Origin: Dehalococcoidia bacterium
Lineage (GTDB): Bacteria > Chloroflexota > Dehalococcoidia > Lucifugimonadales > Lucifugimonadaceae
NCBI GenBank assembly: GCA_002710135.1
Contig: PAOY01000023.1
Span: 1 to 43,596 of the forward strand
Length of the DNA stretch: 43,596 nt
Direction of reading: 5' to 3'
Shown: piece by piece, positions 1 through 43,596 of the stretch
Position numbering within the stretch: position 1 is the stretch's first letter
Layout of the letters: the number at the start of each line of letters is the position of its first letter
Program-made: the position numbers and the translations under genes
The notes under the pieces: model-generated
The model's database searches: none
What the model was told of the DNA's origin: nothing
Seen by the model: the letters and a program-made list of their open reading frames with translations, nothing else

Positions 1-128
1 TACATTAATCTTAGATCATTCTACTATTTTTTTCTTTAAAAGGGACCTTATTTTTATGCAAATATTTTAATTTAATTGCAATATTCTTTTAAAGGATTTA
101 AATTTTATATATCTTTGAAAGGTAAATT

Positions 129-1124
129 TTGATAACCAAAGACAAATTAATATGGATTTATGAAACTATGTGCAGGATAAGATTTTTTGAAGAATCCATG
201 CTTGAACAAACTTACAAAGGCAATTCTATGGGTGTTACTCATCCTTCCGATGGACAGGAGGCTGTACCTACTGGAATATGTGCTCACTTAACAGAAAAGG
301 ATTGGATTGGATCTACTCATAGGGGGCATGGGCATTGCATAGCAAAAGGCCTAGAAACCGATAAAATGATGGCAGAAATAATGGGGAAATATACGGGAAA
401 TTGTAAAGGAAAGGGAGGGTCAATGCATATAGCTGACTTCTCTAAAGGAATGCTTGGTGCTAATGCTATTGTTGGAGCTTCAATCCCACTAGCCGTAGGT
501 GCTGCATTAACTGCTAAATTCAAGGGCAAGGAGAAGGATTCTATAGGAGTTGCATTTTTTGGAGATGGAGCATCATCTCAAGGAGTTTTACATGAATCTA
601 TGAATTTAGCCTCAATCTGGAAACTACCAGTTATTTTTGCATGTGAAAATAATCAATATGCTGAGGCCACTCCTTCATGGTATGCAGTTTCCGTAGAAGA
701 TATAGCAGATAGGGCTGCTTCATATAATATTCCTGGAGTAATTGTTGATGGAATGGATGTTTTTCAGGTTTATGAAGCAGCAGAAGAAGCTGTTTCTCGG
801 GCTAGAAATGGTTTAGGACCAACATTATTAGAATTAAAAACTTATAGATATCATGGTCATTTTCATGCAGACCAACCAGAAAAATACAGAACTGAGGCTG
901 AAGAAGAGATTTGGAAAAATAAAGATTGTATTAAGACCTTCGAAAAAAAAGTTCTTGATCAAAAATTATTATCTCGAAAAGATTTAGATAAATTGAAAAA
1001 GAATATAGAGAAAGAAATAGAGAATGCAGTTGAGTTTGGTCTCTCAAGCCCTCTGCCACCAACAGAGACTCTCTATGATGATGTATATGTAAATTACTCA
1101 AATGACTTAAAAGGTTTAAGATAA
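129..1124 (+). CDS. Thiamine-pyrophosphate dehydrogenase E1 component, alpha subunit (pyruvate/acetoin dehydrogenase type)
   Basis: ORF with THRGHGH, GKGGSMHIAD, GDGASSQGVLHESMNLA, ENNQYAEATP motifs typical of E1 alpha; TTG start preceded by GAAAGG. Confidence 0.9.
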   Translation: MITKDKLIWIYETMCRIRFFEESMLEQTYKGNSMGVTHPSDGQEAVPTGICAHLTEKDWIGSTHRGHGHCIAKGLETDKMMAEIMGKYTGNCKGKGGSMHIADFSKGMLGANAIVGASIPLAVGAALTAKFKGKEKDSIGVAFFGDGASSQGVLHESMNLASIWKLPVIFACENNQYAEATPSWYAVSVEDIADRAASYNIPGVIVDGMDVFQVYEAAEEAVSRARNGLGPTLLELKTYRYHGHFHADQPEKYRTEAEEEIWKNKDCIKTFEKKVLDQKLLSRKDLDKLKKNIEKEIENAVEFGLSSPLPPTETLYDDVYVNYSNDLKGLR

Positions 1125-1142
1125 AAATATTAAGAGGAAATT

Positions 1143-2204
1143 ATGACTTTAAATAATTCAAATAAATTAGGTCCAGGGTTTAACGTAAAAGGGACTGAAA
1201 TTAGATATAGAGATGCATTTAATAATACTTTGAGATCTGAGCTAGAATATGATGAAAATGTTCTAATTATTGGTGAAGATATTTCTGGTGGCTTTGATAA
1301 AAAAACCAAAGAACCATTAGATGCCTGGGGAGGCCCTTTTGCAGCTACAAAGGGTCTTGTTCAAGATTTTGGAGTTGAAAGAATAATGGATGCACCAATC
1401 TCTGAGGCTGGATTTGTTGGTGCAGCAATTGGAGCAGCGCTAACAGGCCTAAGACCTGTCGTAGACTTGATGTATTTTGATTTTACTACTGTTGCATTTG
1501 ACCAATTATTATCTAATGCCGCCAAAAGTAGATATATGTTTGGAGGACAAACTAAGGTTCCGCTAACTCTTTTTGCTAGGTCCGGAGGAGGAACTGGTCA
1601 TGCGGCTCAACACTCCAGTGCATTTTATTCTATCTTGGCGCATATTCCTGGATTAAAAGTTGTTACTCCTTCCGATCCTTACTCTGTAAAGGGATTGCTT
1701 TCAGCAGCAATTAGAGATGATGATCCTGTTTTTGTCGTGAATGATAAAAAATTGATTAATATGACAGGATTTGTCCCCGACGAGGATTACCAAATAGAGT
1801 TAGGAAAAGGCAGATGTCTTAAGGAGGGTACTGATGTTACTTTAGTTGGTATGAGTTATACTTCGGTTGTATGTATGGAAGCTGCAGAAAAACTAGAAAA
1901 AATGGATATAAATGCTGAGGTTATAGATCTTTTATCATTATCTCCATTAGATGAAAAAATTGTTATTGATTCAGTGAAAAAAACAAATAGGATAGTTGTT
2001 GTAGATGAAGACAATCCCAGAGCTAGTATTGCAAGTGAAATTGCAGCGGTTGTTTCAGATAAAGCATTTGATTATTTAGATGCTCCAGTAAAAAGAGTTA
2101 CGGCTCCTCATACACCTGTTCCATATAGCAAAGGGTTAGAAGAAGAATTTATGCCAGATAGCGATGATGTTTTTGAGACTGTAAAAAAACTGCTAGATAT
2201 CTAG
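1143..2204 (+). CDS. Thiamine-pyrophosphate dehydrogenase E1 component, beta subunit
   Basis: ORF with IGEDISGGFD, DAPISEAGFVGAAIGAALTGLRPVVDLMYFDF, DEDNPRASIASEIAA motifs; directly follows E1 alpha. Confidence 0.9.
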   Translation: MTLNNSNKLGPGFNVKGTEIRYRDAFNNTLRSELEYDENVLIIGEDISGGFDKKTKEPLDAWGGPFAATKGLVQDFGVERIMDAPISEAGFVGAAIGAALTGLRPVVDLMYFDFTTVAFDQLLSNAAKSRYMFGGQTKVPLTLFARSGGGTGHAAQHSSAFYSILAHIPGLKVVTPSDPYSVKGLLSAAIRDDDPVFVVNDKKLINMTGFVPDEDYQIELGKGRCLKEGTDVTLVGMSYTSVVCMEAAEKLEKMDINAEVIDLLSLSPLDEKIVIDSVKKTNRIVVVDEDNPRASIASEIAAVVSDKAFDYLDAPVKRVTAPHTPVPYSKGLEEEFMPDSDDVFETVKKLLDI

Positions 2205-2543
2205 TTTTTTAATCTCATCAATCAACTCAGTTTTTTTATCACAAATAACTGTTTCATCATTTATAGCATAAGAAAGAAGGCTATTGTATGGATAAATTCC
2301 GCTTTCGTGACCATCTGACCACAGAGGTTGCAATGCATATTTACCAACTATAAGATAATCTACTACAATTATATCGTCTGGTACTTCAGTTACTTTTAGT
2401 AACTTTTTTCCAGTCAATTCTTCCACACAATTTGCACAAGCACATTGTAGTCTTAGATATTTATATGGATATAGGCATGATATATCCTTAGGCCAAATAA
2501 TTTCTAAGCCATCACTTAATCTATTTACAGCTTTTGGTTCCAT
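2193..2543 (-). CDS. DUF971 / gamma-butyrobetaine hydroxylase-like N-terminal domain protein
   Basis: RLSDGLEIIWPKD..., LRLQCACANCVEELTG, PLWSDGHESGIYPYNSL pattern of the DUF971 family. Confidence 0.8.
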   Translation of the reverse strand: MEPKAVNRLSDGLEIIWPKDISCLYPYKYLRLQCACANCVEELTGKKLLKVTEVPDDIIVVDYLIVGKYALQPLWSDGHESGIYPYNSLLSYAINDETVICDKKTELIDEIKKLDI

Positions 2544-2643
2544 AAAATAATATATTTCTAATATGATTTTCTAACACTTGCAATAATGTTAACGAAATTC
2601 TAAAAATAAATAATATAAAAAATAATACATAATAGGTGAAAAA

Positions 2644-3705
2644 ATGAGTGATGTAATAAAAGTTGGAATTGTTGGTGCTGGTGGGAATACTGTCTTAAAG
2701 CATATTCCTCTACTTCAAAAAATTGAAGGAGTTGAAATCGTTTCTGTAGCAAATAGAACAATTAAGTCCTCTAGCGCAGTTGCTTCTCAATTTGAAATTA
2801 AGAATTACTATGATAGTTGGCATGAAGTAGTTTATGATAACGGGATCGACGCTGTTGTAATTGGTACTTGGCCATATATGCATAAGAAACTTACTGTTGA
2901 AGCATTGGAGTCAGGGAAGCATGTGTTATGTGAAGCTAGAATGTGTATGAATGCTCAAGAAGCTATGGAAATGTATGACTGTGCTCAATCATATTCTAAT
3001 TTAGTAGCTCAAATAGTGCCTGCCCCCCATACATTACCTATAGATAAAACAATAAAAAGACTAATTTCCTCAGGATATATTGGGAATTTGGTAAATCTTA
3101 GAGGCATGGTTACAGCGGGAAATGATTTTCCTAAAGAAAACCAAGAATTTCATTGGAGAAATAATCGTGATTTATCAGGTAATAATATTATGCAGATGGG
3201 GATTTGGTACGAAGCTATTATGAGGTGGTTAGGCCCAGCAAAATCTATTACAGCAAATGCTCAGACTATAATGAATACTAGAGTAGATTATGATGGTAAT
3301 TATGCATACACTGATATCCCAGATCATCTTGACGTTCTTTGTGAAATGGTTAGTGGAGGTACTGCTAATTTGCAATTTACTATGGTTTCAGGAATGGCTC
3401 CAGAATCAGAAATGTGGATTCATGGTACAAAAGGAACTTTAGTTATTAAGACTGAAACAACCAATGATCCAGGCGCACCTGGATTAAAATTATATGGAGC
3501 TGAACAGGGGCAGAACCAATTAGAAGAAATAGATATCCCTGAAGAAGAAAAAGGATCTTGGAGAGTTGAAGAAGAATTTATAAATGCAATACGTGGTGAG
3601 GAAATTATTACTCATACCAATTTTACGGATGGGGTTAAGTATATGAAGTTTACCGATGCTATTTTTGATTCTTATTCAACTGGTCAAAAGATTTACTTGG
3701 ATTAG
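2644..3705 (+). CDS. Gfo/Idh/MocA family oxidoreductase
   Basis: N-terminal GIVGAGGNTVLKHIP Rossmann motif, EALESGKHVLCEARM, C-terminal MocA-like domain. Confidence 0.88.
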   Translation: MSDVIKVGIVGAGGNTVLKHIPLLQKIEGVEIVSVANRTIKSSSAVASQFEIKNYYDSWHEVVYDNGIDAVVIGTWPYMHKKLTVEALESGKHVLCEARMCMNAQEAMEMYDCAQSYSNLVAQIVPAPHTLPIDKTIKRLISSGYIGNLVNLRGMVTAGNDFPKENQEFHWRNNRDLSGNNIMQMGIWYEAIMRWLGPAKSITANAQTIMNTRVDYDGNYAYTDIPDHLDVLCEMVSGGTANLQFTMVSGMAPESEMWIHGTKGTLVIKTETTNDPGAPGLKLYGAEQGQNQLEEIDIPEEEKGSWRVEEEFINAIRGEEIITHTNFTDGVKYMKFTDAIFDSYSTGQKIYLD

Positions 3706-3706
3706 T

Positions 3707-4471
3707 ATGAATAAGATTGACTTGAATGCTGATATTGGAGAATCCTTTGGTTCATATAAACTCGGCTATGATGAAGAAATAATTAAGTATATTTCATCTT
3801 CTAATATTGCTACAGGATTTCATGCAGGAGATCATAATTGGATAAAAAGGACAGTTGATTTATCTCAAAAATATAATGTTGCAATAGGAGCTCATCCTTC
3901 TTATCCTGACCTTGCTGGATTTGGAAGAAGAGATATGGATTTACCACCTGATGAAATTGAAAATTTGATTAAGTATCAAGTTGGAGCGTTAATTGGCTTT
4001 GTTGGATTAGAAAACATTGCACATGTAAAGCCACATGGGGCTTTGTACAATAAAGCAGTCAAGGATGAAAAAACTGCAAAAGCTATTATCAATGCAATAA
4101 AGTCTATTAGTAATGATCTAATACATGTTGTTTTGGCAGGATCTATGTGGGAAAAATTAGCCACAGATTTAGGAGCTAAAATTTCTAGAGAAACTTATGC
4201 AGATAGAGAGTTGATGGAAGATGGGTCTTTATGCCCAAGATCTGTTGATGGTTCTGTTATTGAAGATTCACAAAAAATTTCAGATCGAACTATTAAAATG
4301 ATCAAAAAAAATGAAGTAATTACTTTTAATGGTGAGAAAATTAAGGTTGATTTTGATTCAATTTGTTTGCATGGAGATACTAAGGGTGCATTAGATATTG
4401 CTAAAAGCTTGAATAAATCATTTGCAGAAAATAATGTAATTGTTACTTCTATGTCTAATATTATTTTATGA
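3707..4471 (+). CDS. pxpA: 5-oxoprolinase subunit A (LamB/YcsF family)
   Basis: DLNADIGESFG...IATGFHAGDHNWIKRTV...IGAHPSYPDLAGFGRRDM. Start refined to the ATG at 3707 (ORF track starts in-frame at 3656, overlapping the upstream gene). Confidence 0.93.
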   Translation: MNKIDLNADIGESFGSYKLGYDEEIIKYISSSNIATGFHAGDHNWIKRTVDLSQKYNVAIGAHPSYPDLAGFGRRDMDLPPDEIENLIKYQVGALIGFVGLENIAHVKPHGALYNKAVKDEKTAKAIINAIKSISNDLIHVVLAGSMWEKLATDLGAKISRETYADRELMEDGSLCPRSVDGSVIEDSQKISDRTIKMIKKNEVITFNGEKIKVDFDSICLHGDTKGALDIAKSLNKSFAENNVIVTSMSNIIL

Positions 4472-5136
4472 TAGAAAAATTTAGGATAAGTTTTCATGGT
4501 GATTGCTCTCTTGTGATCAACTTTTCTGAAAATATTGAAATAGAAACTAATAGAATATTATATAAAATATTAAACTCATTTGAATCTGATCTTAAATCTA
4601 GTGAATTTATAGAAGATATTTACCCAACTTTTAATAGCATAATCATTGATTATAATAATTTGCTAATTGACTTTGAAAAATTGAAAGCTTTTGTAGAAAA
4701 AACATTATTGGAATTAATGTATGATTTGCAACTTCATTCAGATAGTGAGGAAGTTATAGAGATTCCAGTTAATTATGGTGGATTTTACGGTCCAGATCTT
4801 AGTATGATGTCTGATAAACTAAAAATTTCTGAAAAACAAATTGTAAAAATTCATACTTCTCGTACATACAGAATTTATATGATTGGTTTTATGCCTGGAT
4901 TTCCTTACTTAGGTGGATTAGATGAAAAAATTTCTTTTCCAAGACTTTCTACTCCTAGAATTTCAGTCCCTGCAGGATCAGTAGGAATTGCAGGAATTCA
5001 AACTGGTGTATATCCGTTTGAGTCTCCTGGTGGATGGAATATTATCGGTAAAACTGAAACAAAACTATTTGATACAGAAGCAAATCCTCCAGCACTACTA
5101 AAAGGGGGAGTAAACTTAAGATTTTTAGAGATATGA
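4468..5136 (+). CDS. pxpB: 5-oxoprolinase subunit B (KipI family)
   Basis: GFMPGFPYLGGLDEKISFPRLSTPRISVPAGSVGIAGIQTGVYPFESPGGWNIIGKT signature; ATGA overlap with pxpA. Confidence 0.93.
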   Translation: MIEKFRISFHGDCSLVINFSENIEIETNRILYKILNSFESDLKSSEFIEDIYPTFNSIIIDYNNLLIDFEKLKAFVEKTLLELMYDLQLHSDSEEVIEIPVNYGGFYGPDLSMMSDKLKISEKQIVKIHTSRTYRIYMIGFMPGFPYLGGLDEKISFPRLSTPRISVPAGSVGIAGIQTGVYPFESPGGWNIIGKTETKLFDTEANPPALLKGGVNLRFLEI

Positions 5137-6173
5137 TAAAAATTATAAATTCAGGAATATTATCAAGTTTTCAAGACAAAGGTAGATTTGGCCAGAAAAA
5201 AATAGGAGTTTCTAAATCTGGTGCATTAGATCTTTTTTCATTCCAATTAGCAAATAGACTTTCTGGAAATGATATCAACGAACCATGTATAGAAACCCTT
5301 GGTGGGTTTTCATGCGAATTTTATACTGATTTAGTTCTTTCAATTACAGGACCTTCTGACTCTTTTACTATTAACAATAATTATATTTATAAAACTAATT
5401 CTTCATTTAATGTAATGTCAGGTGATAAATTAGAGATCCCATTTCCCCAAAATGGAAATATTTTTTATTTATCAGTTTCAGGTGGATTCAATATTGATAA
5501 AATTTTAGGTTCTTACTCATATCATCAACCTTCGAGTATCACAAATAATTTGAGGATTTCTTCAGGAGATGAAATCCATGTAAAAACATCAAATAATAAA
5601 AATATATTTCTATCAGAAAATTCTTTTTTTAAAAAATGGATACTCAATGATGAAAATATAAATATTATTTATGATGATAAATTCAAATCTCAAAACTTAA
5701 GAAAAATGTTTGAAAATAAAGAATTTACTGTTTCAGATCAATTCAGTAGGCAAGGCATTAGATTGATTGGAGATCCCATTGATGAATTCAAAGAACAAAA
5801 TGAAATTTCTTCAGAAGTTTCTGCTGGCACTGTACAAATCCCTCCTGATGGTCAACCGATAATTTTATTGAATGATTCTCAAACAACTGGAGGATATAAA
5901 AAAATAGGCGTAATCCCAAGTTTCGAATTATCAAAAATTTCTCAAAAACCTATTTTATCTAAAATAAAATTTTCTGAGATTTCATTAAGTAATTCTATAA
6001 AGAATTATCGGGAAATGATGTCAGAATTTGATAATATCAAAATTTATAATTACACAAATAGAATACTAAAAATAAATGATAGATTAATTTCTGTTCAAAT
6101 TTTAGAAAATAATAGTATAATGGCGATATCTAGTAATAAGCAATTTGACATAATTGAGGAAAGTTTTGAATGA
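5133..6173 (+). CDS. pxpC: 5-oxoprolinase subunit C (KipA / urea-carboxylase carboxyltransferase-like domain)
   Basis: SGILSSFQDKGRFGQKKIGVSKSGALDLFSFQLANRLSGND and PPDGQPIILLNDSQTTGGYKKIGVI signatures; ATGA overlap with pxpB. Confidence 0.93.
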   Translation: MIKIINSGILSSFQDKGRFGQKKIGVSKSGALDLFSFQLANRLSGNDINEPCIETLGGFSCEFYTDLVLSITGPSDSFTINNNYIYKTNSSFNVMSGDKLEIPFPQNGNIFYLSVSGGFNIDKILGSYSYHQPSSITNNLRISSGDEIHVKTSNNKNIFLSENSFFKKWILNDENINIIYDDKFKSQNLRKMFENKEFTVSDQFSRQGIRLIGDPIDEFKEQNEISSEVSAGTVQIPPDGQPIILLNDSQTTGGYKKIGVIPSFELSKISQKPILSKIKFSEISLSNSIKNYREMMSEFDNIKIYNYTNRILKINDRLISVQILENNSIMAISSNKQFDIIEESFE

Positions 6174-6543
6174 TTCAGTTTCGGATGGATTGAGTTTATT
6201 TTGGATAGGAACTAGTGTAGTTTTTTTAGTTTTAATAATACTTTTAATATCTATAAATATACTAACTTTTTTAGAGAAAAAAATTTTTCAAAAAGAATCA
6301 AAAAAAGTTATAGTAACTAATCAAGAAAATGGTGATAGTTTATTAGAAATTGCTGCTGCTATTGCTGTCTCATTTTATAAAAAAAGTAAAAATTCAACAA
6401 ATGAAATTGCAGCTGCTGTTGCTGTTTCTTTGTTTGAAAATAATAAAAGTAAAGCAAGTAAAAGTACTGAAAATACACTTCAATCATCATGGATAACAAT
6501 AAATAGATCAAGAATGATGCAAAAAAAGTTTAGAAGGATTTAA
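6154..6543 (+). CDS. OadG/MmdD-like small membrane subunit of a Na+-translocating decarboxylase
   Basis: Single N-terminal TM segment (FWIGTSVVFLVLIILLISINIL) and Ala-rich EIAAAIAVS / EIAAAVAVS segments as in OadG-type subunits; position just upstream of BCCP and beta subunit. Confidence 0.7.
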   Translation: MRKVLNDSVSDGLSLFWIGTSVVFLVLIILLISINILTFLEKKIFQKESKKVIVTNQENGDSLLEIAAAIAVSFYKKSKNSTNEIAAAVAVSLFENNKSKASKSTENTLQSSWITINRSRMMQKKFRRI

Positions 6544-6544
6544 A

Positions 6545-7006
6545 TTGATGAAATATAAATTAAATATTAATGGCCAACAATTTGATGTCGAAATTTTATC
6601 TGAAAATTATAATTCTTATGAAGTAAGTGTCAATGGTGAAATATTAATGGTAAGCAAAGATATTAGTACAAGATCAAGTATCCCAGAGCCTAAAATACCT
6701 CAGGCGAAACAGAGTTTGCCTCCACAAGCTCCTTCAAATGCTATTAAAAATAATAATCAACCCAAATCTGAATCTTTAGATGCAAAGGTAGATGGTAATT
6801 CGATTAAGGCTCTAATGCCAGGGAAGGTCTTAAAAGTTTTAGTTTCTGAGAATGAAGAAGTAGAATCGGGTACTCCATTGTTGGTTATTGAATCTATGAA
6901 AATGGAAAATATTATATCTTCCAATAAATCCGGTAAAGTGGGCACTATCTATGTGAAAGTAGATGATAATGTTCAATATGATCAACCATTAGTTGAAATA
7001 AATTAA
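6545..7006 (+). CDS. Biotin carboxyl carrier protein (MmdC/GcdC/OadA-C type)
   Basis: C-terminal biotinyl domain with VIESMKMENIISSNKSGKV; biotinyl-Lys codon at 6899-6901; Pro/Gln-rich linker. Confidence 0.9.
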   Translation: MMKYKLNINGQQFDVEILSENYNSYEVSVNGEILMVSKDISTRSSIPEPKIPQAKQSLPPQAPSNAIKNNNQPKSESLDAKVDGNSIKALMPGKVLKVLVSENEEVESGTPLLVIESMKMENIISSNKSGKVGTIYVKVDDNVQYDQPLVEIN

Positions 7007-7022
7007 GTCTGAGAATATTTTT

Positions 7023-8222
7023 ATGATCGATTACATAGAGCCACTAATTGAAGGTATAAACGACTTACTATCTAATCCTAAGATGATAATAATGTGGCTT
7101 ATTTCATTCTTTTTATATTATGTTGGAATTTATAAAAAGAAAGAACCTCTTTTATTGGTTCCTATTTCTACAGGTATCTTATTAGCAAATCTTCCTATGG
7201 GTGAATTAATTAGAATAGGTGGAAATGGAGAACCAGATGGATTTCTCAGAATTTTTCAGAATATTGGAATGACTAATGATATACTGCCTTTATTAATATT
7301 TTTAGGTATGGGTGCATTGACAGATTTTGAACCCGTTCTATCTAATCCTAAGACGTTATTATTGGGTGCTGCTGCCCAAATTGGTGTATTTGCAGCTTTA
7401 TTAGGTGCTTTATTTATTAGCATGACACCATTTTTTGATTTTGGAATTTTAGAGGCAGCTTCTATAGGTATCATAGGAGGAGCTGATGGACCTACTACAA
7501 TATTCATATCAACAAGGATGAGAGAATTAGGAAATAGTTTGCCTTTATATAATATGAGCGATATCGTGGGAGCAACTGCTGTTGCTGCTTATTCATATAT
7601 GGCTTTAGTCCCTATAATTCAACCTCCTATAATAAGATTCTTTACTACAAAAAATGAGAGACTAATTAGGATGGATTATTCTGAAAAGAAAATTTCTAAA
7701 AGAACTAAAATAATATTTCCAATTTTGACAATTTTGATTGTTAGTATTTTAGTCCCGGATGCATCTCCTCTTATTTCAATTATGATGTTTGGTAATATTT
7801 TGAGAGAATCTGGAGTAGTTGACAGATTAGCAAAAACTGCCCAAAATGAATTGATGAATATAGTTGTTATTCTTCTAGGTTTATCTGTTGGAGCCACAAT
7901 GCCTGCTAGTGTTTTTTTGAAAATAGAAACAATATCTATTTTTATTCTTGGGTTAGTATCTTTTGTGTTTGCAACTATTTCTGGAATATTACTTGCAAAA
8001 TTTATGAACTTTTTTCTTAAGAAACCTATAAATCCAATGATAGGAGCAGCAGGAGTATCTGCCGTACCTATGGCTGCTAGAGTAGTTCAAAATGAAGCTT
8101 TTAGAGAAGATCCAGATAACTATATCTTGATGCATGCAATGGGTCCTAATATAGCAGGAGTTATTGGCACAGCTACTGTGGCAGGAGTACTTTTGGCTGT
8201 TGTTCCACAATTGGTGGCATAA
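7023..8222 (+). CDS. Na+-translocating decarboxylase beta subunit (OadB/MmdB/GcdB family)
   Basis: Multi-TM protein with GMGALTDFEPVL, GGADGPTTIF (conserved Asp region) and NELMNIVVILLGLSVGAT (conserved Na+-coupling region). Confidence 0.94.
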   Translation: MIDYIEPLIEGINDLLSNPKMIIMWLISFFLYYVGIYKKKEPLLLVPISTGILLANLPMGELIRIGGNGEPDGFLRIFQNIGMTNDILPLLIFLGMGALTDFEPVLSNPKTLLLGAAAQIGVFAALLGALFISMTPFFDFGILEAASIGIIGGADGPTTIFISTRMRELGNSLPLYNMSDIVGATAVAAYSYMALVPIIQPPIIRFFTTKNERLIRMDYSEKKISKRTKIIFPILTILIVSILVPDASPLISIMMFGNILRESGVVDRLAKTAQNELMNIVVILLGLSVGATMPASVFLKIETISIFILGLVSFVFATISGILLAKFMNFFLKKPINPMIGAAGVSAVPMAARVVQNEAFREDPDNYILMHAMGPNIAGVIGTATVAGVLLAVVPQLVA

Positions 8223-8225
8223 ATA

Positions 8226-8981
8226 ATGGAATATTCTATAAATATTTACATATTCTTATCAGTAATTTGCTTATTAATTGGCTTTCTAGGTGGATTTTTA
8301 GGGATTGCATTAGGTGCTGTAAGATTACCTATTATAATTATTTTGGGTATAGAGCCAATCTTAGCTGCATCTACTAATTTGCTGGCTGTAATTTTTGGTT
8401 CAACAGCAGCATTAATACCTGCGATAAAACAAAACCGAGTTCCAATAAAATCCTCTTTTAGAATAGCTATACCCTCAATGATTGCAGCATTTCTAGGAGG
8501 CTATTTTGCTTTTCAAATACCTGAAATATTTCTCTTAATAATCATGATTTTTTGTCTTGTTTTATCCGGATTAGTCATGACATTTTATAAAATAAGTGAA
8601 TTTGAAGACAAACCTTCAAAAAAAAATTCAATATATGAAATTTTAGTAGGAATTTTTATATCTTATTTTGGAGGGACTGTTGGTTTAGCTTTGGGCGTAT
8701 TAAGAGTTCCAGCTTTTGTTTATTTCTTAAGGATGAATATAAAGAAAGCAGGAGGTATAAACTTATTTTTGTCAGTATTAGTTGGAATCTCAGCTTATTT
8801 AGGTCATTCATTTTCAGGAGGGTTTGACTATCTTTTAGTTTTGTCTGTTGTTCTTCCAACTGTAATCGGAATGTATTTTGGATCAAGGTTTGTAGCAATT
8901 GCGAATGATAATCAGCTTCGCAAGATTTTAGGTGTTACACTACTGATTTTGTCTTTAGTTCTATTGTTAAGAGAGATTTAG
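8226..8981 (+). CDS. TSUP family (TauE/SafE) membrane transporter
   Basis: Hydrophobic protein with GFLGGFLGIALGAVRLP and repeat half YFGGTVGLALGVLRVPAFVYFLRM typical of TauE/SafE. Confidence 0.85.
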   Translation: MEYSINIYIFLSVICLLIGFLGGFLGIALGAVRLPIIIILGIEPILAASTNLLAVIFGSTAALIPAIKQNRVPIKSSFRIAIPSMIAAFLGGYFAFQIPEIFLLIIMIFCLVLSGLVMTFYKISEFEDKPSKKNSIYEILVGIFISYFGGTVGLALGVLRVPAFVYFLRMNIKKAGGINLFLSVLVGISAYLGHSFSGGFDYLLVLSVVLPTVIGMYFGSRFVAIANDNQLRKILGVTLLILSLVLLLREI

Positions 8982-9006
8982 GCAGAATCAAATTGACTCT
9001 GCCTAA
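8978..9006. terminator. Candidate hairpin terminator between convergent genes
   Basis: Perfect 9-bp inverted repeat TTAGGCAGA...TCTGCCTAA, followed by the AAAAAATAATTATTTTTT palindrome (9006-9023). Confidence 0.55.
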
Positions 9007-9014
9007 AAAAATAA

Positions 9015-9440
9015 TTATTTTTTAGTTTCCCAAAAAATCTCACCAATTTCTTCTAAAGCAGCCTTGAATTCCTTAGCTTTTCCAAGATCTACATTTACTT
9101 TTACAAAAGATCCAAGTTTACAAGCATTCCAAACTTTTTCATGGAGATCAGGATACTTTTCCAAATGCTCTGGTTTGAAATAATCTGTCCATATTACTAA
9201 AATGTCATCTTTTGCTTTTTTAGCGTGTTCTTCTTTTGCTGCAACATACCTTGCCATGGAGTTGCCTAGACTTGCAGATGGGCCTTTAGAGTAATCTAAC
9301 TCATCAATCAACTCTGTCATTCTGACAACTGTTTGAGCTGCCTGAATAGCGTCTTTTGGGTCATATATGCCACACGGGATATCGCAATGACTAGTTGCTT
9401 CATGCACATTAAATACTTTTTCAAAAATATTATTTAACAT
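9015..9440 (-). CDS. sodN: Nickel-containing superoxide dismutase precursor
   Basis: 17-residue leader followed by HCDIPCGIYDP, the Ni-hook signature of Ni-SOD. Confidence 0.95.
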   Translation of the reverse strand: MLNNIFEKVFNVHEATSHCDIPCGIYDPKDAIQAAQTVVRMTELIDELDYSKGPSASLGNSMARYVAAKEEHAKKAKDDILVIWTDYFKPEHLEKYPDLHEKVWNACKLGSFVKVNVDLGKAKEFKAALEEIGEIFWETKK

Positions 9441-9487
9441 TTTTTCTCCTTGTTTAAATTTTTTCTTATAGTTATAGAATATATATT

Positions 9488-9952
9488 ATGACAAATTTTC
9501 GAAGTTTGATAATACCTTTCATTAAAAATTTATTGAATATACTAATTTTTAGAAAAAATTACATGATTTTTAAAATATCTGAAATCAATAGTAATAGTAT
9601 GGAACCAAATTTCCATGAAGGTTCATATTACCTGTTGAGAAAAATATCTGACTTTTCAAAAATCAAAAGAAATGATGTAGTAGTTTATTTTTGTGATATT
9701 CATTCTATAAATCACATAAAAAGAGCCGTCGCTCTACCAAATGAAAACTTGAAAATTATTGATAAATATTTTTTTGTAAATCAAGAAAAAATACAAAATA
9801 TTTCTATTCCTTTTTCAGTAAATTTTGATTGTGATATAGGTGAAAACGAATATTTTATGTTGTCTGATAATACATCCTTATTTGGTAAATCATGTGATTC
9901 TGTAAAAACTGGTCCAATCAAGAAAGAAAATATTTTAGGTTCAATTATTTGA
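9488..9952 (+). CDS. sodX: S26-type peptidase, Ni-SOD maturation protease (SodX-like)
   Basis: Ser box SNSMEPNFHEGSYYLL and Lys box INHIKRAVALPNE of signal-peptidase-like proteases; divergent neighbour of sodN. Confidence 0.85.
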   Translation: MTNFRSLIIPFIKNLLNILIFRKNYMIFKISEINSNSMEPNFHEGSYYLLRKISDFSKIKRNDVVVYFCDIHSINHIKRAVALPNENLKIIDKYFFVNQEKIQNISIPFSVNFDCDIGENEYFMLSDNTSLFGKSCDSVKTGPIKKENILGSII

Positions 9953-11219
9953 AGTGATTATCTATGAGTTTTTTTGAAGACAATGCTGCTGTCTCCATAG
10001 TATTAGGTAAGCTAGATAAGGTCCAGTCTCCTACAAAATATATGTTTTTATTTTTTCTCCTTATATTATTATTTTTCATTTTGATTTGAGTTGCTTTTGG
10101 AGATCTTATAATAAGGGATCTTATAGTTTTTACTTTTTTTGAAATATTTAATTCTTTTCTAAGGATTTTTTCATATTCAAGAATTAGCTTTTCATTTTGG
10201 ATTTTTAACTTATTGTTCGCAGCGCTTATCGAAACTGATATCCTATATTCTTTTTTTGATTTAATTAATTTATTATCCGAAAATACCCATTCTAGTTTAG
10301 AGTCTGAAAAACTAATAAAATCTTCATCGATTATTTTTTTATCAAACCAAAAATAAATGTTTATGATTGAATCTGTTTTTACGTTGTTATCAATAAGATT
10401 TTCACCATAATTTTTTATCCCTCCTAAATTTGTTGCTACTATAGCTTTGTCGTAAATGTAATTTTCTTTTTTACTTCTGAGGGAAATTTTTTTTTGAAAT
10501 GATTTGATTTCTTCTATTTTTTCTGTTTTGAATAAATTTGAATTATTATTTTTCAAATAGGAATGGAAATTTTTTTCTATAATTTCGCTAAATGGTTTTT
10601 TAAAATAACAAATCCCTACATTTTTTTTATAGTCGAAGATCATTAGTTTAAATAGATTTTTTGCATGATTTATTGAAATTTTATTCAATTCAGAATTGAA
10701 CGCAGGTTTGGAAATTATGTCCCAAAACTTTTTTATCATATTATTGTTTTGCCCATTCTGTTTTAACCAGGATAAAAAAGAAGTTTTTGAATTATTATCT
10801 TTAAGTTTTGATAATTTGTATAAGCATATTATTATTTTTATCCTTTCTGAAAATTTTAAGTTTTTATAGCCTATTACAGAAAACATCATATTAAGAGGAA
10901 AGAAAGGAATTCTTGATTTTAGGAGATATTTTTTCCCTTTATATTGTATTGGGATATTTAGTTTTTTCTCAATATTTAAATAATGGTTCAAGCCTAATTT
11001 ATCCAATACTTCTAGAAAAGTTTTATATGAAGGTAAAAATATATGCTGACCTATATCAATTGTAATATTTTTATTTTGTATTGAACCTGCTCTGCCACCT
11101 AAATTTTTTTTAGCTTCAAAAATATCGACTTTATACCCTTTTTCTATAAGTAATACGGATGCAGTTATTCCAGAAATTCCTCCACCAATTATTGCTATTT
11201 TTTCATTATTTTTTTTCAA
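9945..11219 (-). CDS. hpnE: FAD-dependent hydroxysqualene dehydroxylase-like amine oxidase (HpnE family)
   Basis: N-terminal IAIIGGGISGITASVLLIEKGYKVDIFEAKKNLGGRA, then DIGQHIFLPSYKTFLEVLDKLG typical of HpnE; next to an HpnC-like synthase. Confidence 0.78.
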   Translation of the reverse strand: MKKNNEKIAIIGGGISGITASVLLIEKGYKVDIFEAKKNLGGRAGSIQNKNITIDIGQHIFLPSYKTFLEVLDKLGLNHYLNIEKKLNIPIQYKGKKYLLKSRIPFFPLNMMFSVIGYKNLKFSERIKIIICLYKLSKLKDNNSKTSFLSWLKQNGQNNNMIKKFWDIISKPAFNSELNKISINHAKNLFKLMIFDYKKNVGICYFKKPFSEIIEKNFHSYLKNNNSNLFKTEKIEEIKSFQKKISLRSKKENYIYDKAIVATNLGGIKNYGENLIDNNVKTDSIINIYFWFDKKIIDEDFISFSDSKLEWVFSDNKLIKSKKEYRISVSISAANNKLKIQNEKLILEYEKILRKELNISKKVKTIRSLIIRSPKATQIKMKNNNIRRKNKNIYFVGDWTLSSLPNTMETAALSSKKLIDNHFK

Positions 11220-11221
11220 TT

Positions 11222-12124
11222 TTATTTTAGATAAGATTTTATAAATGATTTGAGTATTATGATAAATTTTTCTAGATAGTTTGTTTTTGGTTTTTTCTGT
11301 AGGATTTTTGTTTTATTAGTACTGATTTTTTTTAATATCTTTTCTCCGGAACTAATAAATATTTGTATAATAAGTGCATCTTTTCTCTTAAGTAAAGATG
11401 TAAGCTTCTTACCATCTTTATAAAGCTTTTTATTAATACTTACCAGTTCAATGATTAATTTTTCAAAATTTTTTTTATAAGTTTTATTTTCAAAAATATT
11501 TTTATCACTTAATTTTGATAAATCAATTTTATGTTTAGATAATAATTCAGATGGTATATATGTCCTATTTTTAATTAAGTCTATTTTGATATCTTGTATA
11601 AAGTTAGTCAGTTGAAGCGCTGTGCATATATTATTAGAAAGTTCTATTAGCTTTTTCTCTTTATAGCCCATGATTCTTAGCACAATTTCTCCAACAGGAT
11701 TTGCTGAATGCTCGCAATAATAGAATAGATCATTCAATGAAGAATACTTATTTATTTTTTGATCTATGTGATTTGCTTTTATTAATTTTTCAAAAGGAAG
11801 TTTTGGCAAATTATATTTTTTTAATGTTTTTTCTAGAGCAATGAATATAGGATTTGAAGCTTTGTTTTCAAAAGCAAGCTCTAATTCTTTTTTCCAAATT
11901 TCTAATCCTTCAGAGGTGATTTCTTTATCTAGTTCGTCACCTATGTAATCGATTCCTCTTGAAAATGCATAAATGCTGGCAAAATCATTCATTAGATTTT
12001 TTTTGATAAAAAACATATAGATTGGAAAATTTTCATAATTTTCATTTATGATTTTATAGCAAATCTTTAAAGATTCATCGTAACTTAAGTAATTATCATT
12101 TTTGTTAAAGATTAGATTTTTCAT
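11222..12124 (-). CDS. hpnC: Squalene/phytoene synthase family protein, HpnC-like
   Basis: NYENFPIYMFFIKK...IYAFSRGIDYIGDE, CEHSANPVGEIVLRIMGY and LQLTNFIQDIKIDLIKNRTYIP match the HpnC pattern. Start set to the ATG at 12124, just after the upstream stop; ORF track extends to 12166. Confidence 0.8.
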   Translation of the reverse strand: MKNLIFNKNDNYLSYDESLKICYKIINENYENFPIYMFFIKKNLMNDFASIYAFSRGIDYIGDELDKEITSEGLEIWKKELELAFENKASNPIFIALEKTLKKYNLPKLPFEKLIKANHIDQKINKYSSLNDLFYYCEHSANPVGEIVLRIMGYKEKKLIELSNNICTALQLTNFIQDIKIDLIKNRTYIPSELLSKHKIDLSKLSDKNIFENKTYKKNFEKLIIELVSINKKLYKDGKKLTSLLKRKDALIIQIFISSGEKILKKISTNKTKILQKKPKTNYLEKFIIILKSFIKSYLK

Positions 12125-12125
12125 A

Positions 12126-12782
12126 CTATATAATTTTTGAAAACTCATAGAATAAATTCTTATCAATTATTTCATTCTTTATAGATTTTGCTTTGATTTT
12201 GTAAAAATAAAGCTCTTTTAGAAATCTTTTGCTTTGACTCCAAAATCCTTTACTTTTAAAATTAGGAATTGGAAATTTTGAATTTATTATTCTGATTATT
12301 GATATATTAATTGAATTTTCTTGAATAATCTCATTCAATCTAGCTGAATATCCATCTATGAATGTACCGTGTAAATTGTCACTGATCCATTTTTTAGCAT
12401 TACTTCTGTCGATTATACTGTGTGCATTTTCTAATTCAATTCCAGATCCAACATAATGCTGAAAGGCTAATTTTTCTAAAATGTCACAAATTGATTTATT
12501 TAATTCTTCTGAAGTGTCTATCCATCTGTCTTCTCTAGGGACAGCCCAATTAATTGGTTTTGCATTAATGCTTATAGTTTCTTTTGCAACTATAATGCTA
12601 TTATCTTGAATCTGATTTACTGTTTGTAGTGCAAAGTCTAGAGAAATAATTTTTTCAGGCCTTTTATTATCTAATAATTCTTTTAATTTTGTGAAATCAT
12701 CATTTTTTCTTAAGAAGTAAAATTCAAAACCATCTATTGGTTTATTGATTTTAAGATGCTTATTAGTAATTATTAGGTTCAT
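12126..12782 (-). CDS. Divergent nucleoside phosphorylase-like protein (possibly HpnG-related)
   Basis: Weak fold-level match: IISLDFALQTVNQIQDNSIIVAKETISI and TFIDGYSARLNEIIQENSINISIIRIINS align in pattern to phosphorylase motifs; hpn-type gene context. Confidence 0.45.
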   Translation of the reverse strand: MNLIITNKHLKINKPIDGFEFYFLRKNDDFTKLKELLDNKRPEKIISLDFALQTVNQIQDNSIIVAKETISINAKPINWAVPREDRWIDTSEELNKSICDILEKLAFQHYVGSGIELENAHSIIDRSNAKKWISDNLHGTFIDGYSARLNEIIQENSINISIIRIINSKFPIPNFKSKGFWSQSKRFLKELYFYKIKAKSIKNEIIDKNLFYEFSKII

Positions 12783-13801
12783 TATCTCTTGCGATGCATT
12801 AGAAAAAAATTTGTATCTAAAAGCATATTTTTATATTTATCAGAAATCTCTAATTTCTTAATCAATGAAATTGTATGTTTGTACTTATCATTCAAAATTG
12901 ATTCACAGTAAGATTCGACATCATATTTATCCATTAATTTTAGTATAGTTTCTTTTTTCTCTTCGTCTATTTCGTTATTGAAGATATTGTAAACTATTTT
13001 TTTATCATCTGAATCACTAGATTGTATAAGCTTTAAGATAGGGAAAGACTTTTTTTTCTTTAATATATCGCTTCCAATTGGTTTGCCAAATTCACTGTTC
13101 CCCCATATTCCTAGTACATCATCCTTAATTTGGAACATATGGCCGAAGGTTTTTCCAATATCCTCAAAAATTTCAGTTGTTTGTTTATCTTTTGCTTCAA
13201 GAATTGATCCTAGAGTTACAGAAGTTTTGATCAATGCACCAGTTTTCTTTTCTATCATTTGCAAGTAATCATCCACATCTATTGTTTCTCTTGTTTCAAA
13301 ATCTATATCTAAGTATTGTCCCTCTATGACAGCTATGCAGGTTTCATTTATAATTTTTCTGAGTTCAATTAGTTTCGTTTTATCTTCTGAGTTTATTTCT
13401 TCTAGTGCTTTACTTGCCAATGCATGCATAGAGCTTCCAGAAATAATTCCAATTTGTTCTCCCCAAATTTTCCAAACAGTTTTTCGATTTCTTCTTATTT
13501 CATCTCTATCTTCTATATCGTCATGTATTAATGAAAAATTGTGAAAAAGTTCTATGGACATAGCAAGAGGTAAAATATTTTGTTCTTTACCACCTAGGGC
13601 TTCATTTATTAGCATCATAATCGATGGCCTAAATGCTTTTCCTGTACTATCAGATTCCTTTCCTTTTTCATCAATCCATCCTAAAAAATATCTGTGCGTT
13701 CTATATAAAGGGTCTAATAGATTTTGATAAAACCCTTTAGTGAATTTATTAAGAGAAGATTGGTACTGATTAAATAATACTGGTAATTCTGGTTTTCTCA
13801 T
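12782..13801 (-). CDS. Polyprenyl (farnesyl/geranylgeranyl-type) diphosphate synthase
   Basis: First Asp-rich motif HDDIEDRDEIRRNRKTVW and second motif QIKDDVLGIWG; GKAFRPSIMML. Confidence 0.92.
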   Translation of the reverse strand: MRKPELPVLFNQYQSSLNKFTKGFYQNLLDPLYRTHRYFLGWIDEKGKESDSTGKAFRPSIMMLINEALGGKEQNILPLAMSIELFHNFSLIHDDIEDRDEIRRNRKTVWKIWGEQIGIISGSSMHALASKALEEINSEDKTKLIELRKIINETCIAVIEGQYLDIDFETRETIDVDDYLQMIEKKTGALIKTSVTLGSILEAKDKQTTEIFEDIGKTFGHMFQIKDDVLGIWGNSEFGKPIGSDILKKKKSFPILKLIQSSDSDDKKIVYNIFNNEIDEEKKETILKLMDKYDVESYCESILNDKYKHTISLIKKLEISDKYKNMLLDTNFFLMHRKR

Positions 13802-13833
13802 TTGAATAAAATTTATGTGTAACTAAATTATAT

Positions 13834-13847
13834 ATCTGTATACAGAT
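13834..13847. repeat. Perfect 14-bp palindrome ATCTGTATACAGAT in a divergent intergenic region
   Basis: Read directly: the sequence equals its reverse complement. Confidence 0.7.
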
Positions 13848-13862
13848 TTCGAAAACTATTAA

Positions 13863-13889
13863 TTATCTTATATTATAGTTATAAGATAA
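13863..13889. promoter_or_regulatory. Inverted repeat TTATCTTATA-N7-TATAAGATAA upstream of the hspR-like gene (HAIR-like operator candidate)
   Basis: 10-bp perfect arms, 7-nt spacer; part of the arm recurs as the direct repeat ATCTTATATTATA at 13865-13877 and 13889-13901. Confidence 0.55.
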
Positions 13890-13958
13890 TCTTATATTAT
13901 AAAATAATATTATTTATATGTTATGATATAATTTTATTATACAAGTAGAGGTAATATT

Positions 13959-14312
13959 ATTAGTTTTTCTAGAGATGAACCGGTTTATGCAATAGGAGTA
14001 GTTTCTAAAATAGTAGGTTTGCATCAGCAAACTTTAAGAAACTATGAAAGGTGGGATTTAGTTGTTCCATTCAGGTCTCCAGGTGGTACAAGATATTATT
14101 CGATAATTGATATTGAAAAAATAGAAAAAGTAAAAGATTGGATAGAGAAATTTGGCATTAATAGAGCTGGGATTGAAATAATTACAGACCTACTAAAACA
14201 AATTAATGAACTCGAGAAAAAAAATAGTTTTCTTGAGTCTGAATTGATTAGGTATACAAGTAGAGGGTCCATGAAAGAATTGCCTGAAAATAGAAATAGG
14301 AGGAGTTTATGA
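13959..14312 (+). CDS. MerR-family regulator, HspR-like
   Basis: Translation from 13959 gives (I)SFSRDEPVYAIGVVSKIVGLHQQTLRNYERWDLVVPFRSPGGTRYYSIIDIEKI...GINRAGIEII, as in HspR. Track start (TTG 14019) cuts the HTH; the true start appears to be a non-canonical codon (ATT 13956/13959) after AGAGGT. Confidence 0.8.
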   Translation: MSFSRDEPVYAIGVVSKIVGLHQQTLRNYERWDLVVPFRSPGGTRYYSIIDIEKIEKVKDWIEKFGINRAGIEIITDLLKQINELEKKNSFLESELIRYTSRGSMKELPENRNRRSL

Positions 14313-16852
14313 TTTCAACAGAAATATGGTCTAGAGAAATTATGGATGAAGAACTTTTAGAAGTTTTTGATCAAGCTGAACATTTAGCAACAAGCGTCTA
14401 CAGAGAAGAATTGTTCTTAATAAATCATTTAATGTTATCTCTTTTAAGAACAAGTTCTGTAGTTAAGATTTTAAGTAATCTAGTTTCTGAGTCATCTTTG
14501 AAAAACTGGGAAGCTGAGCTTATGAAAGGATTCAAGGATAACAAATTTACTCTTTATGAAAATGAACTAAGTTATGAAGCTATTATGCAGAAACTCTATT
14601 CAATTTGTATAGACATTGCTAACAAAACACAAAGTGAAAAAATTAAAATTATTCATGTATTGCTTGGCTTGGTAGAACTAGCGAATAATTCTCCGATAAC
14701 TAGAGTTATAAATAGAAGATCACTTCAAGAATACAGAACAACTAAAAATATAACTTTTGACTTATTCTTAAGTAATCGCCTTACTGTGGATAATGTTCAA
14801 TTTGCATATTTGGTAGCAAATCCAAATTCAGAACTTAGTACTAAAAAGAAAGAAATAGATTTTTCTAAACAAAATTCTGATGATAATAAAGAAAAACCTA
14901 AGTATGAATTTTTAGATAAATATTCAGTAGACTTAACAAGCTTAGCCAAGCAGAATTTGATAGATCCTATAATAGGTAGAGATTCTGAAATCAAGAAAGT
15001 GCAACAAATTTTACTTAGAAGGACAAAAAATAATCCTGTTCTGATTGGTGATGCAGGAGTTGGTAAAACTGCTATAGCAGAAGGGTTAGCGCTAAATATT
15101 ATTGGTGGCAATGTTCATCCTTTTCTAAAAGATAAGAGGGTTCTTTCGCTTCAGCTAGGTCAATTATTAGCAGGAACAGGTGTTAGGGGAGAATTTGAAG
15201 AAAGAATGCAAACAATAATTAAGGAAATGGAAGAATCTCAGGGAGAAATAATTCTATTTATTGATGAGATTCATACTGTTGTTGGTGCCGGTTCAGGCGG
15301 AGGAGCTTTAGATGCTTCTAATATGATGAAGCCTGCTCTAGCTCGTGGTAAATTACAAACTATAGGGGCTACAACCCCCGATGAATATAGGAAATATATT
15401 GAATCTGATCAAGCTCTTGAAAGAAGATTTTCTCCTGTGTTTATAAAAGAACCTTCGAAAGATATATCAATAAAAATGTTGCAGGGATTGAGATATAAAT
15501 ATGAAAAGCATCATGAATTAAAAATTTCTGATGAAGCTATAGAGTCTGCTGTGACATTATCTGACAGGTACATTAAAAATAGGTTTCTACCAGATAAGGC
15601 TATAGATTTGATGGATGAATCTTTATCAAGAGTGAAAATCGAAAATCCTTTAACCCCTGATCAAATTTCTGATATTCAAAATGAAATAGCATTACTTAAA
15701 GAAGAAGAAAATAAACTTTTTCAAAAAGGTAATAAAATAGATTCAGAAAAAATAGTAGAAAAAAGATATAAAAAAGAAGAGAGTCTCAGGCTCCAAAGAG
15801 AAAAATGGGGATTTAGCGAAAAACAGATAGAAATTGTCGAGCCAAAACATATTGCAAAAGTTATATCTGAAAAAACAGGTATTCCAGTAGATAACCTTAT
15901 ACAAAGTGAATCTAAAAAATTATTAAGACTTGAAGAAGAATTACAAAAAAGAGTAATTGGGCAACCTAATGCAGTGAAAGGAATATCTGATTCAATACGT
16001 AGAAGTAGAGCAGGCCTGCAAGATCCTACAAGGCCAATTGGTTCTTTCATATTTATGGGTCCAACTGGAGTTGGAAAAACAGAACTAGCAAAATCTCTCG
16101 CAGAATTCTTATTTGATGATGAAAATAATATTGTAAGGGTAGATATGTCTGAGTACAAAGAGAGTTATTCTATGGCGAGATTAATTGGTGCACCCCCAGG
16201 ATATGTTGGGTATGATGATGCTGGACAATTAACTGAGGCAGTTAGAAGAAATCCTTACAGTGTAGTTTTATTTGATGAAATAGAGAAAGCTCATGACGAT
16301 ATTTTTAACGTTCTGCTACAAGTTTTGGATGATGGAAGGCTAACTGATGGGCAGGGTAGAACTGTTGATTTTACAAATACTATAATTATTATGACATCAA
16401 ATTTAGGAAGTGATTACATTAATAAAGAATCTATTGGATTTGTCCAAGATTCTGAAATAAAAAATGAAGAAAAGCAAAATAATGTTTCAGAATCATTAAA
16501 GTCACATTTTAGACCAGAATTTTTGAATAGGATTGATGAGATTATTATTTTTGAATCCTTAAATAAAGAAGATTTGTTATCTATTGTAGATAAAGAATTT
16601 GGTAATTTATCAAAAAAATTGGAGTTGAAAAATCTTGAGCTGAAAATAAATAAAAAAGTGAAAGAATTTATTGCCGATCAAGGATTTGATAAATACTACG
16701 GAGCAAGACCTCTAAGAAGATTACTACAAAAACAAGTTGAAAATAAAATTTCAAAAATGATTATTTCAAATGAGGTGAAAAATGGAGACGTATTACAATT
16801 AACTTTGAAAGAAAATGAAATAATGATTAGAAAGAAAAAAAATAAAATTTAG
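14309..16852 (+). CDS. clpC: AAA+ chaperone/unfoldase, ClpC-like (ClpA/ClpB family)
   Basis: Two Walker A motifs [15 protein letters not shown] and [19 protein letters not shown]; short middle region; SIGF loop compatible with ClpP binding; ATGA overlap with the hspR-like gene. Confidence 0.88.
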
Positions 16853-16854
16853 TT

Positions 16855-18006
16855 ATGAGAAAAACTGATAAAAAAATTTCAGTAATATTACTTGCCGCAG
16901 GAAAATCAAAAAGATTTCAACAGGATAAGACATTTTTTGAAATTGAAGGGATTCCAATAGCAGTAAAATCATTGCTAACAATATTATCTCTAAAATTTAT
17001 TGATAAAATTTTTATTGTTTCTTCTAATGACAACTTTACAAAATTTCAAGATTTTATATTGGGTAAAGATTATGAAAAAAAAATAGTTATCCTAAAAGGT
17101 TCAGATACTAGGTCATCTTCATTCTTAAAAGCTGTTGATCACATTAATCACAATAATATCCAAATAGACTACTTAATAATTCATGATGCTGCTAGGCCAT
17201 ATGCATCACAGGAAATATTTTTGAAAGGAATAGATTTATTACAAAAATATGATGCTGTTATTCCAGGATTATCACCAACTGATACTGTAAAAATTTTTAA
17301 TGATGATGGATTTGTAACCGAAACTCTAGACAGAAATAAATTAATTAATGTTCAGACACCACAATTTTTTAAGAAAGATATTTTTTTTGAAAATATAAAA
17401 AATATTTCTCCTTCAGATATTTATACTGATGACTCCTCATTACTAGATAATACGTCAATTAAAGTGAAAATAATGCCAGGCGAAATTAACAATATAAAAA
17501 TAACTACAAAATATGATGTTGAAAATAAATTGATTTATTATGGAACTGGATTTGATTTACATGAATTAGAAAAAGGTTCTTCATTGAGACTTGGTGGCAT
17601 AGATATTGATTTTCAATATAGGCTTAAGGGGCATTCAGATGGTGACGTATTAATTCATTCAATGATTGACTCAATTTTAGGTGCAGCCTCATTAGGAGAT
17701 ATTGGAAAGTTTTTCCCATCAACCGACAAATCCCTAAGAGGTATAGACTCTACAATAATGCTGAGAAAAGTTTCAGACATAATTAGTGAAAAAAAATTTA
17801 AAATTGTAAACTTAGATAATACAATAATAGCTCAAAAACCAAGAATGACTAATCATATAGAAGATATGAAGTTAAATTTAGCTAAAATATTAAGAATTGA
17901 TCCAAAACAGATAAATATTAAGAGTACGACAACTGATTTTATTGGTATTATTGGTTCAGAAAAAGCTATAGCATCTCAATCAATTTGTAGTTTGAAAAAA
18001 AATTAA
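16855..18006 (+). CDS. ispDF: Bifunctional 2-C-methyl-D-erythritol 4-phosphate cytidylyltransferase / 2,4-cyclodiphosphate synthase
   Basis: IspD half (ILLAAGKSKRF, HDAARPY) fused to IspF half (GTGFDLHELEKG, LKGHSDGDVLIHSMIDSILGAASLGDIGKFFPSTD). Confidence 0.95.
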   Translation: MRKTDKKISVILLAAGKSKRFQQDKTFFEIEGIPIAVKSLLTILSLKFIDKIFIVSSNDNFTKFQDFILGKDYEKKIVILKGSDTRSSSFLKAVDHINHNNIQIDYLIIHDAARPYASQEIFLKGIDLLQKYDAVIPGLSPTDTVKIFNDDGFVTETLDRNKLINVQTPQFFKKDIFFENIKNISPSDIYTDDSSLLDNTSIKVKIMPGEINNIKITTKYDVENKLIYYGTGFDLHELEKGSSLRLGGIDIDFQYRLKGHSDGDVLIHSMIDSILGAASLGDIGKFFPSTDKSLRGIDSTIMLRKVSDIISEKKFKIVNLDNTIIAQKPRMTNHIEDMKLNLAKILRIDPKQINIKSTTTDFIGIIGSEKAIASQSICSLKKN

Positions 18007-18007
18007 T

Positions 18008-19342
18008 ATGTATTTGTATAACTCCCTAACTAAACAAAAAGAAAAAATAGAAAAAAAAGAAGTAAACATGTACGTTTGCGGTGTGACTGTTTATGACCGA
18101 CCTCATTTAGGACATGCATTGTCTACTATAACTTTTGATGTGCTTCATAGATTTCTTGAATATAAAGGATTCAAGGTTAAAAGAGTTCAAAACTTTACTG
18201 ATGTTGACGATAAAATAATTGCCAAATCAAAGGAATTAAATATATCTCCAAAGGAAGTCTCCGAAAAATATATTCGAGCTTTTTTTGAAGATATGGATAG
18301 CCTAGGTGTAAGAAGAGCAGACGTGCATCCTAGAGCTACTGAAGATATGAATGAAATAATTGAATTAATAGAAGATTTGATTGAAAAAAAAGCTGCATAT
18401 GAACTAAATGGAAGCGTGTATTTTGACGTTAGTTTTTCTAAAGATTATGGAAAGCTTTCAAGAAGAAATTTTAATGATCTTATTGAAGGAAATAGAATAG
18501 AGAACGAGCCTGACAAAAAACAGCACGGAGATTTTGCTCTATGGAAACACGCGGAAGAAGAAGAAACTCACTGGGATAGTCCTTGGGGTAAAGGTAGACC
18601 TGGATGGCATATAGAATGTTCAGCCATGGTAAAAAAACATTTAGGAACTTCAATAGATATTCATGGTGGAGGTCTAGATTTAGTATTTCCTCATCATGAA
18701 AATGAAATTGCACAAAGTGAATCATCAACTGGGTACAAACCATTTGCTAAAATTTGGGTCCATAATGGTTTATTGAAACGTTCAGGAGATGAAAAAATGA
18801 GTAAATCATTAGGAAATTCACTTGATGTGAAGGATGCTTTAGAAAAATATTCAGGAAATTCTATCCGTCTTTGGATTCTTCAAAGTCACTATAGACAACC
18901 GAGCTCATTGGATAATAACTCCTTAGAAATAGCCCAAAAATCAATACAAAGAATTGAAAGAACTCTAGTTTTAGAAGGCCAATCTGGATTTGATCTAAAA
19001 GATTATAAAAACAAATTCTTGAATGCAATGGAAGATGACCTGGCGACACCCAAAGCAATTGCTACTATATTTGACTTGATTCATGACATTAATAAAGCAA
19101 ATGATAATAACAAAAAAATTAATGAAGGTATTTCTTTGCTGAGAGAACTTTTGGGTATTTTAGGTTTTGAATTTAATATTAAAAGCCAAGATGATTCAGA
19201 AATTTTAGAATTAATTAATCAAAGAAATAAATTTAGATCAGATAAGGAATACGAAAAAGCTGATCAAATAAGAAATGATTTGTTGTCCTTGGGAGTTGAA
19301 ATTCTTGATTCTAAAGATGGCACATCTTACAGAAAAATTTAG
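18008..19342 (+). CDS. cysS: Cysteinyl-tRNA synthetase
   Basis: MYVCGVTVYDRPHLGHA, GWHIECSAM, DIHGGGLDLVFPHHENEIAQSE, KMSKSLGN. Confidence 0.97.
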   Translation: MYLYNSLTKQKEKIEKKEVNMYVCGVTVYDRPHLGHALSTITFDVLHRFLEYKGFKVKRVQNFTDVDDKIIAKSKELNISPKEVSEKYIRAFFEDMDSLGVRRADVHPRATEDMNEIIELIEDLIEKKAAYELNGSVYFDVSFSKDYGKLSRRNFNDLIEGNRIENEPDKKQHGDFALWKHAEEEETHWDSPWGKGRPGWHIECSAMVKKHLGTSIDIHGGGLDLVFPHHENEIAQSESSTGYKPFAKIWVHNGLLKRSGDEKMSKSLGNSLDVKDALEKYSGNSIRLWILQSHYRQPSSLDNNSLEIAQKSIQRIERTLVLEGQSGFDLKDYKNKFLNAMEDDLATPKAIATIFDLIHDINKANDNNKKINEGISLLRELLGILGFEFNIKSQDDSEILELINQRNKFRSDKEYEKADQIRNDLLSLGVEILDSKDGTSYRKI

Positions 19343-19551
19343 AACCTGACGTTTAGAACAGCGACTCCAACAAACAATATTATCAACAATATTGTCAATC
19401 TAAAAAGTATCTGCTCAATTCCTCTTCTTGATCTGTAGGATCCATCTGATTGTCCAAATAACCCTGCACTGCTTCCTCTAGTTTGCAAAAGTATTACAGC
19501 AATTATTATTACTGCAAAAATCATCATCAATACTGAAAAAAGTAAATCCAA
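19339..19551 (-). CDS. secG: Preprotein translocase subunit SecG
   Basis: Two TM segments around ILLQTRGSSAGLFGQSDGSYRSRRGIEQILFRLT. Confidence 0.9.
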   Translation of the reverse strand: MDLLFSVLMMIFAVIIIAVILLQTRGSSAGLFGQSDGSYRSRRGIEQILFRLTILLIILFVGVAVLNVRF

Positions 19552-19568
19552 AATTTCCTCAATTTCTC

Positions 19569-21014
19569 TTATTTTGTTTGTAAAATTTTATTTATTATTT
19601 CGCTTGAAATTTTAGGGTCTGCTTGCCCTTTGGTCTGTTTCATAACCTGACCCAATAAAAACTTTTGAGACTGCTCTTTACCTGCCTTAAAGTCCTCAAC
19701 TGCTTTAGGATTACTTTCAATTATATTACTTATTGTATCTTCTAGCTCCCCGCTATCAGATATAATTGAAAGATTCTTATCGTTAATAATATCATTTGGC
19801 TTTGATCCAGTATCCCACATCTCTTCCAAAACTGTTTTTAAGATTTTGTTATTTATTTTATTTTGGAAATAAATTTCTACTAAGTTTGATAAGTCTTCAG
19901 GGGTAAATTTCAAATTTTCATAATTATTAGAATTTATGTTTAATAACCTACTAAACTCTCCGTTCATTAGATTTGCGATATATTTAATTGAATCCTTATT
20001 TTTATTATGAGATTCAATAGTTGCTTCAAAGAAATTTGAAAAATCAATATCTCCTGTTAGCAGATTTGCGTCATATTCACTAAGTTGATATTCAGTTATA
20101 TATTTTTCTTTCCTGCTTTTAGGTAATTCGGGTAAACAATCCTGGATTTCATTAACCCAATCTGCGCTAATTTCTAGAGGAGGGATATCAGGCTCAGGGA
20201 AATATCTATAGTCATTTGACTCTTCTTTGGTTCTTTGTGAAATGGTTATAGACTTTTCGTCTGACCACCCTCTAGTTTCTTGGATAATTATTTCATTATT
20301 TTCTTTGGATTTGATTTGTCTTTTGATCTCATAATCAACAGCATCTGCAACAGCAGAAACTCGATTCATATTTTTTATTTCAACTTTTGTTCCTAATTCT
20401 TTAGATCCTTTTTTTCTAATACTTATATTTGCGTCACACCTAAAGGAACCTTCTTCCATATTTGCTGATCCAACTCCGATATATCTTATGATTTTTTGTA
20501 AATTTTCTATGTATTCAATCACCTCATTTGAGGAGCTTAAATCAGGTTCTGTCACAATTTCCATTAAAGGTGTTCCTGATCTATTAATATCTAGTAAGCT
20601 ATAGTTAGAATCACTAGTATTAATATGAGTCAGTTTTGCTACATCTTCTTCCATGTGGACTCTGTTAATTCTTATTTTTTTCCCTGATGAAAGTTCAACA
20701 AATCCTTCGTAACATATAGGCTCATCAAATTGAGAAATTTGGTACCCTTTCATCAGATCAGGATAAAAATATTGTTTTCTATCAAATTTTGTTTTACTTG
20801 AAATACTGCAATCAAGAGCTAGTCCTATCATAATTGCACTTTCTACAGCTTTTTTATTTACAACAGGTAAAGCTCCTGGTAATCCCATAGATGTAGGGTC
20901 TACTATTGTATTTGGCTCTTGATTTTGATATTTTGCACTCGAAAGACTAAACATCTTAGAGTTGGTGTTTAACTGCACATGAGTCTCTAAACCAATTACT
21001 GCTTCATAGTTCAT
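19569..21014 (-). CDS. gatB: Aspartyl/glutamyl-tRNA(Asn/Gln) amidotransferase subunit B
   Basis: YEAVIGLETHVQLNTNSKMFS, GLPGALPVVNKKAVE, NRSGTPLMEIVTEPD, DYRYFPEPDIPPLEIS. Confidence 0.97.
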   Translation of the reverse strand: MNYEAVIGLETHVQLNTNSKMFSLSSAKYQNQEPNTIVDPTSMGLPGALPVVNKKAVESAIMIGLALDCSISSKTKFDRKQYFYPDLMKGYQISQFDEPICYEGFVELSSGKKIRINRVHMEEDVAKLTHINTSDSNYSLLDINRSGTPLMEIVTEPDLSSSNEVIEYIENLQKIIRYIGVGSANMEEGSFRCDANISIRKKGSKELGTKVEIKNMNRVSAVADAVDYEIKRQIKSKENNEIIIQETRGWSDEKSITISQRTKEESNDYRYFPEPDIPPLEISADWVNEIQDCLPELPKSRKEKYITEYQLSEYDANLLTGDIDFSNFFEATIESHNKNKDSIKYIANLMNGEFSRLLNINSNNYENLKFTPEDLSNLVEIYFQNKINNKILKTVLEEMWDTGSKPNDIINDKNLSIISDSGELEDTISNIIESNPKAVEDFKAGKEQSQKFLLGQVMKQTKGQADPKISSEIINKILQTK

Positions 21015-21115
21015 ATTTTTCTAATCTCAAAATTAATGTGTTTATACATTCTATCTTAGTCAAATAAAAAGATATAATATTAAATATAGAGAAATATAAA
21101 TTATTAGGAGAATTT

Positions 21116-22582
21116 ATGCCTACCCCAGACAGCATATCACGTGAGACCGATTTATCAGGAATGGACGAGTATAAATGGGGTTTTACAACAGATGTTGATA
21201 CAGAATTAGCTCCAAAAGGGCTAGATGAGTCAATTGTAAGATTGATTTCCACTAAAAAAGAAGAACCTCAATGGCTTCTTGATTGGAGACTGAAAGCATT
21301 TAGACATTGGGAGAAATTGCTCCATGATTCAAAAGAACCAAATTGGGCGATGGTTAAGTATCCACCAATAGATTTTCAAGATATTTATTACTATGCAGCC
21401 CCGAAATCTATGGCTGAAGCGCCAAAGTCGCTTGATGATGTTGATCCTGAAATGCTTGAAACTTTTGAAAAATTAGGCATCCCTATAAGTGAAAGAGAAA
21501 AATTAGCTGGTGTTGCTGTAGATGCTGTTTTCGATTCAGTATCGGTAGCAAATACTCTTGATGATCAACTTAAGGATATGGGTATAATTTTCTGTTCTTT
21601 CAACGAGGCTGTAAAGAATCATCCTGATTTAGTAAAGAAGTACTTAGGTTCAGTGGTACCATACTCTGATAACTTTTACTCTGCACTAAATTCTGCAGTT
21701 TTTAGTGATGGATCATTTGCATATATCCCTCCTGGTGTCAGGTGTCCTATAGAATTGATGACTTATTTTAGGATTAATACTGAAGGATCAGGTCAGTTTG
21801 AAAGAACTCTAATAATTGCAGATGAAGACGCATACGTTTCGTACCTTGAAGGGTGTACAGCTCCTTTTAGAAAAACCTCTCAATTACATGCTGCTGTTGT
21901 TGAGCTCGTTGCTATGAAAGATTCTGAAATTAAATATTCAACTGTTCAAAATTGGTTTCCTGGCACAAAAGATGGTGAGGGAGGGGTTTATAATTTTGTT
22001 ACTAAAAGAGGTAAAGCATTGGAAAATTCCAAAATATCTTGGACTCAAGTTGAAACAGGTTCAGCAATAACATGGAAATATCCATCAGTTATCTTGCAAG
22101 GAGATAATTCTATTGGAGAATTTTACTCCGTAGCCATGGCTAATAATTATCAACAAGCCGATACGGGAACGAAGATGATTCACATAGGAAAGAATACCAA
22201 ATCCACAGTTGTTTCTAAGGGGATTTCAGCTGGAAAAGGTCAAAATACTTACAGAGGTCAAATAAAAATTATGCCTTCAGCAGAAGGCGCAATGAACCAT
22301 ACTCAGTGTGATTCATTGCTCATAGGAGATAAATGTGGAGCACACACTGTCCCATACATAGAAGTTAGAAATTCATCAGCAAGGCTTGAACACGAAGCTT
22401 CAACATCCAAAGTATCTGAGGACCAACTTTTTTACCTTATGTCTAGAGGACTATCAGAAGAAGAAGCTAATCATATGATTATTACAGGTTGGAGTAAAGA
22501 TGTAATAAAGGAATTGCCATTTGAATTTTCTTTGGAAGCAACCCAATTATTAAAAGTCAGCTTAGAAGGAGCTGTTGGATAA
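21116..22582 (+). CDS. sufB: Fe-S cluster assembly protein SufB
   Basis: [78 protein letters not shown]. Confidence 0.97.
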
Positions 22583-22596
22583 ATACAGGAGATATA

Positions 22597-23355
22597 ATGC
22601 TTGAAATTAAAAACTTAAAAGCCCAAGTTGTAGATAGTGATGATTTAATACTTAAAGGTATAAATTTATCAATAAACCCAGGCGAAGTTCATGCCATCAT
22701 GGGACCAAATGGTTCAGGGAAAAGTACTTTGGCTAATGTACTTGCTGGAAAGCCTGACTATGAAATTACTGATGGCGAAATACACTTCATGGATGAGATG
22801 ATAAACGAATTTCCTCCAGATGAAAGATCTCATTTGGGAATGTTTTTAGCTTTTCAATATCCAGCAGAAATTCCTGGAGTTAGGTCATATCAAATGTTGA
22901 AATCTTCGTTGGATTCTAAAAATGAATATTTTAAGAAGCAAAAACTTTCTGTAAGAGAATTTTCTAAATTTTATGACCAAAAAGTCAAAGATATAGGTAT
23001 CGATACTGAACTAACTAAGAGATCCTTAAATTTTGGATTTTCGGGTGGAGAAAAGAAAAAAAATGAGATTTTACAACTATCAATTTTAGAACCCAAATTA
23101 GCCATATTGGATGAAACTGATTCTGGACTCGATGTTGATGCATTAAAAGCTGTTTCCGATGGAGTTAATCTTATGAGATCAGATGATAGGTCATTTATTA
23201 TAGTTACCCATTATCAAAGGATTCTGAACTATATTGAGCCTGATTTTGTTCACATTTTAGTTAATGGAGAAATTGTAAAGTCCGGGACTAAAGAACTGGC
23301 ACTAGATATAGAAACAAATGGTTATGAAAATATAATCTCTAGTCTTGGTAAATAA
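22597..23355 (+). CDS. sufC: Fe-S cluster assembly ATPase SufC
   Basis: Walker A GPNGSGKST; GFSGGEKKKNEILQLSILEPKLAILDETDSGLDVDAL. Confidence 0.97.
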   Translation: MLEIKNLKAQVVDSDDLILKGINLSINPGEVHAIMGPNGSGKSTLANVLAGKPDYEITDGEIHFMDEMINEFPPDERSHLGMFLAFQYPAEIPGVRSYQMLKSSLDSKNEYFKKQKLSVREFSKFYDQKVKDIGIDTELTKRSLNFGFSGGEKKKNEILQLSILEPKLAILDETDSGLDVDALKAVSDGVNLMRSDDRSFIIVTHYQRILNYIEPDFVHILVNGEIVKSGTKELALDIETNGYENIISSLGK

Positions 23356-23356
23356 A

Positions 23357-24658
23357 ATGAAAGAAATTGAATTTAAAAACATTAGCAATTTATCAAAACC
23401 TGAAATTTTTACAAATAAGAATGTAAATTTAGTAAATAATTTAGGCTGGGAAAGTTTTACTAAAACGGGCCTACCTCCTAATCCTGAAACATCAGAACTT
23501 TGGAAATATACAAATTTTCATAATCTAGGTAATATCAAGTTTTTTTTACCACAAAAAAAAACATTCGATCCAAATGATAATTCAGGGGTTTTCTCAAGTA
23601 AAAATTTTCAAACAATTTATATAGTAGATGGATTTTATGATCCAGAAATATCTAATTTTTCTGACAATGTTATCGTAGAAAAATCAAACGAATTGAGTAA
23701 GCTCAAATCTTTATCAAAAAATTTTGGCGAAATTGCTAAGATTAATGAAAATGAGATGATTGCCATGAATTCTGCATTCATGCTTGATCCTATTTTTATT
23801 TCAATTGATGAAAGTAAAGAAGAAATGAACTTAAATATTGTTATTTTGACAACAGATAATGCTAATAATATTTCATCCTTCCCACGATTATTTATTCAAG
23901 TAAACTCGAAATCTCAAACTAATATAGTTGAATCTTATTTTAATCTTTCGAAGAATAGAAATAACTTGGTAGTACCAGTTATTGAATATTTGTTAGAAAA
24001 AGAAACTAATGTTTGTCATAAAAGAATGCAAATGGATTCAGGTAATTCATTTTTCTTTCAATTTGATCGGGTAATGCAAAAAGAAATGTCTAAATTTATT
24101 TCTACTTCTTTTTCTTTGTCAGGATTATTATCAAGATATGATATACATAGTGACTTATCTGGAATTAATTCTGAATGTAATTTTCATGGATTATACATAA
24201 CAAATAAAAATCAACTTCAAGAAAATGAGATTTCTATAACTCATTCAGTTGAGAAATGTTCTAGTGATCAAATGTTTAAGGGAATACTAGCAGGTAAGTC
24301 AAAAGCTGTTTTTAGTGGAAAAGTTTTAGTAAAGCAAGGCGCACAAAAAACAAGAGCATTTCAAAAAGATCTAAATTTCTTACTTTCAAAAGATTGTGAA
24401 GTAGACACTAAGCCAAGTTTAGAAATTTATGCTGATGATGTTGAATGTAGCCATGGAGCCACGGCAGGTAACATGGATAAAAATATGTTATTTTATCTTC
24501 AAAGTAGAGGTATAAATAATGAGGATGCAATGTCAATGTTGATTAGAGGTTTTGCTCAAGAAATAATTGATGAATTTGAAGATGATGAAATAATAGAATT
24601 TTTAGAGAACTCAATTGATAAATCTATCCCTTCACTTGAGATTCAAGGAATTATGTAA
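23357..24658 (+). CDS. sufD: Fe-S cluster assembly protein SufD
   Basis: SufBD core with DDVECSHGATAGNMDKNMLFYLQSRGINNEDAMSMLIRGFAQEII; start refined to the ATG at 23357. Confidence 0.92.
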   Translation: MKEIEFKNISNLSKPEIFTNKNVNLVNNLGWESFTKTGLPPNPETSELWKYTNFHNLGNIKFFLPQKKTFDPNDNSGVFSSKNFQTIYIVDGFYDPEISNFSDNVIVEKSNELSKLKSLSKNFGEIAKINENEMIAMNSAFMLDPIFISIDESKEEMNLNIVILTTDNANNISSFPRLFIQVNSKSQTNIVESYFNLSKNRNNLVVPVIEYLLEKETNVCHKRMQMDSGNSFFFQFDRVMQKEMSKFISTSFSLSGLLSRYDIHSDLSGINSECNFHGLYITNKNQLQENEISITHSVEKCSSDQMFKGILAGKSKAVFSGKVLVKQGAQKTRAFQKDLNFLLSKDCEVDTKPSLEIYADDVECSHGATAGNMDKNMLFYLQSRGINNEDAMSMLIRGFAQEIIDEFEDDEIIEFLENSIDKSIPSLEIQGIM

Positions 24659-24660
24659 AT

Positions 24661-25110
24661 ATGGTAAATGATGAGCTAAACGAGATGTATGAAGAAATTG
24701 TGATGGATCACTATCACAATCCAAGAAATACAGAATTATTAGAAACTCCTGATTTTGAAATTGAAAAAAATAATCCTTTTTGTGGAGATGAAATAAAGAT
24801 TCAATTAAGTATAAAAGACGAAAGTAAAGTCACAGTATCAGTTACAGGTAGAGGGTGTGCTATTTCTCAAGCTTCAGGATCATTATTAGCTGAAAAAATA
24901 AATAATATTGATTCTAATGATCTCCAAAATACAGTAGATCTTTTCAGAAAATTGATAAAAAGTGAGGAACTAACTGAAAATGAACTAGATATTCTAGGTG
25001 ATATTTCTGCGCTATCTGGGGTCAGAAAGTTTCCTGTTAGAATTAAGTGCGCAATGTTATCTTGGGTTGCATTAGAGGATATAATTAAGCAATCTCAACC
25101 TAAAAATTAA
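24661..25110 (+). CDS. sufU: Fe-S scaffold/sulfur-transfer protein SufU (IscU-like)
   Basis: MDHYHNPRNTELLE, NPFCGDEIKI, GRGCAISQASGSLLAEKI, FPVRIKCAMLSWVALEDII. Confidence 0.93.
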   Translation: MVNDELNEMYEEIVMDHYHNPRNTELLETPDFEIEKNNPFCGDEIKIQLSIKDESKVTVSVTGRGCAISQASGSLLAEKINNIDSNDLQNTVDLFRKLIKSEELTENELDILGDISALSGVRKFPVRIKCAMLSWVALEDIIKQSQPKN

Positions 25111-26005
25111 TTGTTTTTTCAATACCTTTATCAATGCTTGTAAAGTTTTTGTAGTTAGTTGTTTTTATTAATTCAGAATTGTCTAATACTATATTTTCTA
25201 CCTCGCCTTTTCTTTTTTCTTCAAAAATTGGATCTAATTTATAACTTAATTTTTCTTTAATAATTTGATAGATTTCAATTATCTTAACTTCATGATTAGT
25301 GGATATATTTATTTTTGACATTATCTTTTTTGTACAGAAAAGATTAATTATATTTACTAGATCATTGATAAATATATAATCTCTTGTTGAATTACCATCC
25401 CCATAAATTGTTATAGATGAATTATTTGACATTTTTTCTATAAATAGAGGGATTACATTTTGACCTTTTTGCTTTGGCCCATAAATATTTGAAGGCCTTA
25501 AAATTGAATATTTAATATTTGATTTATTCAGTAACTTAGAAATGATATTTTCCCCTTCTAATTTAGAAATCCCATATTCTGATATAGGTTCCAATGAATG
25601 CTTTTCATCAACTGGTAAATACTTAGGATCTCCATAAATTGCTCCTCCAGAAGAAATAAACGTAAAGTAGCATCCATCAATTTTATTTATTTCATTTACA
25701 ATATTTTTTGTTCCTTCAATGTTTATACTTCTTGTCTTTTTAGGATTTTTAATTGAATCCATTACGCTTGTTTGAGCAGCACAATGAATAACAGAAGTAG
25801 GCTTAAATTGAGAAATTATTTTAGATATTTTTTCACTTCTTATATCGAGATATTCAATTTCAATATTTGAATTTGATTTTAAGTTGTAAGGGTTTGATGT
25901 TTCTGTATCTAAAATTAAAATTTTATTAGACTCAGAGAAAAAATTTGTTAAATTCGACCCTACAAAGCCTAGCCCACCTGTAATTAATATTTTTTCTTTA
26001 TTCAA
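25100..26005 (-). CDS. NAD-dependent epimerase/dehydratase (extended SDR, UDP-sugar epimerase-like)
   Basis: ILITGGLGFVGSNLTNF, HCAAQTSV, YGISKLEGE, RPSNIYGPKQKGQNVIPLFI, YGDGNSTRDYIFINDLV. Confidence 0.9.
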   Translation of the reverse strand: MNKEKILITGGLGFVGSNLTNFFSESNKILILDTETSNPYNLKSNSNIEIEYLDIRSEKISKIISQFKPTSVIHCAAQTSVMDSIKNPKKTRSINIEGTKNIVNEINKIDGCYFTFISSGGAIYGDPKYLPVDEKHSLEPISEYGISKLEGENIISKLLNKSNIKYSILRPSNIYGPKQKGQNVIPLFIEKMSNNSSITIYGDGNSTRDYIFINDLVNIINLFCTKKIMSKINISTNHEVKIIEIYQIIKEKLSYKLDPIFEEKRKGEVENIVLDNSELIKTTNYKNFTSIDKGIEKTINF

Positions 26006-26007
26006 TT

Positions 26008-26895
26008 TTATTCCCCTGAGTATAAAACCACATCATTTTTTGAATGATTTTTGCTTATAAGATTTGAAAACTTAAAAACTTCTAATGCTTTTTTATACTC
26101 TATATCTCCAATCTTTATCCCAGAATTCCAAGTACCAAGATTTTGATAATCACTAATTGCATTAGAAATAGAATTTATATCAAAGTCCTTAAAAAATGAA
26201 TGAACACTTTTTGCTACTACCATGGGTTCAGAATTTTGAACCCATTTTTTAGATTTCTTAAAGGCGTTAGAAATCTTTTTCCCTAAATCTGAATTAATTA
26301 ATTTTTCATCTGCACATAAAGTAGAAAAAGCTACCGGTCCTATTATTTCTCCTATTGAAGCTACAATCTTACCGTGTCCTTCTAATTCTAGCTGATGAGG
26401 GTAGCTTCCTTGTTCGTGAAAAAAACCTGAACTCTCTATTGAAAAGCGATTATACATTTCATGTGTATCTAAAGGATCTTTTGTGATTAAGTTTATTTTT
26501 CTAATATCTATGTTTTTTTTGTCTAATGCATACTTCAACATTGCTTCCGGTTGGCCTCCTCTTACAAAATAAAATGGATATTTATATAATTCTTCCCAGT
26601 TGAATTCTCCTGGATTTTTAGAATTTATGAAGAATCCGTCATAAGAATTAATCAGCGCAAAGTGTTTTATTGAAGAAGGAATATTTTTTTCTATGAAATT
26701 CCAACTTTGTGAAACAGCTGATTGAGCAAAATCTATTTCTCCATTAGATATCTTTTCGTAAACATTAATTCCTGGATTTGGAATGTGATACTCAGATTGT
26801 AATCCTTCATTTTCCAAAAACCCTTCGCTAACTAAAGCAATTAATGGGCTGTAAAAAACAGCATGTCTAGAAGCAGTTATATTAATAGTTTTCAT
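26008..26895 (-). CDS. NMT1/THI5-like (SsuA-type) substrate-binding-fold protein without evident signal peptide
   Basis: ITASRHAVFYSPLIALVSEGFLENEGLQSEYH... ISNGEIDFAQSAVSQ pattern; N-terminus starts directly in the mature domain. Confidence 0.7.
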   Translation of the reverse strand: MKTINITASRHAVFYSPLIALVSEGFLENEGLQSEYHIPNPGINVYEKISNGEIDFAQSAVSQSWNFIEKNIPSSIKHFALINSYDGFFINSKNPGEFNWEELYKYPFYFVRGGQPEAMLKYALDKKNIDIRKINLITKDPLDTHEMYNRFSIESSGFFHEQGSYPHQLELEGHGKIVASIGEIIGPVAFSTLCADEKLINSDLGKKISNAFKKSKKWVQNSEPMVVAKSVHSFFKDFDINSISNAISDYQNLGTWNSGIKIGDIEYKKALEVFKFSNLISKNHSKNDVVLYSGE

Positions 26896-26991
26896 ATTTC
26901 ACCTTTTTTAATCAATAATTACTTATATTAGTAGTTTTTTGAATTCATTTTATAATAGAATTCAGGACATAATTTATTTGAAAAGTAATAA

Positions 26992-27765
26992 TTGTCAAGA
27001 TATTCAAGAAATAAATCCAACCTCAGACAGATTGAAGGAAGGCATTCAGTTATTGAAACTCTTTTGTCAAACAAAAAAGTTTCATATATTGATATTTCAG
27101 ATTCGAATGACAATGGTCCTCAAATTGAGAAAATTAGATCTCTTGCAAATGCAAAAAATATAAATATTAACACTATCTCCAAAAAATCTATAGAAAAAAA
27201 ATCTGCTACTAAAAAATCCCAAGGAGTAATTTTATATCTTGATGATAATTATCAATCTTCAGTAGAAGATATGATTTTTTATGCTGATAAAAAGAAAGAA
27301 GTACCTTTATTGATTTTTCTTGATAGGGTGCAAGATCCTCATAATTTGGGAGCTATAGCTAGGACGGCTGAAATATTTGGAGCACATGGATTAGTAGTTC
27401 CAGCTAAAGACTCTGCAAAAATTTCCCCAGGTGCAATTCGTGCTTCAGCGGGTGCTTTGGAGCATATAGAATTTACAATTGTAAATTCTATTTCAAAAAC
27501 CTTAGAATACTTAAAGAAAATGAATTTTCAAATTTTTTCATTAGATATGGATGGAGAAAATATTAGAGAAACTAAAATTGATAAAGAAATCCCAATTGCA
27601 TTAGTAGTAGGTTCTGAACATGATGGAATTGCTAAAAAAATAATAGAAATTTCAGATAAAATTTTATCTATACCTATGAAGGGTGAAATATCATCCTTAA
27701 ATGTTTCTGTTGCTACAGGTATTACTCTTCATGAGATATTTTACAAAAGGAATTTGAATGGATAA
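26992..27765 (+). CDS. rlmB: TrmH/RlmB-type (SPOUT) rRNA 2'-O-methyltransferase
   Basis: IEGRHSVIETLL, FLDRVQDPHNLGAIARTAEIFGAHGLVVP, VVGSEHDGI, IPMKGEISSLNVSVATGITLHEIF; TTG start. Confidence 0.92.
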   Translation: MSRYSRNKSNLRQIEGRHSVIETLLSNKKVSYIDISDSNDNGPQIEKIRSLANAKNININTISKKSIEKKSATKKSQGVILYLDDNYQSSVEDMIFYADKKKEVPLLIFLDRVQDPHNLGAIARTAEIFGAHGLVVPAKDSAKISPGAIRASAGALEHIEFTIVNSISKTLEYLKKMNFQIFSLDMDGENIRETKIDKEIPIALVVGSEHDGIAKKIIEISDKILSIPMKGEISSLNVSVATGITLHEIFYKRNLNG

Positions 27766-29161
27766 AAAATTATTCCTTATTGTTTTTCCTGTAGTTTTTA
27801 CAGCTAATATTTTTCTTCTTGATTTTAATACAACCATTATTGCAATGCCTGCAATAATTGATGAGTTTGATTTGTCCCTAAGATTAGCATCTTGGATAAT
27901 TCTTTCAGCTTCTATTGTTATGACAGCATTACTAATGCCAATTGGAAGAATAGCAGATTTAATAAGCAGAAAGACTTTTTATATTTTTTCTTTGATCCTT
28001 GCTTTATTTGGCATAATTTTAGCTAGTTTTGCATCAAATGTTTATATATTGATTTTATTTAAGACTATTTCCGCTATTGGAACTACAGGAACTTCCATTA
28101 TGATGTTTGTAATAGTAACTGTTACTTTTCCTAAAAAATATCAAGGTTTAGGTCTTAGCATAATAACAACTTCTGTTGCTCTTGGAATGATGATAACCCC
28201 TTTTATTGGTGGATTAATGTTAGATAATTATGGTTGGAGATACGCATATAGAATTATAGGTTTTCTAGGGATTTTTACTGTGCTTATGACTTTTTTATTT
28301 GTTCCTAAAATGGAAAGATCAGAAGTTGAAAGAAAATCTTTAGATATCATAGGAATGTTGTATTTTATTTTTATAATGACCTTGTTTGTATTTATAATAA
28401 ATGATCCAATTTCTTTTGGATTCTTTTCAATTTTCCATTCTTTGATGATAATAGCTTTTAGTGTACTAATATTTTTATTTTATAAATATGAAAAAAAACA
28501 ATTACAACCAATATTAAATTTTCATAATTATAAAAAACCATCTTATCTTTGGGGATCAATTTCTAGAATGACAGGATTTGTAGGTTTTTCTGTTTTAATG
28601 TTCTTAAATCCAATTTTTTTGCAAAAAATAATTGGATTATCTGAAACTTCGGTTGGAACAATCCTACTATATTCTGGAACTGGTACAGTCATTGCTTCGG
28701 CTATTTCAGGTAGATTGTCTGATAAATTTGGTCATAAAATTTTTACTGTTACAGGAATGCTTCTGTCAGCTACAGCAAATTTATGCTTATCATTTTTAGC
28801 TAATAATTTTGACTTGAGTATTTTTACTTTATTGATGTTTATAAATGGTTTTGGAATTGGCATGTGGATGGCTCCAAATATGAGCGCAGTATTAAGTAGT
28901 ATAGATAAAGATCAGTACGGATCTGTTAGTGCATACTTAAATTTAATTAGAAATATTGGTACCACTGTAGGACAAAGCCTTGCGGCAACCATTTTAGTTA
29001 TATTTTTATCTACAGGGGTAGTAACAGCTCAACTTAGTGATATAAACTCTAATTCCCCAGACGAGATATTATCTTTATTTATCAATGGATGGCGAACAAC
29101 TTTAATTATTTCTAGTATTATAGTTTTTATATCTAGTTTTGCTTCATTCAAAACAAAATAG
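27758..29161 (+). CDS. MFS transporter (DHA2/EmrB-QacA-like)
   Basis: 14-TM-like hydrophobic pattern; NTTIIAMPAI, LLMPIGRIADLISRKTFY. Confidence 0.85.
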   Translation: MDKKLFLIVFPVVFTANIFLLDFNTTIIAMPAIIDEFDLSLRLASWIILSASIVMTALLMPIGRIADLISRKTFYIFSLILALFGIILASFASNVYILILFKTISAIGTTGTSIMMFVIVTVTFPKKYQGLGLSIITTSVALGMMITPFIGGLMLDNYGWRYAYRIIGFLGIFTVLMTFLFVPKMERSEVERKSLDIIGMLYFIFIMTLFVFIINDPISFGFFSIFHSLMIIAFSVLIFLFYKYEKKQLQPILNFHNYKKPSYLWGSISRMTGFVGFSVLMFLNPIFLQKIIGLSETSVGTILLYSGTGTVIASAISGRLSDKFGHKIFTVTGMLLSATANLCLSFLANNFDLSIFTLLMFINGFGIGMWMAPNMSAVLSSIDKDQYGSVSAYLNLIRNIGTTVGQSLAATILVIFLSTGVVTAQLSDINSNSPDEILSLFINGWRTTLIISSIIVFISSFASFKTK

Positions 29162-29172
29162 AAGGAGATTTT

Positions 29173-29916
29173 ATGAATATTTTAAAAGATAAAGTAGCAA
29201 TTATTACAGGTGGAGGAACTGGAATTGGTAAAGCAATTGCAAAAATTTTTTCATCTGAAGGAGCTAAAGTCATAATAGCATCAAGAAATCAAGAAAATTT
29301 AATTAATGCTGTGAATGAAATAAGGCAATCGGGTGATGAAATCATAGATTACTATAAAACAGATGTCACAAACACAGAGGATGTTGCCAATTTATTTTCA
29401 TTTGCATTTAATAGATATGGATCTGTAGATATTCTTGTAAATAATAGTGGAGTAATGGAAGGAAATCCTATTGATCAAGTTTCAGATGATCAATGGGAAC
29501 AGGTAATTTCTGTAAATGTTACAGGAACATTTAAGTGTACAAGAGAAGGGTTTAAATATATGAAATCTAAAGGTGGGAAAATAATTAACATAGGATCCAT
29601 AGCTGGAGACTCTCCAAGAATGTTTTCCTCTCCTTATACAACAAGTAAACACGCAGTTAGAGGATTAACAAAATCAGCAGCATTAGATGGTAGAGAGTAT
29701 GGAATATCTGTCAGTTGCTTAAATCCAGGTAATACAATGGTAGAAAGAAGATCTGACGGAAGATCAGGAACAGGTAGAGATGAAGGCCCAGAAATCCTGA
29801 TTGATGCAATTGATATAGCTAGAACAGCTTTGCTTATGGCCTCATTACCTGAGGGAACAAATATGCTTGACGCAACAGTATTGCCTATAAAACAAGAATT
29901 TATAGGTAGAGGATAA
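29173..29916 (+). CDS. SDR family oxidoreductase
   Basis: VAIITGGGTGIGKAIAK, NNSGVMEG, YTTSKHAVRGLTKSAALDGREYGISVSCLNPGN. Confidence 0.93.
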   Translation: MNILKDKVAIITGGGTGIGKAIAKIFSSEGAKVIIASRNQENLINAVNEIRQSGDEIIDYYKTDVTNTEDVANLFSFAFNRYGSVDILVNNSGVMEGNPIDQVSDDQWEQVISVNVTGTFKCTREGFKYMKSKGGKIINIGSIAGDSPRMFSSPYTTSKHAVRGLTKSAALDGREYGISVSCLNPGNTMVERRSDGRSGTGRDEGPEILIDAIDIARTALLMASLPEGTNMLDATVLPIKQEFIGRG

Positions 29917-29957
29917 AAATATTTTGTATAATTATAAAAAAATGATGGGGAGCTAAA

Positions 29958-30656
29958 ATGTACATATTGATGGTAAGACTAAAAGTAAAAGAAGAAAAAA
30001 TTCAAGAATTTATTAATGAATCTATTGGAGATGCAGAAGGATCAGTAAAAAACGAACCAGGATGCAGAAGATTCGATATTATACAAGATTCTTCAGATCC
30101 CACTTTATTTGCTTTTTGTGAAATTTATGATGATGAAGATGCATTCAAGGCACATACTACATATGATCATTTCAAAGTATGGGCAGAGAATACTAAGGAT
30201 TTTTATTCTGCTGAAACTGAAGTTTCTTTTTGTAAGCCCGTTTATCCTAAAGAAAATGTTATTTGGGATTCAGCTAGAGAGAATGCTTCAAATGATGAAT
30301 ATTTTTCAAACTCATCATTAATGGTAATTGCTGCTCCTCAATATGTGAAGGAAGAGAATATAGATGAATTCATTCAATCTATTACTTTGGATAGTATTGG
30401 ATCTACAAATGAAGAACCTGGATGCCTAAGATTTGATGTCTATCAAAACTTAAATGATCCTACTGAACTTTACTTATATGAAGTATATTCAAATGCTGAT
30501 GCTTTTGAATATCACAGAGAGACTCCACACATTAAGAAGTGGCAAGAAACTGTAAAAGATATGTATGATGAGTCTAGAAAAGGACAAAATGGTAGAAGAG
30601 GAAAAAATATTTGGCCACCTGATAACTGGGAATGGAATTCAGGTCAAAGAAAATAA
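29958..30656 (+). CDS. Tandem antibiotic-biosynthesis-monooxygenase (ABM) domain protein
   Basis: Two homologous halves: NEPGCRRFDIIQDSSDPTLFAFCEIYDDEDAFKAH... and EEPGCLRFDVYQNLNDPTELYLYEVYSNADAFEYH... Confidence 0.85.
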   Translation: MYILMVRLKVKEEKIQEFINESIGDAEGSVKNEPGCRRFDIIQDSSDPTLFAFCEIYDDEDAFKAHTTYDHFKVWAENTKDFYSAETEVSFCKPVYPKENVIWDSARENASNDEYFSNSSLMVIAAPQYVKEENIDEFIQSITLDSIGSTNEEPGCLRFDVYQNLNDPTELYLYEVYSNADAFEYHRETPHIKKWQETVKDMYDESRKGQNGRRGKNIWPPDNWEWNSGQRK

Positions 30657-30670
30657 TTTAAGGAAAAAAT

Positions 30671-31852
30671 ATGAAAGTAACCGGAGTAAAAACATACGTT
30701 ATTGAAAATGAGTCAGCACCTCGATCAGGGGGTGGTGAAGAAACAGGGAATTGGTATATTGGAGGGAAGTATTTTCTTATTCTTGAATTGTCAACTGATG
30801 AAGGTATTGTTGGGCTAGGTGAAAAACTTACTGGAAGTTCATTTACTGGAAATATGACATGGAAAGATTTCAAATCTCAAATTCAATTAGTTCATGAAAC
30901 AGTTGAAGCATTTGTTATTGGGAAAAATCCATTTGATATAGAGAAAATTTACTATGATATGTACGCTGGAAGACACGATTATAGGCTCCCTAGTTTACAT
31001 TATGGTATGGTTTTGTCAGGAATTGAAATGGCATTATGGGATATAGTTGGTAAAGCTACTAATCAACCAATTTATAACCTAATAGGTGGTAAATGTTGGG
31101 ATAAATTGAGAGCTTATGCTTATATGCCACCTATTCCAGAAGGTAAGGCTGAAAATGCTGGAGCTGTTGCCGAACAACTTTTAAGTGAAGGCAATACAGC
31201 ATGCAAATTTGATCCTTTTCATCCAATAACAGGTGTTCCCAGAGATATAAGCCTAAAAGAAATTACTTACACAGAAAATATATTCAAAAGTATCAGATCT
31301 ACTGTTGGTAATGAATTGGAAGTAGCTTTAGGAACTCATGGTCAATTGACCACTTATAGCGCTATAAGAGTAGCAAAGGCTATAGAGCCTTATCAACCAT
31401 TTTGGTTCGAAGAACCTGTATCGCCTGAAAATATAGACGAAATGGCCAGGGTGGCATCTCATACAAGTATCCCGATTGCAACAGGAGAAAGACTTGCTAC
31501 AGTTTTTCAATTCTCGGAATTATTAAAAAAACAGGCAGCTCAAATAATCCAGATAGATATTGGTCAAGCTGGAGGTATACTGGTTGGTAAAAAAGTTGCA
31601 GCAATGGCTGAAGCAAATTATGCAGTTATAGCTCCTCACATGTATTGTGGTCCAGTAGCAGCAGCAGCAGCACTGCAGGTTGCTACTTGTTCTCCTAATT
31701 TTATGATAGCTGAAGCTAATCAAGGACCATTGCATAAAAAAATATTTAAGGATCCCATTGTATTTGAAAATGGTTTTATCGAAATCCCAAAAGGTCCAGG
31801 ATTAGGAGTTGAATTTGATCCTAAAGTACTTCAAAAGCATATAGTCAGCTAG
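30671..31852 (+). CDS. Mandelate racemase/muconate-lactonizing enolase-superfamily enzyme (sugar-acid dehydratase-like)
   Basis: GIEMALWDIVGKATNQPIYNLIGG, FWFEEPVSPENIDEMARVA, IATGERLATVFQF, QIDIGQAGGI, IAPHMYCGPVAAAAALQ. Confidence 0.92.
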   Translation: MKVTGVKTYVIENESAPRSGGGEETGNWYIGGKYFLILELSTDEGIVGLGEKLTGSSFTGNMTWKDFKSQIQLVHETVEAFVIGKNPFDIEKIYYDMYAGRHDYRLPSLHYGMVLSGIEMALWDIVGKATNQPIYNLIGGKCWDKLRAYAYMPPIPEGKAENAGAVAEQLLSEGNTACKFDPFHPITGVPRDISLKEITYTENIFKSIRSTVGNELEVALGTHGQLTTYSAIRVAKAIEPYQPFWFEEPVSPENIDEMARVASHTSIPIATGERLATVFQFSELLKKQAAQIIQIDIGQAGGILVGKKVAAMAEANYAVIAPHMYCGPVAAAAALQVATCSPNFMIAEANQGPLHKKIFKDPIVFENGFIEIPKGPGLGVEFDPKVLQKHIVS

Positions 31853-32545
31853 CTATAAACTTATAGTCGCAAAACATGGTTTTCCCATTAGAGTATTACT
31901 ATGTAATTTTCCTCCGAAATTGGCATCAGAAATCCACATTTTATTTCCTTTTATAGACATTCCATGAGGATATGGATCATCTTCATCTAATTGAATTGTT
32001 TCTAAAATTGAACCTTTTTCAATATCGTACTTTATAATTTTTTTACTTGATGTATGTGCGCACCATATTCCTTTATCTTGCCTAGCAAGTCCATGCAATC
32101 TATCCTCTTCAACAAGAAATTTTGAAACAATTTCGTAAGTATAAGAGTCCACTTTATAAATAGCTTTAGGATTAAATGCTGTAACCCATATAAAGCCATC
32201 ATCCCACTCTATTCCATGAATCCCTCCACCGTCTGGTGTTGCAAACTTGTCCACATATTCTCCAGTTTGAATATCTAATTTATATATCAATCCCTTGTGA
32301 GTATCTGTTGGCTTGAATTTTCTTGCTTGTGTTTCACCATTTGATGCTGTCCATATAAATCCGTCACCTACAGTAATACCTGAACCATTTTCTGTAATAG
32401 TTTCATATTTATTTTTTACATTCCCTTCTTCGTCTAATACATAAACATCATCTAATTCTTGATCTATTACGTATAACCCTTTAGAATTCCACTGTAATCC
32501 GTTAGGATGTTTACAAGGGGACTTAAATACTTCAGTCGTAATCAT
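31853..32545 (-). CDS. Beta-propeller protein (SMP-30/Vgb-like)
   Basis: Repeated blade motifs HPNGLQWNSKGLYVID, GSGITVGDGFIWTAS, GGIHGIEWDDGFIWVTAF, HGLARQDKGIWCAH, HGMSIKGNKMWISDA. Confidence 0.75.
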   Translation of the reverse strand: MITTEVFKSPCKHPNGLQWNSKGLYVIDQELDDVYVLDEEGNVKNKYETITENGSGITVGDGFIWTASNGETQARKFKPTDTHKGLIYKLDIQTGEYVDKFATPDGGGIHGIEWDDGFIWVTAFNPKAIYKVDSYTYEIVSKFLVEEDRLHGLARQDKGIWCAHTSSKKIIKYDIEKGSILETIQLDEDDPYPHGMSIKGNKMWISDANFGGKLHSNTLMGKPCFATISL

Positions 32546-32640
32546 TCTAACCTCGCTTAATTTTTATAGCTGTGATGTTTTTAAAAAAGTGGCATCATAT
32601 ACAAATAAAATTTATTTATATAATATTACAAATACAACTT

Positions 32641-33282
32641 ATGTTTTCAATATTTAAGAGAAAAAAGAAAGTAATGATTTTTATAGATGGTTCAAATCTA
32701 TATCATGTACTTTTAAAAAATTGTGGCAGAAGTGACCTAATGTTTTCGTCATTTGGTGAAAAATTAACAGGTAGAAAAAGAACTCTAGTTAAGATCTTCT
32801 ATTATAATGTCAGGCAGGAATTAGAAGGCAAAATAAAAATTCCTGATGAGCAAAAGAAATTTTTGTCCAGCTTACATAAATTAAAAAAATTAGAGGTTAA
32901 GTTAGGTATCTGGAAAGAACAAAATGGATCAATTGTTGAAAAAGGTGTTGATGTACTATTAGCTACTGACTTAGTATTAAATGCTGTTAAGAATAATTAT
33001 GATCATGCAATTATAGTTAGTGGAGATGGTGACTTTTTCCCCGCTATTGATGCAGTCAAAAAAGAAGGTAAAAGAGTAGAAGTTGCTGCGTTTGAATCAA
33101 ATATTTCAAAGGAAGCCAGTGAATCTGCTGACAAAGTCTTAAAGCTTAAGAAATCTTTTTTTAATAATTTATGGATGCCAAAGAGAAATTCTAAAAAATA
33201 TTCAGATAAGAAAAAATTTTCATCACATAATAAAAACTCTAAATCAAGAAGTTCTAATAAAAAAAGAAAATTACTTGTATAG
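32641..33282 (+). CDS. NYN/LabA-like (PIN-fold) domain protein with basic C-terminal tail
   Basis: VMIFIDGSNLYHVLLKN, KGVDVLLATDLVLNAVKNNYDHAIIVSGDGDFFPAIDAVKKEGKRVEVAAF; start refined to the ATG at 32641. Confidence 0.88.
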   Translation: MFSIFKRKKKVMIFIDGSNLYHVLLKNCGRSDLMFSSFGEKLTGRKRTLVKIFYYNVRQELEGKIKIPDEQKKFLSSLHKLKKLEVKLGIWKEQNGSIVEKGVDVLLATDLVLNAVKNNYDHAIIVSGDGDFFPAIDAVKKEGKRVEVAAFESNISKEASESADKVLKLKKSFFNNLWMPKRNSKKYSDKKKFSSHNKNSKSRSSNKKRKLLV

Positions 33283-33296
33283 CTTATTAGAACCAA

Positions 33297-34511
33297 ATGA
33301 ATATATTCAAAATACCTAAACAGATAACATATACGATTATTCCTTTAAGCTTGCTCATAATGGGAGATAGTATCTTGTACGTGATTTTACCTACAAATTA
33401 TGAGTTTTTTCAAATTAATTCTTATTTGGGATTACCTTTTGAATTTTGGATAGGATTTATTCTCTCAATTAACAGATTTATTCGTTTTTTTTCTAATATT
33501 TTTTCTGTAAAAGTATTTAAGTATTTTGGTTTCAGAAATACTATTTATATAGCTTGTTTTTTAGGTGCAGGCTCAACGTTATTTTACGCCTTATTTAAGG
33601 GTGTATTGTTATTAGTTTTAGCTAGAATAATTTGGGGGTTTTCGTATTCTTTATTCAGACTTGGATATCAGTTGAAGGTATTTTCTTTTTCTGCAAATAA
33701 TTATGGAAAATACCTCGGATATTGTTTAGGAGTTCAAAGAACAGGTAGCTTTCTGGTTGTAACCTTAGGAGTCTTGATTTCAATAAAATTTGGAATTTAT
33801 TTCACTCTTATACTTTTATCACTATTGATAATTCCTGCTTTGATAATTTCTTATTTTATTAATAATCTTGATGTTTCAAAATATACTCAGAATAAGATCA
33901 ACTGGAACCTAGTTTATAATGATCAGAAAAATAATATAAGAAATAAAATAATAACGATTTCTTTCTTTAAGTTTACTTCTTCTTTTACCTCAAATGGACT
34001 GGCTATAGCTACAATAACTCCCTTTTTATTATCTATAAATAAAGATTTGTATAATATTGAAACGATAATAGCAATCGCTGGATTTATCGTAGGATTTAGA
34101 TGGATAGCTGATATATTCTTTGGGATTATTTTTGGTACTATTTCTGATAAATTTGGAAGAAAAATTAATATTCTGTTAAGTTCCACTCTAATGATAGTTT
34201 GTATTTTATTATCTATAAGCGGAATAAGCTTTTATTTGAGTATAATTTCTTTAGTCCTAATGTTTTTCTTTAGTGTTTCATTAGAAACTTCTCTAGATGC
34301 TTTGTTGGGAGAAATATCTCCAGAAAATCAAAAGTCTTCAATAATTTCTAGATACTCTACTTGGCAGGATTTAGGTGCTGCTGTGGGGCCAATTGTAGGT
34401 TTCATTATTGCAAGTGGGCTAGGTATTTCATTTGGATACTATTTGTCCATTTTTATGTTCTTTTTATGTGTACTTCCTTTTATGAAATTATTCACCAATC
34501 AAGAAGAGTAA
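33297..34511 (+). CDS. MFS transporter
   Basis: 12-TM-like hydrophobic pattern, FGTISDKFGRKINILLSS motif, EISPENQKSSIISRYSTWQDLGAAVGPIVG. Confidence 0.88.
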   Translation: MNIFKIPKQITYTIIPLSLLIMGDSILYVILPTNYEFFQINSYLGLPFEFWIGFILSINRFIRFFSNIFSVKVFKYFGFRNTIYIACFLGAGSTLFYALFKGVLLLVLARIIWGFSYSLFRLGYQLKVFSFSANNYGKYLGYCLGVQRTGSFLVVTLGVLISIKFGIYFTLILLSLLIIPALIISYFINNLDVSKYTQNKINWNLVYNDQKNNIRNKIITISFFKFTSSFTSNGLAIATITPFLLSINKDLYNIETIIAIAGFIVGFRWIADIFFGIIFGTISDKFGRKINILLSSTLMIVCILLSISGISFYLSIISLVLMFFFSVSLETSLDALLGEISPENQKSSIISRYSTWQDLGAAVGPIVGFIIASGLGISFGYYLSIFMFFLCVLPFMKLFTNQEE

Positions 34512-35508
34512 AGTTATCTTTAGAGTTTAGTATTATTTCTTGAGAAGATCCATTAGGTTTCATTTTATAAATATCAGAATTATTATATGCATTAGATGTG
34601 AATAAAATATTCTTATATCTTTCTGACCAAACTATATTACTTTCGTCAACTTTATTATTAGTTAGTCTTTCTATTTTTTTCGATTTGACATCCATCATGT
34701 ATATCTCTTTATTTTCTTTCATGTCATTAATGTATAAAATTTTATTTCCTCCAAATGCCCAAGTATATTCACTGATATTTACTTTTTCATTTTCGTGAAT
34801 ATTCTCTCCAAAATAATCATTTTTATCAACTACTTTCCCCGTATTATCAACTACTTGATCTATATCTTTATAAATCCAAATAGAATTAGAATTCTTCTCA
34901 TTTCGACTAAAAATCAAGTATTTTCCATTTGGACTCCATTTTGGATTATTTCCTTTGGTAATAAAAATTTCATTTACACCTTTTGGGTTTGATAAATAGA
35001 TTGAATCTTCTACATTAAATACAATCCATTTGCTATCTGGTGACCATGATCCTAAGTATGCATCTTTGTCGGGTCTAGTTATTGGAAGAAAGCTTTTAAG
35101 ACTTAAAGAATATAAAAATATATTTGCTTCGTTTTTTAGAGGTTCAAATTCGATTGCAATTTCTTTAGAATTTGGAGCCCATTCGAATCTATTTATATTT
35201 CTTTCTGAAAGATTTGCAATTTCTAGTTCTGTGCCTTCTTCATTTGAAATCCATAATGTTTTTTTATTATTTCTTTCAGTTATAAATGCGAATTTTTCTT
35301 TATTTGGAGCCCATTCTGGACTTGTAGATTTTGATTCTAAATCTGTTATAAATTTAAATGCCGGATTTGAAGAAGTGTTAATAAGAACAATTCTAGAGTA
35401 ATCTCCAATATTTTGTTCTGCCAAGATTGTTTGATTTGAGTTGAAAGAACATCCATAAAAAAGGAAAACTACAAAGCATAAAATTTTTATTATTATTGTT
35501 TTATTCAC
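34492..35508 (-). CDS. Predicted lipoprotein with TolB-like/PD40 beta-propeller repeats
   Basis: Signal peptide with lipobox-like FYGC; repeated SPEWAPNKEKFAFI, RFEWAPNSKEIAIE, LGSWSPDSKWIVF, NPKWSPNGKYLIFS. Confidence 0.85.
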   Translation of the reverse strand: MNKTIIIKILCFVVFLFYGCSFNSNQTILAEQNIGDYSRIVLINTSSNPAFKFITDLESKSTSPEWAPNKEKFAFITERNNKKTLWISNEEGTELEIANLSERNINRFEWAPNSKEIAIEFEPLKNEANIFLYSLSLKSFLPITRPDKDAYLGSWSPDSKWIVFNVEDSIYLSNPKGVNEIFITKGNNPKWSPNGKYLIFSRNEKNSNSIWIYKDIDQVVDNTGKVVDKNDYFGENIHENEKVNISEYTWAFGGNKILYINDMKENKEIYMMDVKSKKIERLTNNKVDESNIVWSERYKNILFTSNAYNNSDIYKMKPNGSSQEIILNSKDNFTLLDW

Positions 35509-35614
35509 TATAAATTTCTTAAGTGGTTTTTTTTTATTAGTTTAATGATTATAATCAAAATCAAATTTCTAGGCATTTATAGAATTTTACAGAAATATAT
35601 CCAAGGAGGTATTT

Positions 35615-36790
35615 ATGAAGTTTTCTTTTTTTTCAATGCCATTACATTTGCCTAATGAAAATCCAGCTTTAGCTTTCAAAAGAGATCTAGAATTAATTCA
35701 AACTGCTGAGGAACTTGGATTTGATGGTTTTTTTGTTGGAGAACATCATACTGCTGCATGGGAAAATATTCCTTCCCCAGAGCTGTTTTTGTCTAAAGCT
35801 TCGGCTTACACAAAAAAAATTCAACTAGGCTCTTCTTTGGTAAGCCTTCCATTCCATCATCCCTTTAATGTGGCTGAAAGATTTGCATTCCTCGATCATT
35901 TGACTGAAGGAAGAGCAGTATTAGGTGTTGGCCCATGTAGTTTGCCCCCAGACGTGAAACTATATAATATACCCTCTCAAGAATTAAATCCTATGATGAG
36001 AGAATCTTTGGAAATAATAGATTTATTATTAACATCAGATGATCCGATCAGCTATTCAGGGAAATATTGGGATATAAAAGATATGTTTATACAACTAAAA
36101 TCATTTCAGCACCCGAGAATTCCCTATGCCACAGCTTCTGTTGGATCTGAAAGGTCTCTAGAGTTTGCTTCTATGTACAATATGCATCTTTGGTCACTTG
36201 CTTTAGAAAACACTCCTCCTAATGGGATTCATTGGTCTGAACAATGGAAAAAAACTGAACAAATTTCAGAAAAACTAGGCACATGTACTTCAAAGGATGA
36301 TTGGAGGGTAGTGACTTATGTTCATCTAGCTGAAACAGAAAAGCAAGCATGGGATGAGGTAGAAAAAGCTATTGAAAGAGATATTCATGAATATTTTTAT
36401 GTTATTGGTGGATATGAAGGATGGTTATTAGATAAAGATCAAGACCCATACTCATTGACTGCTAAAGAAATAGTTGAATCAAGAAATTGGATTGTAGGAA
36501 CTCCGGAAAATGCTATAAAGAAAATCTCTGAGATGGAAGAAAAAGCAGAAGGTTTAGGAGGCTTAATGTTCACCACACATGAATGGACTAATCAAAATTC
36601 TATTAATAATTCTTTAGAATTATTTGCAAGATATGTTATGCCTGAGTTCAATGGACATACAAAGTCAATCAAAAAGGCATGGGAATTAACAAAGAAAGAT
36701 AGAAAAGAAAATAAAATACCTTCATTATCATCGAAAGATAAAGCTCCAAATATAGATAATCATAAATCTAATTTATTTATAAATAGATAG
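35615..36790 (+). CDS. LLM-class flavin-dependent (luciferase-like) oxidoreductase
   Basis: AEELGFDGFFVGEHHTAAWENIPSPELFLSKASAYTKKIQLGSSLVSLPFHHPFNVAERFAFLDHLTEGRAVLGVG. Confidence 0.92.
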   Translation: MKFSFFSMPLHLPNENPALAFKRDLELIQTAEELGFDGFFVGEHHTAAWENIPSPELFLSKASAYTKKIQLGSSLVSLPFHHPFNVAERFAFLDHLTEGRAVLGVGPCSLPPDVKLYNIPSQELNPMMRESLEIIDLLLTSDDPISYSGKYWDIKDMFIQLKSFQHPRIPYATASVGSERSLEFASMYNMHLWSLALENTPPNGIHWSEQWKKTEQISEKLGTCTSKDDWRVVTYVHLAETEKQAWDEVEKAIERDIHEYFYVIGGYEGWLLDKDQDPYSLTAKEIVESRNWIVGTPENAIKKISEMEEKAEGLGGLMFTTHEWTNQNSINNSLELFARYVMPEFNGHTKSIKKAWELTKKDRKENKIPSLSSKDKAPNIDNHKSNLFINR

Positions 36791-36798
36791 GAATAATT

Positions 36799-38169
36799 AT
36801 GCTAAATTTTGACAAGTTATCACTAATAGACCAAATAGATGAAAACTCTGATGAGTTAATTAAATTGCATCAAGATTTGATAAAAATTGAATCTGTAAAT
36901 ACAGGATATATGCCTACGGGTGATGAAACAAATGTAGCTGAATTTTGCTCTAATTGGTTAAAAAAATTTGGAATAAAATCAAATCTTCTTTCTAGGGTTG
37001 ATGAGAGGGCAAATCTTATTTCAAAATATCCATATTCTGGAAATAAAAAGAAACTTTTATTGATGTCTCATCTAGATGTAGTCCCAGTTGAAAATTATGA
37101 CAAATGGGAGTTTGAACCTTTTAGCGCAGAAATAAAGGAAGGAAAAATATTGGGGAGAGGATCTTCTGATTGCAAAGGATTACTTGCTTCTCAAATGATG
37201 GCAATGGCAATATTAGCTAAAAATAAGATAGAATTTGAAGAAAATTTCACTCTGATTTCTGGAGCAGATGAAGAACATGGAGGAAGATATGGATTTGGTT
37301 GGCTTCTTGATAATCATCCAGATGAGTTAAGGTTTGAGTATGCGATAAATGAAGGAGGTGGATCTCCTGTCACTATAGGTAATAATTTATATTATCTTTT
37401 AGGTACTGGAGAAAAAGGTCGTCTCGAAATAAATATTAGAATTAAGGGAGAAAGCGCTCATGCCTCAGTTCCATGGATGGGTAAAAATGCAATGGGATCT
37501 ACTTCAAAAGCTATTGATAATATATTAAATTTTATTCCAGAATTAGATTGTTCAACTGATATATTCAATTATCTGAGTTTATTTGGTATAGAAACCAAAC
37601 CTTCAATACAAAATTTAGATTTGATTATTGATGAAGCTTATGAAAAAAATCCAAGTCTAGGATCACTATTAAGAGCTTTATCTAGAATGACCATAACACC
37701 TACAATTATAAAAGGAGGTATAAAATCAAATTCTGTTCCTGAGTTTATTGAATTAGTTTTAGATATAAGAACTTTGCCAAACCAAAATGATAAAGATGTT
37801 GAAAAAGAATTAAACAAATTATTTGAAGGCATTCCAAATCTTTCTTATGAAATAGATTATATGGCCAAACCTAACTCTTCTCCATTTGAAACAGATCTCT
37901 TAGATGCAATAAAAAAATCACAAGCCTTAAGTATAGGAAGGGACGATATCCAATGGATACCTTCAGTCTCAAATGGTTTTACAGATTCAAGATTTACTAG
38001 AGAATTAGATGTAATCACCTACGGATTTAGGGGAACTCATCCAGATGATAATCCAAATTCAGAAAATGTTCATGGCACAAATGAAAATTATGGAATCAAA
38101 TCATTAATTAGTTCTTCAAAAACTATGCTGGGAACAATATGGGAAATGTGTAAACCCATTATCCAGTAA
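36799..38169 (+). CDS. M20 family metallopeptidase / ArgE-DapE-type deacylase
   Basis: [60 protein letters not shown]. Confidence 0.92.
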
Positions 38170-39856
38170 TTGCTCCCTTAGAAGCAGGCTGAACAAGCTT
38201 AATATATTTCCCTAGAGTACCCTTTTCATATAAAGGCTTTCTTGGTTTCCAACTTTTTAATCGATCTTTTATTTCTTCTGAAGGAATCATTAGGTTGAGT
38301 TCAAACTTATCTAAGTCTATTTCTATCGTATCTCCATTTTCGACAGCTGCTATCGGACCTCCTACTGCAGCTTCTGGACCAAGATGCCCAATTATTGCAC
38401 CTGTAGAACCTCCAGAAAATCTTCCATCAGTAATTAAGTAAACACTTTCACTTAGGCCTTGACCAACTAAGGCTCCAGTTATAGATAACATTTCTCTCAT
38501 TCCTGGTCCTCCTTTTGGACCTTCATACCTTATGATAACCACATCTCCAGCTTTGATTTCTCTTTTTCTCAATGCTTCCATTGCCTGTTCTTCTTGATCA
38601 AAAACTTTAGCTGGACCAGTAAATTTTTTACCAAAATCATGTCCTGCAACTTTCAGAACACATCCATCTGGTGCTAGATTACCAAATAATGTTACTAGCC
38701 CTCCAGTTTTAGAAATAGGATTGTCGATAAGCCTAACGATATTATCTTCGCTAGAATTTATATCAATATCTCTTAAATTTTCTTCAATAGTTTTGCCAGT
38801 TACAGTCATTTGATCTCCATGAAGCAATCCTGCTTCTAGTAGTCTTTTCATGACTAGTTGTACACCTCCAACTTTATCAAGATCAAACATTACATACTTC
38901 CCACCAGGTTTCATATCTGCTAGCAGAGGCGTTTTCATAGAAATGTCATGTATTTCTTTAAGAGTAAGATTAATACCCATTTCGTTTGCAATTGCAGGAA
39001 GATGTAGAGCTGTGTTTGTTGACCCCCCCATTGCAACCACAAGAGTGACGGCATTCTCAAAAGCTTTTTTTGTTAATATGTCAGAAGGTCTTATATTCTT
39101 TCTAACAAGATTCATGACTGCTTCTCCTGCCTTTTTTGAAGAGTCCTTTTTACGTTGATCCACCGCAGCTTCTGATGCCGATCCTGGGATACTCAATCCA
39201 AGAGCTTCCCCAATACTTGACATAGTGTTTGCAGTAAACATTCCTCCGCAAGATCCAGGTCCAGGGCATGCGTGTGTTTCGATAGCTTTTAGTTCATCAT
39301 CATTTATTTCACCTGATTGCCTTTTTCCGACTGCTTCAAATGCACTAATAATTGTCAGATCTTCTCCATTTAAATGACCAGGTAGAATAGATCCTCCATA
39401 TACAAAAACACTAGGTATATTTAAGCGAGCCATAGCCATCATAGCTCCAGGTAAAGATTTATCGCACCCAGCAATTGCTACTAATCCATCATATCTTTCT
39501 GCAAAACATACAGTCTCTATAGAGTCTGCAATAATTTCTCTTGAAACTAATGATCCCTTCATTCCTTCTGTACCCATTGATATTGCATCAGAAACAGTTA
39601 TTGTCCCAAATTCGAATGGAGTTCCTTTGGATGTTCTGATCCCATCTTTGACTTCATCTGCAAGAGGCTTAATGCCAGAATTACAAGGAGTAACTTCATT
39701 ATGAGTAGATGCAACCCCTATAAAAGGGGCATTTATATCATCATCATCTAGTCCCATTGCTCTCATCATTGATCTATGAGGAGCTCTTGCGACTCCTTCT
39801 GTTGTTTCCCAACTTCTCCATTTTCCTATTTGTCTTTCTTCTTTTTTTCTCTTCAT
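38159..39856 (-). CDS. ilvD: Dihydroxy-acid dehydratase
   Basis: [96 protein letters not shown]. Confidence 0.97.
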
Positions 39857-39963
39857 TTAATCCTCAACATTTTGTACAGATTTAATTAAACTTTTTTATA
39901 ACTATTTAGTATATAACGGTATATTATTTATAAGAGTATACTATTTCAAGAAATTATAAAATT

Positions 39964-42483
39964 ATGAGGTTTTTTATGGCAGAAAAATTAGAAAATTTTA
40001 GATTACCAAAATATGCATCTCCAACAAAATATAATATTGAATTATCTCCAGATTTAAGTCAAAAGATATTTTTAGGAAATGTTGACTTGGATATAAATAT
40101 TTTAGAAAAAACAAATGAAATTTCTCTAAATATTGCAGAGCTTGAAATAGATTCAATAATTATAAAATCCGAACATAATAAGAATATTAATGTATCAAGT
40201 TGGGATATTGATAATGAGTATGAAATTATGAAAATTAATCTTTCAGATATTATAGATCCGGGAGAAATTAATTTATCAATATCTTATAAAGGGATTCTAA
40301 ATGATAAATTAAGAGGATTTTATCATTCAACTTTTAAGGATTCTGATGGGGTAAATCAATCTATTGCTACTACTCAATTTGAATCTACTGATGCTAGAAG
40401 AGCATTTCCTTGCTTTGATGAGCCTGAATATAAATCTGTATTTTCAGTTTCTCTTATTGTAAATAAGGATTTATTCTGTGTTTCAAATGCATCAATTAAG
40501 AGTATTGATGAAAATCATTCAGATAAATTAAAAAAGATTGAATTTGAAAATACAATCCCAATGTCGACCTACTTAGTAGCTTTTATAGTTGGTCCTTTTG
40601 AGGCATCTGATCCACTTAATGTTAAGGGTACAGATTTGAGAATAATATATCCAAAAGGAAAAGGGCATCTTTGTGACTTCGCACTTGAATTAGGTAAATA
40701 TTCTCTAGAATATTTTTCAAATTATTATAAAATTCCGTATCCCGGAGACAAACTAGATATGATAGCTATCCCTGATTTTGCTTTTGGTGCGATGGAAAAT
40801 CTTGGATGTATCACTTACAGAGAAGCGCTATTGTTGGTTAACGACAAAGAAGCAACTTCTAATGAATTAATTAGAATAGCTGATGTTATTGCCCATGAAA
40901 TTGCACATATGTGGTTTGGAGATCTTGTTACTATGAAATGGTGGAATGGAATATGGCTTAATGAGGCATTTGCTACTTTCATGGCAACAAAAGCAGTGGC
41001 AGACTACAAATTAGAATGGGATAGATGGGCTCAATTTTCACTAGAAAAATCTATGGCTATGGATATTGATTCATTGAATACAACTCGACCTATAGAATAT
41101 CCAGTTATTTCACCCTCTGATGCAGATGGAATGTTTGATTTGATTACCTATGAAAAAGGGGGGTCTATACTTAGAATGTTAGAGCAATTCTTGGGTGAAG
41201 AAGTTTTTAGAGATGGAGTATCTTTATACCTAAGTAAACATTCATATGGTAATACTGAAACAGATGATTTGTGGAATTCATTAGAAGAAGTATCGAATAT
41301 TCCTGTAAAAGAAGTAATGGATTCTTGGATTTTTCAAGCAGGCCATCCCATGATTACATATTCTTATAAAAATGACAAATTATCTGTTTCTCAAAAAACA
41401 TTTAGATACTTAAATACTTCTGATAAAACTATATGGGGAGTGCCTTTGTTTATTAAGTATTCTTCAAATAATGAGAATAAAGAAAAAAAGGTTTTGTTGA
41501 GTACTGAAAACCAAATAATTGATATTGGATCAGATTTAGATAGAATTTTTATTAATTCTAATGCATTTGGTTTTTATAGAACAAACACTACAGATTTAGA
41601 ACTTTTATACGATATTGATGATATGTCTTCTGAAGAAAAGTATTCGATTCTTGATGATCATTGGGCATTGCTTTTAAGTGGCAATAAAAAAGTAGAAGAT
41701 TTCTTAGAATTTTCTGAACAATTTTCTAACGAGGATGATCCTGATATACTAACTTTACTATATTCGTGTTTCAGTAATATTAATAGAAATTTACCTGAAA
41801 AAACTAATTTGCATTCTATAGTTGAAAAGGTTTTTAGTGAGACTTTAATAAAACTTGATAATAAAAAAACAAGGTCAATAAGAGAAACTCAAGCATTAGC
41901 TGTTTGCTTTAGAGCATTAGCAACTATTTGCAATGATGAATCAATTATTGCTAGATCTAAAAATATTCTCAATGATTACTTGAATAGCAATACAGATTAT
42001 GAACCAGATATTATTTCAAGTGTTATTTCTATAAATGCCCATAATGGTGATTCAAAACTATTTGAAGATTATATTACTTTTATGAACGATGCTAAAACAC
42101 CTCAAGATGAGGTTAGATTTCAAAGATCATTATCTTTATTCAAAGGAGAAAAGGAAATTGAAAAGTTATTTAATCTTATTTTAGATAACAAGATAAGATC
42201 TCAAGATGCTCCATATATTTTAGCCTCTACTCTCAATAACGATTCAGTTGGTTGGAAAACTTGGAATTTTATTGAGAATAATTGGGAAGACTTAACTAAA
42301 AGATTTCCAGAAAACTCAATTGTAAGAATGTTGTCTGGTATAAGATCTCTAAATAAAAGAGAATACCTAAATCATTTGAGAAAATTCTTTGATGATGGAA
42401 ATAGGGTTAAACAAGGTAAATTACAATTAGATCAACATCTTGAAAAATTAGAAATAAATGTTAAATTTAGAGACAATTTATAA
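39964..42483 (+). CDS. M1 family zinc aminopeptidase
   Basis: FGAMENLGCITYRE and VIAHEIAHMWFGDLVTMKWWNGIWLNEAFATFM (HExxH...E). Confidence 0.96.
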   Translation: MRFFMAEKLENFRLPKYASPTKYNIELSPDLSQKIFLGNVDLDINILEKTNEISLNIAELEIDSIIIKSEHNKNINVSSWDIDNEYEIMKINLSDIIDPGEINLSISYKGILNDKLRGFYHSTFKDSDGVNQSIATTQFESTDARRAFPCFDEPEYKSVFSVSLIVNKDLFCVSNASIKSIDENHSDKLKKIEFENTIPMSTYLVAFIVGPFEASDPLNVKGTDLRIIYPKGKGHLCDFALELGKYSLEYFSNYYKIPYPGDKLDMIAIPDFAFGAMENLGCITYREALLLVNDKEATSNELIRIADVIAHEIAHMWFGDLVTMKWWNGIWLNEAFATFMATKAVADYKLEWDRWAQFSLEKSMAMDIDSLNTTRPIEYPVISPSDADGMFDLITYEKGGSILRMLEQFLGEEVFRDGVSLYLSKHSYGNTETDDLWNSLEEVSNIPVKEVMDSWIFQAGHPMITYSYKNDKLSVSQKTFRYLNTSDKTIWGVPLFIKYSSNNENKEKKVLLSTENQIIDIGSDLDRIFINSNAFGFYRTNTTDLELLYDIDDMSSEEKYSILDDHWALLLSGNKKVEDFLEFSEQFSNEDDPDILTLLYSCFSNINRNLPEKTNLHSIVEKVFSETLIKLDNKKTRSIRETQALAVCFRALATICNDESIIARSKNILNDYLNSNTDYEPDIISSVISINAHNGDSKLFEDYITFMNDAKTPQDEVRFQRSLSLFKGEKEIEKLFNLILDNKIRSQDAPYILASTLNNDSVGWKTWNFIENNWEDLTKRFPENSIVRMLSGIRSLNKREYLNHLRKFFDDGNRVKQGKLQLDQHLEKLEINVKFRDNL

Positions 42484-42490
42484 TCTATAA

Positions 42491-43342
42491 TTAATTATCT
42501 TCTAAGTCTTTGAGAAAATTTTCAATTTCAGGTGAAAGATCAATTTCCTCTTTTTCAGATGCTTGAATCTCAAATTGTTTTATCATTTCGTTTACTTGGC
42601 TGTTATTTTGTAGATTTTTGTGAATTTCTATATATTGGTTTTCACCCTTTTTTCTTTCTGGAAAATCTTTTGAAAATTTATATATATGAGATAAACTTTC
42701 CAATAGCCTAGATGTTGCTAAAAAATCATCTTCCAGTTTTACATAAAGAGGAATGTGTACCATCAATGATAAAGTTTCTAATAGCAGCTCATTATGTAAT
42801 ATTTGCGATAACTGGGAAGTCATACTTGTAGGACCGGTATAATTTGATTTGTTTTTTAGTGTTTCATTCAAAGGCTCAGGAGGTATCCATCCTTTATAGC
42901 TTCCTGTAACAGGTAGAGGTTTAGTATGAGGAACGGAATCGAACATTCCTCCAATAGAAATATATCTTTTTCCACCAAGATTCTTAATTAAATCAACTAT
43001 AGCCAAATTAAAATCTTCAGCAAAATTATGAGGCTCAAGAAGATAAAGTAAAAAAATATTTGGTTCAGATTGATTTTTATTTCCGAAAATAATAGTATTT
43101 GGAATTCTTATTTTTCTTTCACCATTTTCGCTTAGTAATTCTGGTCTATATCTAGTCATATCATAATATTTGCTGGGGCTTTTTAGTTTACCAATTTCTT
43201 CAAGGTTGAAGATTTTAACTAACCTACTGATTGCATGATGTCCTACATTTCCAACATTTATCCAAGGCCTTAGAATGCTTATAAAATGACTATCTTTGTA
43301 GTTGGTTGAAGGTAAATTTAATTCAAATTCTTTTATGTTCAA
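42491..43342 (-). CDS. PAC2 family protein
   Basis: RPWINVGNVGHHAISRLVKIF, IFLLYLLEPHNFAEDFNLAIVDLIKNLGGKRYISIGGMFDSVPHTKPLPVTGS, YTGPTSMTSQLSQI. Confidence 0.8.
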   Translation of the reverse strand: MNIKEFELNLPSTNYKDSHFISILRPWINVGNVGHHAISRLVKIFNLEEIGKLKSPSKYYDMTRYRPELLSENGERKIRIPNTIIFGNKNQSEPNIFLLYLLEPHNFAEDFNLAIVDLIKNLGGKRYISIGGMFDSVPHTKPLPVTGSYKGWIPPEPLNETLKNKSNYTGPTSMTSQLSQILHNELLLETLSLMVHIPLYVKLEDDFLATSRLLESLSHIYKFSKDFPERKKGENQYIEIHKNLQNNSQVNEMIKQFEIQASEKEEIDLSPEIENFLKDLEDN

Positions 43343-43466
43343 ATTCTTATTTATTTAATTACTTATTAAAAATTCTACATATTTATATATAAAAAATAAA
43401 TCTATCAAAAATAAAAAAAATAAAAAAGTTATTGAAATATTTTTTTTATATAACTATCATTTAAGT

Positions 43467-43483
43467 ATAATGCTTTGCATTAT
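43467..43483. repeat. Inverted repeat ATAATGC-TTT-GCATTAT overlapping a TATAAT-like box
   Basis: 7-bp perfect arms; TATAAT at 43466-43471; upstream of the feature at the right edge. Confidence 0.5.
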
Positions 43484-43500
43484 GTGAAACTTAAACTAGT

Positions 43501-43596
43501 ATGAAAGGAGGATATTTTAATTGGAAACGAATAATAAGCGAGGTGCTCTTAACTGAAGGCGCCAAGAGGGTTAAGATACCTCCACTAAGAGTGAAA
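43501..43596 (+). other. Edge-truncated element: open ORF (MKGGYFNWKRIISEVLLTEGAKRVKIPPLRVK...) and/or structured RNA leader
   Basis: ATG frame open to window end; AAAGGAGG at 43504-43511; hairpin arms GAGGT..TCTTAAC (43540-43553) and GTTAAGA..ACCTC (43570-43582). Confidence 0.3.

Follow-up and report, generated by a model that had tools for sequence, protein, structure and literature searches.

Gene content of the pxp-oad locus

The DNA analysed here (the window, 43,596 nucleotides) derives from the genome of a SAR202-type Dehalococcoidia bacterium and carries, head to tail between positions 3707 and 8981, the gene order pxpA-pxpB-pxpC-oadG-BCCP-oadB-tauE. The features, with their upstream neighbour, are:

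2644-3705, + strand: Gfo/Idh/MocA oxidoreductase, upstream neighbour (PF01408, E=4.7e-22)
3707-4471, + strand: pxpA, 5-oxoprolinase subunit A, LamB/YcsF family (PF03746, E=6.9e-89; NF003814)
4468-5136, + strand: pxpB, KipI-like half of a urea-carboxylase-type carboxyltransferase, CT_C_D (PF02682, E=6.1e-63)
5133-6173, + strand: pxpC, KipA-like half of a urea-carboxylase-type carboxyltransferase, CT_A_B (PF02626, E=2.9e-56)
6154-6543, + strand: OadG-like gamma subunit (PF04277, OAD_gamma, 25.9 bits; conserved position)
6548-7006, + strand: BCCP, stand-alone biotin carboxyl carrier protein (PF00364, Biotin_lipoyl, E=7.1e-17)
7023-8222, + strand: oadB, beta subunit of a Na+-coupled carboxybiotin decarboxylase/carboxylase (PF03977, OAD_beta, E=5.4e-141, 470 bits; TIGR01109, 461 bits)
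8226-8981, + strand: tauE, TauE/SafE-type permease (PF01925, E=7.7e-40)

The six genes from pxpA to oadB are each present, intact and on the + strand, and profile matches together with coordinates confirm the contiguity described in an earlier note, with overlaps or gaps of at most 16 bp. ATGA overlaps join pxpA to pxpB and pxpB to pxpC, while 16 bp separate the BCCP gene from oadB. The pxpA gene begins with the ATG at 3707, 1 bp past the stop codon of the Gfo/Idh/MocA gene that precedes it, a neighbour also conserved at loci L032-L043, L144 and L147. At the opposite end, tauE follows oadB after 3 bp and probably closes the operon, its position 3' of OadB being maintained in the loci of the family.

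All three PxpABC subunits are represented and intact. PxpA matches NF003814 with 322 bits (cut-off 226) and has relatives of known structure in 1v6t, 2dfa and 1xw8; PxpB matches TIGR00370 above its cut-off and is related to 2phc, 2zp2 and chain B of 5dud, and PxpC to chain A of 5dud, to 3mml/9yx5 and to urea carboxylase (3va7). The substrate of the complex would be 5-oxoproline, judging by the family name. By sequence, the locus thus holds both the carrier and the carboxyltransferase parts of a biotin-dependent carboxylase, the former being the BCCP with its biotinyl Lys codon at 6899-6901 within ESMKMEN, the latter PxpBC of the urea-carboxylase type.

The OadG-like frame, which overlaps the end of pxpC and starts with TTG at either 6154 or 6166, scores 25.9 bits against the OAD_gamma cut-off of 27, and its relatives score 22-28 bits; its position and layout, a single hydrophobic stretch followed by an AAAIAVS-type tail, are kept in these relatives. 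OadB is approximately 45-50% identical to known beta subunits. Of the Na+-site residues of 6iva, D203, S382 and N412 are conserved, as are Y229, N373, G377 and R389, with S419 replaced by Thr. The Na+ and carboxybiotin residues which characterise the beta subunit of a Na+-translocating decarboxylase of the OAD/MMD type are therefore in place.

Conservation of the linkage and distribution of AccC

The relatives are represented mostly by incomplete MAGs. Of the 71 that carry both pxpC and oadB, 65 have the two genes no more than 6 kb apart (52/55 within the host's family, 13/16 in other families); the neighbourhood which the earlier note proposed to search for is conserved. Two linked arrangements occur, collinear in the host's family and divergent (pxpCBA/oadB-bccp) in other families. 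OadB and PxpC also co-occur between families (16/4/3/16, p=9e-5), families being taken as independent in this and the other Fisher tests. The gene order persists across the host's family and in genomes of the same genus in which PxpC identity is only 41-67%, and a chance adjacency of pxp and oad genes was rejected for this reason. One exception, G009, has pxpABC 142 kb away from oadG-bccp-oadB.

Neither AccC nor an OadA/MmdA/GcdA carboxyltransferase lies in the window, as first noted. Beyond it, biotin carboxylase (AccC) was not found in the host genome (G000), which is 65% complete, and an ATP-grasp AccC was not found in 61 of 76 OadB-bearing genomes; the pxp-BCCP-oad unit itself is a real, conserved entity standing without AccC. 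An oversight by the Pfam model was considered and rejected, as a search with an AccC protein retrieves intact AccC at E<1e-85, while AccC-less genomes, including the one-contig genomes G009, G019, G035 and G092, return only CarB at about E=1e-7, which serves as a positive control. Across all genomes, 15 have both OadB and AccC, 61 OadB only, 19 AccC only and 5 neither (p=2.2e-7); with one genome per family, the same classes number 6/14/17/2 (p=2.4e-4). OadB and AccC are thus largely mutually exclusive.

Individual genomes point to swaps between OadB and AccC. In G010 and G014, where OadB is absent and AccC present, pxpABC, an OadG remnant devoid of its transmembrane segment and the single BCCP are retained, with the AccC gene of G014 located beside the MmdA-like gene. 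In G079, OadG-OadB follows dnaX-recR-recO, a slot held by AccC-BCCP in relatives. The 15 genomes with both OadB and AccC, and G096 (95% complete) with neither, count against a Na+-driven supply of carboxybiotin.

Carboxyltransferases and the single biotin carrier

The earlier note held that no usual alpha subunit was present, which is correct for the operon but not for the genome or its relatives. A single PYC_OADA protein, 505 aa long and devoid of a biotin domain, is encoded on a different contig of the host genome, its best PDB match being the transcarboxylase 5S subunit, and a biotin-less OadA-like protein of this kind is found in 9/9 genomes of the same genus. Most genomes of the host's family lack OadA, and 30 pxp-oad-linked relatives have neither OadA nor AccC in our searches. 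An MmdA-like carboxyltransferase is nearly universal among relatives, its gene being unlinked to the operon, and in other families MmdA and OadA genes are adjacent. The idea that no alpha-type subunit exists anywhere was therefore rejected. Moreover, the finding named beforehand as damaging, an alpha subunit elsewhere that co-occurs with OadB, was obtained in part, OadA-like proteins being present in 16/20 families with OadB against 5/19 without (p=0.0012). The MmdA-like enzyme and the OadA-like protein of the genus are possible classical partners of OadB. Since OadA-like proteins track OadB and MmdA-like ones are nearly universal, the suggestion that PxpBC replaces the alpha subunit is not upheld, and OadGB is more likely to supply a number of carboxyltransferases, one of them PxpBC.

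The BCCP of the operon is the only biotin-type carrier found in the host genome, and its orthologue is the sole one in 8/8 relatives examined. A second BCCP dedicated to AccDA was sought and rejected, remaining matches being E2 lipoyl domains or short partial matches. A demand for carboxybiotin is indicated, with AccDA confirmed in G009 and G087 and a malonyl-transferase-type protein (PF00698) in 12/12 genomes. As no other biotin carrier was found in these cells, the BCCP is proposed to be used by AccDA and the MmdA-like enzyme as well.

A candidate Na+-driven route to carboxybiotin

Of the two directions offered by the earlier note, Na+-driven carboxylation of biotin in place of ATP and AccC best fits the comparative data, in a form broadened beyond PxpBC. 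OadG-OadB would constitute a membrane biotin carboxylase of the Na+-decarboxylase type with the BCCP as its carrier. An influx of Na+ through OadB, down the gradient and in reverse of the textbook decarboxylase pump, would drive carboxylation of BCCP-biotin with CO2/HCO3-, so that ATP-dependent AccC would not be needed. PxpBC may use carboxy-BCCP to activate 5-oxoproline, or a similar lactam or amide, for subsequent hydrolysis by PxpA, while the same carboxy-BCCP could feed AccDA (malonyl-CoA for lipids) and the unlinked MmdA-like enzyme. That Na+-driven OadGB replaces AccC and supplies all three through the BCCP is judged evenly balanced between right and wrong. The wider proposition, a marine lineage without any biotin carboxylase whose entire carboxybiotin supply, for malonyl-CoA, lipids and a biotin-dependent 5-oxoprolinase, comes from Na+-driven OadGB via one BCCP, is plausible but falls short of an even call.

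OadGB-BCCP may instead take over from AccC in serving AccDA and the MmdA-like enzyme alone, with PxpABC as an ordinary ATP-dependent 5-oxoprolinase that shares the operon. This agrees with the published PxpABC model, in which ATP phosphorylates and biotin is not involved (PMC13274462), with other Chloroflexota in which BCCP was not found near pxpABC, and with the separation in G009; it is nevertheless unlikely given the linkage in two arrangements, the pxpBC-BCCP-AccC operons of Bacillota and the presence of PxpBC-like and AccA3 chains in one PDB entry, 9yx5. Quite unlikely, too, is a conventional Na+-exporting decarboxylase of BCCP, OadG and OadB with an unlinked MmdA-like or OadA-like alpha subunit, pxpABC being merely co-regulated. 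The distribution of both alpha subunits and the match of OadB residues to those of working pumps would suit it, but OadA is missing from 30 linked genomes, AccDA would be left without carboxybiotin, and the AccC exclusion and swaps would go unexplained. Methylmalonyl-CoA mutase was, in addition, absent from the host's family in our search, so that a classical pump of this kind would have no evident source of methylmalonyl-CoA.

The resemblance of the OadA-like protein to transcarboxylase 5S, and the adjacent MmdA and OadA genes of other families, could also indicate transcarboxylation from oxaloacetate or methylmalonyl-CoA (OadA-like 5S, MmdA-like 12S), with OadB only venting or buffering. As OadA and methylmalonyl-CoA mutase are missing from most family genomes and a vent would not exclude AccC, this is very improbable. 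Least probable of all is the other direction in the earlier note, whereby a carboxyl group moves from a substrate via PxpBC to BCCP and its release by OadB pumps Na+. The operon structure speaks for it, yet a carboxylated substrate of PxpBC is not known, opening the lactam of 5-oxoproline by hydrolysis requires energy (Keq for conversion to glutamate about 0.035; PMC13274462), and where OadB has been lost, pxpABC-BCCP is found together with AccC, an enzyme that does nothing but load biotin. The OadB/AccC exclusion and the missing methylmalonyl-CoA mutase likewise disfavour it.

Elsewhere, pxp genes do adjoin accB/accC, as the earlier note stated. Staphylococcus aureus has a pxpBCA-accBC operon (PMC11315280), and lactobacillus plasmids carry the order pxpBC-BCCP-AccC-pxpA; in other Chloroflexota, no pxp-accBC operon was found within 1.5 kb. 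In S. aureus and the lactobacilli, outside SAR202, AccC thus stands beside pxp-BCCP, in the position that OadGB occupies here. Reversal of OAD/MMD in vitro has a precedent in Dimroth and Hilpert (1984), going by its title as cited in PMC3578206 and PMC7274780, and OAD reversal in vivo has been proposed for Nitrospina (PMC3578206). The SAR202 literature found held nothing relevant on oxoprolinase or OAD.

Nearly all bacteria possess AccC, which is a drug target, and the biotin step of fatty-acid synthesis is taught as ATP-driven. Should Na+-driven carboxylation hold, an ocean lineage of wide distribution could meet the cost of malonyl-CoA and of lactam activation from the seawater Na+ gradient rather than from ATP, and the reversal from the 1984 in vitro study would become a cell's standard route. 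It would also help to explain why other bacteria have pxpBC next to biotin genes, and would open the mechanism of PxpB/PxpC, long unclear, to direct tests.

Several known systems share parts of this arrangement. The OadABG oxaloacetate decarboxylase pump (St/Kp OAD, 6iva/6iww) resembles the locus in its biotin carrier, its gamma-like subunit and its beta subunit, OadB sharing every Na+-site residue that was tested, whereas here the operon lacks an alpha subunit, the BCCP is separate, pxpABC flanks it and the opposite direction is proposed. Methylmalonyl-CoA decarboxylase (MmdA-E) also combines a separate carrier with beta and gamma-type subunits, and relatives hold an MmdA-like protein elsewhere, but here its gene is unlinked and the host's family lacks the mutase. 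In the PxpABC 5-oxoprolinases with AccB/AccC of S. aureus and lactobacilli, pxpBC similarly adjoins a BCCP gene with pxpA in the operon, OadG/OadB here taking AccC's place. Nitrospina gracilis, also marine, is proposed to drive biotin carboxylation by a Na+ gradient, though for pyruvate carboxylation only (PMC3578206), whereas the present unit goes together with PxpBC and with one BCCP in common use, in a genome where AccC was not found. Urea carboxylase (KlUC, 3va7) has a carboxyltransferase domain homologous to PxpC/PxpB and may share with the present system the sequence of carboxylation, then hydrolysis, but here the proteins are split, the biotin carboxylase domain is missing and PxpA stands instead of allophanate hydrolase.

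The operon and its surroundings

The source genome is a SAR202-type Dehalococcoidia MAG of 0.94 Mb, 65% complete, with the window as its contig C26. All six reading frames described in the earlier note are present on the plus strand, where neighbours overlap or lie no more than 16 bp apart, and their identities are backed by Pfam and NCBIfam, save for a marginal OadG-like gene:

3707-4471, +, pxpA (Pfam and NCBIfam)
4468-5136, +, pxpB (Pfam and NCBIfam)
5133-6173, +, pxpC (Pfam and NCBIfam)
6154-6543, +, OadG-like gene (25.9 bits, short of the 27-bit cut-off; also position and layout)
6548-7006, +, BCCP (Pfam and NCBIfam)
7023-8222, +, oadB (Pfam and NCBIfam)

The putative OadG assignment draws equally on score, position and layout, the latter being a single hydrophobic stretch with an AAAIAVS-type tail. 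A Gfo/Idh/MocA gene stops 1 bp short of pxpA, and a TauE/SafE permease gene begins 3 bp past oadB. The alignment of OadB with the S. typhimurium beta subunit (6iva) spans the length of OadB, and the two are identical at the Na+-site residues D203, S382 and N412 and at the functionally important Y229, N373 and G377 (roles in PMC7274780). In two OadB proteins of the SAR202 order, Glu replaces the Na+-binding Asp203.

Pyruvate-dehydrogenase-type E1 alpha and beta genes (129-2204) lie upstream of the operon, as in most relatives, and between them and gfo the opposite strand carries a gene for a GBBH-like N-terminal domain (2193-2543, -), which relatives keep in the same place. Downstream, at 9015-9440 (-) and 9488-9952 (+), an HCDIPCGIYDP protein resembling nickel superoxide dismutase by eye adjoins a possible signal-peptidase-type gene, a pair whose place is conserved. 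Four genes at 9945-13801 (-) resemble, by eye only, amine-oxidase-type desaturase, squalene/phytoene synthases and polyprenyl synthase, which on the same judgement suggests hopanoid or carotenoid precursors as products.

Linkage of pxp and oadB

OadB occurs in 76 and PxpC in 78 of 100 relatives, and their co-occurrence with one genome per family is 16/4/3/16 (p=9e-5), a statistic weakened by phylogenetic non-independence. The pxp-oad linkage, which the earlier note wanted checked in related genomes, recurs there: pxpC and oadB are within 6 kb in 65 of the 71 relatives with both. They are distant, yet on one large contig, in G009, G065 and G070, and on two large contigs in G099, while the unlinked genes of G003 and G039 may reflect assembly breaks. 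The linked genes take two layouts: the window's family has them collinear, as pxpABC-oadG-bccp-oadB, and other families have them divergent, as pxpCBA / oadB-bccp (loci L258, L259, L266-L273, L153 and L160); that adjacency survives rearrangement argues for a functional tie. OadB loci outside the SAR202 order had no pxp neighbours, and other Chloroflexota pxpC loci had no BCCP, AccC or OadB within 1.5 kb.

At loci of other family genera (L144:10893-18950, L146, L151, L157) the operon extends into DapA-like, TauE, methylisocitrate lyase, methylcitrate synthase, PrpD-type dehydratase, TPP enzyme and cupin genes. This is a methylcitrate cycle joined to biotin/Na+ genes, and is absent from the operon site in the window's genus.

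Biotin carboxylase and the biotin carrier

AccC (PF02785) was found in only 34 of 100 genomes. With an AccC-protein query, typical intact AccC matches at E<1e-85; in AccC-less genomes only carbamoyl-phosphate synthetase appeared (about 1e-7), a positive control for sensitivity, and AccC was not found even in the single-contig genomes G009, G019, G035 and G092. OadB and AccC tend to be mutually exclusive: 15 genomes have both, 61 OadB only, 19 AccC only and 5 neither (p=2.2e-7), or 6/14/17/2 with one genome per family (p=2.4e-4), in a sample that includes incomplete MAGs and is likewise phylogenetically non-independent. At least six of the 15 belong to one genus (g9), where the biotin carboxylase domain sits inside carboxylases of ~1,100 aa with their own carboxyltransferase domain. 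One genome with neither enzyme is 95% complete.

Translated biotin/lipoyl domain matches gave one biotin-type (MKM) carrier per genome in 8/8 relatives (G002, G005, G009, G010, G013, G014, G019, G035), always the BCCP of the pxp/OadGB (OadG plus OadB) system; the remaining full-length matches are lipoyl domains of E2 proteins. Malonyl-transferase family PF00698 is present in 12/12 genomes tested and fused AccDA is confirmed in G009 and G087, so malonyl-CoA is presumably made; many genomes have a second PF01039 match, presumed to be AccDA by extrapolation from these two. With an AccDA-type carboxyltransferase, BCCP as sole carrier and no AccC, OadGB is by elimination the candidate BCCP loader.

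Swaps between OadB and AccC were also observed. G010 and G014, of the window's family, keep pxpABC and the same BCCP, lack OadB and have AccC, which in G014 adjoins an MmdA-like gene; these may represent one event. Their OadG remnant has lost its TM helix and retains an AAAIAVALA-type tail. The persistence of such remnants in OadB-less genomes (L150:9900-10200 and L151:8134-8481) hints that the tail has a job of its own, perhaps tethering BCCP to a carboxyltransferase. AccC-BCCP follows (dnaX-)recR-recO in nine genomes; in G079, with OadB and no AccC, OadG-OadB stands immediately after dnaX-recR-recO, a single case of exact slot replacement.

Proposed sodium-driven carboxylation and the alpha subunits

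Comparative genomics leads us to propose that Na+ influx through OadB would power BCCP-biotin carboxylation from CO2/HCO3-, the pump in reverse. In vitro reversal of OAD/MMD carboxylates pyruvate and acetyl-CoA, going by the title of Dimroth and Hilpert (1984) as cited in PMC3578206 and PMC7274780, and in vivo OAD reversal has been proposed in Nitrospina for pyruvate only (PMC3578206). The open-access literature yielded no proposal in which OadGB stands in for AccC generally, and none linking it to PxpABC. PxpBC would then move the carboxyl group onto 5-oxoproline, or onto a lactam/amide like it, for ring opening by PxpA; the analogy is to allophanate hydrolase acting after urea carboxylase, whose carboxyltransferase is homologous to PxpBC. 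Hydrolysis of 5-oxoproline is uphill (Keq about 0.035; PMC13274462) and therefore needs an energy source. This second half is proposed from homology and from operons ordered pxpBC-BCCP-AccC-pxpA in lactobacilli and pxpBCA-accBC in S. aureus (PMC11315280). PDB entry 9yx5 co-lists PxpBC-like chains and AccA3, which may or may not be in contact.

OadGB probably replaces AccC, working in the carboxylating direction; given that, PxpBC is likely to be among the users of carboxybiotin, and the two together are evenly balanced. The main weaknesses are the incompleteness of the MAGs, their phylogenetic non-independence, the 15 genomes with both enzymes, the 95%-complete one with neither, and the remaining OadA/MmdA-like proteins. 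The earlier note's absence of a usual alpha subunit applies to the operon and fails for the genome: its single PYC_OADA protein is encoded on a different contig, L001, and is OadA/PycB-like, 505 aa long, with transcarboxylase 5S as top PDB match. It has no biotin domain, and the operon BCCP could be its carrier. An OadA-like protein occurs in 9/9 genomes of the genus and is absent from most other family genera. MmdA-like proteins are nearly universal (TIGR01117, about 780-800 bits against a model cut-off of 999), with no evident methylmalonyl-CoA to decarboxylate because methylmalonyl-CoA mutase, found in most other families, is absent from the window's family (two of 61 deviate, one with a frame of 1,113 aa that matches less well and one with a fragment). 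At L001:595-2112, the OadA/5S-like carboxyltransferase sequence ends exactly where a biotin domain would start.
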